Source of the DNA: Rhizobium sp. TH135
GTDB taxonomy: Bacteria > Pseudomonadota > Alphaproteobacteria > Rhizobiales > Rhizobiaceae
Length of the DNA stretch: 64,000 nucleotides
Direction of reading: 5' to 3'
NCBI RefSeq assembly: GCF_002855515.1
Contig: NZ_PKRP01000003.1
Span: 372,001 to 436,000, forward strand
Position numbers and translations under genes: made by a program. Below, piece by piece: positions 1-64,000 of the stretch (positions are counted from its first letter, which is position 1; every line of letters begins with the position of its first letter). A model generated the notes under the pieces. That model was given only the letters and a program-made list of their open reading frames with translations. It did not search any database and was not told where the DNA came from.

Positions 1-23
1 CAGAAGCGGAGGTGGCGTGTGGT

Positions 24-632
24 TTACTGCGACACGCTGCCGACGATGCCTGCGCGTCCGTCCTGGAGCTTCACCCAGCGCCCTGGATTGCTCGAAGATT
101 GACGCTTCAGGTAGGTGTATTCGGTTTCCGACCACAGCAGCACCTTGTTGCGCATGTTGTCGAGAATGAAGTCGCCGTGGTCCGTGCGCACCGTGAGCAC
201 GGCATGGCCTTCGCCATTCGGCTGCAGGACGACGGTCATCAGCAGGTCGGCCGGGTCGACGCCGCGGTCGACAAGCATCTTGCGCTTCAGCAAGGCGAAG
301 TCTTCGCAATCGCCGACGCTGCGCGGATAGGTCCAGCGCTCTTCCACGCCATAGATTTCCATGTCGGTGAGCGGCGTGATGGAGCTGTTGACGGTGTAGT
401 TGACGTCGAGGATCGCCTTCCACAGGTCCTCGGTCAGAACCATCGGCCCGCTATCCGCCTGGCTGCCGGCGCATTCGCCGGAATAGGTCTGACAGAATTC
501 GTAGTGACCGATCGGCGGGTTGGCCTTTCCGACCACCTGCATGTTGGCCGGCATGGCCGAAACCTGAAAAGCGAGGACACCAGCGATAGCGGCGGCCAGA
601 GTTCCAATACCCAGATTTTTCTTTGTTGTCAT
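24..632 (-). CDS. Secreted transglutaminase-like cysteine peptidase (BTLCP family)
   Basis: A 202-residue protein with an N-terminal signal peptide (about residues 1-26, ending near VSA-MP). The BTLCP fold follows, with the Cys-His-Asp triad visible: Cys109 in GDCEDFALLKR, His143 in GHAVLTV and Asp158 in FILDN. The family is related to LapG, the periplasmic protease that releases LapA-type adhesins under cyclic-di-GMP control. No LapD or adhesin gene is nearby, so a LapG role is only a possibility. The next gene (1115-1729, same strand) is a PilZ protein, which makes a c-di-GMP link attractive but unproven. The start is supported by a GGGAG ribosome site at 640-644, 8 bases before the ATG. 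Confidence 0.85.
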   Translation of the reverse strand: MTTKKNLGIGTLAAAIAGVLAFQVSAMPANMQVVGKANPPIGHYEFCQTYSGECAGSQADSGPMVLTEDLWKAILDVNYTVNSSITPLTDMEIYGVEERWTYPRSVGDCEDFALLKRKMLVDRGVDPADLLMTVVLQPNGEGHAVLTVRTDHGDFILDNMRNKVLLWSETEYTYLKRQSSSNPGRWVKLQDGRAGIVGSVSQ

Positions 633-1060
633 TGGTTGTCTCCCGGTAATGGAGATAGCAATGACATGGATATTTTGACCGACCGCGAAGAATAGCGGTA
701 AGATAAGCGACGAAGTATCTGAAAATCAGATTCTATATTTACATGTATTCGCGCTATATTTGATTATATATTGAAGAAAATTTGTAGAAAAGTTGAGTGG
801 CATTTTAACGATCCTCTTCGTCTGGGTCGCGACAAGTGCCGATAAATGCCAATAAAACAGAGGTTTGCGGTCGGTGCGATCAGGCGAGGGCGATGCTTGG
901 CCGATCGGGAGGTGTGTGCTGGAGCCGAGCAGACAGACAATTCGCGAACGGCCAGAGTGCCCGCTAGGCTCACTCGCCTGGGCATATCTGGCCAGTTTTG
1001 CGATCGAATTTTTTTGAAAAATGTTGTGCCGCTCTGGCACGATTTCTGTTTCGGCATAGA
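633..1060. other. Intergenic region, no convincing gene
   Basis: About 480 bases separate the peptidase gene from the PilZ gene. The reading frames here lack ribosome sites and recognisable domains. The part at 700-790 is AT-rich and probably carries the promoter of the peptidase gene. It contains a perfect 15-bp inverted repeat, ATCTGA-AAA-TCAGAT, at 717-731. Nothing else can be assigned. Confidence 0.5.
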
Positions 1061-1094
1061 AAAAGGCGCCTTGCGGGATCCGCAGGCGCCTTTC
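1061..1094 (-). terminator. Rho-independent terminator of the PilZ gene
   Basis: A GC-rich hairpin, with arms around AAAGGCGCCT and AGGCGCCTTT and one bulged base, lies 21 bases beyond the PilZ stop codon. Read on the minus strand it ends in a short U-run (CTTTTTCTA). Confidence 0.75.
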
Positions 1095-1114
1095 GCATTG
1101 GATGTCGTGGAGGA

Positions 1115-1729
1115 TCAGAGGAACTCGGTGAGGGCTTCTTTCGACTGCAACGTCAGGAATTCGATGGCGACGCCTTCCATGAAGTGGCGCACGACGCGGC
1201 CACGCATGTTGCCGAGGCGAACGGCCGATCCGATTGGCGGACGGATGTCGATGTCGACGGCTGCGCCCGAAAGCGAAAGGTCCATGAGGCGGCAGGGATA
1301 GGTCTTGCCGTCTTCGAGTGTGAGCTCTGTCCGCGTCTGGCGCGGCGTCAGTCGGTCGTGACGGCGGTCTTCCGGCAGCCCGAGTTCGTGCTTGTTGGCA
1401 ATCCAGGTGAGCTGAGCCGCGAGCTTTTCGCGCTTGCGCACCGTTGCATTGATGGAAATGACGAAGCCGTCCTCGGTCAGCTTGACCACCGTCCCCTCGA
1501 TCCGGCCGAGGTGGTCGATATAGGCGATCACGCGTTCACCCGGGCGTGGCATGCCCGCGCAAGCGAAGCGAACGTCGCCCGGGGACATGTCGATCACCTT
1601 GCAGACATACTCTTCGTAAGTGGCAAGCATGAGTCGACCCTGCAGGCTGACGGCGACACGCTGAAAGGCGCGTTGCTGTCCCGGCGATGCGATCGTGTTG
1701 CTCTGGCTTGCCTGCGTAGAGTACATCAT
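1115..1729 (-). CDS. Two-domain PilZ protein (c-di-GMP receptor candidate)
   Basis: A 204-residue cytoplasmic protein made of two PilZ-like halves. The first (about residues 20-95) carries a QRVAV start and a degenerate DMSPGD. The second (about 120-200) carries the canonical pair RRHDR (122-126) and DLSLSGA (150-156) that binds cyclic di-GMP in PilZ proteins. Only the second half has the full RxxxR plus D/NxSxxG signature, so the first is probably structural. Similar proteins in rhizobia have been linked to motility and exopolysaccharide; the target here is unknown. Two adjacent ATGs (1729 and 1726) are possible starts. Confidence 0.85.
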   Translation of the reverse strand: MMYSTQASQSNTIASPGQQRAFQRVAVSLQGRLMLATYEEYVCKVIDMSPGDVRFACAGMPRPGERVIAYIDHLGRIEGTVVKLTEDGFVISINATVRKREKLAAQLTWIANKHELGLPEDRRHDRLTPRQTRTELTLEDGKTYPCRLMDLSLSGAAVDIDIRPPIGSAVRLGNMRGRVVRHFMEGVAIEFLTLQSKEALTEFL

Positions 1730-1894
1730 GGAGAATCTGTCTGTTCCTCTGTCGCTTAACAGTAGGCGGCGAGCCGTTAATATAGTGTTTGCTTTTGGGC
1801 GCGCTTTTTCGAGACGGAACGTTATTTGCCTGGCAATTAAGGTTAAGGGAAGGTTGAGATTGCCCTTTTCGTATCAAGATGGCATCTCGTCTTC

Positions 1895-1991
1895 ATCAGA
1901 CGCGAAGGGCAGCCTTCGGCACCAACTCCAGTCGGCGCGACGTTTCGTCGAGCGCCAACCGGCCACTCGGTTTCCGGGTGGCCTTTTTTTT
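1895..1991 (+). ncRNA. Candidate structured small RNA
   Basis: Three consecutive stem-loops fit in under 100 bases: CGAAGG/CCTTCG (1903-1918), GGCGCGACG/CGTC..GCGCC (1934-1956) and a 10-bp terminator stem (1961-1983) followed by eight T. The strand is plus, divergent from the PilZ gene. No plus-strand gene upstream needs this terminator, and no protein is encoded here. The 5' end is uncertain and no clear promoter was seen. It could also be a leader or attenuator for the rhomboid gene that starts 48 bases downstream. No Rfam family is recognised with confidence. Confidence 0.45.
1961..1991 (+). terminator. Strong rho-independent terminator
   Basis: Stem GGCCACTCGG / CCGGGTGGCC with a TTT loop and one G-U pair, followed directly by T8 at 1984-1991. 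It works only on the plus strand, since there is no T-run on the other side. Confidence 0.85.
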
Positions 1992-2039
1992 ATCCGCCGC
2001 CTGCATTACCTGAGTTGAGCTGAAGAAGAGGAAGCGCAG

Positions 2040-2801
2040 ATGCAGGATGAGACAGGAACTCGAGGAGGAGCGCTTCCGACAGGAGAGCCCTATGCCTCGG
2101 ACCGAGAGCCGGTTTCCTCGCCTGAGCCACCCATCTTCAATCTGCCGGCAGGCGTGCTTGCAGCACTCGGCGTGATCTGCGGCATTTACGCCCTGCAGGA
2201 GCTGGTTATCTCGGCTCCGCTCAATCAGTGGGTTGCCGTCGAGTTCGGCTTCTCCCCCATTCGCTATCTCTATCCGTTCTCGGAGCAGTCATTGGCCTGG
2301 CTGTGGTCGCCGGTCACCTATTCGCTGCTGCATGGCAGTTTCGAGCATCTCGCGTTCAACAGTCTGTGGCTTGCCGCTTTTGGTACGCCGGTCTGCCGGC
2401 GAATCGGAGAGACCAGGTTTGTCTTGTTCTGGATCGTCTCCTCCGTGGCAGCCGCCGCCCTTCACGCAGCCGTCAATTGGGGCGTTCCTTCCTTGATGGT
2501 GGGGGCCTCGGGCGTCATCTCCGCGCTGATGGGGGCTGCCTGCCGTTTCGCCTTCGGCGAGCGTCAGCGGAATTTCGCCCGTATCACCGGTGCAGAGCCG
2601 CCTTTGCTTTCAGTCGGGCAGGCGCTTGCCGATAAAACCGTGCGCGTTTTCATCATCGTCTGGTTCCTCGGCAATGTCGCCATCGCGCTCGGCCTGCCGA
2701 TGCTCGGCGGTGATTCGGCCGCGATCGCCTGGGATGCCCATATCGGTGGCTTTCTCCTGGGCTTCTTCTGCTTTGCTCTTTTCGATCCCCATAGCCGCTA
2801 G
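2040..2801 (+). CDS. Rhomboid family intramembrane serine protease
   Basis: A 253-residue membrane protein with about six hydrophobic segments between residues 36 and 247. Rhomboid signatures are present: HGSFEHLAFN (His98, His103, Asn107), the nucleophile in GASGV (Ser157) and the catalytic His234 in AHIGGFLLG. Rhomboids cleave transmembrane segments within the bilayer; the substrate here is unknown. The ATG is preceded by an AGAGGAAG ribosome site. The first 30 residues are polar and probably cytoplasmic. Confidence 0.88.
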   Translation: MQDETGTRGGALPTGEPYASDREPVSSPEPPIFNLPAGVLAALGVICGIYALQELVISAPLNQWVAVEFGFSPIRYLYPFSEQSLAWLWSPVTYSLLHGSFEHLAFNSLWLAAFGTPVCRRIGETRFVLFWIVSSVAAAALHAAVNWGVPSLMVGASGVISALMGAACRFAFGERQRNFARITGAEPPLLSVGQALADKTVRVFIIVWFLGNVAIALGLPMLGGDSAAIAWDAHIGGFLLGFFCFALFDPHSR

Positions 2802-2919
2802 GCCACAAGGGCGTGATCCAGCGCTTATTGCATTCCGCTTGAATAAAAGGCACGATTTTGGTCCGGCAGTCTGAGGAGGGTTGGGCTGCCGACCGAGTGT
2901 TCTATGCGAGGAGGAACGC

Positions 2920-3354
2920 ATGCCTGCATCAGCCAGAAGCATACTCGACCAAAAGGGCCGCAACGTTATCACGATCAGCCCGACATTGACCTTGGGCGAA
3001 GCCGCCCATGTGCTGGAAGAACACAAGATCGGTGCCGCCGTCGTGGTCGGCATGGAAAACCGGATCGTCGGCATCTTCACCGAGCGTGACGTCGTGCGTG
3101 CGATCGGGTCGGAAGGCAAGAATGCCTTCGATCAGCCGGTTTCGGCCTTCATGACGGCCAATGTCTATCGCTGCCGCGAAGAGACCAGCGTCAACGAACT
3201 GATGGAAATGATGTCGACCCGTCGTTTCCGCCATGTGCCCGTCGAGGACAATGGCAAGCTTTCCGGCATCATCTCGATCGGCGACGTGGTGAAGTCTCGC
3301 ATCCGCGAGATCGAGCAAGAGGCCGAACACATCAAGGCCTATATCGCCGGTTGA
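2920..3354 (+). CDS. Two-CBS-domain protein
   Basis: A 144-residue protein consisting almost entirely of a tandem CBS (Bateman) module. CBS1 runs over about residues 8-65 and ends GIFTERDVVR. CBS2 runs over about 76-130 and ends GIISIGDVVK. Such stand-alone modules bind adenosyl ligands (AMP, ATP, SAM) and regulate other proteins; no partner is evident. The start at MPASARS is chosen because a GAGGAGGAA ribosome site immediately precedes it; a TTG 39 bases upstream is less likely. Confidence 0.88.
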   Translation: MPASARSILDQKGRNVITISPTLTLGEAAHVLEEHKIGAAVVVGMENRIVGIFTERDVVRAIGSEGKNAFDQPVSAFMTANVYRCREETSVNELMEMMSTRRFRHVPVEDNGKLSGIISIGDVVKSRIREIEQEAEHIKAYIAG

Positions 3355-3381
3355 TACGGCGAGAGAACAAAGCCGAGTGAC

Positions 3382-3403
3382 GAGGCGGCGGTAACGCCGC
3401 CTC
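3382..3403. terminator. Perfect hairpin between convergent genes
   Basis: GAGGCGGCG-GTAA-CGCCGCCTC, a 9-bp perfect stem between the CBS gene and the convergent lipase gene. It has no T-run on either side, so intrinsic termination is uncertain. It may serve both genes as a T-less terminator or RNA 3'-end stabiliser. Confidence 0.4.
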
Positions 3404-4359
3404 TAGCGCAGGACGGCTTCCTGCATCCGGCGGATTTCGGTGACCCGGATTTTCGCTTCCTCATAACCGCGTTCAATCGCTTCTCCGGCCCTGTGGAATT
3501 CTGACAGTCCGATATCGTTGAGACGCGGATGAAGTGCGAGATCGGGCGGATCGCCAGCGAGGCGTGCGCGTGAAATGCGGTCCTGGATGATGTTGAACGC
3601 CTGCACCATCACGCCGGTCAGGCCGACCTTGTTCGGGGCGCGTGCTGTTTCAGTGTGGGCCTGGGAGGGCATCGAGGCCTTGTGCTTGACCACGGCCGAG
3701 CGACCAAAGACATCGTAATGCAGATTGACGGCCATCACGAGCGGCTGCTCATAGGCGCGGCAGACAGACACCGGCACCGGGTTGACGAGCGCGCCATCGA
3801 TCAGGGTTCTGTTGTTGCAGTGAACCGGCTCGAAAATGCCGGGCAGGGCGTAGGACGCCCTGAGCGCCGTGATCAGGCTTCCGCCATCGATCCACACCTC
3901 ATGTCCGCTGTTCAGCTCTGAAGCCACCGCCACGAAAGGCTTGGGCAGTTCCTCGACGGTCAGTCCTTCGAGATGTTCCTGCATCCGTTTGGTAAGACGC
4001 ATGCCGCCCAGAAGGCCGCCACCACCGATGGTGAGGTCGAGCAGCGAGGCAATGCGGCGCATGGTAAGCGAGCGCGCGAAAGCCTCCAATTCGTCAAGCT
4101 TTCCGGCAAGATAGCATCCGCCAACCAGAGCACCGATCGACGTGCCGGCGATCATGCCGACTTCGATGCCTTCCTCGTCGAGGGCTCTTAAGACGCCGAT
4201 ATGGGCCCAACCGCGCGCAGCCCCACCACCCAGAGCCAAGGCCACTTTTGCCTTTGGGCGCTTTTCAGGAACGATAGCGCCCGGCGGCGTTGTCCCGCCA
4301 TCTTTGGACGGCTGCGCGCCGCCCGCGCCGCCATTTGAAATCATGCTCCAGTTCAGCAT
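3403..4359 (-). CDS. Patatin-like phospholipase
   Basis: A 318-residue protein of the RssA/patatin family of Ser-Asp dyad lipid acyl hydrolases. The oxyanion loop GGGAARG (44-50), nucleophile Ser74 in GTSIG and catalytic Asp188 in IDGALVNP are all present. About 35 polar, Gly/Pro-rich residues precede the domain and look disordered. There is no signal peptide, so the enzyme is expected in the cytoplasm or at the inner membrane face. The physiological lipid is unknown. The gene is followed on the same strand by no close neighbour, and hisI ends 79 bases upstream of it. Confidence 0.85.
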   Translation of the reverse strand: MLNWSMISNGGAGGAQPSKDGGTTPPGAIVPEKRPKAKVALALGGGAARGWAHIGVLRALDEEGIEVGMIAGTSIGALVGGCYLAGKLDELEAFARSLTMRRIASLLDLTIGGGGLLGGMRLTKRMQEHLEGLTVEELPKPFVAVASELNSGHEVWIDGGSLITALRASYALPGIFEPVHCNNRTLIDGALVNPVPVSVCRAYEQPLVMAVNLHYDVFGRSAVVKHKASMPSQAHTETARAPNKVGLTGVMVQAFNIIQDRISRARLAGDPPDLALHPRLNDIGLSEFHRAGEAIERGYEEAKIRVTEIRRMQEAVLR

Positions 4360-4438
4360 CTCCGCTACCCCATTAGCTGAACAATCCGAACTATATTAGG
4401 ACACCGTCTGCTTACGATTTCGTTATGCGGGAAGGCGC

Positions 4439-4891
4439 TCAGTGGCCGTAGACGTGATCCGGATCGAAATGGCGATGATCGTCGGCAATGGTCAGTGACG
4501 GCTTGCCATCAACTGTCTGGGCGGAGCGGTAGAAGCAGGAGCGACGACCCGTATGGCAGGTCGCGTCATGCCCGGCGACTTCCACCTTGAGCCAGATGGC
4601 ATCCTGGTCGCAATCGACGCGCATTTCCTTGACGGTCTGGAGGTTGCCCGAGCTTTCGCCCTTCTTCCAGATCTTGCCGCGCGAGCGGCTGAAATAGTGG
4701 CCGATCCCGGTCTCCAGGGTCAAGGCGATCGCTTCGGCGTTCATATGCGCCACCATGAGCAGTTCGCCGTCGCGCGCATCCGTAACCACCGCCGTGACAA
4801 GGCCGTGGTCGTCGAATTTGGGCGTGAAGGAGAGGCCCTCTTCGAGGATCTTCTTGTCCGCGGAGGGTGCGTCGAAAACGAAACCGGACAT
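4439..4891 (-). CDS. hisI: Phosphoribosyl-AMP cyclohydrolase
   Basis: A 150-residue enzyme of histidine synthesis that hydrolyses the adenine ring of PR-AMP to ProFAR. The metal and active-site segments are visible: VDCDQDA (Cys94) and CHTGRRSC (Cys112, Cys119), with the [15 protein letters not shown] substrate loop at about residues 65-79. The cyclohydrolase stands alone, without a fused pyrophosphohydrolase (HisE) domain, as is usual in alphaproteobacteria. It lies 15 bases downstream of folE on the same strand and is probably co-transcribed with it. Both enzymes open purine-type rings, but in different pathways. Confidence 0.95.
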
Positions 4892-4906
4892 GGGGTACTC
4901 GCGGGC

Positions 4907-5512
4907 TTAGCGGCTGCGAACCATGGACATGAAGTGCGCCTGCTCGGCGGCATTGTCCTTGAAAGCGCCTGTGAAGGTTGTGGTGAGCGTCGTGGATCCT
5001 GTCTTCTGGATCCCGCGCATGGCCATGCACATATGCTCGGCCTCGAGGAAAACCGCAACCCCGCGTGGTTGCAGCGTCTCGTCGATCGCATGCGCGATCT
5101 GGGCCGTCATGTTCTCCTGCGTCTGCAGGCGCTTGGCGAAGACATCGACGACACGCGCGATCTTGGAAAGGCCAAGAACGCGGCCCTTCGGCAAATAGGC
5201 GACATGGGCCTTGCCCATCACCGGCAGCATGTGGTGTTCGCAATGCGAGAAGAAGGAAATGTCGCGCACCAGAACCATGTCGTCATAGCCGCCGACTTCT
5301 TCGAAGGTGCGCCCAAGCACGTCCTCGATATCGGCTGCATAGCCCGAGAACAGTTCGCCATAGGCCTTGGCGACACGCGCCGGGGTGTCGAGCAAGCCCT
5401 CGCGCTCCGGATCGTCTCCGGCCCATAGCAGAAGCGTCCGAACTGCCTGTTCGGCCTCTTCGCGCGTCGGGCGCGGCGCTTCTGTGGTCAGTTTCGTGAC
5501 GATGGCGTCCAT
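4907..5512 (-). CDS. folE: GTP cyclohydrolase I
   Basis: A 201-residue enzyme making 7,8-dihydroneopterin triphosphate from GTP, the first step of folate synthesis. The zinc ligands sit in SHCEHH (Cys91, His94) and at Cys162 in EHMCMAMRG; the GQxKxxR-like stretch is [22 protein letters not shown] place the start at MDAIV, which has a GGGAGA ribosome site just upstream. The frame stays open to an ATG at 5590, which would add 26 basic, poorly conserved-looking residues and lacks a ribosome site. It is transcribed with hisI and divergently from the NifU-like gene. Confidence 0.93.
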
Positions 5513-5781
5513 GGCCTTGGTCTCCCGGTCCCGTTCGAGACGGGCCGCTGGTTTGGCTTTGCCGGATTGTAAATGCGTAATGCGGCTCATAATGCAAGTC
5601 CGTTGTCGCTGTTTGCGGTGAGAAGATCGAACCTTAAGGGTCGGCTTGCGTTTGTCCTGTGCCAGTCCCTTGGATATAGTGGGCGACGAAAACGATATAA
5701 AGGCCGAGGCTGCGACATGATGGCGGCGACAATGTAGCAGCCAATCCCTATATACGGGAGAGGCGCCAGAGTGGATTGACC

Positions 5782-6228
5782 ATGGACGACATCTACAACA
5801 CCAAGATCCTCGAGTTTGCCGGCAATATCGGCCGCATCGGCACGCTTCCCGATGCGCAGGCCGTATCGGAAAAACATTCGAAGCTTTGCGGCTCCCGCGT
5901 GAAAGTCTACCTCAATGTCGAAGGCGGCGTGGTCACTGACTTCGCTCATGAGGTGAAGGCCTGTGCGCTGGGGCAGGCCTCTTCCGGAATCATGGCCCGC
6001 CATGTGGTGGGAGCAACTGCGGCGGAGCTCCGTCAGGCAAGGCAGGAGATGCTTGCCATGCTCAAGGAGAACGGCGAGGGACCCTCCGGTCGGTTCGAAG
6101 ACATGCGTTTCCTCAAACCCGTGCGTGACTACAAGGCCCGCCATGCCTCCACCATGCTGACCTTTGACGCCGTGGTCGACTGTCTCGACCAGATCGAGCA
6201 CCAGGCCGTGGCTGCCGAGGCGAGCTGA
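5782..6228 (+). CDS. NifU/IscU-like iron-sulfur scaffold homologue lacking the third cysteine
   Basis: A 148-residue protein of the NifU N-terminal/IscU fold. Two ligand cysteines are in place: Cys36 in KLCGSRV and Cys61 in [10 protein letters not shown]. The third cysteine of IscU/SufU is replaced, because the matching segment reads [11 protein letters not shown] with Arg120-His121. A later Cys134 (VVDC) is not at the usual position. It may be a degenerate scaffold or use His121 as a ligand. The ATG at 5782 is chosen over a TTG two codons earlier. It stands 2 bases upstream of yidD and is presumably co-transcribed with it. Confidence 0.85.
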
Positions 6229-6230
6229 TC

Positions 6231-6599
6231 ATGTGCAATGCCCCCAACTGTGGGCATGGTCCGGACGATCTTCGCCCGCGTGGCCGGAACTGGTCCGGGC
6301 CCTTCCGCAAGACGCCGGGCCGACTGCTTGGCATGGGGTTCATCCGCTTCTACCAACTCACCTTCTCCAGCCTCGTCGGTAGCTCCTGCCGTCACATGCC
6401 GACCTGCTCGGAATACGGCTATGAAGCCGTCGCCCGGCATGGTCTGTGGTCGGGTGGCTGGTTAACGCTGTTTCGCGTCGTCCGCTGCGGGCCCGGCGGC
6501 ACTTGGGGACCGGATCCGGTTCCCGAGATCTTGGAGCAGCGCTTTGCGTGGTATGCGCCCTGGCGTCTCTGGACCTTCGGCCGCAAGAAGCTCGGTTGA
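6231..6599 (+). CDS. yidD: Membrane protein insertion efficiency factor YidD
   Basis: A 122-residue protein of the YidD (DUF37) family, which helps YidC insert membrane proteins. The hallmark CRHMPTCSEYGYEAVARHG lies at about residues 54-72, preceded by an amphipathic FIRFYQLTFSSLVG segment. In most bacteria yidD lies with rpmH-rnpA-yidC near oriC; here it stands alone after the NifU-like gene, an arrangement I recall from other rhizobia. The N-terminal 35 residues (CNAPNCGHGP...) contain two extra cysteines. Confidence 0.93.
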   Translation: MCNAPNCGHGPDDLRPRGRNWSGPFRKTPGRLLGMGFIRFYQLTFSSLVGSSCRHMPTCSEYGYEAVARHGLWSGGWLTLFRVVRCGPGGTWGPDPVPEILEQRFAWYAPWRLWTFGRKKLG

Positions 6600-6665
6600 T
6601 AAGGGTTCAACCAATCCCAGGCCTCGCAGTAAGATCGGCTGCACGAATCATTGCGGAGACGACGC

Positions 6666-7094
6666 ATGCCGATGCCGCTCGAATATCGCCAGGCTTCCGC
6701 CGACTTCGACGCCTTCATGAAGGACCTTGTCGCAACGTCGATGATCCAGACCTCGCACCAGGCCTACACCATGTTGCAGGCGGTGCTGCAGGTCTTTCGG
6801 CACCGGCTGACGGTCGGGCAGGCGATAGCCTTCGCCAATGTCCTGCCGCCCGTCTTGCGCGCCATCTTCGTGAGCGATTGGGATGTCGAAGCGCCTGTAA
6901 AGCCCTTCGTTGACCGCGATGCGCTGATGAAGGAAGTGCGAGCCTTCCGCCATGAGCACAATCTCTCGACGGAAACGGCTTTGGAGGACGTGACTGTCGT
7001 CCTTCGCCGACATGTGGATCGGGCGACCTTCGAAAGGGTCCTCAGCCAACTGCCGCCCGAGGCCCGGAACTTCTGGTTCATGGGGCAGGGATAG
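6666..7094 (+). CDS. DUF2267 domain protein
   Basis: A 142-residue all-alpha protein matching the DUF2267 pattern: HQAYTMLQAVLQVFRHRLTVGQA followed by FANVLPPVLRAIFVSDW, then a second helical half ending in a LSQLPPEARNFW motif. Function is unknown; the family is often seen near stress genes. The start at 6666 has a GGAGA ribosome site at 6655-6659; a TTG at 6651 and an ATG at 6672 are alternatives. It lies alone between yidD and thrS. Confidence 0.75.
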   Translation: MPMPLEYRQASADFDAFMKDLVATSMIQTSHQAYTMLQAVLQVFRHRLTVGQAIAFANVLPPVLRAIFVSDWDVEAPVKPFVDRDALMKEVRAFRHEHNLSTETALEDVTVVLRRHVDRATFERVLSQLPPEARNFWFMGQG

Positions 7095-7209
7095 CAAGAT
7101 CCTTTACTCAGCAGTGCTTTCGTCCTAAGGAGCGCCGGTAAATCGCGGGATCCAACCCGCCCCTTTCACCACCCGCATTCGTTGGCGGGACTGGATCAGG
7201 AGACATAGC

Positions 7210-9207
7210 ATGTCCGCTTCCGTATCTCTCACTTTCCCCGATGGTTCTATCCGCGAATACGCTGCCGGCACGACTGGCGCGCAAGTCGCTGAATCGATTT
7301 CCAAGTCGCTCGCAAAGAAGGCCGTCGCGATTGCGCTCGATGGCACGGTGCGCGACCTCTCAGACCCCATCGTCGAGGGCAAGATTGAGATCGTCACCCG
7401 CACCGATCCGCGTGCGCTCGAACTTATTCGGCATGACGCCGCCCACGTGATGGCTGAGGCCGTGCAGGAGCTCTGGCCCGGTACGCAGGTAACTATCGGT
7501 CCAGTGATCGAGAACGGCTTCTATTACGACTTCGCCAAGGAAGAGCCCTTTACGCCGGACGATCTGCCGAAGATCGAGAAGCGCATGAAGGAGATCATCC
7601 AGCGCAACAAACCTTTCACCAAGGAAGTCTGGTCGCGCGACAAGGCCAAGGAAGTTTTTGCCTCCAAGGGTGAGAAGTACAAGGTCGAACTCGTCGACGC
7701 GATCCCGGCAGACCAGGATCTGAAGATCTACTATCAAGGCGACTGGTTCGACCTTTGCCGTGGACCGCATATGGCGTCTACTGGTCAGATCGGCATGGCC
7801 TTCAAGCTGATGAAGGTTGCCGGCGCCTACTGGCGTGGTGATAGCAACAACGCCATGCTGAGCCGCATCTACGGCACTGCCTTTGCCGAACAGGAAGACC
7901 TGGATCGCTACCTGCACATTCTCGCCGAAGCCGAAAAGCGCGACCACCGCAAGCTCGGCCGCGAAATGGACCTGTTCCATTTCCAGGAAGAAGGCCCGGG
8001 CGTCGTCTTCTGGCATGGCAAGGGTTGGCGCATGTTCCAGACGCTGACCTCCTACATGCGCCGCCGCCTCGACGGCACCTATCAGGAAGTCAACGCGCCG
8101 CAGGTGCTCGACAAGTCGCTGTGGGAAACGTCGGGTCACTGGGGCTGGTACCAGGAGAACATGTTCGCGGTGAAATCCGCGCATGCCTTTACGCATCCGG
8201 ATGACGAGGAAGCCGACCAGAAGATCTTCGCGCTGAAGCCGATGAACTGCCCGGGCCACGTGCAGATCTTCAAGCACGGCCTGAAGTCCTATCGCGAGCT
8301 GCCGGTCCGCCTCGCCGAGTTCGGCAATGTTCACCGCTATGAAGCCTCCGGCGCCTTGCACGGCCTGATGCGCGTTCGCGGCTTCACCCAGGACGATGCT
8401 CACGTCTTCTGCACGGAAGAGCAGATGGCGGCGGAATGCCTGCGCATCAACGACCTGATCCTTTCGGTCTATGAGGACTTCGGCTTCGGCGAAATCGTCG
8501 TCAAGCTCTCGACCCGCCCGGAAAAGCGCGTCGGTTCCGATGATCTCTGGGATCGCGCCGAAAGCGTGATGATGGAGGTCTTGAAGCAGATCGAGGAACA
8601 GTCCGGCGGCCGCATCAAGACCGGCATTCTGCCGGGTGAGGGCGCCTTCTACGGTCCGAAGTTCGAATACACCCTGCGCGATGCCATCGGCCGTGAGTGG
8701 CAGTGCGGCACGACGCAGGTCGACTTCAACCTGCCGGAACGATTTGGCGCCTTCTACATCGACGACAAGTCGGAGAAGAAGCAGCCGGTCATGATCCATC
8801 GCGCCATCTGCGGCTCGATGGAGCGTTTCCTCGGCATCCTGATCGAGAACTTCGCCGGCCACATGCCGCTGTGGTTCGCACCGCTGCAGGTCGTCGTCGC
8901 CACGATCACGTCCGATGCCGACGACTATGGTCGCGAAGTCGCCGAGCAGCTGCGTGATGCCGGCCTTCAGGTCGAGACGGATTTCCGCAACGAGAAGATC
9001 AACTACAAGGTCCGCGAGCATTCCGTGACCAAGGTTCCGGTGATCATCGTCTGCGGCAAGCGTGAGGCGGAAGAAAAGACCGTCAACATCCGTCGCCTGG
9101 GTTCGCAGGAGCAGGTGTCCATGCCGCTCGTTGAAGCCGTGGCGGTACTGGCCGGTGAAGCCACACCGCCTGATGTCAAGCGCAAGCTGGCGAACCGCAA
9201 GGTCTGA
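7210..9207 (+). CDS. thrS: Threonyl-tRNA synthetase
   Basis: A full-length (665 residues) class II aminoacyl-tRNA synthetase charging tRNA-Thr. Domains in order are the N-terminal TGS (1-65), the editing domain with HDAAH (His75, His79), the catalytic core with the zinc cysteine in MNCPGH (Cys347), motif 2 around [23 protein letters not shown], and a C-terminal anticodon-binding domain from about 565. The AGGAGA ribosome site is well placed. The 115-base leader carries one small hairpin (GCGGG/CCCGC near 7146-7161) and no T-box or operator that I recognise. Confidence 0.97.
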
Positions 9208-9214
9208 GCGAAAA

Positions 9215-9244
9215 GTCTGGCAGGGCGTCACCGCCCTGTCAGAC
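9215..9244 (+). terminator. Long hairpin at the thrS 3' end
   Basis: GTCTGGCAGGGCG and CGCCCTGTCAGAC form a 13-bp stem with one G-T pair and a TCAC loop, starting 8 bases after the thrS stop. It has no T-run, so it is either a T-less terminator or an mRNA-stabilising structure. Confidence 0.5.
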
Positions 9245-9304
9245 GCCTGTCATCGAATTGGCATATGACGGAACGATGATCTTCCGTCCACCTGGAGCTC
9301 CAGC

Positions 9305-10144
9305 GTGAAATTCAAAGAACTGTCTTATGCCAACGAACGCGACCCGAAGCTGAAGCGGTGGTTCATCCGCTCGATCGAAGGGCTCTCCGGTCGCGATCGT
9401 TTCACCAGGCTCTACGAGATCTGGCGCAACGACATCGTCGGCAAGACCGACCGGGTCTTCGGCAAGATGCTGGACCTCATCCACGTCGATCTGAAGGTTG
9501 AGGGAACCTGGCCGCCGGAAAACATCCCGGACGGTCCGATCGTGATTGTTGCTAACCACCCGTTCGGCATCGGTGACGGCATTGCAGTTCTGGCGCTTGC
9601 CGAGCAACTCGGCCGCCCGTTCCGGGTCCTCATCAACAACGAACTCCTGAAGGTGCCGGAAATGGCGCCTTACTCCTTGCCTGTCTCCTTCGAGGAGACA
9701 AAGGAAGCGCTCGCGCTCAACATGCAGACCCGCCACGAGGCGCTTCGGCTGTTGAAGGAGGGCGTCACCGTCGTGATTTTCCCGGCAGGTGGCGTGGCGA
9801 CAGCGAAGAAGGGATTCGGCCGCGCTGAGGATTTGCCCTGGAAGATGTTCCCCGCCAAGCTCATTCAGGCCGCGAAGGCCAATGTCGTGCCTGTCTTCTT
9901 CGAAGGACAGAACGGCCGTCTCTTCCATCTCGCCAGCAAGATCTCGCTGACGCTGCGTGTCTCGCTGCTGATCCGTGAGTTCCGTCGCCTGTCCGGCTCG
10001 ACCATCCGGGCACGTGTTGGTGTGATGATTCCCTGGGAAGAGCTGAGCACCCATGCCGACCGCAAGGATCTGCTTGCGCGTCTCTTCGGTGCAGTGTTCA
10101 GCATGGCGCCGGTAGAGCGTCGGAAGTTCCGTCGGGCAGCTTGA
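9305..10144 (+). CDS. Lysophospholipid acyltransferase family protein (hemolysin/OlsB-like LPLAT)
   Basis: A 279-residue acyltransferase. The catalytic motif reads NHPFGIGDG (His85, Asp91), the HX5D spacing found in the COG3176/hemolysin-like branch that includes OlsB-type acyl-ACP acyltransferases. A VVIFPAGGVAT block near residues 156-166 fits motif III (substrate binding). There is no membrane span, so the enzyme is likely peripheral to the inner membrane. The substrate (lyso-phospholipid or lyso-aminolipid) cannot be told from the sequence. The start is GTG with GGAG seven bases upstream. Confidence 0.8.
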   Translation: MKFKELSYANERDPKLKRWFIRSIEGLSGRDRFTRLYEIWRNDIVGKTDRVFGKMLDLIHVDLKVEGTWPPENIPDGPIVIVANHPFGIGDGIAVLALAEQLGRPFRVLINNELLKVPEMAPYSLPVSFEETKEALALNMQTRHEALRLLKEGVTVVIFPAGGVATAKKGFGRAEDLPWKMFPAKLIQAAKANVVPVFFEGQNGRLFHLASKISLTLRVSLLIREFRRLSGSTIRARVGVMIPWEELSTHADRKDLLARLFGAVFSMAPVERRKFRRAA

Positions 10145-10148
10145 ATCG

Positions 10149-11111
10149 TCAGGACTGGTCGAGCATCAGTTCGACATCCATGTTGGTGCCGGCCTTCACC
10201 TCGAAGTCCCTCTGGAAGATCTTGTCCTTATTGCGCGCCACGGCCGTATACTGACCTTCGGCGAGAACCATCACGGGGAAGGCGCTGACACTTTCCGCGA
10301 CGATGTCGCCGCCTGACGTGAGCACCGACCACGCAGTATCGGCAATTGCCTCACCGCCCTCTTCGGACACGAGTTTCAGCCCGACCTGAGACGCACGGTG
10401 CTGGATCGTCGCCTCGGTCAGCTCGCCCGCCTCAACGGTGATATCCGCCCGCACCACGGCGTTGATCGCACCATATTCCGAGACGACATGATAGGTCCCG
10501 GCATTCAGGCGCACGATTGTGTTGGGCTTGACGTCGGAGAGCACCAGACCGCGCTCGCCATCCTCGCGGACTTCCGACGAATAGATGTCGAAGCTGAGCT
10601 GTTTGTCCGGGATATGTGTATCCGTGCCCGAGATCGCATTGAGCGACATGCCGCCGGCATCCAGCACCAGAAACTGGTCGGCGATATCACCTTCTACCGG
10701 GACGCTGAGCTTCTTGGTGGCGCCTGCTCGACCGAAGGACACGTTGACGAAGTAGTCGCCAGGAGCAAGCTGAAAGGCTGCGGAACCACCTTCCGCGCTG
10801 GCCAGCAATGGCAGCTTGCCATCGGCGCCGGGAATGGGGCTGAAGACACGCCAGGACAACCCATGCTGCATGGGCTCGCCTTCATTCGTCAGCTTGGCGT
10901 CAAGCTTTACGCTGCGCCCCTGGGTCACATTGGCAATCGCGCCGATGCCCGGCGCCGAGAAAGCCTTCAGCTTCGGCATCTTGGTGGAGCCGTTGAGCTG
11001 CTTGAAGGTTTCGAAGGCGTCCTGTGCAAAAGCCGGCACGGTCGCGGCAGAGGCCACGAGAAGCCCGAGCAGCAGCCGGATGACAACAGGTTGGTGGGAC
11101 ATGCGATGCAC
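10149..11111 (-). CDS. Secreted beta-rich protein of unknown function
   Basis: A 320-residue protein with a clear signal peptide (basic [12 protein letters not shown], hydrophobic core, cleavage near AFA-QD at about residue 29). The rest is built of beta-strand-rich segments that repeat a pattern of roughly 75-90 residues: an acidic strand pair, a [10 protein letters not shown] or GQYTAVARN turn, and a strand ending in [14 protein letters not shown] or [14 protein letters not shown]. These resemble Ig-like or carboxypeptidase-regulatory-like modules. No enzyme motif is seen. It is convergent with the acyltransferase gene, 4 bases away. An internal ATG at 11102 is an equally good start. Confidence 0.7.
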
Positions 11112-11212
11112 TGTGTGTTGACTTCCTTCCCAATGCCGGCAACTTCAAACCGAACCGCATGGCAATTTCAAGACCTGCCGACGCGCCCAAGGACTATGAA
11201 GGCATCAAGATA

Positions 11213-11797
11213 ATGAAAAAAGATATCAAACTGCTCGATTATCTCGCAGTTCGTCGTTCCGTGCCCGCATTTCAGATGTGCGAGCCCGGCCCGGACAAGA
11301 GTGAAATTGAGTCGATTCTGTCGCTCGCGGTGCGCGTTCCCGATCATGGCAAGATCGCTCCCTGGCGCTTCATCGTCTATCGAGGCGAGGAGCGTGCGCG
11401 CATTGGCGAGGAACTTCTGGCAATGGCACTGGAGAAGAACCCGGCGCTGTCTGAGGAGATGATCAAGGTCGAGCGTACCCGGTTCACCCGCGCGCCCGTG
11501 GTCATCGGCGTCATCTCGACGGCCGCCCCGCATGCGAAGATCCCAGAATGGGAACAGGTCATGTCGGCCGGCGCCGTTTGCCTCAACCTGCTGATGGCCG
11601 CCAATGCCCATGGTTACGTCTCCAACTGGCTCTCCGAATGGTTTGCCTTCGACGAACGCGCCTATCCGCTCCTCGGCGTAAAGCCAGGCGAGAAGGTTGC
11701 GGGCTTCATCCATATCGGCTCGACGGAATTCCCGATCGTCGAGCGCCCGCGTCCGGCCCTGGAGGATGTCGTCTCCTGGCACGGTGGTGAGGATTGA
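11213..11797 (+). CDS. Nitroreductase family protein (YdjA-like)
   Basis: A 194-residue FMN-dependent oxidoreductase fold. Flavin-contact segments are visible: RRSVPAFQM near the N terminus (R-R-S), then [12 protein letters not shown] and [32 protein letters not shown]. It is close to the short single-domain YdjA group. The start at 11213 ([11 protein letters not shown]) is chosen from the family's usual N terminus; an ATG at 11159 would add 18 residues. Its stop overlaps the start of the flavin reductase gene (TGATG), so the two are translationally coupled. A shared flavin-redox role is inferred. Confidence 0.85.
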
Positions 11798-12405
11798 TGT
11801 TCTACGAAACCGAATCGAATGCGCATGGCATGGCGCACGATCCCTTCAAGGCGATCGTGGCGCCCCGGCCGATCGGCTGGATCGGCACGAAGGGCAGGGA
11901 CGGCAGCCACAATCTGTCGCCCTATTCCTTCTTCAATGCCGTCGGAGATCGCCCGAAAATGGTGATGTTTTCGTCGAGCGGTCGCAAAGACAGTCTGCGC
12001 AATGTCGAGGAGACGCGGGTCTTCACCGCCAGCTTTGTCAGCCGCAAGCTCATCGATCAGATGAACGCCTCCTCGGCCGCTGTACCCTATGAGACGGACG
12101 AGTTCGCGCTCGCAGGCGTCACAGCAGCGCCTGGCCGGCTCATCGACGCGCCCTATGTCGGTGAAGCCGTTGCCGCACTCGAATGCCGGGTGACCAAGGT
12201 CCTGACCCTGCCAGACATGGATGGAAACGAGACCGACAGTCACGCAGTCTTCGGCCAGGTGGTTGGTATCCATATCGCTGATGGCGTGATCCGTGACGGG
12301 CGATTCGATCTTGCCTTCGCAGATCCGATCATGAGGCTGGGCTACATGGATTATGCCGGTATGGGCCCGGTCTTCGAGCTGAAGCGTCCCGGCCAGCGAG
12401 GCTAG
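11797..12405 (+). CDS. Flavin reductase family protein (DIM6/NTAB split barrel)
   Basis: A 202-residue FMN-binding split-barrel protein. The family signature is visible as IVAPRPIGWIGTKGRDGSHNLSPYSFFNAVGDRPKMVMFS near the N terminus, followed by DSLRNVEETRVFTASFVS. Such proteins reduce or bind FMN and supply it to partner oxygenases or act alone as NAD(P)H oxidoreductases. The start ATG overlaps the nitroreductase stop by one base, implying a two-gene operon. Confidence 0.85.
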   Translation: MFYETESNAHGMAHDPFKAIVAPRPIGWIGTKGRDGSHNLSPYSFFNAVGDRPKMVMFSSSGRKDSLRNVEETRVFTASFVSRKLIDQMNASSAAVPYETDEFALAGVTAAPGRLIDAPYVGEAVAALECRVTKVLTLPDMDGNETDSHAVFGQVVGIHIADGVIRDGRFDLAFADPIMRLGYMDYAGMGPVFELKRPGQRG

Positions 12406-12541
12406 CGCGTGCTGTGCCTCCTCTCAGACCCGTAGATATCAGGGGTTTCGGGAGGAGGTTAATGAACGTGGTGAACGTTTCTTAAACACTTTGAACCTAG
12501 TGTCCGAGATAGCGAATGTTTTGGGTGTGCACAGGTGGCGA

Positions 12542-13693
12542 GTGGGTTCGACTTTGATCGTTGCAGCTTTTCTCAAATGGGTCGAGACGGCGAAATCGCA
12601 GGAGCGGGCTCGTGCGGCGAACGCTCTGGCTCGGGCTTACCTGAAGTCCGAGATGGCCCCGGAAGAACGTCATGCAGCCCAGATGGCCATGACCTATCTT
12701 CTGGACGATCCCGCCCCGCAGGTGCGCCTCGCACTGGCCGACGTTCTTGCACAAGAGGCTAGGGCGCCCCGCGCCCTGATGGTGTCGCTTGCCGAAGACC
12801 AGCCAGAGATCGCCTCATCGGTTATTCTCCATTCGCCGGTTCTCTCCGATGCAGATCTCGTGGATATCGCAGGCCGCGGTACCGTTGAGACCCGCGCGCT
12901 GATCGCAGCCCGAAACGACGTCAGTATCGGCGTCGCTGCAGCGCTTGCCGAGATCGGAGATGCTGCAGAACTCGAAGTCCTGCTAGAAAATCCCCGTGCA
13001 CGCCTCACTGCCTTCACGCTCCGCCGCATTGCAGAGCGCCACGGCCATAGCGAGCGCATCCGGGCGCTTCTGCTTGAGCGTGACGATCTGACAAGCGGCG
13101 TTCGCCAGCTCCTGGTGCAGTTCGTCGCCGATGCGCTTGCGGGTTCAGGCCTGGTGATCGGCGCCATAGGCACCCGGCGGATCGAGCGCATTGCCCGGGA
13201 AGCCGGAGACTGCGCAACGATCGCGCTGCTGGCTGACGTGCATGGTGAAGAACTGTCGCGCCTCACAGACCAGCTTCGCGGCGCCGGTCGTCTGACCCCA
13301 GCCTTCCTGATGCATGCGCTCTGCGCCGGCCGCACCGACTTCTTCTCGTCGTCCATCGTTGCAATTTCCGGTCTGGATGAGCGGCGGGTGCGTTCCATTC
13401 TGGCGACTGGCCGCTTTCATGCGGTGCGGGCTCTGCTGGAATCCTCGGGTCTCTCACGGGATGTCAGCCCGCTTTTCGTTGATGCCGTGATGCTCTGGCG
13501 CACGCTCATCCAGTCGGCAGATGGTTTCGATCTCGACCATATCGCGCACCGGCTCGTCGCACGCTATCGAGACGCCCGTGACCTCAGCGATTCGGCCCGC
13601 GTGCTGATCGACATGATCGAGCGGATCGCGATCGCAGAGGAGCGGAGATTGGCGCGGGACTATGCCAGTGGCTTTGCGCTGGCTGCAGCCTGA
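12542..13693 (+). CDS. DUF2336 helical-repeat protein
   Basis: A 383-residue, almost entirely helical protein of the DUF2336 family, frequent in alphaproteobacteria and of unknown function. HEAT-like repeats are visible, for example SEMAPEERHAAQMAMTYLL, PAPQVRLALADVLA and NPRARLTAFTLRRIAERHG. There is no signal peptide or catalytic motif. The start is uncertain: I use the GTG at 12542 with AGGTGG just upstream, while a TTG at 12491 would add 17 residues. Upstream (12406-12541) I see only a long imperfect inverted repeat (CCTCCTC...GAGGAGG). Confidence 0.75.
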   Translation: MGSTLIVAAFLKWVETAKSQERARAANALARAYLKSEMAPEERHAAQMAMTYLLDDPAPQVRLALADVLAQEARAPRALMVSLAEDQPEIASSVILHSPVLSDADLVDIAGRGTVETRALIAARNDVSIGVAAALAEIGDAAELEVLLENPRARLTAFTLRRIAERHGHSERIRALLLERDDLTSGVRQLLVQFVADALAGSGLVIGAIGTRRIERIAREAGDCATIALLADVHGEELSRLTDQLRGAGRLTPAFLMHALCAGRTDFFSSSIVAISGLDERRVRSILATGRFHAVRALLESSGLSRDVSPLFVDAVMLWRTLIQSADGFDLDHIAHRLVARYRDARDLSDSARVLIDMIERIAIAEERRLARDYASGFALAAA

Positions 13694-13698
13694 TCAGA

Positions 13699-14118
13699 TC
13701 AAGGCGTTATCTTTTTCGCGACCCAGGAATAGCTCTCAGACACGACGTGAATCGGCTTTTCGAAGATCATCTTGATTGCCGCCTTGCCGGGCAGAACCTC
13801 GCGTACGGCATCGATCGCCCGGTCCTTCAATGTCTTCTCTTGCTCTTCTGTCGGTTGGACAGCCGGAGAGGTAGCGCTATCACCCGGCTGCAACGGGGCC
13901 TGTGCTGCAAGAGCTTCCGTAATTTCTGGAGGCGGCATCTGGCAGACAGCCACAGCGGTTGGGTAGCCGATATTGGTATAGCGCCCCAGGACCTCTTCCG
14001 ATGCCGCATTGCAGAGTTCGATGGAGACGAAGCGCTCTGATGGCGTCTCGACGAATTCGCACTGGCTGACGCTGTCGTCGCAGCCGAGGATCGTCATCAT
14101 GATCAGAGCAGTCTTCAT
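13699..14118 (-). CDS. Conserved hypothetical protein, small Cys-containing
   Basis: A 139-residue protein of unknown function. The hydrophobic N terminus (MKTALIMMTILGCDDS) could be a short signal or a lipoprotein-like segment. The first half carries the pattern GCDDSVSQCEFVE ... IELCNAASEEVLGRYTNIGYPTAVAVCQ with four cysteines that could pair in the periplasm. A Pro/Ala/Gln-rich linker follows (about 73-95), then a basic helical tail. I believe similar proteins occur in other rhizobia, but I know no function. It converges with the DUF2336 gene, 5 bases away. Confidence 0.65.
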   Translation of the reverse strand: MKTALIMMTILGCDDSVSQCEFVETPSERFVSIELCNAASEEVLGRYTNIGYPTAVAVCQMPPPEITEALAAQAPLQPGDSATSPAVQPTEEQEKTLKDRAIDAVREVLPGKAAIKMIFEKPIHVVSESYSWVAKKITP

Positions 14119-14190
14119 CGCGGGGCTCCCGGCAGGATGTTTGGTGCGCTAGACGAAACAGAGGATTGGAGCCAAAGCAAGGCGTTACCG

Positions 14191-14224
14191 GGTGCGCTCT
14201 TGAAGAGTGAGCGCACCGTTTTCT
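14191..14224. terminator. Hairpin between two minus-strand genes
   Basis: GGTGCGCTC and GAGCGCACC form a 9-bp perfect stem with a 9-base loop. It lies 27-60 bases beyond the AI-2E transporter stop. A short T-run (GTTTTCTT) is present only on the plus-strand side, so its use as a terminator for the minus-strand transporter gene is uncertain. Confidence 0.4.
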
Positions 14225-14250
14225 TGACATCGACAATCGCCGATGAGGCG

Positions 14251-15489
14251 CTAGCCTGCGGAAACCATGCGGTTTTCAACGGCGGGTTCCGCGACAAAAT
14301 CCAGCTCCCCTTGCGCTTCGTCCGGAACAACATCGTCGGCAAGCTCGACTTCACGGATCCATTCGCGCCAGATCGACACGAGCAGTGCCATCAGCACCGG
14401 ACCAATGAACAGACCGAGGAAGCCCATGGTCTTCACGCCACCGACGAGACCGAAGAAGGTCGGCAGGAACGGCAGCTTGATCGGACCGCCAACGAGACGT
14501 GGCCGAACCGTCTTGTCGACGATGAAGAGCTCGACCGAGCCCCAGATGAACAGAGCAACGCCTTCGATCATCGCGCCACTCGCGACGAGGTAGATCGAGA
14601 CCAGCGTGAAGGACAGCGGCGCACCGCCTGGAATGAGCGCCATCACGCCCGTGATGACGCCAAGTGTGACAGGCGAGGGGACACCGGCCAGCCAATAGGC
14701 AATTCCGAGAATAATGCCCTCGCCGATGGCAATCAGAGTCATGCCGGTCACGGTGGAGCTGATGGTGGCCGGCACCACGCGTGAGATCCGCTCCCAACGG
14801 TTCGGCAGAATACGCTCGCCGAGCAGGTCGAGCTGGCGTGCAAAATTCGCTCCATCGCGATAGACGAAGAAAAGCGCGATCAGCATGAAAAGCAGTGTCA
14901 GCAACAGATGGAAGATGCCGTCACCTGCCGCAATGACGGCGCGGTAGATATTGCCGATATTGGCGCCGCTAACGATCTGGATGAGTTCTCCGATCGCGCC
15001 AGGCTGGCCGATATGTTCAGTCCACTTCGCCGCTAGCCACTCGCCCACACGCGGCAGTGCCGAGATCCAAGCCGGAGGCGGCGCACCCGTGGTGTTCGCC
15101 TCGACGGCCCAGGTGATCCATTGGCGGATTTCCTCGACAGCATAGGAGATCGCAACGCCGATCGGCACGATCAGGAAGGTCAGGATGAACAAGAGGGCGA
15201 GTGTCGCGCCCAAGGTCGTGTTACCGCCGATCCGGTCAAGCAGTCGTCGGTAGAGTGGCCAGCTGGCAAAAGCGATGACCAGTGATGCCAGCACCGGCAC
15301 CAGAAATCCGTGGAAGAAATAGATGGCCGCAATACCGATCAGTACCAGCAGCCAGCGCGCCACCGAGATCGGCGTGATCAATGCGATGCGGTTTGCCGTT
15401 GCCTGACCGAGCCAACGCGGCCCTTTCGACGGGGTCTGAATATCAGCCTGGCTCACAATCTGAAGTGTCCCGTTAAAACTGCCCTGCAT
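14251..15489 (-). CDS. AI-2E (TqsA-like) family transporter
   Basis: A 412-residue integral membrane protein with paired N-terminal spans, a central amphipathic region (about residues 110-190), then a block of C-terminal spans including GVITGVMALIPGGAPLSF and PFLPTFFGLVGGVKTMGFLGLFIGPVLMALL. The family includes TqsA and several cation/proton antiporters, so transport of AI-2 should not be assumed. The start at 15489 (MQGSFNG) avoids overlap with parE; ATG 15498 is possible. It is 58 bases downstream of parE on the same strand. Confidence 0.85.
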   Translation of the reverse strand: MQGSFNGTLQIVSQADIQTPSKGPRWLGQATANRIALITPISVARWLLVLIGIAAIYFFHGFLVPVLASLVIAFASWPLYRRLLDRIGGNTTLGATLALLFILTFLIVPIGVAISYAVEEIRQWITWAVEANTTGAPPPAWISALPRVGEWLAAKWTEHIGQPGAIGELIQIVSGANIGNIYRAVIAAGDGIFHLLLTLLFMLIALFFVYRDGANFARQLDLLGERILPNRWERISRVVPATISSTVTGMTLIAIGEGIILGIAYWLAGVPSPVTLGVITGVMALIPGGAPLSFTLVSIYLVASGAMIEGVALFIWGSVELFIVDKTVRPRLVGGPIKLPFLPTFFGLVGGVKTMGFLGLFIGPVLMALLVSIWREWIREVELADDVVPDEAQGELDFVAEPAVENRMVSAG

Positions 15490-15547
15490 ATGGAGCATTC
15501 TGGATCGGGAAACAAGCGGGCGGCGGCGGGCGTCTGACGCCCGACGC

Positions 15548-17602
15548 TCAGATGTCGAGGTTCTCCGCGAAGGCCGCACGCTCCTGAATGAAGCGGAAAC
15601 GCGCCTCGGGCTTGGTGCCCATCAGGGCATCCACCGCATCGCGCGTGCCTTCGAAGTCGACATCATCGATGCCGACCCGCAGAAGCGTGCGCTTTGCCGG
15701 ATCCATGGTCGTTTCCTTGAGCTGCGCCGGCATCATTTCGCCAAGGCCTTTGAAGCGACCGATCTCGACCTTCTTGCCCTTGAACACCGTCTCCATCAGC
15801 TCGGCGCGATGGGCGTCGTCGCGGGCATAGACGGTCTTTGCACCCTGGCGGATGACGTAGAGCGGCGGCACGGCGAGATAGAGGTGGTTGCCGCGGATCA
15901 GTTCCGGCATTTCCTGGTAGAAGAAGGTGATCAGCAGTGATGCGATATGAGCACCGTCGACGTCGGCATCGGTCATGACGATCACGCGCTCATAGCGGAG
16001 ATCCTCGTCGCGATATTTCGTCCGTGTACCGCAGCCGAGCGCCTGGATGAGATCGGCGATCTGCTGGTTGGCCATCAGTTTTTCGCGGCTCGCCGAGCCG
16101 ACGTTGAGGATCTTGCCGCGCAGCGGCAGGATCGCCTGGTTGGATCGATTGCGCGCCTGCTTAGCGGAGCCACCAGCCGAGTCACCTTCGACGATGAACA
16201 GTTCAGCACCTTCGGCTGTGTTCTGCGAGCAGTCGGCCAACTTGCCGGGCAGGCGAAGCTTGCGAACGGCGGTCTTGCGGTTGACTTCCTTCTCCTTGCG
16301 GCGGCGCAGGCGCTCTTCCGCGCGCTCGATCACCCAGTCGAGCAGCTTTGCCGCTTCGTTGGGATTGTCGGCGAGATAGTGGTCGAAGGGGTCGCGCAGC
16401 ACGTTCTCGACAAGACGCTGGGCCTCGACGGTCGCGAGCTTGTCCTTGGTCTGTCCGACGAACTCAGGCTCACGGATGAAAACCGACAGCATGCCGACAG
16501 CAGAAATCATCACGTCGTCGGTGGTGATTTCTTTGGCGCGCTTGTTCTGGGTCAGTTCAGCGTAATTCTTGAGGCCCTTGGTCAGCGCAATGCGCAGACC
16601 GGCCTCATGCGTGCCGCCTTCGGGCGTCGGGATGGTGTTGCAATAGGAATGCAGAGCCGGGTCGCCGCCATACCAGGTGACAGCCCATTCCATCGCGCCA
16701 TGGCCACCGGTCTTTTCGGTCTTGCCGGCAAAGATCTCGCGGGTGACGGTAAATTCCTTGCCGAGCGTGGCGGCAAGATAGTCCTTGAGGCCGCCGGGGA
16801 AGTGGAAGACCGCCTTTTCCGGGATGTCGCCGCCTTCCGGCACCATGCCCGGATCGCAGGACCACCGGATTTCAACGCCGCCGAAGAGATAGGCCTTGGA
16901 CCGCGCCATGCGGAAGATCCGACCGGGATCGAATTTCGCATGGTCGCCGAAGATCTGCGGATCAGGATGGAAGCGCACGCGCGTTCCACGGCGGTTGTGC
17001 ACTTCGCCCAGTTCTTCCAGCCCGCCCTGCGGCACGCCGCGCGAGAAGGTCTGGCGATAGAGTTTGCGATTGCGGGCGACTTCGACTTCGAGCAGGTCGG
17101 AGAGCGCGTTGACGACGGAGACACCGACGCCGTGCAGACCGCCCGATGTCTCATAGGCCTTGCCGTCGAATTTGCCGCCGGCATGCAGCTTGGTCATGAT
17201 CACTTCGAGTGTCGACTTGCCGGGAACCTGCGGATGCAGTTCGACGGGAATGCCGCGACCATTGTCGGTGACCGTCAGGAAGCCCTGGGTGTCGAGATGC
17301 ACGTCGATGAAGTTGGCGTGGCCGGCCACCGCTTCGTCCATCGAGTTGTCGATGACTTCGGCAAACAGATGATGCAGCGCCTTCTCGTCCGTGCCGCCGA
17401 TATACATGCCGGGACGCATGCGCACCGGTTCGAGGCCTTCGAGAACCCGGATAGAGGAAGCGCCGTATTCCTCGGCACCCGCATTCGAAGCAGGGGCGGC
17501 CGGCCGCGCAACAGGTGCGGGGGCAGGGGTAGGCGCTGTCACAGTTTCCGCTTCGACCTTCTGGGCGAGCGGCATGCCGGAAAAGAGATCGTTGTCGTCC
17601 AT
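15548..17602 (-). CDS. parE: DNA topoisomerase IV subunit B
   Basis: A 684-residue type II topoisomerase ATPase subunit that decatenates daughter chromosomes with ParC. The GHKL ATPase domain shows VIDNSMDEAVAGH, TDNGRGIP and YETSGGLHGVGVSVVNALS. The TOPRIM domain shows EGDSAGG and the metal-binding DADVDGAH. The start at MDDNDLF is typical; the frame remains open upstream to 17833, but that part lacks conservation and overlaps the divergent esterase gene. A Pro/Ala-rich linker (about residues 20-40) precedes the ATPase domain. parC is not in the window. Confidence 0.96.
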   Translation of the reverse strand: MDDNDLFSGMPLAQKVEAETVTAPTPAPAPVARPAAPASNAGAEEYGASSIRVLEGLEPVRMRPGMYIGGTDEKALHHLFAEVIDNSMDEAVAGHANFIDVHLDTQGFLTVTDNGRGIPVELHPQVPGKSTLEVIMTKLHAGGKFDGKAYETSGGLHGVGVSVVNALSDLLEVEVARNRKLYRQTFSRGVPQGGLEELGEVHNRRGTRVRFHPDPQIFGDHAKFDPGRIFRMARSKAYLFGGVEIRWSCDPGMVPEGGDIPEKAVFHFPGGLKDYLAATLGKEFTVTREIFAGKTEKTGGHGAMEWAVTWYGGDPALHSYCNTIPTPEGGTHEAGLRIALTKGLKNYAELTQNKRAKEITTDDVMISAVGMLSVFIREPEFVGQTKDKLATVEAQRLVENVLRDPFDHYLADNPNEAAKLLDWVIERAEERLRRRKEKEVNRKTAVRKLRLPGKLADCSQNTAEGAELFIVEGDSAGGSAKQARNRSNQAILPLRGKILNVGSASREKLMANQQIADLIQALGCGTRTKYRDEDLRYERVIVMTDADVDGAHIASLLITFFYQEMPELIRGNHLYLAVPPLYVIRQGAKTVYARDDAHRAELMETVFKGKKVEIGRFKGLGEMMPAQLKETTMDPAKRTLLRVGIDDVDFEGTRDAVDALMGTKPEARFRFIQERAAFAENLDI

Positions 17603-17819
17603 GGCGTCGTTCGATACTCTGTTGCTGTTTGATGCCGGGTCTGCGGCACCTTCAGAAAGCCGCCGCACCAGGCCAGTCGCATCTGCGAATCGGTCGGATT
17701 GTGCCAGAAAGGCAGGGCAGGCGCGAAGGGCCATAGAGCCGGCGCATGTTGAATTCGGGCCAGCTTTGCGTGGCGCATTTCGCGAAGGCAAGCGTGAGCC
17801 GAGAGGAAACCCATCTTCC

Positions 17820-18701
17820 ATGCAGATGTCCACAGCTCATTTACGCACTGCGGCGATTTCCTGCGTTCTCTTTCCGTTTCTGTTTCTGGCCAGTGCCCAT
17901 GCGCAGGCTGTAGGTCCCTTCAAGGACGACCTGTTTTCGGCGCAGAACGTGCTTGAAACGAGGGATGGCGGTGACTTCACGATCGTCGACTATGACGAGA
18001 TGCGCGACATCAATGGCCGCGACAGCGTTCCCGAGCGGCGGGTGAAGGATCGCTACGTTTCCCTCAAGGTGCGCCGTGTTCAGGAAAACCAGACGCTGCC
18101 ACTGTCCACCGGACCGCTGGAGGTGGGTAGGGTCGGTCTCGATCAGGCGCAGGCCTTCACGGTGATCTTCATCCACGGGCGGGGCGGTGACCGTCGCCTC
18201 GGGCTGAACGACATCAGCTTCGGTGGCAACTTCAATCGCCTGAAGAATCTGGCGGCCGAAAATGGCGGCACCTATTACGCCCCCTCGGTCAGGAGCTTTG
18301 ACGAAAAGGGCGTAGCGGACATCGCCGCTTTGATCGACCACGCCTCGGCGCAATCCGGCGGCAAGCCCGTCGTCCTCGCCTGCGCGTCCATGGGCAGCTT
18401 CATCTGCTGGGGTATCTCGCGCGACGCGCAGACGGTGGCGAAACTGTCGGGTATGGCGATCCTCGGCGGCGCGCCGGATCCCGCCTTGCCGAAAAGTGCG
18501 GCCGCCAAAGCCCGGCTTCCGATCTGGTTCACCCATGGCAGCCGCGACAGCGTCTATGCGGCCAACGATCAGCTGGCCATCTATCAAAAGCTTAGAGCCG
18601 CGGGGCAGCCCGCCCGGTTCACCCTGTTCGAAACCGGCTCCCACGGCACGCCGGTGCGGATGTCCGACTGGCGTGCCATGCTCAACTGGCTGATCCGCTA
18701 G
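17820..18701 (+). CDS. Secreted alpha/beta-hydrolase (esterase-like)
   Basis: A 293-residue hydrolase with a signal peptide (cleavage near AHA-QA, about residue 28). The fold runs from the FIHGRGGD oxyanion segment (118-124). The catalytic triad is Ser190 in CASMG (Cys replaces the usual first Gly of GxSxG), Asp243 in HGSRDSVY and His275 in ETGSHGTP. Substrate is unknown; the phospholipase/carboxylesterase group is likely. The start is preceded by GAGAGGAAA. It is divergent from parE across a 217-base gap. Confidence 0.8.
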
Positions 18702-18847
18702 GGTCTTCCTGCTTTGCTGCCTTTAGAGGCTTCATCCGGCCAGATTTTCACCATGTCGCCCGATTAACGAGCCAATCACGCTCCGCAATCTTTCCTTCCG
18801 GGCTCAGATTTGCTACTTCGCAGAAGCGAAATAGGGGTTTAGGCGAC

Positions 18848-19618
18848 ATGACACCGGAAGTTCGTCCGCTCGTTGCGGGCAATTGGAAAATGAACGGCAC
18901 ACGAGCTTCGCTCGATCAGATCAAGGCCATCGCTGAAGGTGTCCAGGGACCGCTCGCGGAAAAGGTGGATAGCCTGATCTGCCCGCCGGCGACCCTCCTC
19001 TATGTCGCAACCGCGCTTTGCACCGACAGCGCTCTCGAAATCGGTGCCCAGGATTGCCACCAGAACGCTTCGGGCGCCCACACCGGCGATCTGTCTGCCG
19101 AGATGATCGCAGATTGCTTCGGAACGCATGTAATCGTCGGCCATTCCGAGCGCCGCACCGATCATGCCGAGACCGACCATCTGGTGCGTGCCAAGGCAGA
19201 AGCAGCCTACGCCGCCGACTTGACCGCCGTCATCTGCATCGGTGAGACCGCAGACGAGCGCAAGTCTGGCCAGACCCTCGATATTCTCAAGCGTCAGCTC
19301 GCCGGCTCCGTTCCGGATGGGGCGAAGTCCGAGCGCACGGTCATCGCCTATGAACCCGTCTGGGCTATTGGCACCGGCTTGACCCCGACCACGGCTGATG
19401 TTGCCGAAGCCCATGCCTTCCTGCGATCCGAACTCGTCAAGCGCTTCGGCGCTGAAGGCCAGAAAATGCGCATTCTGTATGGCGGATCGGTCAAGCCCTC
19501 GAACGCCCGGGAACTCATGGCCGTCGACAACGTCGACGGTGCCCTGATCGGCGGCGCGAGCTTGAAGGCTGCGGATTTCCTCGCCATATACCGGGTCTAC
19601 GAGGAACTCACCGCCTGA
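18848..19618 (+). CDS. tpiA: Triosephosphate isomerase
   Basis: A 256-residue glycolytic enzyme interconverting DHAP and glyceraldehyde 3-phosphate. Active-site residues are all present: Lys14 in GNWKMN, His99 in IVGHSERR, Glu169 in [11 protein letters not shown], plus the phosphate-binding YGGSVKPSN and GALIGGASL loops. The order tpiA-secG-pyrG on one strand is one I recall from other rhizobia. Upstream (18702-18847) is a promoter-sized gap with no motif that I can name. Confidence 0.97.
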
Positions 19619-19726
19619 AGGGCAAAGCCCTGAAATGCGGGAGAGGGGGTTTCATTGCCCGTTCCTCTCATGTAAAGAGCCGCCAACCTCATTGATTTTG
19701 CCCCTGTTGGGCAGGATGGACATTCC

Positions 19727-20134
19727 ATGCAGACCGTATTGCTCGTAATTTACCTCATGGTCGTCGTCGCACTGATCGGCGTCGTTCTCATCCAGCGGTC
19801 GGAAGGCGGCGGTCTGGGCATCGGCGGCGGATCGGGCTTCATGTCTGCGCGTGGCACGGCCAATGCCCTGACCCGCACGACGGCGATCCTGGCGACGCTC
19901 TTCTTCGTCATCTCGCTGGCGCTTGGCATCCTTGCGCGTTACGAATCCCGCCCGACCGACATTCTGGATCGCATCCCGGCTGGCAACGGCACGACCCAGG
20001 GCGGCGGCAGTGTTCTCGACCAGCTTCCGGCAGCTCCGGCCCAGCCGTCGACGACGGCGCCTGCAGCGTCTACGCCTGCGGCTCCGGCAACGCCGGCCCC
20101 GGCAGCAGACCCCAACGCCGTTCCGAACAACTGA
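19727..20134 (+). CDS. secG: Preprotein translocase subunit SecG
   Basis: A 135-residue subunit of the SecYEG channel. Two transmembrane helices (about residues 3-23 and 50-70) flank a conserved cytoplasmic loop, RSEGGGLGIGGGSGFMSARGTANALTRTT. The C-terminal half is a long Ala/Pro/Thr-rich low-complexity tail (about 85-135), usual for alphaproteobacterial SecG and presumably unstructured. Confidence 0.95.
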   Translation: MQTVLLVIYLMVVVALIGVVLIQRSEGGGLGIGGGSGFMSARGTANALTRTTAILATLFFVISLALGILARYESRPTDILDRIPAGNGTTQGGGSVLDQLPAAPAQPSTTAPAASTPAAPATPAPAADPNAVPNN

Positions 20135-20154
20135 TCGGAACGACATCCATCACT

Positions 20155-20186
20155 CCGGCGGGCTCAAGGGTCCGCCGGTTTTCTTT
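20155..20186 (+). terminator. Rho-independent terminator of secG
   Basis: CCGGCGG and CCGCCGG form a 7-bp stem with a 10-base loop, followed by TTTTCTTTT at 20179-20187. It begins 21 bases after the secG stop, separating tpiA/secG from pyrG. Confidence 0.8.
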
Positions 20187-20193
20187 TGTCTGA

Positions 20194-21906
<1,713 letters not shown>

Positions 21907-21931
21907 GGACGAACTGCAGACAGACCTTCAG

Positions 21932-21957
21932 AGACCCGGCCATGTGCCGGGTCTTTT
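21932..21957 (+). terminator. Rho-independent terminator of pyrG
   Basis: AGACCCGGC-CATGT-GCCGGGTCT, a perfect 9-bp stem followed by TTT, lying 25 bases after the pyrG stop. The convergent moeA gene ends 37 bases beyond it. Confidence 0.85.
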
Positions 21958-21993
21958 CATTCTGGGCTATTGCGCGGGTAGCTTGGCTTGCAG

Positions 21994-23208
21994 TTATGGA
22001 CGCAGCAAGAGGACTGGCACTGTGTCACCCGCCTCGACTGCCGGCGCGTTGGGCGGACGCACAATCAGGCAGTCTGACTGCGAAAAGATCCGCATCATCG
22101 AGGAGTCCTGCTTGCCGAAGCTTTCGACCACAGGCATGTCGTCGCTGGTTTCACTCAGCCGCGCACGAACATAGTCCTGCCGCTTGTCGTTGGCGGGCAG
22201 GGCGGCCTGTAGCCTCGCCATGGCCATGCGTCGTGGCGTCTTTCGATGTCCGAGGTGGCAAAGAAGCGGCTCAAGGAACAGAAGCCCGCAGACAAGGCTC
22301 GACACCGGATTGCCGGGAAGACCAAGCACCTGCATTTCGCCAAGCCGGCCAACCATCAGGGGTTTGCCCGGACGCATGGCGATCCGCCAGAAATCGAGCT
22401 CCATCCCGGCCGCAACCAGCGTCGACTGGACAAGGTCGTGGTCGCCAACGGAGGCGCCACCCAGCGTGACGAGCACTTCGACACCGAGGGCGCGCGCCCG
22501 CTCCACCGCTTCGCGCAACAGGTCGCGATTGTCTGGCACGATGCCGAGATCGATCACCTCGGCGCCATTATCACGGGCAAGCGCCGCGATACCGAAGGTG
22601 TTTGAGCCGATGATCTGGCTTGGGCTGGGCTGGCCGCCGGGAGGCATCAGTTCGTCACCGGTGGCGAGGATCGCTATCCTGGGGCGGCGATAAACGGGCA
22701 CTGTCGCGTGATTCATGGCCGCGGCCAGCGTCAGATGGGTAAAGTCGAGGGAGAGCCCGGCCGAAAGGGCCACATCGCCTTCCGCAAAATCCTGGCCTCG
22801 CGGGCGAATATGACGGCCATGGGTAACCACAAACTGGGTGCAGATACGCCCGTCATCCAGCTTCTCAGCATCTTCCTGCAGGAGGATGCTGTCGGCGCCA
22901 TCTGGCACGGGCGCTCCGGTAAAGATGCGCACAGCCTGCCCTGCACCGACCGTCCCCGAGAAACCATGCCCGGCTGCCGATTCGCCGATGACGGTAAGCA
23001 CTGATCCAATCTCGGTCGCATCCTCAGCCCGAAGCGCATAACCGTCCATGGCCGACGCATTGAAGGGCGGCTGGGTCAGGCGGGCGGTCAGGTCGCCCGC
23101 CAGCACGCGCCCATTGGCCTCATGAAGGGATAGCTCTTCTTTGTCGCCGACCGGTTGGGCTGCAGCCAGAAGCCGCGCCAGCGCGTCCTCGACCGGCAGC
23201 AGCGACAT
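21994..23208 (-). CDS. moeA: Molybdopterin molybdenumtransferase
   Basis: A 404-residue enzyme that inserts molybdate into adenylylated molybdopterin to give molybdenum cofactor. MoeA domains are present: the N-terminal dimerisation part with EANGRVLAGDL and SAMDGYALRAED, the central MoCF-binding domain with GDEL, SNTFG and VTLGGASVGDHDLV, and a C-terminal beta-barrel including PGKPLMVG and GLPGNPVS. The ATG overlaps the moaC stop codon (TGATG), so translation is coupled. MoaA, MoaB, MoaD, MoaE and MogA are not in the window. Confidence 0.95.
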   Translation of the reverse strand: MSLLPVEDALARLLAAAQPVGDKEELSLHEANGRVLAGDLTARLTQPPFNASAMDGYALRAEDATEIGSVLTVIGESAAGHGFSGTVGAGQAVRIFTGAPVPDGADSILLQEDAEKLDDGRICTQFVVTHGRHIRPRGQDFAEGDVALSAGLSLDFTHLTLAAAMNHATVPVYRRPRIAILATGDELMPPGGQPSPSQIIGSNTFGIAALARDNGAEVIDLGIVPDNRDLLREAVERARALGVEVLVTLGGASVGDHDLVQSTLVAAGMELDFWRIAMRPGKPLMVGRLGEMQVLGLPGNPVSSLVCGLLFLEPLLCHLGHRKTPRRMAMARLQAALPANDKRQDYVRARLSETSDDMPVVESFGKQDSSMMRIFSQSDCLIVRPPNAPAVEAGDTVPVLLLRP

Positions 23209-23705
23209 CAGCTTCGCTCCGGATGGCGAAAATCGCCCGACTTGCCGCCACTCTTTTCCATCACGCGGATACCGCCGATTTCCATCGTCTTGTCGATGGC
23301 TTTCGCCATGTCGTAGATCGTCAGGCAGGTCACGGAAACGGCCGTCAGCGCTTCCATCTCGACGCCAGTCTTGCCCGTCAGCTTCACGGTCGCTTCGACC
23401 CGAAGTCCTGGGAGGTCGGCATCCTCCGTGATGTCGACGGTAACCTTCGAGAGCATCAGAGGATGGCAAAGCGGAATGAGGTTGCTGGTCTGCTTGGCGG
23501 CCATGATGCCGGCGATCCGAGCCGTACCGATCACGTCGCCCTTTTTGGCATTGCCTGCGATAACAGTCGCAAGTGTCGCGGGGTTCATCCGCACAAAGCC
23601 TTCGGCAACCGCGATACGGACCGTGTCATCCTTGGCCGAGACATCCACCATATGGGCCTCGCCGGAGGCGCCGATATGCGTCAGTCCGCCGGACCCGGCT
23701 GTCAT
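23208..23705 (-). CDS. moaC: Cyclic pyranopterin monophosphate synthase
   Basis: A 165-residue enzyme that, with MoaA, converts GTP to cyclic pyranopterin monophosphate in molybdenum cofactor synthesis. Conserved active-site segments are clear: [37 protein letters not shown] and [26 protein letters not shown]. The start ATG overlaps the trpC stop by four bases (ATGA) and the stop overlaps the moeA start, so tryptophan and cofactor genes form one coupled run. Confidence 0.96.
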
Positions 23706-24517
23706 TCGGCCGCCAGAGCGCCGGTCTTGCCGGTCAGAAGCGTACGGGTGGCAGAGGCGACGTCGTCCTTGCGCATCAGGCTCTCGCCGACGAGGAAGGT
23801 CGAGATGCCGGATTTCTCCAGCCGCTGACAATCTTCGTAGGTGAAGATGCCGCTTTCACCGACCAGCAGCCGATCTGCCGGAACCATGGAAGCGAGTTCT
23901 TCGCTGACCGTTAGGCTGACCTCGAAGGTGCGCAGATTGCGGTTGTTGATCCCGACCAGCGGTGACCTAAGCTTCAATGCCCGTTCCATCTCTTCGGCAT
24001 CATGCACTTCGACGAGCACGTCCATTCCCAGCTCAAAGGCGACCGCTTCGAGTTCAGCCGCTTCGCCGTCCGAGAGCGATGCCATGATCAGCAGGATGCA
24101 GTCGCCACCCCAGGCGCGGGCCTCGTAAACCTGATAGGCGTCGAACATGAAGTCCTTGCGGAGCGCCGGAAGAGCGCAGGCCTTACGGGCCGCTGTCAGG
24201 AACTCCGGTGCGCCCTGGAAGCTTGGGGTGTCGGTCAGCACGGAGAGGCAGGCAGCGCCGCCGGCTTCATAAGCAGCCGCCAGCGACGGCGGATCGAAAT
24301 CCGGACGGATAAGGCCCTTCGAAGGGCTCGCCTTCTTGATCTCGGCGATCAGGCCGAAACGGCCCTCGTCGCGGGCGCGAACCAGCGCGCGGTGGAAACC
24401 GCGTGGCGCTTCCTGACCGGCAATCCGGTCCTTGAGTTCGGAAAGCGAAACGGCGGCTTTCGCTGCCGAGATTTCTTCCCGCTTGTAGGTCTCTATGCGC
24501 TTCAGGATATCGGTCAT
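23702..24517 (-). CDS. trpC: Indole-3-glycerol phosphate synthase
   Basis: A 271-residue TIM-barrel enzyme closing the indole ring in tryptophan synthesis. Signatures are [19 protein letters not shown], the [11 protein letters not shown] loop, [41 protein letters not shown] and [10 protein letters not shown]. It is the monofunctional form (no TrpF domain). It sits 10 bases after trpD and overlaps moaC by four bases. The start at MTDILKR is the family's usual N terminus; an ATG at 24559 is inside trpD and unlikely. Confidence 0.96.
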
Positions 24518-24527
24518 GGTCGCAAGC

Positions 24528-25550
24528 TTAGCCCTGAGTGGCGGAATTGGAAATGGCAATCAGCGTTTCGAGCGCTCGTGCAGCACCACCACCGTCCAGC
24601 GACTGGCTAGCGAGATGCATGCCCTCGGCCACATCCTTCGCCTTGCCGGCGACGATCAGCGAGGCAGCTGCATTGCAAAGCGCGACGTCGCGATAAGGCG
24701 TCTTCGCACCGCCAAGCACATCACGCAGCGCTGCCGCATTCACCGCGCCGTCACCGCCACGGATGGCGTCAAGCGTGACGGTTTCCACGCCGAAATCGGA
24801 AGGCGTTAGCTCGAAGGTGGTGATTTCGCCGTCTTTCAATGCCGCCACCAGAGACGGACCGGTCGTCGTGATCTCGTCCAGGCCGCTGCCATGGACAACC
24901 CAAGCGCTGGTCAGGCCGAGGTCGCGCAGAGCTTCCGCTCCGGGCACCAGCCACTCGGGCGAGTAGACGCCAAAGAGCTGCTTCTTGACCCGGGCAGGGC
25001 TCGACAGGGGTCCTACGATGTTGAAGATCGTGCGGGCACCCAGCTCGACGCGGGCAGGGCCGACATGGCGCATCGCAGGATGATGCAGCTGCGCAAACAT
25101 GAAGCCGATCCCGGCCTCGCGGATGCAGCGACCGATGAGGTCCGGCTCGATATCGAGCTTCACGCCGAGCTGCGAGAGCGCATCGGCGGTGCCCGATTTC
25201 GAGCTCAGCGCGCGATTGCCGTGTTTGGCGACGGGAACGCCGGCACCCGCCACGATGATCGCGGCGAGCGTCGAGATGTTATAGGTATTGGTGCCGTCGC
25301 CGCCGGTTCCGACGATGTCGATCGCATCGGCAGGCGCATCCACCGGCACCATCTTCTGCCGCATGATCGAAACCGCGCCGGCGATCTCGTCGACGGTCTC
25401 GCCGCGCACGCGCAAGGCCATGAGGAAGCCGCCGACCTGCGCCATGCTGGCTTCGCCCGACATCAGGATCTCGAAGGCGTCGCTCGCTTCCTGCCGCGTG
25501 AGCGGCTGGCGCGTGGCGATCTTGGCGATGAAGGGTTTCAACCCGGACAT
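24528..25550 (-). CDS. trpD: Anthranilate phosphoribosyltransferase
   Basis: A 340-residue enzyme transferring the phosphoribosyl group of PRPP to anthranilate. The PRPP loop [30 protein letters not shown] and the [11 protein letters not shown] segment are present. It is stand-alone, not fused to the TrpG amidotransferase. It follows the PpiD-like gene by 26 bases on the minus strand and leads into trpC, moaC and moeA. No trp attenuator is visible in front of it, so its expression probably depends on the upstream foldase promoter or an internal one. Confidence 0.96.
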
Positions 25551-25576
25551 TGTGCAGCTCCCCCGCTGGCTGGCGC

Positions 25577-27466
25577 TTACCGGACGATGGCCTGCTGGGC
25601 CAGCGCCTGATTGATCGTCACGCCATATTCCGACTGCAACTGGCCGACCATCTGATCGAGAATGTCGTCACCGGCCGCATTGGCGACCTGTGCGATCTGC
25701 TCGTCTTCGTTGAGCGGCACGCCGCCGGTCGGCTGATCGCGAACGGCAGTGACCGTCAGGAGGATCTGCGTGGACGGGTCTGCACCCGAAGCCGTCGCCA
25801 CCGTGCCCTGGGGGCCGGAGAAAGCGGAAGTGATCGCTGTCGTGCCGAGAACGGCGTCATCGCTGCGGCGGGTGATGCCTGCCTTGCTTTCAACCGCAAG
25901 CCCGAGTTCGGTGGCAATCTCTTCCAGCTTGCCGCCATCAGCGATGCGCTTGCGCAGGCTTTCGGCCTTGGCGCCGAGCGCAATGCGCTGCTGTTCCGCC
26001 GTCCAGTCGGTCACGGCCTTTTCGCGCACTTCGGCCAGTTCGCGATCGCGCTCGGCCTTGATGTCGGTGACTTCGAACCAGATGAAGCCGTTGCTGCCCA
26101 GATTGACCGGCAGTGCCTCGACGCCGACATCGGTGCGGAACACTTCGGTCAGCAGCTTGTCACGCTCTGGAATGCCGGCAACTTCCGTCTCGCGGTTATC
26201 AAGGCCGCGGCGATCGATATCGGTGACGGACGAGGACTGGAGCTTCAGCTGCTCCGCCGCTTCCTTCAGCGTCGAGCCGCCTGCACGCAGGTCTTCGAAC
26301 TGGTCATGCACGGTGGTGATGTCCGCGATCGCGGCAGATTCGGCAAGCGCCGCACGGATTTCTTCACGGACCTCGTCGAGGCTTTGGGTGCGACCTTCCT
26401 TGATATTGGTGATGCGCAGTATGACCGGACCGAGAGCTCCATCGACCACTGCGGTGGTGCCGCCTTCGGCCGTGACGGCAAAGGCCGCGTCGGCGAGAGC
26501 CGGGTCGGGAAGGCGGTCACGGGTAAAGTCACCAAGCAGCACGTCGCCGGCGGTCTTGCCCTGGTCGGTGACCAGTTGGTCGAAGCTGGTGCCGTTCTGC
26601 AGTTCCTGCAGGGCGGCCTCGGCCATTTCACGGTTCTCGAAGGAAAGCTGTTCGATCGTGCGCGTGCCGGCGATCTCGTAGGTCGCCTTGCGGCGCTCAT
26701 AGTCTTCGCGGATCTGCTCGTCTGTGATCGATGCCGTGTCGGCGATGTCGGCCGGCTCCAGCTTTACATAGTTGAAGCTGCGATATTCCGGCGCGCGGTA
26801 GCCCGACTTGGTCGTCTCGAACCAGGCGGCAAGCGTTGCATCGTCGGGCGCCTTGACCGGTTCGATATTGGCGTTGGTCAGCAGCAGGTAGTTGATGTCG
26901 CGGTTTTCGTAGCGATAGGCCTTCAGCGCATCGACAAGCACCTTCGGCGCAACGAAGCCGTCTGCGGTCGCATCGACGATCTGGCTGCGGATCGCGACAC
27001 GCGAGCGCTCCTGGATATAGTCGTCTTCTCTCAGCCCCGCATTGCGAAGGCGCGACGAGAATAGCGCGCGGTCGAAGCTTCCGGCTGCGTTCTTGAACGC
27101 CGGATCATCGGCGATCAGCTGGGCAAGGCGATCCTGTGACAGACCGAGATTCATGTCCGAGGCAAGCTGGTCGAGAGCGGCACCCGCTGCAAGCTGCGAA
27201 AACACCTGGGACTCGATGCCGAAGGCACGGGCCTGCTCTGTAGTAAGCTGCATTCCAAACCGGCTGCTCATATCCGAGACCTGCCGCTGATAGGCGAAAG
27301 CAAAGTCACTGGACGACACAGTCTGATCACCCACGGCAACAACGGTGTCCGACGTGTTGCTGAACAGGGATGCCGAAACGCCCCACACGCCGAAGGAAAC
27401 GACGAGCAAGAGAAGCAAGATCTTGGCAAAGATTGTTTGGGAAGCTTTTCGCAGAATGACGAGCAT
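25577..27466 (-). CDS. PpiD/SurA-like peptidyl-prolyl isomerase, membrane anchored
   Basis: A 629-residue periplasmic foldase anchored by one N-terminal transmembrane helix (about residues 12-34). The SurA_N_3 chaperone region (about 36-190) contains [22 protein letters not shown]. The parvulin-type domain lies near 245-365 and is divergent: the usual HIL start and conserved His pair are not obvious, so isomerase activity may be weak or absent, as in E. coli PpiD. A second helical half follows, ending with [11 protein letters not shown]. It starts the minus-strand run towards trpD. Confidence 0.85.
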
Positions 27467-27629
27467 CGGGACGCATGAACCTCATTGTAAACCTTCGTCC
27501 GGGACGAAGCAGGTTGACTTCCTTAGAACAAAGCTTTCGGGAAATGAAGGCATAGAGCGGCGAAATGCGCAGCCATCACGGTGAGTTTGATCGCATCCGA
27601 CTGTCCTGGGCGCAAAGGCGTCAGCTGAA

Positions 27630-27660
27630 ACGAAAGAAGGCCGGACTGAGCCGGCCTTCT
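27630..27660 (-). terminator. Rho-independent terminator of gltA
   Basis: AGAAGGCCGG and CCGGCCTTCT form a perfect 10-bp stem with a 6-base loop. On the minus strand it starts 23 bases after the gltA stop and is followed by TTCGTTTC. Confidence 0.8.
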
Positions 27661-27683
27661 CCAAAGATTGCGATGTAGGCGTC

Positions 27684-28973
27684 TCAGCGTTCCGAGAGCG
27701 CCTTGTAGTCGCGCTGCGGGGCGCCGGTGTAGAGCTGGCGCGGACGGCCGATACGCTGCTGCGGATCTTCGATCATCTCGTTCCACTGTGCGATCCACCC
27801 GACGGTGCGGGCGAGCGCGAAGAGAACGGTGAACATCGTCGTCGGGAAGCCGAGCGCACGCAGTGTGATGCCGGAGTAGAAGTCGACGTTCGGGTAGAGC
27901 TTCTTCTCGATGAAGTAGGGATCGTTGAGCGCGATCTTCTCGAGCTCAAGCGCCACCTTCATCAGCGGGTCGTCGCCGTGACCGGTCGCTTCTAGGACCT
28001 CGTACATGGTCTTCTGCATGATCTTCGCGCGCGGGTCATAGTTCTTGTACACACGGTGACCGAAGCCCATGAGACGGAACGGGTCGTTCTTGTCCTTGGC
28101 CTTGGCGATGTACTCCGGAATACGATCAACCGAGCCGATTTCCATCAGCATGTTGAGGGCTGCTTCGTTGGCGCCACCATGAGCGGGGCCCCAGAGGCAA
28201 GCAATACCGGCCGCGATGCAGGCGAACGGATTGGCGCCCGACGAGCCGGCGAGACGCACGGTCGAGGTCGACGCATTCTGCTCGTGATCGGCATGCAGGA
28301 TGAAGATGCGGTCCATGGCGCGCGCCAGAACCGGATTGACCTGGTATTCTTCGCAAGGCACGGCAAAGCACATGCGCAGGAAGTTCGAGGCGTAATCCAG
28401 ATCGTTCTTCGGATAAACGAAGGGCTGGCCGATGTGATACTTGTATGCCATCGCAGCGATCGTCGGCATCTTCGCGATCATGCGCAGCGAGGCGACCATG
28501 CGCTGATGCGGATCGGTGATATCGGTCGAGTCGTGATAGAAGGCGGAGAGCGCGCCGACCGTGCCGACCATGACCGCCATCGGGTGGGCGTCACGGCGAT
28601 AGCCGGAGAAGAATTTGCTCATCTGCTCGTGCACCATGGTGTGGTGCGTCACGCGATAGTCGAAGTCCTTTTTCTGCGCTGCCGTCGGCAGTTCGCCGTA
28701 AAGAAGCAGGTAGCAGACTTCCAGGAAGTCGCCCTTTTCCGCCAGCTGTTCGATCGGGTAACCGCGATGCAGCAGCGTGCCTTCGTCGCCATCGATATAG
28801 GTGATCTTGGATTCGCAGGAGGCCGTGGACGTAAAGCCCGGATCGTAGGTGAACGTGCCCGTGTGCTTGTACAGGGCCGCGATGTCGATAACGTCTGGGC
28901 CGATCGTGCCGGCCTTGACGCTCAGGTCGACCGTCTTGTCCCCGAGTTTCAAAGAAGCGCTTTTGTCCGTCAT
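27684..28973 (-). CDS. gltA: Citrate synthase
   Basis: A 429-residue type II (hexameric, NADH-sensitive class) citrate synthase condensing acetyl-CoA and oxaloacetate. Catalytic residues are His265 in [10 protein letters not shown], His306 in [13 protein letters not shown] and Asp364 in NVDFYSG. A cysteine-containing N-terminal beta domain (Cys53) matches the Gram-negative type. The gene stands alone, with its terminator on one side and a 266-base gap to the divergent comEC. gltX, which I recall as a frequent neighbour in rhizobia, is not here. Confidence 0.97.
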
Positions 28974-29239
28974 GCTGATCCTCCGGTATTGGCGGGAAGG
29001 CGTCTCAAAAAAGCCGCCATCGGTTAAGCGTGTCGATGTAGCTATATGATACCGAAGTTAATGCCAAGCTATCCAAAGGGCAAATTGTGCGTCGCGAAAA
29101 CGGCAACAATCGAACCGATCGGTCCTAATCGTTTAAAGCCCGGATAGGCGGCAAAATCGCCACTTTGCGCACGCTATGATTGCTCCTGCTTTTCGCCTAT
29201 CCTGTGCCCGGATGGGGTGGCTTCGCTCGGACGAACCGA

Positions 29240-31735
29240 ATGGTCGACGTGGCAGAAAGACAGGGGGTAGGACATGCAGGGCCCGGCGAAACGCCAGCCC
29301 GCAGGGACCTGCCGCGTGCCATCGATCAACTGCCAGCGCATCGTCCCACAGCATCCGGAGCCTTAGTTCTAACCCGTAACCGACTGGGGCGGATTGCGCT
29401 TCATATCAGGCAGTGCACAACGGACGAGGTTCGCCATGGGCATCTCTTCCTCTTCGTGCCGGTGTGCCTGGGTGCCGGCGCGGCAATCTGGTTTGCCGTC
29501 AAGAGCCCGCCTTCGGCCTCGGTCCTTTTGTCTATCCTCGCCGTACTTTCGATCCCGCTCGTGCGGTCGCTCAGGCATACTGCCACGCACATCATCCTAT
29601 GGGGCGCATGTCTGACAGTCATCGGCATGCTGTTGGCCGAGTGGGAGACCCGCCGGTTGTCGACTGTGATCCTTGATCAGCCGCTCGTCACAACCGTGAG
29701 CGGCATTGTCGAGCGAAGGGAGCAGGGCGCAGCCGGCGAATGGCGCTACACTGTGCGGATCCTGCAGACGGTCGAGCCGACGGTGCGACGTCCGCCCGAT
29801 CGGGTGAACCTCCTTGCCCGCAGCAAGCATGTGCCGGCGGCGATCGGGGAGCGCCTTACTGGCCGCGCGCGGCTCTCTCCCCCCTCCGGTCCGGCCCTGC
29901 CGGGTCTCAACGACTTTGCCTTCCAGAGCTACTTTGCCGGAATCGGTGCTGTTGGTTTCTTTCTCGGTCCACCGAAGCTGGAGCCGGGAGGGCAGGGGGA
30001 AGCCGTGAGCCTCGCTGCCCGCTTTGATGCGGCCCTGTTTTCGCTCCGAGACCGCATTTCGAATCGCATCCGCGCGGTCCTGCCGGGAGACCCCGGCGCC
30101 TTCGCCGCCTCGATCATCACCGGCGAGCGTCGCTCCATGTCGGAGGACGCGACAGAGGTGTTGCGGGTCTCGGGCCTCGCGCATATCACCGCGATCTCCG
30201 GTCTCAACATGGCGCTTGCTGCCGGCATCTTTTTCGTCGGCTTGCGTGGCCTGCTCAGCCTTGTGCCTGTTCTTGCCCAGCGTTATCCGATCAAGAAGAT
30301 CGCGGCGGTGGGCGCGCTCATCGCCACGACTGGCTATGTGCTGATCTCCGGCTATCAGGTCTCGGCGCTCCGGGCCTATCTGATGACCGCGATCATGCTG
30401 ACGGCCGTGCTTTTCGACCGGCCCGCCGTCAGCCTGCGCAATCTCGCCCTGGCGGCGATTGCCATCCTCTGTGTCCAACCGTCAACCGTCATGGGGCCGA
30501 GCTTCCAGATGTCGTTTGCGGCGACCGCCGGATTGATCGCGGGCTATGCTGGGTGGCGGGCAAGGCCGCGCGCGATCCTTCCGCCTGCGCGGTCTGTCGG
30601 GATGCGGATTGCAGCGGCAAGCGCCACCTTCGTCTGCGGCACACTCGCAACCTCCCTGATCGGTGGAATGGCAACCGCCATCTTCGCCATCACCCATTTC
30701 CACCGGCTCTCGACTCACGGCCTCGAAGCCAATCTCGCCGCAATGCCGCTGATTTCGATTGTCGTCATGCCCGCGGGCTTCATCGCGATGCTGATGATGC
30801 CGCTTGGTCTCGATGCGCCCTTCTTCTGGGTGATGGGGCAGGGATTGGAACTGGTGCTACTGGTCGCACACACAGTGGCCGGATGGGGTGGAGGCTACAT
30901 CTTCCCGCGATTGCCGGCCTCGTTCCTTATTGGGACGGTTGCCGGCATGCTGCTATTGACGCTCCTGCGAACAAGTCTGCGTCATGTCGGCACGGCGTTG
31001 ATCGCCGTCACAGTGGCTGCGACATGGTGGGCACCGCGGGAGAAGCCAAGCGACGTGATGATCAGCGAAGACGCACGCCTCGTGGCCGTCTGGACAGGGG
31101 AGGATACCGAAGCCACCCTCGCCACCAATCGCGCGCGCCCCTCTGCCTTCCTCTTCGATCAGTGGCAGCCCGTCCTCGGTATCGACAAACCCGTGCCGCC
31201 GCTGATGCTTGACCTCGGGCCATTGCCGCCGGGACCCGATTGGCGCCTGGGCGAAACGTGGACGGATGCCCAGCAAGAGGAAGCAGGCATGATCTTCGAC
31301 CGCCTGATCGCCTCGGCCGAGACCAGGCGCTTCGTCTGCATAAGCCAGGCTTGCGCCCTAAAGCTGATATCCGGAAAAACAATTGTGACTGTCGACCGCT
31401 CTGAACTTCTCGGCGCAGCCTGTGACCGCGCCGATCTGGTCGTCCTCGCCGCAAAGACCCGGCAGACCTATTGCCGATCCGGTGCGGTTCTCTTCTCGCA
31501 GACAAGCCTGAGAGCCACTGGCGCCATCGAGATCTCAGGCGTTGCAAGCAGGCCGCAAGGCCTGGCGATCAAAACTTCTTTCGAGGGCGCGGCGCGGCCC
31601 TGGACCGCGCACCGGCTTTATGACTGGCGAACCGGAGAAGCCGACGCAGAACACATGGCGCCCGATCCATTCAGCCGCGGCACGAAACGGCCGCCCACAA
31701 ACCCGATGCCCGACATCAATGGTAGCGGCGAATGA
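29240..31735 (+). CDS. comEC: ComEC/Rec2 family DNA-uptake channel protein
   Basis: An 831-residue membrane protein with an N-terminal span pair, a DUF4131 soluble domain (about residues 125-250), then the competence core beginning [39 protein letters not shown], followed by about eight spans to residue 590. The C-terminal 220 residues sit where the metallo-beta-lactamase domain normally is, but no HxHxDH metal motif is present, so nuclease activity is unlikely. ComEC conducts single-stranded DNA in competent bacteria; many rhizobia carry it without known competence. The start is uncertain (an ATG at 29240 without a strong ribosome site). It overlaps the convergent lexA by 20 bases. Confidence 0.85.
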
Positions 31736-32429
31736 GCCCGACCAGCTTGCCCTGGATCTTGACGCGATCCGGCGGGAAGATGCGTGTTTCATAGGCCGGG
31801 TTCGCGGCTTCAAGCGCGATCGAGGCACCGCGCCGGCGGAAGCGCTTCAACGTGGCTTCTTCGTCGTCGACGAGAGCAACGATGATGTCACCCGGATTGG
31901 CATTCGAGGCATTGCGAATGATGACCGTATCGCCGTCGAGAATGCCGGCTTCGATCATCGAATCACCCTTGACCTCAAGGGCGTAGTGATCGCCAGCGCC
32001 GATCATTTCGGCAGGCACCGTGATGTCATGCGTATTGTTCTGGATGGCTGAGATTGGCACACCGGCAGCGATTCGCCCCATGACCGGGACGGAGACAGAC
32101 GAGCTACTCTCTTCCACCGGCGGCTTGGTGAGGCTTGGTGGCGGCGTCTTGCCGAGGCTGCCCTCGATCACGCTCGGCGCAAAGCCGCGACGCGGCTGCA
32201 GGCTCGGCGTATAGGCTTCCGGAAGCTTGATCACCTCGAGCGCACGAGCCCTGTTCGGCAGGCGGCGGATAAAGCCGCGTTCTTCGAGAGCCGTGATCAG
32301 TCGATGGATGCCGGATTTCGATGCGAGGTCCAGCGCATCCTTCATCTCGTCGAAGGACGGCGGGACACCCGATTCCTTCATCCGTTCGTGGATGAAGAGA
32401 AGCAGTTCCTGTTGCTTGCGCGTCAGCAT
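31716..32429 (-). CDS. lexA: SOS repressor LexA
   Basis: A 237-residue LexA with an N-terminal winged helix (1-65, start [21 protein letters not shown]), a 45-residue linker longer than that of E. coli, and a C-terminal self-cleaving S24 peptidase domain. The scissile bond is Ala122-Gly123 (RIAAGVP), with Ser157 in GDSMIEAG and Lys195 in ATLKRF. RecA filaments trigger autocleavage and derepress DNA-repair genes. A canonical alphaproteobacterial operator lies 47 bases upstream, so lexA is autoregulated. Confidence 0.97.
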
Positions 32430-32475
32430 ATGTGGTGCCCCTTAGGGTGAAACAAATCCAGAACAGACACTATAT

Positions 32476-32490
32476 GTTCCATTTGTGTTC
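32476..32490. promoter_or_regulatory. LexA operator (SOS box)
   Basis: GTTCCATTTGTGTTC, an exact match to the alphaproteobacterial GTTC-N7-GTTC box. It sits between a possible minus-35 (TTGCGG, 32490-32495 on the minus strand) and minus-10 (TATAGT, 32469-32474) of lexA, so bound LexA would block RNA polymerase. The divergent DUF1003 gene starts 54 bases on the other side. Confidence 0.9.
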
Positions 32491-32543
32491 CGCAAGTGGA
32501 TAAATTTCCGTGAAGAGCCGGTGAGAAAATGCGATAGCCCGGG

Positions 32544-33173
32544 ATGAAACTTGGCAACAAGACAGGATCGGCGCGCAGCGCTGCCAAAAAGACGTCTCGC
32601 ATGGCGCGAGACTCTTTCGGGAAGTGGGATATGCTGAAAGACATCGAGAAGATTGTATTGGGCAAGCAGACCTCCGACCTGACCTCGGCTGAGAAGAAGG
32701 TTCTGAGCAAGGCGCGCGAACGCCGGACGGTCTCGACGAATGCCGGCGAGGACTTTTTGGCCGGCGCCACCTTTGGTCAGCGTCTCGCGGATGCGATCGC
32801 CAGGGTCGGCGGATCCTGGGCCTTCATCATCGGGTTCATGCTCTTCCTCGTCGCCTGGGTATTCCTCAACACGGTGATCCTGGCGACGCGGGCGCTTGAT
32901 CCCTATCCCTTCATCTTTTTAAACCTCATTCTGTCCATGGTGGCCGCCATCCAGGCGCCAATCATCATGATGAGCCAGAACCGTCAGACGGAGCGCGATC
33001 GCTTCATGGCGGCCAAGGATTATGAGATCAATCTGAAGGCCGAGATCGAGGTGCTCGCGCTGCACCACAAGATCGATGAGCAGGTCTTAAAGGAACTGCG
33101 CGAAACCCGTGAGCAGATCGATGCCCTGCGCCAGGCAGTCGAGGCCCTTTCAAGCCGACCGATCAATTCCTAA
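32544..33173 (+). CDS. DUF1003 membrane protein
   Basis: A 209-residue protein with a basic cytoplasmic N terminus (about 90 residues), two closely spaced transmembrane helices (about 93-112 and 122-145) and a C-terminal helical tail likely to form a coiled coil (HHKIDEQVLKELRETREQIDALRQAV). This is the standard DUF1003 layout; the function is unknown. It is divergent from lexA, with the SOS box in the shared intergenic region, so damage control is possible. Confidence 0.82.
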   Translation: MKLGNKTGSARSAAKKTSRMARDSFGKWDMLKDIEKIVLGKQTSDLTSAEKKVLSKARERRTVSTNAGEDFLAGATFGQRLADAIARVGGSWAFIIGFMLFLVAWVFLNTVILATRALDPYPFIFLNLILSMVAAIQAPIIMMSQNRQTERDRFMAAKDYEINLKAEIEVLALHHKIDEQVLKELRETREQIDALRQAVEALSSRPINS

Positions 33174-33200
33174 ATCTAGCTTCTGAAACAGAGACACGTC

Positions 33201-34090
33201 ATGTCCCATCCCATGTCTGCGCCGCGCGCCATCGATCACCTCGTCCTGCCCGTGGTCGACCTCGAGACGGGCCGCAACCGTCTGTCCCTGCTCGGCTTCA
33301 CTGTCGCCGCCGACGCGCGCCATCCCTTCGGCACAGAGAACGCCTGCGTCTTCTTCGCCGACGATACCTATCTCGAGCCACTGGCCGTCGGGAGTCGCGA
33401 GGATTGCCTCGAGGCACAGCGCAACAACAATGTCTTTGTGGCCCGCGACCAGGCCTTCCGCTTTCGCCGCGGTGAGGGGCTCTCTGCATTCGTCGTCAAG
33501 ACTGATGATGCGGCAGCCGACGACGCGCACTACCGCGCCGAGGGGCAGAGCGCCGGTCCTCTGCTCGAATTCGCGCGGCAGTTTCGTTTCCCCGATGGTC
33601 GAACGGCGGAAGGTTCCTTCCGACTGGCCTTCGCCGCGGATCTGAGGGCGCCGGATTTCTTCGCCTTTGCCTGTGAGCGCGTGAACCCGCTTCCCGCCGA
33701 TCGCGGCGTCCTGACTGTCCATCCAAACGGGTCGATCGGTCTGAAGAGGATCGTCCTGATCGAGGAAAACCCGAGCGACTTCCAGTATCTGCTGGAAATG
33801 GTGCTTGAGCAGCGCGACGTCACCGCCCACTCCTTCGGCCTCTCGATCGAAACCGCCAATGCGGCTGTCGATGTTCTGACGACCGAAGGCTTCTCCGCCC
33901 ATTACGGCCGGGATCTTGCCCTGTCCGAGCGTGGTCTCCTGGGTGCAGCGGTGGTCATCTCCACCGTTGATCTTGGCGTGACAGAAGCCTGCCTCGCTGC
34001 TAATGGCGTCCACTATCACAAAACGGGCGCGCGCCTCGTTGTCGCGCCGGAAAAGGGGCAAGGCGTGACCTTCGCCTTCGAGGAGTTGAA

Positions 34091-34094
<4 letters not shown>
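33201..34094 (+). CDS. VOC superfamily (glyoxalase-like) protein
   Basis: A 297-residue protein with two glyoxalase-like beta-alpha-beta-beta-beta halves. It begins [51 protein letters not shown], typical of the Glyoxalase_3 family. His13 and Glu59 of the first half could be metal ligands. Substrate is unknown. The stop overlaps the kdsA start by four bases (ATGA), so the two are coupled, although no Kdo-related role is known for the family. Confidence 0.8.
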
Positions 34095-34939
<845 letters not shown>

Positions 34940-34949
34940 TCGACCTTCC

Positions 34950-34983
34950 GCGGCGCTTCAATCGGTTGAACCGAAAGCGCCGC
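34950..34983 (+). terminator. Large hairpin after kdsA
   Basis: An outer perfect 9-bp stem, GCGGCGCTT/AAGCGCCGC, encloses an inner CGGT/ACCG stem. It starts 11 bases after the kdsA stop. No T-run follows, so this is a T-less terminator or RNA 3'-end structure. Confidence 0.45.
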
Positions 34984-35108
34984 AGGCAGTTGCAGTTTAA
35001 ATCGATTAGATTTCGTTCATTCCGCTTCCTATCCGTCATTGTATTTTCCCGATCATCGGATAAGAGAGGATGACTCACAGGCGGGTCCGGTGGCTTCTTG
35101 CCCAGTGA

Positions 35109-36428
<1,320 letters not shown>

Positions 36429-36448
36429 TCGCCTCTGCATCCATTCTG

Positions 36449-36487
36449 AAAGCCCGTGCCGGTTCCCCGGCGCGGGCTTTTTCTTTT
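36449..36487 (+). terminator. Rho-independent terminator of eno
   Basis: A 12-bp stem (AGCCCGTGCCGG/CCGGCGCGGGCT, one G-T pair) followed by TTTTTCTTTT, 21 bases after the eno stop. Confidence 0.9.
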
Positions 36488-36575
36488 AGGTGCGGAACAG
36501 GGTCAACGATCGGTTAAGACATGCCCGCTAATCTGAATGGGAATTTCAGTTTCGCGTTTCAGGGCATTTGTCGGC

Positions 36576-36893
36576 ATGTGGACCAGACATCACAAGAAAA
36601 AGAAATACGGTCGTCTCGTTCTCCCAGCCGTCACAATCGCTTTCCTGTCCTATTTCGGCTATCATTCCATTCATGGCGATTATGGCCTCAGGGCCGGCCA
36701 GGAATTTGAGCGCGTTCGCAAGGAGCGCGCAGCCGAGCTCGACAAACTGGTGGCGCAACGGACTGTCCTCGAAAAGGAAGTCAGCCTGTTGAGCGATGGC
36801 TCGCTGGATGAGGATATCATCGACGAAAAGGCGCGTTATCAGCTCAACATGTCCCGCCCGGATGAAATCGTCATCTTCAACACCTATTTCTGA
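36576..36893 (+). CDS. FtsB/DivIC-like septum formation initiator
   Basis: A 105-residue bitopic protein with a short basic cytoplasmic tail (MWTRHHKKKK), one transmembrane helix (about 13-31) and a periplasmic coiled coil (about 40-72: GQEFERVRKERAAELDKLVAQRTVLEKEVSLL). A conserved small globular end, DIIDEKARYQLNMSRPDEIVIF, follows. This layout is that of the divisome protein FtsB. The start is set at the ATG next to the KKKK stretch; an ATG at 36537 is less likely. It lies between eno and pdhA, a position I recall from other alphaproteobacteria. Confidence 0.85.
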   Translation: MWTRHHKKKKYGRLVLPAVTIAFLSYFGYHSIHGDYGLRAGQEFERVRKERAAELDKLVAQRTVLEKEVSLLSDGSLDEDIIDEKARYQLNMSRPDEIVIFNTYF

Positions 36894-36925
36894 TTAACCT
36901 GAATTCAGTTAATCGTAAATTTTTT
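36892..36925 (+). terminator. AT-rich dyad followed by T6 after the FtsB-like gene
   Basis: GATTAACCTGAATTCAGTTAATC (36892-36914) is an imperfect inverted repeat beginning inside the stop codon, followed within five bases by TTTTTT at 36920-36925. It could be a weak terminator or an operator for the pdhA promoter that must lie between here and 37042. Confidence 0.4.
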
Positions 36926-37041
36926 AGTCATTACAGTTGCTTGCGGCGAATGTGAGCCATGCATTTATGGCATTGCCGCCGTCGTCTTTCTTCCCTATTC
37001 TGTGTTCAACTTTGGACCATAATAACCCATGGGAGGGATGC

Positions 37042-38088
37042 ATGGCGCCTCGCAAGCCAGCAGCTGCGAACGGTCGGAAGTCTTCCGCCAAATCGGCCGG
37101 CAAAGAATTCACCGGGAAGAACTCACCTGAATTTGGAGCAGACGAAGAGCTTCACGCCTATCGTGAAATGCTTCTGATCCGCCGTTTCGAAGAGAAGGCC
37201 GGCCAGCTTTATGGCATGGGCTTCATCGGGGGCTTCTGTCACCTTTACATCGGCCAGGAAGCTGTCGTTGTCGGCATGCAGATGGCGCAGAAGGAAGGCG
37301 ATCAGGTCATCACCGCCTATCGCGACCACGGACATATGCTCGCAGCCGGCTTGAGTGCTCGCGGCGTCATGGCCGAGCTCACCGGTCGCCGCAGCGGCCT
37401 GTCGAAGGGCAAGGGCGGCTCCATGCACATGTTCTCGAAAGAGAAGCATTTCTATGGTGGCCACGGCATTGTCGGCGCACAGGTTTCGCTCGGAACCGGC
37501 CTTGCCTTCGCCAACAAGTATCGCGGCAACGACAACGTCTCTGTCGCCTATTTCGGCGACGGCGCTGCGAACCAGGGCCAGGTCTACGAGAGCTTCAACA
37601 TGGCTGCCCTTTGGCAGCTGCCGATCATCTACATCGTTGAGAACAACCGTTACGCCATGGGCACCTCGACGGCCCGCGCCACGGCCCAGTCGAACTACTC
37701 GCTGCGTGGCTCCGGCTTCGGCATCCCCGGCGTCCAGGTCGACGGCATGGATGTGCGCGCGGTGAAGGCAGCCGCCGATGAGGCGCTCGAGCATTGCCGT
37801 TCCGGCAAGGGTCCGATCATTCTTGAAATGCTGACCTATCGCTATCGCGGCCACTCGATGTCCGACCCGGCGAAGTATCGCTCCAAGGAAGAAGTGCAGA
37901 AGATGCGGTCGGAGCAGGATCCGATCGAGCAGGTCAAGGCCCGTCTCCTCGAGAATGGCTGGGCCTCAGAAGACCAGCTGAAGGCGATCGACAAGGATGT
38001 GCGTGACATTGTTGCGGACAGCGCCGATTTCGCCCAGGCCGATCCGGAGCCGGATGTTTCCGAGCTCTACACCGACATTCTTCTGTAA
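37042..38088 (+). CDS. pdhA: Pyruvate dehydrogenase E1 alpha subunit
   Basis: A 348-residue thiamine-diphosphate-dependent E1-alpha, decarboxylating pyruvate and acetylating the E2 lipoyl group. The ThDP/Mg motif is GDGAANQGQVYESFNMAALW (from about residue 172) ending in VENN; the phosphorylation-loop-like YRYRGHSMSDPAKYRSKEEV is also seen. The first 40 residues are Lys/Ala/Ser-rich and disordered-looking. The start has a GGGAGGG ribosome site. It heads pdhA-pdhB-pdhC with 15- and 12-base gaps. Confidence 0.96.
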   Translation: MAPRKPAAANGRKSSAKSAGKEFTGKNSPEFGADEELHAYREMLLIRRFEEKAGQLYGMGFIGGFCHLYIGQEAVVVGMQMAQKEGDQVITAYRDHGHMLAAGLSARGVMAELTGRRSGLSKGKGGSMHMFSKEKHFYGGHGIVGAQVSLGTGLAFANKYRGNDNVSVAYFGDGAANQGQVYESFNMAALWQLPIIYIVENNRYAMGTSTARATAQSNYSLRGSGFGIPGVQVDGMDVRAVKAAADEALEHCRSGKGPIILEMLTYRYRGHSMSDPAKYRSKEEVQKMRSEQDPIEQVKARLLENGWASEDQLKAIDKDVRDIVADSADFAQADPEPDVSELYTDILL

Positions 38089-38103
38089 TCGGGGAGGGAA
38101 CCC

Positions 38104-39480
<1,377 letters not shown>

Positions 39481-39492
39481 GGGGGCAAGGTC

Positions 39493-40836
39493 ATGCCGAT
39501 CAATATCACCATGCCGGCCCTGTCTCCGACGATGGAAGAGGGCAATCTGGCCAAGTGGCTGGTTAAGGAAGGCGACAAGGTCAAGTCCGGCGACGTGATC
39601 GCCGAGATCGAGACCGACAAGGCGACCATGGAAGTGGAAGCCGTCGATGAAGGCATCGTCGCAAAGATCGTTGTTCCCGCCGGCACCGAGGCCGTGAAGG
39701 TCAACGCATTGATCGCGATCCTCGCCGAAGAAGGCGAGGACGTGGCTGCCGCCGCCGCAGGTGGCGGATCTGCCGCACCGAAAGCCGAGGCGGCTCCTGC
39801 TCCTAAGGCAGAAGCAGCTCCTGCGCCTGCCGCGGCACCAGCTGCAGCGCTGGCTCCCGCCGCCGCGTCGGCTGCTCCAGCAGCGTCGAGCGGGGAGCGG
39901 GTCTTTGCCTCGCCACTCGCGCGCCGCCTCGCCAAGGAAGCCGGTCTCGACTTGAAGGCTGTCTCGGGCTCCGGTCCGAAGGGCCGCGTCGTCAAAAGCG
40001 ACGTCGAAAAGGCGGTCAGCACCGGTGGTGCAAAGGCTGCCCCGGCGCCTGCCGCAGCAGCGTCGACTGCCGCACCGGCCCCGGTTCTGGCCAAGGGCGC
40101 GTCGGAAGAAGCCGTTCTCAAGAACTTCGCCGAAGGCTCTTACGAGCTCGTGCCGCATGACGGCATGCGCAAGACGATCGCCAAGCGCCTGCAGGAATCC
40201 AAACAGACCATTCCGCACTTCTACGTCTCCGTGGATTGCGAACTGGATGCCCTGATGGCGCTTCGTGCTCAGCTGAACGCCGCTGCCCCTGAAAAGGACG
40301 GCAAGCCGGCCTACAAGCTGTCGGTCAACGACATGGTGATCAAGGCCCTGGCTCTCGCACTGCGCGACGTGCCGGATGCTAACGTCTCCTGGACCGACAC
40401 CAATATGGTCAAGCACAAGCATGCCGATGTCGGCGTGGCGGTCTCGATCCCCGGCGGCCTGATCACTCCGATTATCCGCAAGGCCGAGGAAAAGAGCCTG
40501 TCCACCATCTCCAACGAGATGAAGGACCTCGGCAAGCGCGCCAAGGACCGCAAGCTGAAGCCCGAGGAATATCAGGGCGGCACGACTGCCGTGTCCAACA
40601 TGGGCATGATGGGCGTGAAGAGCTTCTCGGCCGTGGTCAACCCGCCACATGCAACGATCCTCGCGGTCGGCGCCGGCGAAGAGCGGGTTGTCGTGAAGAA
40701 TGGCGAGATGAAGATCGCCAATGTCATGACCGTGACGCTCTCCACCGACCACCGTTGCGTCGATGGCGCGCTCGGTGCCGAACTGCTCGGCGCCTTCAAG
40801 CGCTACATCGAAAATCCGATGGGCATGCTGGTCTGA
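39493..40836 (+). CDS. pdhC: Dihydrolipoamide acetyltransferase (E2)
   Basis: A 447-residue E2 core of the pyruvate dehydrogenase complex. It has one lipoyl domain (1-80, Lys43 in ETDKATM), an Ala/Pro linker, the E1/E3-binding domain (about 137-172, [29 protein letters not shown]), a second Ala/Pro linker, and the catalytic acetyltransferase domain from about 215 with the [11 protein letters not shown] active-site motif near the C terminus. It follows pdhB by 12 bases. Confidence 0.97.
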
Positions 40837-40852
40837 TCCGGGGGCGGTTAAG

Positions 40853-41491
40853 ATGAAGACCGTTCTTGCCTATGGCGACAGCCTGACATGGGGATACGAC
40901 CCGGTGAACCTGGGTCGTCATGCCCACGAGGACCGCTGGACGAGCGTCTTGCAAAAGGCGCTTGGTCATGGGGTCCGGGTGATCGCCGAAGGCCTGAACG
41001 GCCGCACCACGGCTTATGACGACCATCTGGGCGATTGCGAGCGCAACGGAACCAAGCTGCTTCCGACGCTTCTCGCGACGCATAAGCCGATCGATCTTGT
41101 GATCATCATGCTGGGGACGAATGACCTCAAGCGTGGCATCCAGGGAACGGCCATCGGCGCGACCAGCGGCGTCAAGCGTCTGGTCAAGCAGGTGCAGAAG
41201 CACGACTGGGGATTCGAGTTCGAAGAGCCCGAAATCCTGATCGTCGCGCCGCCTGCGATCCGCGAGACGGCCAATTCGGTGTTCGGCGCCATGTTCAACC
41301 ACTCGGTGGAAGAGGGCGCCATGCTGGCCAGCATGTATCGCGATGCGGCGGATGAGGCCGGATGTGCCTTTTTCGATGCCGGATCGGTCGCAGAAACCAC
41401 GCCGCTCGACGGCATCCACCTGGATGCCGAGAACACGCGCGCCATCGGACGCGGCCTTGAGCCGATCGTCCGCATGATGCTCGGGCTTTGA
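40853..41491 (+). CDS. SGNH/GDSL hydrolase (arylesterase-like)
   Basis: A 212-residue hydrolase of the SGNH fold. Block I is LAYGDSLTWGY (Ser at about residue 9), block II is GLNGRTT, block III is MLGTNDLK (Asn), and block V ends in DGIHLDAENTRAIG with the catalytic Asp and His. There is no signal peptide, so it acts in the cytoplasm. The substrate is unknown. It follows pdhC by 16 bases and is likely co-transcribed with it; it may be a passenger in this operon. Confidence 0.88.
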   Translation: MKTVLAYGDSLTWGYDPVNLGRHAHEDRWTSVLQKALGHGVRVIAEGLNGRTTAYDDHLGDCERNGTKLLPTLLATHKPIDLVIIMLGTNDLKRGIQGTAIGATSGVKRLVKQVQKHDWGFEFEEPEILIVAPPAIRETANSVFGAMFNHSVEEGAMLASMYRDAADEAGCAFFDAGSVAETTPLDGIHLDAENTRAIGRGLEPIVRMMLGL

Positions 41492-41528
41492 AGAAAACAC
41501 GGCGTCCTGAACTCTCCATCAGGGCGCG

Positions 41529-41569
41529 TTGATCAAAATCAAGGAGGTCTTGTGCGCTGCGTCTAACCT
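41529..41569 (+). promoter_or_regulatory. FNR/FixK-type anaerobox with matching minus-10
   Basis: TTGATCAAAATCAA at 41529-41542 matches the FNR/FixK consensus TTGAT-N4-ATCAA exactly. A minus-10-like TAACCT lies at 41564-41569, which would put the box centre about 41.5 bases before a start near 41577, the geometry of FNR-activated class II promoters. It precedes the YdcH-like gene and, beyond it, lpdA. A weak hairpin (41502-41527) just before it could end the upstream transcript. Confidence 0.7.
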
Positions 41570-41601
41570 GAGCCCATCAACCCGCAAGAGGAGATGGGAT
41601 C

Positions 41602-41868
41602 ATGTCGAACACACCGCACGAACTGGCAGTGGAATTCCCGGAACACGTCGCGCTGATGCGTCATCTGAAGGAAACGGATGGTCATTTCGCGAGATTGTTC
41701 GAAACCTATCATGAGGTAAACCGGGCCATCCACCGCGCCGAAACCGATGTCGAGCCTGCAGACGACTTCCACATCGTGGAAATGCGCAAGAAGCGGATGC
41801 AGCTCAAGGATGAAATCTACGGGATGCTGGTTCGTCACGAACCGGAAGCCGAGACACCCGCAGCCTGA
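41602..41868 (+). CDS. YdcH-like (DUF465) small protein
   Basis: An 88-residue, mostly helical protein of the DUF465/YdcH family: FPEHVALMRHLKETDGHFARLFETYHEVNRAIHRAE, then a short acidic turn and EMRKKRMQLKDEIYGML. This gives an antiparallel coiled-coil hairpin. The function of the family is unknown. An AGAGGAGA ribosome site precedes the ATG. The perfect FNR-type box 60 bases upstream suggests induction at low oxygen. lpdA starts 75 bases downstream on the same strand. Confidence 0.85.
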   Translation: MSNTPHELAVEFPEHVALMRHLKETDGHFARLFETYHEVNRAIHRAETDVEPADDFHIVEMRKKRMQLKDEIYGMLVRHEPEAETPAA

Positions 41869-41943
41869 GGGTCTCGCTTCCAGTCCCGAAACGGGCCTCC
41901 GCTGGAGCGGGGGCTCGCAGGAAACCGAGGAGTGGAAGCGCCC

Positions 41944-43389
41944 ATGTCGAATGCTTACGACGTCATCATCATCGGCTCCGGCCCCGGCGGCTACGTCACC
42001 GCTATTCGTGCAGCCCAGCTCGGCCTGAAGACGGCGATCATCGAGCGCGAGCATCTGGGCGGCATCTGCCTCAACTGGGGCTGCATCCCGACCAAGGCGC
42101 TTCTGCGCTCGGCCGAGATCCTCGATCACGCCAACCATGCAAAATCCTACGGCCTGACGTTGAATGGCACGATGACCGCCGACGTCAAGGACGTGGTCGC
42201 CCGTTCACGCGGCGTTTCGGCCCGCCTGAACGGCGGCGTCGCCTTCCTGATGAAGAAGAACAAGATCGACGTCATCTGGGGCGAAGCCAAGCTGACCAAG
42301 CCCGGCGAAGTCGTGGTCGGCAAGATGACAAAGCCCGTCGTCGAGCCGCAGAACCCGGTTCCGAAGGGCGTGTTGGGCGAGGGCACCTACACCGCAAAGC
42401 ACATCATCGTCGCGACGGGCGCCCGTCCGCGCGCACTTCCGGGCATCGAGCCGGATGGCAAGCTGATCTGGACCTATTTCGAAGCGATGAAGCCGGACTT
42501 CATGCCGAAGTCCATGGTTGTCATGGGATCGGGCGCGATCGGTATCGAATTCGCCTCCTTCTATCGCTCCATGGGCGTCGATGTGACCGTTGTCGAGCTG
42601 ATGGCCAACATCATGCCGGTCGAGGACGTTGAGATCTCCACCTTCGCCCGCAAGCAGCTGGAAAAGCGCGGCCTGAAGATCATCACCGAGGCCAAGGTGT
42701 CGAAGGTCGAAAAGGGCGCAAACTCGATCACCGCCCATATCGAAACCAAGGATGGCAAGGTCCAGACGATCACCGCTGATCGCCTGATCTCCGCCGTCGG
42801 CGTCCAGGGCAATATCGAGAATCTCGGCCTTGAAACGCTCGGCGTGAAGACCGATCGCGGCTGCATCGTCATCGACGGCTACGGCAAGACCAATGTGCCG
42901 GGCCTCTATGCGATCGGCGACGTGGCAGGCCCCCCGATGCTCGCCCACAAGGCCGAGCATGAAGGCGTCATCTGCATCGAGAAGATCGCGGGCCTGCCGA
43001 ACGTTCACCCGATGGACAAGGCCAAGATCCCCGGCTGCACCTATTGCAACCCGCAGGTTGCCTCGGTCGGCCTGACGGAAGCCAAGGCCAAAGAACAGGG
43101 CCGCGAGATCCGCGTTGGCCGCTATTCCTTTGCCGCCAACGGCAAGGCGATCGCACTCGGCGAAGACCAGGGCATGATCAAGACGATCTTCGACAAGAAG
43201 ACCGGCGAACTCATCGGCGCCCACATGGTTGGCGCGGAAGTGACCGAGCTCATCCAGGGCTTTGTCGTCGCGATGAACCTGGAGACGACAGAAGAAGAGC
43301 TGATGCACACGATCTTCCCGCATCCGACGCTGTCGGAAATGATGAAGGAAAGCGTGCTCGACGCCTATGGCCGGGTGCTCAACGCCTAA
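41944..43389 (+). CDS. lpdA: Dihydrolipoyl dehydrogenase (E3)
   Basis: A 481-residue FAD enzyme that reoxidises dihydrolipoamide with NAD. The FAD loop is GSGPGGYVTAI (11-21), the redox disulfide is Cys42/Cys47 in GGICLNWGCIPTK, the NAD loop is GSGAIGIEFASFY, and the catalytic HP pair lies in TIFPHPTLSE near the C terminus. An extended loop with MTKPVVEPQNPVPKGVLGEGTYTAKH matches the E3 type linked to PDH in alphaproteobacteria. The start at 41944 is preferred; a GTG at 41932 is four codons upstream. Confidence 0.97.
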   Translation: MSNAYDVIIIGSGPGGYVTAIRAAQLGLKTAIIEREHLGGICLNWGCIPTKALLRSAEILDHANHAKSYGLTLNGTMTADVKDVVARSRGVSARLNGGVAFLMKKNKIDVIWGEAKLTKPGEVVVGKMTKPVVEPQNPVPKGVLGEGTYTAKHIIVATGARPRALPGIEPDGKLIWTYFEAMKPDFMPKSMVVMGSGAIGIEFASFYRSMGVDVTVVELMANIMPVEDVEISTFARKQLEKRGLKIITEAKVSKVEKGANSITAHIETKDGKVQTITADRLISAVGVQGNIENLGLETLGVKTDRGCIVIDGYGKTNVPGLYAIGDVAGPPMLAHKAEHEGVICIEKIAGLPNVHPMDKAKIPGCTYCNPQVASVGLTEAKAKEQGREIRVGRYSFAANGKAIALGEDQGMIKTIFDKKTGELIGAHMVGAEVTELIQGFVVAMNLETTEEELMHTIFPHPTLSEMMKESVLDAYGRVLNA

Positions 43390-43405
43390 AGCCCGGTTGT
43401 GAAAC

Positions 43406-43438
43406 GGAACCTCGCCGCCTATATGGGCGGCAGGTTCC
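43406..43438 (+). terminator. Hairpin after lpdA
   Basis: GGAACCT-C-GCCGCC pairs with GGCGGC-AGGTTCC (one bulge), giving a strong stem 17 bases after the lpdA stop. It has no T-run. It may mark the end of the main PDH transcript or stabilise its 3' end. Confidence 0.45.
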
Positions 43439-43465
43439 AAATTGACGATCCGAAGGGAGTTCGAC

Positions 43466-43720
43466 GTGGCAGGGTTTGAAGTCGGCATTATCGCGACGAT
43501 CTTCTTCGGCGGCCTCGCTGGCTGGCTTGCCGGCAAGCTGATGGACATGCGCTTCGGCGTCTTCATGAACATCGTGATCGGCATCGTCGGTGCTGCAATC
43601 GCAGCCGCGATCTTCCGTCGCCTCGGCATCTTTGTCGAAGGTGACTGGCTCGGCTACCTGCTCACCAGCTTCGTCGGTGCCAGCATCCTTCTCTTCATTG
43701 CCCGGCTCGTCCGGCGGTAA
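43466..43720 (+). CDS. GlsB/YeaQ/YmgE family membrane protein
   Basis: An 84-residue protein of three hydrophobic segments: [42 protein letters not shown] and [22 protein letters not shown]. The glycine-rich [10 protein letters not shown] and NIVIGIVGA motifs are those of the transglycosylase-associated (GlsB/YeaQ) family, which is associated with stress but has no clear biochemical role. The start is a GTG with AGGGAG upstream; a TTG at 43442 is an alternative. It lies between lpdA and lipA. Confidence 0.82.
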
Positions 43721-43760
43721 TCTCGATCAGCCGCACGAGCGGCGGGACAGGGTTTTGACC

Positions 43761-44756
43761 ATGGTCACCATTCTCGACAGGACCAATCTTTCGAACGCGG
43801 CACCTCTGGCGCCCGCAGACGAAAAGCGTGTGCGCCACCCGGAAAAGGCCCACAAGCCCGACACCGAAGTGCTGCGCAAGCCGGAATGGATCCGCGTCAA
43901 GGCGCCGACCTCGAAGGGCTATCACGAGACCCGCGAACTCGTCCGTTCCCACAAGCTGGTGACGGTCTGTGAAGAGGCCGGCTGCCCGAACATCGGCGAG
44001 TGCTGGGACAAGAAGCACGCGACCTTTATGATCATGGGCGAGATCTGTACCCGCGCCTGCGCCTTCTGCAATGTCGCGACTGGCAAGCCCAATGCACTCG
44101 ACCTGGACGAACCTGATAACGTCGCCAAGGCTGTCCGCCAGATGGGCCTGCAGCACGTGGTTATCACCTCCGTCGACCGTGATGACTTGGCTGATGGCGG
44201 CGCTGAACATTTCGAGAAGGTGATCTGGGCGATCCGCGCCGCATCGCCGCAAACCACGATCGAGATCCTGACCCCGGACTTCCTCAAGAAGCCCGGTGCC
44301 CTGGAGCGTGTCGTCGCTGCCAAGCCCGACGTCTTCAACCACAACATGGAAACCGTACCCGGTAACTATCTGACCGTCCGTCCGGGCGCGCGCTACTTCC
44401 ACTCCGTGCGCCTGCTGCAGCGGGTCAAGGAACTCGACCCGACCATGTTCACCAAGTCGGGCATCATGGTCGGCCTGGGGGAAGAGCGGAACGAAGTGCT
44501 GCAGTTGATGGACGACCTGCGCACGGCCGACGTCGATTTCCTGACCATCGGCCAGTATCTCCAGCCGACCCGCAAGCACCACAAGGTCGAGCGCTTCGTC
44601 ACCCCGGAAGAGTTCAAGTCCTACGAGGACATCGCCTATACCAAGGGCTTCCTGATGGTGTCCTCAAGCCCGCTGACCCGGTCCTCGCACCATGCCGGCG
44701 ATGACTTCGCACGGTTGAAGGCGGCGCGGGAGAATCTGCAACTGGTTCGTACCTAG
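43761..44756 (+). CDS. lipA: Lipoyl synthase
   Basis: A 331-residue radical SAM enzyme inserting two sulfurs into octanoyl groups to make lipoate. The auxiliary cluster motif is Cys70, Cys75, Cys81 ([12 protein letters not shown]). The radical SAM motif is Cys96, Cys100, Cys103 (CTRACAFC). A C-terminal RSSYHA-like segment reads RSSHHA. Its products modify the PdhB and PdhC lipoyl domains encoded just upstream, which makes the neighbourhood functionally coherent. The start lies 40 bases after the GlsB-like gene. Confidence 0.97.
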
Positions 44757-44782
44757 GCTGCCCTGTCGGTTTGGATGAAATC

Positions 44783-45064
44783 ATGATAAGAGATTTCAAG
44801 GACAAACTGACGGAGCAACTTTTCAAGACCTCAAACGTTCGAGCGCTCCCGCCGGACGTAGTCGAACGGGCCCGGCGAAAGCTGATGGCAATAGACGCCG
44901 CTCACGATCTCGGTGACTTGCGCGTACCGCCGAGCAATCGGCTGGAGAAGCTGAGAGGCAATCGAGAAGGCCAGCATCCGATCCGGATCAACGATCAGTG
45001 GCGAATATGCTTCCGATGGGTCGATGGGGATGCTTACGACGTCGAAGTTTGCGACTACCACTGA
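44783..45064 (+). CDS. higB: HigB-type toxin (RelE superfamily)
   Basis: A 93-residue protein of the HigB/RelE mRNA-interferase fold. Family features are RALPPDVVERARRKLMAIDAAHDLGDLRVPPSNRLEKLRG, followed by the core GQHPIRINDQWRICFRWVDGDAYDVEVCDYH. Such toxins cleave mRNA at the ribosome. It is followed 8 bases later by its HigA antitoxin (toxin-first order, as in hig loci). It sits only 26 bases after lipA with no room for a full promoter. Codon use near the start (ATA, AGA) differs from its neighbours, a sign of acquisition. Confidence 0.85.
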   Translation: MIRDFKDKLTEQLFKTSNVRALPPDVVERARRKLMAIDAAHDLGDLRVPPSNRLEKLRGNREGQHPIRINDQWRICFRWVDGDAYDVEVCDYH

Positions 45065-45072
45065 GGTGCGAG

Positions 45073-45369
45073 ATGCTGCAATTGCCCGAAGAACCCATCC
45101 ATCCCGGTCGCGTCCTTTTCGATGATTTCATCGCTGACTTCGGGCTGGTGTGCACGACGGTGGCTACGGAGACCGGTATACCCTTGCCTGCGCTGGAATC
45201 ACTGGACAAAGGCGATGGCCATGTAACGGCGGAGATCGCGTTACGGCTGGCACGCTATTTCTCGACAAGTCCTGAATTTTGGCTGAACCTTCAGCGCACC
45301 TACGACCTTGCTCAGGCAAGCAAAACCGCGAAGGGTCTTGATCAGATCAGGCCCGTGGCAGCAGCTTGA
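45073..45369 (+). CDS. higA: HigA-type antitoxin (XRE helix-turn-helix)
   Basis: A 98-residue antitoxin. The N terminus PEEPIHPGRVLFDDFI and the C-terminal ALRLARYFSTSPEFWLNLQRTYDL are hallmarks of HigA. The helix-turn-helix between them (LVCTTVATETGIPLPALESLDKGDGHVTAEI) is more divergent than usual. It neutralises HigB and normally represses its own operon. The start MLQLPEE is selected by position 8 bases after higB; an upstream in-frame ATG at 44998 lies inside higB. Confidence 0.85.
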   Translation: MLQLPEEPIHPGRVLFDDFIADFGLVCTTVATETGIPLPALESLDKGDGHVTAEIALRLARYFSTSPEFWLNLQRTYDLAQASKTAKGLDQIRPVAAA

Positions 45370-45414
45370 CGGGTGCTCCGAATGTTGGTGATCCCGCTCG
45401 GAAATGATGCCGCG

Positions 45415-45951
45415 ATGCGATTGCGTGCCTCAAGCCGCATCTGTGTCATCGGCTCATCAGGAGCCGGAAAGAGCACGTATTCCCAGTGCCTCGCATCCTC
45501 GCTCAATCTAACCTACGTTTCGCTCGACAAGGATGTGCGCTGGCTGCCCGGTTGGGAGGAACGGAGCAGGCAAGAGCAACGTGAACGTTTGAGAGACTTG
45601 GCCGCCGGCGAGGCCTGGGTCATAGACGGCAGTGGTTCGTCTTCATTTGACATAAGGCTACCGCGCACGGACCTCATTATTTGGCTGCGGCTTTCCAGAT
45701 GGAAATGCCTTCTGGGCGTTGCGAAAAGAGTGACGCGTTACAAAGGTACAGTCAGACCTGATATGGCGGAAGGCTGCCCCGAACCCTTACCCGACCGCGA
45801 ATTCCTCTCCTACATCTGGAACTTCGAGCGCCGCTTTGCCCCGCGCATCATCCAGGAAATCGATCGTCACGGCGCGACCATACCGGTGATAACCCTCAAA
45901 TCCCACGGCGAAATGGCGCACCTGCTTGATCTCGCGGGACTTCCTCATTAA
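45415..45951 (+). CDS. P-loop kinase-like protein (adenylate-kinase/FlaR-like)
   Basis: A 178-residue P-loop NTPase. The Walker A is VIGSSGAGKST near the N terminus. A WVIDGSGSSSFDIRLPRTDLIIWL segment fits the Walker B and substrate site of the topology-modulation/FlaR-like adenylate-kinase group, and RVTRYKG with LSYIWNFERRF fits its lid. Phosphate acceptor is unknown. The start is uncertain: ATG 45415 with GGAAA upstream is used, while ATG 45382 and GTG 45373 are possible. It follows higA by 45 bases and seems part of the same inserted islet. Confidence 0.72.
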   Translation: MRLRASSRICVIGSSGAGKSTYSQCLASSLNLTYVSLDKDVRWLPGWEERSRQEQRERLRDLAAGEAWVIDGSGSSSFDIRLPRTDLIIWLRLSRWKCLLGVAKRVTRYKGTVRPDMAEGCPEPLPDREFLSYIWNFERRFAPRIIQEIDRHGATIPVITLKSHGEMAHLLDLAGLPH

Positions 45952-45961
45952 GTCCCGCTTC

Positions 45962-46414
45962 ATGCCACAATTCGAAACCCGCCGCCCCGTCAAGCACTCG
46001 CCCGACCGCATGTATGCTCTCGTCGCCGACATCGAGCGCTATCCGGAATTTCTGCCGCTCTGCGAAGCGCTAACCATTCGCTCGCGCCGCGAACGCGATG
46101 GCAAGGAATTGCTGCTGGCTGACATGACGGTGGGCTACAAGGCGATCCGCGAGACCTTCACGACGCAGGTCCTGCTGACCCCCTCCGAGCGCGCCATCGA
46201 TGTTAAATATATCGAGGGTCCCTTCAAGTATCTGGACAATCGCTGGCGCTTCGAAGAAACGGCGGATGGCGGCTGCTCGGTGCATTTCTACATCGACTAT
46301 GAGTTCAAGAACCGCATTCTCGGCGCACTCATGGGCTCGATGTTCGACCGTGCCTTCCGCATGTTCTCAGAAGCCTTCGAAGCGCGTGCCGACAAGATCT
46401 ATGCCGGGGTCTGA
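45962..46414 (+). CDS. RatA/Coq10 family START-domain protein
   Basis: A 150-residue SRPBCC (START-like) protein. The family motif SPDRMYALVADIERYPEFLPLCEAL is at the N terminus, and the C-terminal helix [21 protein letters not shown] is also typical. Homologues bind ubiquinone (Coq10) or were named RatA after a ribosome-association effect; a quinone chaperone role is the more likely one here. It has no clear ribosome site, and its start is 10 bases after the kinase-like gene. The 3' end overlaps the convergent cinA by 16 bases. Confidence 0.85.
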   Translation: MPQFETRRPVKHSPDRMYALVADIERYPEFLPLCEALTIRSRRERDGKELLLADMTVGYKAIRETFTTQVLLTPSERAIDVKYIEGPFKYLDNRWRFEETADGGCSVHFYIDYEFKNRILGALMGSMFDRAFRMFSEAFEARADKIYAGV

Positions 46415-46908
46415 GCTGCAGCAGCCAGCATTTCAAGCGCAGTCCTGACGGTCGCAAGCCGCACCTGATCTCGTCCGATCTCGCCGTAGCGCATCTCCCG
46501 GTGATCGATGAAACCCGAGCGGGTTTTCAAGGCGAGATGCACGAGGCCAATCGGCTTCTCCGCCGAGCCGCCACCCGGTCCGGCGATGCCGGTAACGGCC
46601 ACAGCAACCTCGGCACCCGAACGCATCAGCGCCCCATGCGCCATCTGCAGCGCCGTCTCTTTCGACACGGCTCCGAAAACCTCCAGCGTTGCCGCTGAAA
46701 CGCCGATCAGATCCATTTTCGCCTGGTTCGTATAGGTGACGAAACCGCGGTCGACGACGGCGGACGAACCGGCAATCTCGGTGAGTGCACCGGCAATCAA
46801 CCCGCCGGTGCAGGACTCGGCCGTCGCGATCATCCAGCCCAGGTGTCGATAGGCGGCAATGATCTCTGCGGCCTGCGCCTCGATGTCGGCCGGATAAAGC
46901 CCCATCAC
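46399..46908 (-). CDS. cinA: CinA C-terminal family nicotinamide-nucleotide amidohydrolase
   Basis: A 169-residue stand-alone CinA C-terminal (PncC) domain, which deamidates NMN to nicotinate mononucleotide in NAD recycling. Motifs are [23 protein letters not shown] near residue 30, [12 protein letters not shown] and [21 protein letters not shown]. It lacks the N-terminal MoCF-like domain of full-length CinA. Its start overlaps the ispDF stop by four bases (ATGA), showing coupling. Confidence 0.93.
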
Positions 46909-48113
46909 TCTGCACCGCGGAAGACGACGGTCGCCGTGGCAATTGCCGCGATCCCCTCGCGCCGGCCGACAAAGCCGATCGTCTCGTTGGTCGTCGCCTT
47001 CACCGAGCAGCGATCAAGCGAGATGCCGAGAATTTCCGAGAGCTTTTCCCGCATGGCCTGGCGATGGGGTCCGATCTTAGGTGCTTCGGCAATAAGCGAA
47101 ATATCTGCGTTCATGATCGTGCCGCCGGCCTCACGCACGATCCTTGCGGCATGTTCCAGGAAGATGCGCGAGGGCGCACCCTTCCACTGCATGTCCGAGG
47201 GCGGAAAATGATCGCCGATATCACCGGCACCACAGGTCGCGAGCAGCGCGTCTGTCAGCGCATGCAGCGCGACATCGGCATCCGAATGTCCCTTGAGCTT
47301 CTGGTCGTGCGGAATGAAGATGCCGCAGAGCGTGACGCCATCACCGGCTTCGAGCTGGTGTACGTCATAGCCGTTTCCGGTGCGGACATCGGGCAGGGCG
47401 GAGCCCCGCAATTTCTCGTCGGCCATGGCGATATCCCTTTGCACGGTCAGTTTGACATTGTCGATCGAGCCCTCGACCAGGTGGACCGGTAGGCCCGCCC
47501 ATTCGGCGATCGAGGCATCGTCGGTGAAATCCACGGCCTGCTCCTCGGCTGCCCGTTCGTGGGCGTCCAGGATGGTCGCGTAGTGAAAGCTCTGTGGTGT
47601 CTGCGCCGCGAAAAGATCCTTGCGTGGAACGGTCGCTCCAACGACACCAGAGGTGTCGGCGCGCTTGATCGTGTCCGAAACGGGCAGGGCCGGCAGCACG
47701 GCCCTTTTTCCAGCTGCGAGTTCACTGGCGATCCGCTCCAGAAGTGCGGCATCGACGAAGGGTCGCACGCCGTCCTGGATCATCACATGCTCGATGCCGC
47801 GATCCTGCAAGACGCGCAAGCCGTTCAGCACCGACGCCTGTCGCGTAGTGCCACCCGTCACGATGATCAGATCCTCTCGTTGGGGCAAATCAGCGACGGC
47901 TGCCTCGAGCAGCGTCCGATCTTCGGGGTGGATCACCACGGCGATCGGGCCACTTCTGGGCCAGTCGAGGAAGATCTTGAGCGTGTGCCAGATGACCGGC
48001 TTGCCGCCGATCCGCCGATATTGTTTGGGTCCTTCGACCGAGGCGCCGGCGCGTTCGCCGCGTCCTGCGGCAACCACCACGACCCCGATTGTTCCGCTAC
48101 GCCCTTGCTCCAT
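46905..48113 (-). CDS. ispDF: Bifunctional IspD/IspF enzyme of the MEP isoprenoid pathway
   Basis: A fusion of 402 residues. The N-terminal IspD half (CDP-ME synthesis) shows [26 protein letters not shown] and the IQDGVRPFV site. The C-terminal IspF half (MEcPP synthesis, from about residue 240) shows [46 protein letters not shown] and [21 protein letters not shown]. The fusion is typical of alphaproteobacteria. The pathway feeds ubiquinone and, if the strain is phototrophic, the bacteriochlorophyll and carotenoid tails. The start could also be the ATG at 48137. Confidence 0.95.
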
Positions 48114-48286
48114 CGCCCTGCCTGGTCCATGACACATTTTCTTCGCAACCGTGCTCTATCGGCTCGGCATCAGCTTTTCCAGCATTTGCACGATTTTTTG
48201 TCGATGCGTGAGCTTTGCCTCTTGGCAAGCCAGAGCTGACTGTCTAAAAATAATGCAAATGCGTTCTTTGCCTGAAAGATAATCAT

Positions 48287-49288
48287 TTGATTTCCGTCGC
48301 GTTGGACACGCCCTTCAGCATCGGCAAGGTTCCCGTCCGGAACCGGCTTGTGCTTGCGCCGATGTCCGGAGTGACGGATCTGCCGTTCCGGCAACTGGCC
48401 TTTGGCTTTGGCGCAGGGCTTGTCGTGACCGAAATGGTGGCAAGCCGCGAACTCGTCTTCAATGCAGCAGAAAGCTGGTCGCGCCTCAAGGGGGCGGGGC
48501 TCACGCCTCATATGGTCCAGCTTGCCGGCCGCGAGGCGAAATGGCTGGCTGAGGCTGCCGTGATTGCAGAGGCGAACGGCGCCGACATCATCGATATCAA
48601 CATGGGCTGCCCGGCCAAGAAGGTCATCGGTGGTTATGCTGGGTCTGCGCTCATGCGTGAACCGGATCACGCACTTTCGCTGATCGAAGCAACGGTGAAG
48701 GCAGTCAAGATCCCGGTCACCGTCAAGATGCGGCTCGGCTGGGACGTAAACTCCATCAACGCGCCTGACATCGCGGCCCGTGCGGAAGCTGCCGGTGTGC
48801 AGCTGATCACGGTCCACGGCCGCACGCGCATGCAATTCTACGAAGGCCGCGCCGATTGGAACGCCATCGCTGCTGTTCGCGATGTGATCCGCATTCCGCT
48901 GATCGCCAATGGCGACGTCGAGACCGTCGAGGATGCCCATGACATCCTACGCCGCTCGGGCGCTGATGCGGTGATGGTCGGACGTTCGTGTCAGGGCAGG
49001 CCCTGGCATGCCGGTGTCCTGGCTGGTCATGCCGGTCCTCAGGCTTCCGAGATCCCCGGCCTTGTTGTCGAGCACTACAGGATGATGCTGGAGCATTATG
49101 GCCCGGAGGTCGGCGTCCGCCATGCCCGCAAGCACCTCGGCTGGTATCTCGACCGCCACGCACGCGATCTCGCGGGCGAAACCAAGGCCGCAATCATGAC
49201 ATCGAAGGACGCCGGTTTTGTCGCCGAGGCTCTGGAGCTTGCGCTCTCGAGCAGTGCCGACGCCAGCGCCAGACAGGAGGCCGCATGA
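48287..49288 (+). CDS. dusB: tRNA-dihydrouridine synthase B
   Basis: A 333-residue FMN enzyme (NifR3) reducing uridines in the tRNA D-loop. Motifs are [13 protein letters not shown] near the N terminus, [19 protein letters not shown] (from about residue 105), [21 protein letters not shown] and PLIANGDV. The start appears to be a TTG preceded by GAAAG. It heads the classic nifR3-ntrB-ntrC operon; its stop overlaps the ntrB start by four bases. Confidence 0.95.
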
Positions 49289-50424
49289 CGGCGAACGACA
49301 ACGCGGGCACCAATGGCCTCGCCATGGCCGTGCTGAACGCCATCCAGAACCCGGTGGTGATGGTCGACGCGAACGGCCATATCGCATTCGCCAATTGGGA
49401 GGCGGAAGCCTTCTTCGGCGCGAGTGCTTCCCATTTGGCGCGCTACCGCATCTCGACCTTCATTCCCTTCGGCAGTCCGCTGCTGTCGCTGATCGAACAG
49501 GTTCGCGAACGCCGCGCGCCTGTGAATGAATACCGCGTCGACCTGAGCTCGCCGCGTCTCGGCCAGGAAAAGCTGGTCGACCTTTATGTGGCGCCGGTCT
49601 TGAGCCAGCCCGGCAATGTGGTCGTGGTCTTCCAGGAACGCTCCATGGCCGACAAGATCGACCGTCAGCTGACCCATCGGGCCGCGGCCCGCTCCGTCAC
49701 CGGGCTCGCCTCCATGCTCGCCCACGAAATCAAGAACCCGCTGTCCGGCATCCGTGGGGCAGCCCAATTGCTCGAGACAGCGGTAACCGACGAAGACAGG
49801 GCACTGACCCGGCTGATCTGCGACGAGACCGACCGCATAGTCTCGCTGGTCGACCGCATGGAGGTTTTCTCCGACGAGCGCCCGGTCGACCGTCAATCGA
49901 TCAACATCCACTCTGTCCTCGATCAGGTGAAGGCCGTCGCCAAGGCAGGCTTTGCCCGCAACATCCGCATCACCGAAAATTACGACCCCTCTCTGCCGCC
50001 GGTCTTTGCCAACCGTGACCAGCTGGTGCAGGTCTTCCTCAACCTCGTCAAGAACGCTGCCGAAGCGATCGGCGAACGCTCCGATGGCGAGATCCAGCTG
50101 ACGACTGCCTATCGCCCGGGCATTCGCCTCTCGGTCGCGGGCTCCCGCGAGAAGATCTCGCTGCCACTCGAATTCTGCGTCCATGACAATGGGCCAGGCG
50201 TGCCGTCCGATCTGTTGCCGCATCTCTTCGATCCTTTCATCACGACGAAGACAAACGGCTCCGGTCTGGGGCTGGCGCTGGTGGCCAAAATCATCGGCGG
50301 CCATGGCGGCATCGTTGAATGCGACAGCCAGGCGAACCGCACCACTTTCCGGGTCCTCATGCCCATGTCGAAAGAGACAGCGCTCGACGATGCGCCTCTT
50401 GCCAAATCCACGGGAACGAACTGA
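49285..50424 (+). CDS. ntrB: Nitrogen regulation sensor kinase NtrB
   Basis: A 379-residue soluble histidine kinase sensing nitrogen status through PII. It has an N-terminal PAS domain (about 12-120), a dimerisation/phosphoacceptor helix with His147 in [20 protein letters not shown], and an ATPase domain with [12 protein letters not shown] (N box), [18 protein letters not shown] and [18 protein letters not shown]. It phosphorylates NtrC when nitrogen is scarce. The start is coupled to dusB (ATGA), and its stop overlaps the ntrC start (TGATG). Confidence 0.96.
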
Positions 50425-51875
50425 TGACGGCCACGATCCTTGTTGCAGATGACGATGCTGCGATCCGCACGGTGCTGAACCAGGCATTGAGCCGTGCAGG
50501 TTACGACGTCAGGATCACCTCGAACGCTGCCACCCTCTGGCGCTGGATTTCGGCAGGCGAGGGCGATCTGGTTGTGACCGACGTGGTCATGCCGGATGAA
50601 AACGCTTTCGACCTCCTGCCGCGCATCAAGAAGGCGCGGCCGGACCTGCCAGTTCTGGTCATGAGCGCCCAGAACACTTTCATGACTGCCATCAAGGCCT
50701 CCGAGAAGGGCGCCTATGACTACCTGCCTAAGCCCTTCGATCTCACCGAGCTGATCGCCATCATCGGTCGCGCGCTGTCGGAGCCGAAAAAGCGCCCGGC
50801 GCGTCTCGACGACGACATGCAGGACGGCATGCCGCTCGTCGGCCGCTCGGCCGCCATGCAGGAAATCTACCGCGTACTCGCCCGCCTGATGCAGACGGAC
50901 CTGACGCTGATGATCACCGGCGAATCGGGCACTGGTAAGGAATTGGTCGCCAAGGCGCTGCACGATTACGGCAAGCGCCGGAACGGTCCCTTCGTCGCGA
51001 TCAACATGGCCGCAATCCCGCGCGACCTGATCGAATCCGAACTCTTTGGCCACGAGAAGGGTGCCTTTACCGGCGCCCAGACCCGCTCCACTGGCCGTTT
51101 CGAGCAGGCCGAGGGCGGCACGCTCTTCCTCGACGAAATCGGCGACATGCCGATGGATGCCCAGACCCGTCTGCTTCGCGTCCTGCAGCAGGGCGAGTAC
51201 ACCACCGTTGGTGGCCGTACCCCGATCCGGACCGATGTCCGAATCGTCGCAGCCACCAACAAGGACCTGAAGCAGTCGATCAACCAGGGCCTCTTCCGCG
51301 AAGATCTCTATTATCGCCTGAACGTCGTGCCGTTGCGCCTGCCGCCGCTGCGCGACCGCGCCGAGGACATTCCGGATCTCGTCCGCCATTTCATCCAGCA
51401 GGGCGAAAAGGAAGGTCTCGATTCGAAGCGTTTCGACCACGAAGCGCTCGAAGTGATGAAGTCCTATGCCTGGCCGGGCAATGTCCGCGAGCTTGAGAAT
51501 GTGGTGCGCCGCCTCATGGCGCTTTATCCACAGGATGTGATCGCGCGTGAAATCGTCGAGCAGGAACTGCGTGCCGATGTCTCCGACAGCCCGATCGCCA
51601 AGGTCGGCATGCCCTCCGGCACGATGACGATCTCGCAGGCCGTCGAGGAGAACATGCGGACCTACTTCGCCTCGTTCGGCGACGCCCTCCCGCCGTCGGG
51701 CCTCTACGACCGTGTTCTGACGGAAATGGAATATCCGCTGATTCTCGCTGCCCTGACCGCCACCCGTGGTAATCAGATCAAGGCAGCCGATCTGCTCGGC
51801 CTAAATCGCAACACGCTGCGCAAGAAGATCCGGGAGCTGGGCGTCTCGGTCTATCGAAGCTCCCGCTCCGCTTGA
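50424..51875 (+). CDS. ntrC: Nitrogen response regulator NtrC
   Basis: A 483-residue sigma-54 activator. It has a receiver domain (1-120, phosphoacceptor Asp53 in VTDVVMPDE), a AAA+ domain with Walker A GESGTGKE, the sigma-54-contacting GAFTGA loop, Walker B LFLDEIGD, and a C-terminal Fis-type helix-turn-helix ([21 protein letters not shown]). It activates ammonium-assimilation genes. No sigma-54 promoter was recognised within the operon itself. Confidence 0.97.
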
Positions 51876-52054
51876 CAATTGCGGAACCGCCGTTGCAATT
51901 TCGCCACATTGCGTTGCTCAAAAGTCACGTCTCATCGTGATGGAACGTGGCCGTTCATGGCTTGCGATGTGACGAGCCTTGCAGAAACAAAGTCGACGGG
52001 AACCGCCACGCGGCCGCGTCAATAAGATCCGATTGCGCGGATCCGGGGGAAATG

Positions 52055-54319
52055 ATGGCACGCGTGAGGAACGCCGCCGCAGCAGATGTGGACACGCTGG
52101 CACACGACCGCCGCGCATCTTTTGCGCTGCCTGGTCTGCTGACCGCCGGCGGTGCGCTGCTCTGCGCATCCCTGACCCTGCCGATCCTGCTCGGCCTGAC
52201 CCCGATCGAGCCCACCTCCAGGGTGCTGGTGGCGTCGGCGGTCATCAATTCGCTCTTCATCGTCGGTCTGGTCTTCCTCATCGGCCGGGAAGTGATGCGC
52301 CTGTTCAAGGCGCGCAACCGTGGGCGTGCCGCCGCTCGCCTGCATGTCCGCATCGTCGCGCTCTTCTCCGTGATCGCGATCACGCCGGCGATTCTGGTCG
52401 CCATTTTCGCCTCGATCACGCTGAATGTCGGGCTGGATCGCTGGTTCTCGATCAGAACGCAGTCGATCGTTTCCTCGTCGATGAACATCGCCCAGGCCTA
52501 CATGATGGAGAATGCCAGCTACCTTCAGGGCCAGACGATCTCCATGGCGAACGATCTGGAGCGCAATCGCGCGCTCTTTTATCTCGATCGTACCGGCTTC
52601 GTGGAGCTTATGACCCGCCAGGCGCGCGGTCGCGGCATGCTCGGCGCCTTCCTGGTGCGGGAAGATGGTTCTGCGATCACTCAGGCTGACATCGATACGG
52701 AAAAGCCTCTGCCGGCGATTCCCCGGGACGCGCTTGCGAGCGCCTCGGCCGGTCAGCCGACCTTGATCCCGCCTGGTATCACCAATCTCGTCGGGGCCAT
52801 CATCAAGCTCGACAGCCTGTCGGGAACCTTCCTCTACACCATCAGAGCCGTTGACCCGAAGGTCATGCAGGCGATGCGCCAGATGGAAGAAAACACCGCG
52901 GAATACCAGTCGATGGAGGATGGCCGAACAACGCTGCAGATCGCGTTTGCCATTCTCTATCTGGGTTTCGCACTGATCGTGCTGCTTGCCGCCATCTGGA
53001 CCGCGATCGCCGTCGCGGACCGCATCGTGCGGCCGATCCGCCTGTTGATCGGTGCCGCCGATAGTATCGCGTCCGGCAATCTCAATGTCCTAGTGCCCGT
53101 GCGCGCGGCAGACGGCGACGTCGGCAGCCTGTCGCGGACCTTCAACAAGATGGTCTCGCAGATCCGCTCGCAGCGCGATGAGATCCTGGAAGCCAAGGAC
53201 GAGGTCGACGACCGCCGCCGCTTTATCGAAGCGGTTCTCTCGGGCGTTACGGCCGCCGTCATCGGCGTCGAGGACGATGGTATCATCACGATCGTCAATC
53301 CTTCTGCCGAATACTTCCTCGCACTACCCGGCGAACAGCTGATGGGGCAGAAGCTCGCGCTCGTCGCACCTGAGGTCGACCGCGTGCTGGCCGAAGCCGC
53401 TGTCCGCCATCGCGGCGAATATCGCGAGCAGATCAACATGATCCGAGGCGGCAAGGAACGCACCCTCAACGTCCAGGTGACGCGGGAAGAGACGCGGGGC
53501 TCGGTCGATTCCTACGTCATCACCCTCGACGACATCACCGATCTGGTCGTTGCCCAGCGCTCCACCGCCTGGGCCGATGTGGCGCGTCGCATCGCCCACG
53601 AAATCAAGAACCCGCTCACTCCGATCCAGCTCTCGGCGGAGCGGTTGAAGCGCCGCTATGGCAAGCAGATCGCCGAGGATGACAAGGCTGTCTTCAACCA
53701 GTGCACGGACACGATCGTGCGCCAGGTCGAGGACATCGGCCGCATGGTCGACGAGTTCTCCGCCTTTGCCCGGATGCCGAAGCCGACGAAACAGCGTTCA
53801 GACCTGCGAGAGATCCTGACGGATGCCGTCTTCCTGCGCGAGATCGGCAGCGCCGACATCGAATTCCAGCGCAGCTTCGGCGATGAGCCTCTGGAGGGCA
53901 GCTTCGACGCCCGCATGCTGGCCCAGGCCGTCGGCAACATCGTCAAGAATGCCGTCGAATCGATCGAGGCAGTGCCGAAGGAAGAACTGGGCGACCACGG
54001 CAAGATCCTGGTCCGCTCCACGTTCGATCAAGAACTCGACCGGTTCACGGTCGACGTCATCGACAACGGCCGCGGCCTGCCGACGGAGAACCGGCACCGC
54101 ATTCTCGAACCCTACATGACGATGCGCGAGAAAGGCACCGGCCTTGGCCTCGCGATCGTGAAGAAGATCATTGAAGAGCATGGCGGGCAGCTTGAGCTGC
54201 ACGACGCACCGGTGGATTTCGACCGGGGCAGGGGTGCGATGATCCGCATCATCCTGCCGCGCGCAGACGCCCCCGCCATGGTCACTGAAAGCGATAAGGA
54301 AAAGGTCTATGGCCTCTGA
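52055..54319 (+). CDS. ntrY: Membrane sensor kinase NtrY
   Basis: A 754-residue integral histidine kinase. There are three to four transmembrane helices (about 25-48, 58-80, 100-125 and 290-320), a periplasmic sensor region between the last two, a HAMP domain (RPIRLLIGAADSIASGNLNV), a PAS domain, then the kinase core with [45 protein letters not shown] and GTGLGLAIVKKI. NtrY/NtrX link nitrogen, redox and envelope control in alphaproteobacteria. The start is the second of two adjacent ATGs, with GGGGGA upstream. Confidence 0.95.
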   Translation: MARVRNAAAADVDTLAHDRRASFALPGLLTAGGALLCASLTLPILLGLTPIEPTSRVLVASAVINSLFIVGLVFLIGREVMRLFKARNRGRAAARLHVRIVALFSVIAITPAILVAIFASITLNVGLDRWFSIRTQSIVSSSMNIAQAYMMENASYLQGQTISMANDLERNRALFYLDRTGFVELMTRQARGRGMLGAFLVREDGSAITQADIDTEKPLPAIPRDALASASAGQPTLIPPGITNLVGAIIKLDSLSGTFLYTIRAVDPKVMQAMRQMEENTAEYQSMEDGRTTLQIAFAILYLGFALIVLLAAIWTAIAVADRIVRPIRLLIGAADSIASGNLNVLVPVRAADGDVGSLSRTFNKMVSQIRSQRDEILEAKDEVDDRRRFIEAVLSGVTAAVIGVEDDGIITIVNPSAEYFLALPGEQLMGQKLALVAPEVDRVLAEAAVRHRGEYREQINMIRGGKERTLNVQVTREETRGSVDSYVITLDDITDLVVAQRSTAWADVARRIAHEIKNPLTPIQLSAERLKRRYGKQIAEDDKAVFNQCTDTIVRQVEDIGRMVDEFSAFARMPKPTKQRSDLREILTDAVFLREIGSADIEFQRSFGDEPLEGSFDARMLAQAVGNIVKNAVESIEAVPKEELGDHGKILVRSTFDQELDRFTVDVIDNGRGLPTENRHRILEPYMTMREKGTGLGLAIVKKIIEEHGGQLELHDAPVDFDRGRGAMIRIILPRADAPAMVTESDKEKVYGL

Positions 54320-55673
54320 TATTCTTGTAGTCGACGACGAAGAGGACATTCGCGAGATCGTCTCCGGTATTCTGAGCGACGAGGGACATGAGACCCGCAC
54401 CGCCCATGATGCCGACAGTGCGCTTGCCGCCATATCCGACCGTGTCCCGCGTCTGGTCTTCCTCGACATCTGGATGCAGGGCAGCCGGCTTGATGGCCTT
54501 TCGCTGCTAGACGAAATCAAGGCACGCCATCCGGATCTGCCGGTCGTGATGATCTCCGGTCACGGCAATATCGAGACGGCTGTCTCGGCCATCAAGCGCG
54601 GCGCTTTCGACTTCATCGAAAAGCCCTTCAAGGCCGATCGCCTGATCCTGATCGCCGAGCGCGCGCTGGAGAACTCCAAGCTCAAGCGCGAGGTCTCCGA
54701 ACTCAAGCGCCGCACCGGTGACGCGATCGAACTGATCGGCACCTCGGTCGCCGTCTCGCAACTCCGCCAAACCATCGAGAAGGTCGCGCCGACAAACAGC
54801 CGCATCATGATCTTCGGCCCCTCGGGTTCCGGCAAGGAACTGGTCGCCCGCATGATCCACAAGCGATCGGCCCGCTCGGTCGGGCCGTTCGTATCGCTGA
54901 ATGCGGCCGCGATCACGCCGGACCGGATGGAGATGGCGCTGTTCGGCACCGAAGGCACGCCCGGTCAGCCCCGCCGCATCGGTGCGCTGGAAGAAGCCCA
55001 TCGCGGCATTCTCTATCTCGACGAGATCGGCGAAATGCCGCGTGAGACCCAGAACAAGATTCTGCGCGTGCTCGTCGAGCAGCAGTTCGAACGCATCGGC
55101 GGCTCCAAGCGCGTCAAGGTGGATGTGCGCATCATCTCGTCGAGCGCCTATAATCTCGAAAGCCTGATCGCCGAGGGCCGCTTCCGGGAAGACCTCTTCC
55201 ATCGCCTGGCCGTCGTGCCGGTGAAGGTGCCAGCGCTTGCCGAGCGCCGCGAGGACATTCCCTTCCTCGTCGACATGTTCATGCGCCAGGTCTCCGAGCA
55301 GGCCGGCATCCGCCAGCGCAAGATCGGCGAGGACGCGATGGCGGTCCTGCAGGCCAATGACTGGCCAGGCAACATCCGGCAGCTCCGCAACAACATCGAA
55401 CGCCTGATGATCCTCGCCCAGGGCGACAGCCCCGATGCGCCGATCACCGCCGAAATGCTGCCGCAGGATCTTTCCGACATGCTGCCGAAGGTTTCCGCCC
55501 GCAACGACACGCATATCATGACGCTGCCCCTGCGCGAGGCGCGCGAAATGTTCGAACGAGACTACCTGATCGCCCAGATCAACCGTTTCGGTGGCAACAT
55601 TTCACGCACGGCGGAATTCGTCGGTATGGAACGCTCGGCCCTCCATCGCAAACTGAAGTCGCTTGGCGTATAA
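54309..55673 (+). CDS. ntrX: Response regulator NtrX
   Basis: A 454-residue NtrC-family regulator with receiver Asp53 in FLDIWMQ, Walker A GPSGSGKE, Walker B LYLDEIGE and a C-terminal Fis-type helix-turn-helix (ISRTAEFVGMERSALHRKLKSLG). The sigma-54 contact loop GAFTGA is absent; the corresponding stretch reads FGTEGTPGQPRRIG. This fits known alphaproteobacterial NtrX proteins that do not act through sigma-54. It overlaps ntrY by 11 bases. Confidence 0.95.
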   Translation: MASDILVVDDEEDIREIVSGILSDEGHETRTAHDADSALAAISDRVPRLVFLDIWMQGSRLDGLSLLDEIKARHPDLPVVMISGHGNIETAVSAIKRGAFDFIEKPFKADRLILIAERALENSKLKREVSELKRRTGDAIELIGTSVAVSQLRQTIEKVAPTNSRIMIFGPSGSGKELVARMIHKRSARSVGPFVSLNAAAITPDRMEMALFGTEGTPGQPRRIGALEEAHRGILYLDEIGEMPRETQNKILRVLVEQQFERIGGSKRVKVDVRIISSSAYNLESLIAEGRFREDLFHRLAVVPVKVPALAERREDIPFLVDMFMRQVSEQAGIRQRKIGEDAMAVLQANDWPGNIRQLRNNIERLMILAQGDSPDAPITAEMLPQDLSDMLPKVSARNDTHIMTLPLREAREMFERDYLIAQINRFGGNISRTAEFVGMERSALHRKLKSLGV

Positions 55674-55722
55674 GCGGTCGAACCGAGTCCGGTAAAACCG
55701 ATCCTGGGGCAGGAAGCATAGA

Positions 55723-57099
55723 ATGAAAGTCATCATCTGCGGCGCGGGCCAGGTCGGTTACGGCATTGCCGAGCGGCTCTCCCAGGAAGGCAACGACGTC
55801 TCGGTTATCGACACCTCCGCCTCGCTCGTCTCGCATATCACCGAGACGCTGGATGTCAGCGGTTATGTCGGCCACGGCGCCCATCCTGATGTGCTGGCGA
55901 GGGCCGGCGCCGACCAGGCCGAAATGCTGATTGCCGTCACGCTCTACGACGAAATCAACATGACCGCCTGCCAGGTCGCCCATTCGCTGTTCAACGTCCC
56001 GACCAAGATCGCGCGTATTCGCTCGCAGAACTATCTGCGGCCGGAATATTCCGATCTCTTCAGCCGTGACAACCTGCCGATCGACGTGACCATTTCGCCG
56101 GAAATCGAGGTCGGCAAAATGGTTCTGCGTCGCATTTCCTTCCCCGGCGCCACCGACATCGTGCGCTTCGCCGACGACCATATCGCCATGCTCGCCATCG
56201 AATGCATGGAAGATTGCCCTGTCGTCGACACTCCGCTCAATCAACTGAGTGAACTCTTTCCGGACCTCATGGCGACGGTCTGCGCGATCTACCGCAACGG
56301 CCGCCTGAATGTCGTGCGCTCGCAGGATCACTTGCAGGTCGGCGACCTCGCCTATGTCATCTGCCAGCGCGATCACGCCCGCCGCACGCTCGGTCTTTTC
56401 GGCCATGAAGAGCAGGAAGCCGGTCGCATCGTCATCGCTGGCGGCGGCAATATCGGCTACTACGTCGCCCGCGCCATTGAGGAGATGCAGCCGAAGACCC
56501 GCCTGAAGATCATCGAGAACGACCGTGAGCGCGCGCTTGCGGTCTCCGACCAGCTGAAGGACGGCATCGTCCTGCACGGATCGGCACTCGACCAGAACAT
56601 CCTCCAGCAGGCCGACATCCAGGATGCCGATCTGATGGTGACGCTCACCAACAACGACCAGACCAATATCCTGAGTGCCGCCATGGCCAAGCGCCTCGGC
56701 TGCAAGTCCGGCATGGCGCTGATCAACAGCCCGTCTTTCCACGAACTGGCGACGTCGATCGGGATCGATGCCCACATTAACCCGCGCGCCGTCACCATTT
56801 CCCGCGTCTTGCAGCACGTCCGCAAGGGCCGCATTCGCGCCGTCTATGCCGTCCAGAAGGGCAAGGCCGAGGTGATTGAGGCCGAGGCGCTGGAAACCTC
56901 GCCGCTCGTCGGCAAGCCCTTCCGGGAGCTTGAATTGCCGCCAGGCCTGCGCATCGGCGCCATCCTGCGCGACAAGACCGTGATCCGCCCCGATGGCGAC
57001 ACCAAGATCAAGGCCAAGGACCGCGTGGTTCTCTTCGCCGCTGCAGAGGCCGTTCGCCATGTCGAGCAGCTCTTCCGCGTTTCGATCCAGTATTTCTGA
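55723..57099 (+). CDS. trkA: Trk potassium uptake regulator TrkA
   Basis: A 458-residue peripheral membrane protein with two RCK (TrkA-N plus TrkA-C) units. NAD-binding loops are IICGAGQVGYGIAERL at the N terminus and IVIAGGGNIGYYVARAIEE at about residue 230. It gates the TrkH/TrkG potassium channel, which is not encoded here. The gene follows ntrX by 49 bases in the classical order ntrYX-trkA. Confidence 0.95.
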   Translation: MKVIICGAGQVGYGIAERLSQEGNDVSVIDTSASLVSHITETLDVSGYVGHGAHPDVLARAGADQAEMLIAVTLYDEINMTACQVAHSLFNVPTKIARIRSQNYLRPEYSDLFSRDNLPIDVTISPEIEVGKMVLRRISFPGATDIVRFADDHIAMLAIECMEDCPVVDTPLNQLSELFPDLMATVCAIYRNGRLNVVRSQDHLQVGDLAYVICQRDHARRTLGLFGHEEQEAGRIVIAGGGNIGYYVARAIEEMQPKTRLKIIENDRERALAVSDQLKDGIVLHGSALDQNILQQADIQDADLMVTLTNNDQTNILSAAMAKRLGCKSGMALINSPSFHELATSIGIDAHINPRAVTISRVLQHVRKGRIRAVYAVQKGKAEVIEAEALETSPLVGKPFRELELPPGLRIGAILRDKTVIRPDGDTKIKAKDRVVLFAAAEAVRHVEQLFRVSIQYF

Positions 57100-57113
57100 A
57101 GGTTCACAACCCC

Positions 57114-57977
57114 ATGCCGCGCATTGCCTATGTCAACGGTCGCTATCTGCCGCATTCCGAGGCGGGCGTGCATATCGAGGATCGCGGCTATCAATTCGCC
57201 GACGGTGTCTACGAGGTCTGTGAAATCCGCCACGGTGTCATCGTCGATCTGACCCGGCATCTGGATCGCCTGGATCGCTCTCTGTCGGAGCTTGCCATGA
57301 GGCGCCCGATGAGCCGCGCCGCACTCACCCAGGTCATCCGCGAGGTCGCCCGCCGCAACCGGGTGAAAAACGGCCTCTTTTATCTCCAGGTGACGCGCGG
57401 CGTCGCCCGCCGCGACCACGTCTATCCGTCGGCGGAAACCCCGCCGAGCCTCGTCATCACAGCCAAGATCACCGATCCGGCGGTGATTGCGACGAAGAAC
57501 GAAAAGGGCCTGAAGGCAATCACCCTTCCCGACAATCGATGGGACCGAGTCGATATAAAGACTGTCGGACTTCTGCCCAACGCCATGGCCCGCCAGGCGG
57601 CAAAGGAAAAGGGTGCACAGGAAGCCATCTACGTCGACGCCCGGGGCATGGTCACCGAAGGCGCGGCCACCAATGTCTGGATCGTCGACAAGGACGGCGT
57701 CCTTGTCACCCGTCCCGCAGAACAGGGCATCCTGCGCGGCATCACCCGCACCGGGCTCATGGATGTGACGGCAAAGCTTGGCATCAGCGTGCAGGAACGC
57801 GAGTTTTCCCGTGAAGAGATGCTCTCGGCCCGCGAAGTCTTTATCACCGCCGCAACCAGCATCTGCTTCCCGATCGTCGAGATCGATGGTCAGCCGATCG
57901 CCAACGGCCATCCCGGCGCCATGGCCGAACGGATCCGTTCCGCCTTTTTCGACGTTGCGGAAAAGACGGTGATTTGA
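57114..57977 (+). CDS. dat: D-amino acid aminotransferase (class IV PLP enzyme)
   Basis: A 287-residue fold type IV aminotransferase. The PLP lysine is Lys149 in VDIKTVGLLPN, and the N-terminal EDRGYQFADGVYEVCEIRHG, GAQEAIYVD and TEGAATNVWIV segments are typical of D-alanine aminotransferase. Branched-chain aminotransferase is less likely because the length and N terminus fit DAAT. It starts 14 bases after trkA. Confidence 0.9.
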   Translation: MPRIAYVNGRYLPHSEAGVHIEDRGYQFADGVYEVCEIRHGVIVDLTRHLDRLDRSLSELAMRRPMSRAALTQVIREVARRNRVKNGLFYLQVTRGVARRDHVYPSAETPPSLVITAKITDPAVIATKNEKGLKAITLPDNRWDRVDIKTVGLLPNAMARQAAKEKGAQEAIYVDARGMVTEGAATNVWIVDKDGVLVTRPAEQGILRGITRTGLMDVTAKLGISVQEREFSREEMLSAREVFITAATSICFPIVEIDGQPIANGHPGAMAERIRSAFFDVAEKTVI

Positions 57978-58087
57978 TACCACGTTTTTTCGGCGGAGGG
58001 GCGAGGGGCCAATTCCCAGAGCTTACCAGCTGGCAACAATAATCACACCGGTCGCAAAGCACCGGCAAGAAAGAAAGAAGCGGCGCC

Positions 58088-58339
58088 ATGGCGGAACGTT
58101 CTCAGAATCTGCAGGATCTTTTCCTCAACACCGTACGAAAGCAGAAGATTTCGCTGACGATCTTCCTGATCAACGGCGTAAAACTCACCGGTGTCGTGAC
58201 ATCCTTCGACAATTTCTGTGTTCTCCTGCGTCGCGACGGCCATTCCCAGTTGGTCTACAAGCACGCCATCTCGACCATCATGCCCGGCCAGCCGATGACG
58301 ATGTTCGAGAACGACGAAGCCTCTTCCGGACAGGACTGA
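58088..58339 (+). CDS. hfq: RNA chaperone Hfq
   Basis: An 83-residue Sm-like hexamer subunit that pairs small RNAs with mRNAs. The Sm1 region is [35 protein letters not shown], and the Sm2 motif is YKHAISTI. The short acidic tail ends SSGQD. It is preceded by a 110-base leader with a GAAAGAAAGAA ribosome site. hflX follows 67 bases later. It would serve any small RNAs of the strain, including the candidate at 1895-1991. Confidence 0.97.
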
Positions 58340-58406
58340 GATCATCACCAGCCGCGATACAAAGAACGAATCGATCATCCCGGAGGACGAAAAGCGCCGG
58401 GATGAC

Positions 58407-59741
58407 ATGCGGGCGCTCGTGCTCGTTCCCGTCCTGAAGCAGGCGAAGGCGCAAGCACTGCCCGAAGGCGCGCCGCCAGCCCCGAGCCGCTCGAATGAAG
58501 CGCGTCTCGAAGAGGCGATCGGCCTTGCCCGCGCCATCGATCTCACCATCGTCCAAGGCTTGATCGTCACAGTCAGCCAGCCTCGACCGGCAACACTCAT
58601 GGGATCCGGCAAGATCGCCGAAGTGAAAGCGCTGCTCGACGAGTTCGATGCAGGCCTCGTCATCGTCGATCATCCGCTCACCCCGGTTCAGCAGCGCAAT
58701 CTTGAGAAGGAATGGGGCGCCAAGGTCATCGACCGCACGGGCCTGATCCTCGAAATCTTCGGTCGCCGCGCCTCCACAAAAGAAGGCACGCTGCAGGTCG
58801 ACCTCGCGCATCTGAATTATCAGAAGGGCCGTCTGGTCCGTTCCTGGACCCACCTTGAGCGTCAGCGCGGTGGTGCAGGCTTCATGGGTGGACCGGGTGA
58901 AACACAGATCGAAGCAGACCGGCGCATGCTGCAGGACAAGATCATCAAGCTCGAGCGCGAGCTCGAACAGGTAGTCCGCACCCGCCAGCTCCACCGTGCC
59001 AAGCGCCGCAAGGTGCCGCATCCGATCGTGGCGCTCGTCGGCTACACCAATGCCGGCAAGTCGACGCTCTTCAACCGCATCACCGGTGCGGGCGTGCTCG
59101 CCGAAGACATGCTGTTCGCAACGCTCGATCCGACGCTCCGCCGCATGAAACTGCCGCATGGCCGCACCGTGATCATGTCGGACACCGTCGGTTTCATCTC
59201 CGACCTGCCCACCCACCTCGTTGCCGCCTTCCGCGCGACGCTCGAAGAGGTCCTGGAAGCCGATCTCATCCTCCATGTCCGCGACATGTCGGATCCGGAC
59301 AATGGCGCACAGTCGGCCGATGTCCTGCGCATCCTCGACGATCTCGGTATCGACGAGAAGGAGCGCTCGGAACGGATCATCGAGATCTGGAACAAGATCG
59401 ACCGCCTCGACCCGGAGAACCACGACGGCATTCTGCAGAAGGCAGCCGGTCGCGCAAACGTCCTGCCGGTCTCCGCCATAACGGGCGAGGGTGTCGACAC
59501 GCTGCTCGATATCATCTCGCAGCGCCTCTCCGGCGTGTTGACCGAGGCGACGATCACCATTCCCGCCGACAAACATGCCGTGATCTCCTGGCTCTACGAG
59601 AACGCGGTCGTCGATGGCCGCGAGGATCACGAGGACGGCTCCGTCAGCCTCGACGTGCGCCTGACCGATCGCCAGGCCAACGAGTTGGAGCGTAAGCTCG
59701 GCGGACCGCAGCCCGCGCCTAAGGAAGACTGGGAGCGCTGA
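58407..59741 (+). CDS. hflX: GTPase HflX
   Basis: A 444-residue ribosome-associated GTPase. The N-terminal HflX domain includes TLMGSGKIAEVKALLDE and DHPLTPVQQRNLEKEWGAKVIDRTGLILEIFGRRA. A glycine-rich QRGGAGFMGGPGETQIEADRR and coiled coil come next, then the G domain with VGYTNAGKST (G1) and SDTVGFISDLP (G3). The frame stays open for 22 codons upstream of the chosen ATG, back to the hfq stop, and encodes a plausible charged stretch but no ordinary start codon. It is the last gene before the bch pair. Confidence 0.94.
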   Translation: MRALVLVPVLKQAKAQALPEGAPPAPSRSNEARLEEAIGLARAIDLTIVQGLIVTVSQPRPATLMGSGKIAEVKALLDEFDAGLVIVDHPLTPVQQRNLEKEWGAKVIDRTGLILEIFGRRASTKEGTLQVDLAHLNYQKGRLVRSWTHLERQRGGAGFMGGPGETQIEADRRMLQDKIIKLERELEQVVRTRQLHRAKRRKVPHPIVALVGYTNAGKSTLFNRITGAGVLAEDMLFATLDPTLRRMKLPHGRTVIMSDTVGFISDLPTHLVAAFRATLEEVLEADLILHVRDMSDPDNGAQSADVLRILDDLGIDEKERSERIIEIWNKIDRLDPENHDGILQKAAGRANVLPVSAITGEGVDTLLDIISQRLSGVLTEATITIPADKHAVISWLYENAVVDGREDHEDGSVSLDVRLTDRQANELERKLGGPQPAPKEDWER

Positions 59742-59760
59742 CCAAAGGCGTGATGGCCTC

Positions 59761-59774
59761 TTGATCCAGGTCAA
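59761..59774 (+). promoter_or_regulatory. FNR/FixK-type box of bchE
   Basis: TTGATCCAGGTCAA matches the TTGAT-N4-RTCAA box of FNR/FnrL/FixK regulators. Its centre would lie 41.5 bases before a start near 59809, with a weak minus-10 (TCAACT, 59796-59801). The spacing to the minus-10 is the same as at the YdcH promoter. FNR-type control of bchE is known in Rhodobacter. Confidence 0.65.
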
Positions 59775-59788
59775 CTGATCCCGCCGCC

Positions 59789-59816
59789 ATGTGTGTCAAC
59801 TTTTGTTTACACACAT
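59789..59816 (+). promoter_or_regulatory. PpsR/CrtJ-type operator of bchE
   Basis: TGTCAACTTTTGTTTACA (59794-59811) is an exact TGT-N12-ACA site. It sits inside a larger dyad with 12-base arms, ATGTGTGTCAAC and GTTTACACACAT, one mismatch and a TTTT spacer. PpsR/CrtJ repress photosynthesis genes in the presence of oxygen by binding such sites. The dyad overlaps the predicted minus-10 and start of bchE transcription and ends 11 bases before the bchE ATG. Confidence 0.7.
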
Positions 59817-59827
59817 GGGAGGTGGTC

Positions 59828-61453
59828 ATGCGCGTCGTCTTCATTCATCCGAACTATCATTCCGGCGGCGCCGAGATCGCCGGCAACTGGCCACCCGCCT
59901 GGGTCGCCTATCTCGGTGGGGCGCTGAAGTCGGCAGGCTTCACCGACATCCATTTCCTTGATGCGATGACCAACGACATGACCGAGGATCGGCTGCGCGA
60001 CGAACTCTGCCGCCTGCAACCGGATATCATCGGCTGCACGGCTATCACCCCGTCGATCTACATGGCCGAGCGCTGCCTGGAGATCGCAAAGGAAGTCTGC
60101 CCTCACGCGCTCCGTGTCCTCGGCGGCATCCATGCCACCTTCATGTACCAGCAGGTGCTGACCGAGGCGCCTTACATCGACGTGATCGTCCGCGGCGAGG
60201 GCGAGGAGATTATCGTCGAACTCGCCCGCGCCTTTGCCGCTGGAAACTGGAAGGAGGCGAGGGCGGGCATCAAGGGCCTCGCCTATAGCACCGACGACGA
60301 CAAGATCATCGCAACGCCCGCCGCCCCAACCGTGAAGAACTTCGATGCCGTCGACCCGGACTGGACGCTGCTCGAATGGGAACAATACATCTACGTGCCG
60401 CTCGGCGTGCGCGTGGCCATTCCGAACATGGCGCGCGGCTGCCCCTTCACCTGCTCCTTCTGCTCGCAATGGAAGTTCTGGCGCGACTATCGCATCCGCG
60501 ACCCGAAAAAGGTGGTCGACGAGATCGAAAAGCTGGTCAACGACCATCAGGTCGGCTTCTTCATCCTCGCCGACGAGGAGCCCACCATCAACCGCAAGAA
60601 GTTCATCGCCTTCTGCGAGGAGCTGATCGCTCGTGGCCTGCCCAACAGGGTGAAATGGGGCATCAACACCCGCGTCACCGACATCATCCGCGACGAGGAA
60701 TATCTGGCGCTCTATCGCAAGGCCGGCCTCGTCCATGTCTCACTCGGCACGGAAGCCGCCGCCCAGCTGAAGCTCGATCGCTTCAACAAGGAGACCAAGG
60801 TCGCTGAGAACAAGAAGGCGATCCGCCTGCTGCGCGAGGCCGACATCTTCACCGAAGCCCAGTTCATCGTCGGCCTGGAAAACGAGACGGCGGAGACACT
60901 CGAGGAAACCTATCGCATGGCGCGCGACTGGAACCCGGATCTCGCCAACTGGGCCATGTACACGCCCTGGCCCTTCTCCCCGCTGTTTCAGGAGTTGGGC
61001 GACAAGGTCGAGATCTTCGACTTCTCGAAATACAATTTCGTCACGCCGATTATGAAACCCGATGCCATGGACCGCGCCGAACTGCTCGACCGGGTCATGA
61101 ACAATTACCGCCGCTTCTACATGATCAAGGCGCTCTTCCACTACCCCTGGCGCGGCAAGGGCTTTCGGCGGCGGTATCTTCTCGGCTGTCTCAAGGCCTT
61201 CATGAAAGCCGGCTTCGAGCGGAAATTCTACGATCTGGGCAAGCACAATTACTGGGGCCCGCAGTCAAAGGATAAGGTCGATTTCGGCTTCGACATGACC
61301 CGCAAGATCGCACCGGCTCAGATGGATGACTGGCAGGCGGCCTCTGAGCGAGCGAGCCAGCTACGTGCCCGCAAGGCCGGCGAGGCGGAAGAGGCGCGGA
61401 CACCCGTCCTTGCCTGCGGCGGAGGGCCGGAGAGCCACGATGCCCACGTCTGA
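59828..61453 (+). CDS. bchE: Anaerobic Mg-protoporphyrin IX monomethyl ester cyclase BchE
   Basis: A 541-residue radical SAM enzyme of bacteriochlorophyll synthesis that forms the isocyclic ring E without oxygen, using water as oxygen source. It has an N-terminal cobalamin-binding domain (about 1-170: [30 protein letters not shown]), the radical SAM cluster Cys205, Cys209, Cys212 in [17 protein letters not shown], and a C-terminal region with [14 protein letters not shown]. The start at MRVVFIH has a GGGAGG ribosome site; an in-frame ATG at 59789 lies inside the operator and is rejected. It overlaps bchJ by 14 bases. Such a gene is unexpected in a Rhizobiaceae core region. Confidence 0.93.
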
Positions 61454-62177
61454 CAGCAGCTTGGCGCGACCGTACGACCACGATGTCGCAGATGGTGTCC
61501 CAGAAGCCAGATCGCCAGCCCGGATCGGCCCGAATGCCATCATCCAGACGGGACAGGCGCTCGCCGCGCTGTTTGGCGACGAGACGGCGCGTATGATCTT
61601 CGACCGAGCGGGAATCGGCCATCGTTTCGTCGATCCACCCGGCACGATGCTGGATGAACGAGAGCCTCAGCGGCTCTTCGCCGTGCTCTGTGATACCTTG
61701 TCGGATCAGGACGCCACCCGCGTCTTGGCGCAAGCCGGTGACCGCACGGGCCATTATCTGCTAGTCAATCGCATTCCGAAGCCGGCTCGCTGGCTGCTGC
61801 CGCGTCTGCCGACTGCCATTTCTGAGCGGCTGCTTAGCCGCGCCATCTCCGCCCATGCCTGGACCTTTGCCGGCAGCGGCCGGTTCTCGGGCCAAGTGCG
61901 GGGCTGTAGGCGGCCGGTCGTTCAGCTTGCGATCCAGAACAACCCCCTGGCAACCCCCGGCTGCCCCTGGCATGGCGCCGTCTTCGAACGCCTCTTCGCC
62001 ACCTTGACCGCAACCCAAGTCTCGGTCCTGCACCCCCGCTGCCAAGCCAAGGGCAACGACTGCTGCGAATGGACGATTACGGGTGCGACAGGGTCGCTGC
62101 AGTCCGCCCGAATGTCTCGGAGAGCCGCAGCCGACCGACCGGATCGAGAAGATCGCCCGTCACAAGCGTCGAGATGA
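61440..62177 (+). CDS. bchJ: Bacteriochlorophyll synthesis protein BchJ (V4R domain)
   Basis: A 245-residue protein with a V4R (4-vinyl reductase) domain. The signature cysteines are in [16 protein letters not shown] (Cys175) and [16 protein letters not shown] (Cys201, Cys208, Cys209). BchJ was first called a vinyl reductase; later work assigned that step to BciA/BciB, so BchJ is now seen as an accessory or substrate-binding factor. Translation is coupled to bchE. The V4R fold ends at about residue 213, exactly where the frame enters the opposite-strand monooxygenase gene. The last 32 residues are therefore probably a read-through tail. Confidence 0.85.
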
Positions 62178-63294
62178 TGGATCGCACGCCTGGCAATGTC
62201 GTGATGGGCGCGATCAGATGATCCCTAAGGGTAGGCAGCAGACGGCTGTCCGATTGGTAGAAGGGCGTCAGCACCCGACTGAGGAACTGGTAGCTGCGCA
62301 CATGCATCTGTCTTTTCCGCAGATGCCGCGCGATCGCCGCGTCGACATTCTCTGCGTGGACGAGGGCCGAGGCGAGCGATGCAGCGTCGAGCAGCGCCAT
62401 GTTCGCGCCTTGGCCGAGCTGAGGGCTTGTCGCATGCCAGGCATCACCGATCTTCAGCGCATGCCGCCCGATCACCGGCGGGCGGGTCTGGTGGCGATAG
62501 CGCGCATGAATAGGTTCGGCGACAGCCGCTAGCGGAAGCGCATCGGGCCAGAGCTTGCCCACCGCCTCCAGCCACGCGTCGCGGCCAGCCTTGACCCATT
62601 CGGGATGGTCAGCCGTGCGCAGGCTCCAGAAGAAGGTCGCCATGGCGGGTGCCCCTTCGCGAGTGGTCCCGACCGGCAGCACACCGGCCATGCATGAGGC
62701 ACGGTCATAGCGCTGTTCGAGCAGGTTCTCCTGGAACGGCCCGCCATCGGGGAAGGGCACCGTTGCCCAGAGCGCGCCATAACTGAGTTCGCTATCCGGC
62801 CGACTGCCGATCGGCGAATTGGCCCCCATGGCATCGATCACAAGGTCTGCTTGCGGTGAACGCGCACCATCCTGGAAGACGAGGCGGGCACGAGGCCCCG
62901 GCTCAATACCGCTGATCCGCGCCGATGCCTCGAAAGTCACACCGGCTGCGCGCGCTGCCTCGAACAAGGTGTTGAACAGAGCCACCCGCTGGACAGCGAT
63001 CCCGAATTCGCCGGACCGGTAGCGCACGTCGAGCACTGGCTTGCCGCCGTCCTTCAACCGTCCGACCATCCGGTCGATGCGTCGCCCGCGTGCGGCAACC
63101 GGATCGAGCAGACCCATGGCCGCAAGAACCTGAGCTCCCGTCGGCTGCAGCACGAAGCCGGAGCCCACCGGACGGGGCGCATCCATCTGGTCGTAGAGTG
63201 TCACGGAGGCGCCGAACCGGGCGAGCATGGTGCCGAGAGCCAGTCCACCGACGCCAGCGCCTGCAATGGCCACATCAAGTCCAGTGAGCTTCAT
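62077..63294 (-). CDS. FAD-dependent monooxygenase (UbiH/salicylate hydroxylase-like)
   Basis: A 405-residue class A flavin monooxygenase. The Rossmann motif VAIAGAGVGGLALGTMLARFG lies at residues 8-28, the DG-type motif is ADLVIDAMGANSPIG, and the GD motif is KIGDAWHATSPQLGQGANMALLDA near residue 290. The substrate is an aromatic or quinone-like ring but cannot be specified. Its start is 6 bases after the mazG stop, so the two are coupled. Its 3' end overlaps bchJ on the other strand by 101 bases. A role in pigment or quinone synthesis is a guess only. Confidence 0.85.
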   Translation of the reverse strand: MKLTGLDVAIAGAGVGGLALGTMLARFGASVTLYDQMDAPRPVGSGFVLQPTGAQVLAAMGLLDPVAARGRRIDRMVGRLKDGGKPVLDVRYRSGEFGIAVQRVALFNTLFEAARAAGVTFEASARISGIEPGPRARLVFQDGARSPQADLVIDAMGANSPIGSRPDSELSYGALWATVPFPDGGPFQENLLEQRYDRASCMAGVLPVGTTREGAPAMATFFWSLRTADHPEWVKAGRDAWLEAVGKLWPDALPLAAVAEPIHARYRHQTRPPVIGRHALKIGDAWHATSPQLGQGANMALLDAASLASALVHAENVDAAIARHLRKRQMHVRSYQFLSRVLTPFYQSDSRLLPTLRDHLIAPITTLPGVRSIISTLVTGDLLDPVGRLRLSETFGRTAATLSHP

Positions 63295-63300
63295 GCTGGT

Positions 63301-64000
63301 TCAACCAATTTGCCGCTGGATGCTTTTTGCTGCCTGCCACAGCTCCTCCATGCGTTCCAAGGAAGCATCGACCAACGTCTCACCTGATGCCTGAAGAGAC
63401 GTTTCTATATGTCTGAATCGATTGCGGAACTTTGTATTCGTTCCGCGCAGTGCCTGTTCCGGCTCCGCACCCACATGCCGGCCGATATTGACCAATGCGA
63501 AGATCAGATCGCCGAGCTCGTCCTTGACCTTGTCAGGCTTGTTTTCGGCCAGCGCCTCGCGCAATTCGCCGATCTCCTCCTCGACCTTGTCGAGAATGGG
63601 GGCAGCCTCCGACCAGTCGAAGCCGACCTTGGCCGCACGCTCCTGCAGCTTCAAAGCTTCTGTGAGTGCCGGAAAGGAGCGCTGCACCGAGCCGAGATAG
63701 CCGGTATCAGGATCATCAGCCGAGCCGCGGGCCGCGCGCCTTGCGAGACGTTCCGCCTTCTCCTGTTGCTTGATCATGTCCCACTGTGCCTTCACCGCCT
63801 CCGGCGTATCGGCATCGGATCGCGCAAACACATGCGGATGCCGCCGGATCATCTTGCGTGTGATGGCTTCGACGACGTCGCCGAAATTGAACTGTCCGGA
63901 CTCCTCGGCAATCCGTGCGTGGAAGACCACCTGCAGCAAAAGATCGCCCAGCTCCTCGCAGAGATCATCCGGATCCTTGCGCTCGATCGCATCCGCCACT
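63301..64000 (-). CDS. mazG: Nucleoside triphosphate pyrophosphohydrolase MazG (N terminus beyond window)
   Basis: At least 233 codons of MazG, which hydrolyses non-canonical NTPs to NMP and pyrophosphate; the family is about 270 residues, so roughly the first 40 lie outside the window. The first MazG domain shows CEELGDLLLQVVFHARIAEE and KMIRRHPHVFA. The second shows VEEEIGELREALAENKPDKVKDELGDLIFALVNIGRHVGAEPEQALRGTNTKFRNRFRHIE. Both EExxE and ExxD metal motifs are intact. It is convergent with hflX and bchEJ. Confidence 0.93.
   Translation of the reverse strand, partial: VADAIERKDPDDLCEELGDLLLQVVFHARIAEESGQFNFGDVVEAITRKMIRRHPHVFARSDADTPEAVKAQWDMIKQQEKAERLARRAARGSADDPDTGYLGSVQRSFPALTEALKLQERAAKVGFDWSEAAPILDKVEEEIGELREALAENKPDKVKDELGDLIFALVNIGRHVGAEPEQALRGTNTKFRNRFRHIETSLQASGETLVDASLERMEELWQAAKSIQRQIG

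Follow-up and report, generated by a model that had tools for sequence, protein, structure and literature searches.

An FNR-type box and a PpsR-type dyad at a recurrent spacing in front of bchE in a Rhizobium genome

The stretch 59761-59818 of the window, the 64,000 nucleotides of Rhizobium sp. TH135 that were analysed here, is best explained, with a probability of roughly 80%, as the bchEJ promoter of a Rhizobium-like phototroph under low-oxygen activation and PpsR repression. The original prediction of a composite FNR/PpsR arrangement in front of bchE is confirmed, and the FNR-type box that it claimed upstream of the gene is present (Table 1). At low oxygen an FnrL-like (or FixK-like) protein would bind this box, centred at about -41.5, and recruit RNA polymerase by class II activation, and PpsR in its repressing state would bind the dyad over the -10 element and the start and block transcription. 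The operator may derive from a tandem PpsR operator of two 18-bp dyads 7 bp apart, with an FNR box laid over the upper dyad and sharing its TGTCAA; in the window the upper dyad would have decayed and the lower one been retained. The window promoter belongs to the known FnrL plus PpsR type. For a fused FNR/PpsR operator that shares a half-site and repeatedly loses a dyad, no description was found in searches of the open-access literature, as distinct from older Rubrivivax and Rhodobacter work on bchE.

Table 1. Features of the bchE promoter region, with the flanking genes and ppsR; positions are those of the window unless prefixed
Feature	Position	Strand	Details
FNR/FixK-type box TTGATCCAGGTCAA	59761-59774	+	1 mismatch to TTGATNNNNATCAA
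PpsR/CrtJ-type box TGTCAACTTTTGTTTACA	59794-59811	.	exact match to TGTMAANNNNNNTTKACA; lower position of a tandem PpsR operator
Extended dyad around the PpsR core	59787-59818	.	14-nt arms; outer pairs unconserved in relatives
Predicted -10, CAACTT, inside the PpsR box	59797-59802	+	FNR start +36 to +41
Predicted transcription start	59809	+	FNR start +48, FNR centre -41.5
Ribosome-binding site GGGAGGTGG	59817-59825	+	invariant in 10 aligned loci including the window
bchE	59828-61453	+	TIGR02026, 838.7 bits against a cut-off of 481.35
bchJ	61440-62177	+	TIGR02019, 162 bits against a cut-off of 74.3; overlaps the end of bchE
hflX	58407-59741	+	TIGR03156, 446.6 bits; upstream neighbour, outside the switch
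ppsR	C6:878746-880068		283 bits against a cut-off of 275; PAS domains and Fis-type HTH

The FNR-type box fits the class pattern TTGAT-N4-ATCAA with one mismatch and is one of two sites in the window within one mismatch of TTGATNNNNATCAA, there being 30 at up to two mismatches against 17.9 expected. The PpsR-type box agrees exactly with the palindrome TGT-N12-ACA in its extended form, TGTcAA...TTgACA, and in a scan of the window for TGTMAANNNNNNTTKACA it was the sole match with fewer than three mismatches; since there were 12 matches at up to three mismatches against 22 expected, only the exact match stands out. The dyad around it is real and holds the full PpsR core, but the 12-base arms that had been claimed are the inner part of arms of 14 nt each (59787-59800 and 59805-59818), which are 93% complementary with one mismatch and enclose a 4-nt loop (CCATGTGTGTCAAC-TTTT-GTTTACACACATGG). 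Only one TGT-N12-ACA lies within 59201-60400, not two dyads 7-8 bp apart, and because Table 2 of an R. sphaeroides PpsR ChIP-seq study also holds rows with a single motif (PMC4344238), the single dyad lowers the claim to a classical tandem operator and not that to PpsR control.

The gene behind these sites lies above the cut-off of the BchE model and encodes radical SAM and B12-binding domains (PF04055, PF02310), and bchE and bchJ are probably in one operon. The start of bchE is most likely the ATG at 59828 behind GGGAGGTGG, rather than the ATG at 59789 within the dyad, because TIGR02026 already matches from residue 2 when the protein is read from 59828 and because GGGAGGTGG and this ATG are identical in the window and nine relatives. 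The bchEJ genes of the window do not lie in the photosynthesis gene cluster: they are flanked by hflX on one side and by a FAD-monooxygenase/mazG pair on the other (58407-63999). The combination of hflX upstream and mazG downstream of bchE recurs in nine of the 80 best relatives, with the FAD-monooxygenase matched in six of the nine, and the Cereibacter-type order ppsR-bchE-bchJ-bchG is found in eight of the 80. The window genome has ppsR and then bchG, with the PpsR box of bchG itself between them, and bchEJ probably left the cluster along with its promoter, as we infer. BchE was detected in 8 of 199 genomes of the family, that of the window included.

The arrangement of the two sites was compared across the window and 80 relatives, the best 80 of 579 confirmed matches, all 81 loci being counted. 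Within 150 bp upstream of bchE an FNR box (up to one mismatch to TTGATN4RTCAA) was found in 71 of the 81 loci and a PpsR box (up to two mismatches) in 74. Measured from FNR start to PpsR start, a distance of 33 bp, which is that of the window, occurred in 38/81 loci, 8 bp in 39/81, both in 11/81 and either in 66/81, counts that come from related loci, the window and nine relatives (10/81) forming a close Rhizobiaceae group and many of the others also being kin. When the upstream regions were shuffled by mononucleotide 100 times, no shuffle gave a spacing of 33 bp and none gave 8 bp in more than one case. A further 14 loci were considered, from which four that were 100% copies of loci among the 81 were left out; in the remaining ten bchE-family genes, which include L143 (93% identical to L067) and L137 (31% identical to the window BchE), the same thresholds gave a spacing of 8 or 33 bp in six and neither in four, as compared with neither in 15 of the 81. 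A BchE tree built by a quick method requires at least 27 changes among seven promoter classes, and its well-supported branches alone force nine changes for the class with 33 bp only and six for that with 8 bp only.

Closer to the window, an alignment of ten loci (the window and nine relatives of the Rhizobiaceae group) has nearly invariant FNR half-sites and PpsR core and a variable spacer: both half-sites are identical throughout, save that a single locus has A in place of the G of GTCAA, and in the nine nearest loci both boxes and the 33-bp spacing are kept as the intervening bases drift. This retention, together with an intact BchE above cut-off, supports the earlier argument that bchE is functional and regulated as a photosynthesis gene, and it speaks for bchEJ being a functioning photosynthesis operon under regulation, despite its place outside the cluster. 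The 8-or-33-bp rule should also make the control of bchE readable from sequence.

Tandem PpsR dyads seven or eight bases apart are a known form (PMC2654016), and the difference between the two spacings, 33 - 8 = 25 bp, is what two 18-bp dyads separated by 7 bp would give. Because this offset fits the tandem geometry, the 8-bp and 33-bp classes are best read, from their sequences, as the upper and the lower dyad of a single operator whose upper dyad is overlaid by the FNR box. In the pattern TTGATNNNTGTCAAN6TTGACA the TGTCAA serves the FNR box and the upper PpsR dyad alike, and comparison with the relatives suggests that the activator box was added to an ordinary paired repressor operator, over its upper half. 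A residual lower dyad (a TGT/ACA core with up to one mismatch, taken as the best of offsets 32-34) was found in 14 of the 28 8-only loci, against 1.4% in shuffles. At the window promoter no upper dyad is left and the lower one matches exactly; the window lineage shows the FNR box and lower dyad only. It appears likely that proteobacterial bchE promoters have one composite operator of which lineages have repeatedly lost either dyad, keeping the same low-oxygen logic by competition of FNR and PpsR for shared bases in the 8-bp type and by blocking of the -10 in the 33-bp type, to which the window belongs; the order of events in the evolution of the operator is one that we infer. The 8-bp and 33-bp promoters offer a natural series in which competition between activator and repressor can be set against promoter occlusion. 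A better single site as compensation for a lost dyad was also considered and holds for the distal position only: distal sites are better when single than when paired (means of 0.68 and 1.27 mismatches, permutation p 0.007), and the proximal site is not significantly better in single-dyad loci (p 0.21, in a test that excluded the window's nine near relatives).

The position of the transcription start was approached through a TANNNT element, which stands at FNR+35/36 in 14 of the 28 8-only promoters, as compared with no more than 6 in any of 500 shuffles. It is there in 3 of the 27 33-only promoters and in 3 of the 11 with both dyads. Because the element is rare in the last two classes, the evidence for a -10 comes from the 8-only class. 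If TANNNT is read as the -10, the start falls at FNR+48 and the FNR centre at -41.5, which is the class II position of FNR promoters. On this spacing, and on the -10-like element in relatives, the start in the window would lie at 59809 and the lower dyad (59794-59811) would span about -15 to +3. The contention that the dyad covers the -10 and a start near 59809 is therefore in keeping with the TANNNT spacing of the relatives, but both elements are invisible from consensus alone, a simple consensus scan of 59700-59860 having found no sigma-70 promoter and CAACTT being a poor -10. The related contention, that the FNR box lies where an activator should, is in the same case, as the position at -41.5 would follow from the -10-like element of the 8-only promoters. 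The TTGACA of the 8-bp type was rejected as a -35 hexamer, since TANNNT begins just 9-10 bp beyond it and at 16-18 bp in none of the 28 8-only promoters.

The original prediction depended on a genome with ppsR and with fnr or fixK, and ppsR, FnrL-like and FixK-like genes are all present; ppsR and the same box at photosynthesis genes occur together in this one genome. The cluster genes detected comprise bchCXYZ, pufL, puhABC, bchM, bchN, bchG, bchP and ppsR. The gene of the oxygen-dependent cyclase, acsF, was found as well (C6:863912-864901, 491 bits), and bchE is therefore the second, oxygen-independent cyclase of the genome. The promoter hints at the way in which a cell with two cyclases, one that requires oxygen and one that does not, could reserve the latter for low oxygen by means of two sites in about 50 bases. 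The genome has 24 matches to HTH_Crp_2, nine of which exceed the family cut-off. One Crp/Fnr-type regulator (L039) has CRSCEARHGGLC near its N-terminus, a Cys cluster of the kind typical of FNR; it is most like FnrL, and is called FnrL-like because its score of 221.7 bits is under the cut-off of 300 of the curated model NF045989. Its gene adjoins hemN, and an FNR-type box (C8:613770-613783, L024) lies at the hemN start beside it. One activator may be common to hemN and bchE.

The activator could instead be a FixK- or CrpK-like protein that has no Fe-S cluster, in which case the oxygen signal would arrive via another sensor and not through FNR directly. The two FixK-like proteins among the Crp-type matches (L037 and L040) have no Cys cluster, both being below the curated FixK cut-off, the predicted target sequences of FNR, FixK and DNR are described as virtually identical (PMC2908626), and in R. 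sphaeroides CrpK is also reported to drive bchE (PMC4263372). This is nevertheless judged unlikely, if far from negligible, in view of the FnrL-like gene with its Cys cluster and FNR box beside hemN, and of the bchE orthologue set (RSP0281), which is placed in the predicted conserved alphaproteobacterial FNR regulon and starred there as bound by FnrL in R. sphaeroides (PMC2908626). The passages of that work (Dufour et al. 2010) drawn on here contain neither the spacing to a PpsR dyad nor the sharing of a half-site (PMC2908626).

Activation by an FnrL-like protein combined with repression by PpsR has a counterpart in the bchEJGP promoter of R. sphaeroides (Cereibacter), which like the window has an FNR-type and a PpsR box. 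The parts of the published work considered here give the motif TGTCAACTGAAATGGACACA at bchEJ from PpsR ChIP-seq (PMC4344238) and bchEJGP among the finds of FnrL ChIP-seq (PMC4263372), and FnrL-driven bchE-lacZ expression fell by about 90% when the T of the TCAA at -57 was substituted (PMC4263372); in global expression, unlike in the lacZ fusions, bchE was without positive FnrL dependence (PMC4263372). The TCAA of the window likewise begins at -57. A PpsR box with the letters of TGTCAACTGAAATGGACACA follows the FNR box at a spacing of 33 bp in two loci, L121 and L123 (-34/-33), which are relatives of R. sphaeroides and not R. sphaeroides itself, and in these two loci bchE comes after ppsR and before bchJ and bchG, whereas the window has bchEJ between hflX and the FAD-monooxygenase/mazG pair. 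Unlike the window with its one dyad, the bchEJ ChIP peak of R. sphaeroides is listed with a second PpsR motif (PMC4344238). A further likeness is to bchC of R. capsulatus, where TGT-N12-ACA dyads 8 bp apart (PMC6199135) lie with the lower over the -10 and the upper over the -35, the lower CrtJ palindrome occupying -21 to -4 (PMC5362033). The window dyad is also predicted to lie over the -10, about 6 bp farther downstream than the lower palindrome of bchC if the predicted start is taken, but bchC has both dyads and the window has an FNR box in the upper position, the upper dyad being gone. Protein binding and AND-NOT logic at the window promoter would follow by analogy with R. sphaeroides, in which the papers have both factors acting at equivalent sites, and the earlier proposal of such a gate thus finds support in the comparison and in the Rhodobacter work, as far as logic can be read across.

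A different role for PpsR has to be weighed, that of a two-way regulator tuned by redox state or light at the dyad, possibly with a B12-binding partner of the AerR/PpaA type encoded upstream of ppsR. The available accounts state that CrtJ remains on R. capsulatus bchE in oxic and photosynthetic cells alike, anaerobic growth included (PMC5362033), so that release from DNA may not be the switch, and that AerR isoforms shift bchEJGP expression in both directions (PMC6199135); in the window genome a B12-binding domain is weakly matched by the ORF preceding ppsR (E 0.0085, short of the Pfam cut-off). Set against this are the lie of the dyad over the predicted -10 and start, a position from which a bound repressor should keep polymerase out, and the bchEJ row of Table 2 of the R. 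sphaeroides study, which gives a PpsR expression change of -9.60 (PMC4344238), and a two-way PpsR is considered a doubtful alternative to plain repression.

The dyad could also be imagined as forming, in the leader RNA of bchE, a hairpin that masks the ribosome-binding site, and the stretch does fold well as RNA (-27.9 kcal/mol, z -3.16). The predicted start, however, lies inside the dyad, and what the ten aligned loci keep is the PpsR core: the outer six pairs are each broken in one to five of the ten, one inner pair is unpaired in eight of the ten, and covariation is not above that of shuffles. No Rfam family was found in 50000-64000 at gathering scores. With the core kept, the outer pairs broken and the covariation no higher than in shuffles, the dyad fits a protein-binding site, and the hairpin, rejected on covariation across the window and nine relatives, is highly improbable. 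That both boxes are chance matches, or the dyad the terminator of hflX, is very unlikely indeed because of the conservation, for although bare TGT-N12-ACA is common and the FNR box has one mismatch, no terminator-like site was found, a fixed spacing occurs in 66 of the 81 loci (the window and best 80 relatives), and the exact 33-bp composite was met once in 385 genomes, at the window site.

PpsR repression of bchE through a specific box also agrees with the distribution of sites in the genome, provided that the extended box is used. The bare TGT-N12-ACA, the motif named in the original prediction, is not informative in itself: it is unenriched genome-wide (401 forward matches, when the reversed control has 408) and was dropped as evidence for PpsR. 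The extended box TGTMAANNNNNNTTKACA, in contrast, has seven exact matches in the 4.8 Mb genome, and ten at up to one mismatch against three in the control. Five of the seven, including those preceding bchC and bchG, lie in the photosynthesis cluster (C6:840-886 kb), one is at bchE and one at C7:331579, so that the suggested scan for PpsR sites near bch and puf genes was informative with the extended box and uninformative with the bare motif. The remaining box, TGTCAACTTCGGTTGACA (C7:331579-331596, L006:1501-1518), is a perfect extended PpsR-like palindrome in an intergenic position near a DUF6671 gene and an ORF that we take to be phasin-like. It was not counted as a likely PpsR target, as no photosynthesis gene was recognised among the ORFs of the 3-kb locus (one ORF being searched against Pfam), and the palindrome may instead be a hairpin with a TTCG loop.

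FNR-type sites are enriched genome-wide: TTGATN4RTCAA was matched 21 times on the forward strand and 19 times on the reverse, where the reversed control gave 1 and 2. In the window a perfect FNR-type palindrome, TTGATCAAAATCAA (41529-41542, L020), lies about 390 bp upstream of an ORF that presumably encodes a protein resembling dihydrolipoamide dehydrogenase. When the genome lists of extended PpsR boxes and FNR sites were compared, the two came close together solely at bchE. In the 70-kb cluster stretch there was no FNR box (up to one mismatch) within 120 bp of a PpsR box (up to two), and for the 20 exact FNR-type sites that were read on both strands, out of 26 distinct exact sites in the genome, a PpsR box stood at +33 only at bchE and at +8 nowhere. 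Within what was searched, bchE is the sole promoter of the genome with both boxes.

The search of 385 genomes of the class with the exact 33-bp composite gave no match in the reversed control, and the exact pattern was absent from the seven other genomes among them that have a match to the BchE model, from which it follows that the strict pattern alone fails to find bchE promoters. The exact 8-bp composite had two matches in the 385 genomes, both in genomes without a BchE match. An 8-bp-type FNR/PpsR composite, TTGATCTGTGTCAAAGCGGATGGACA, stands before another gene at L139:1501-1526; the genome is of the same class and has no match to BchE.
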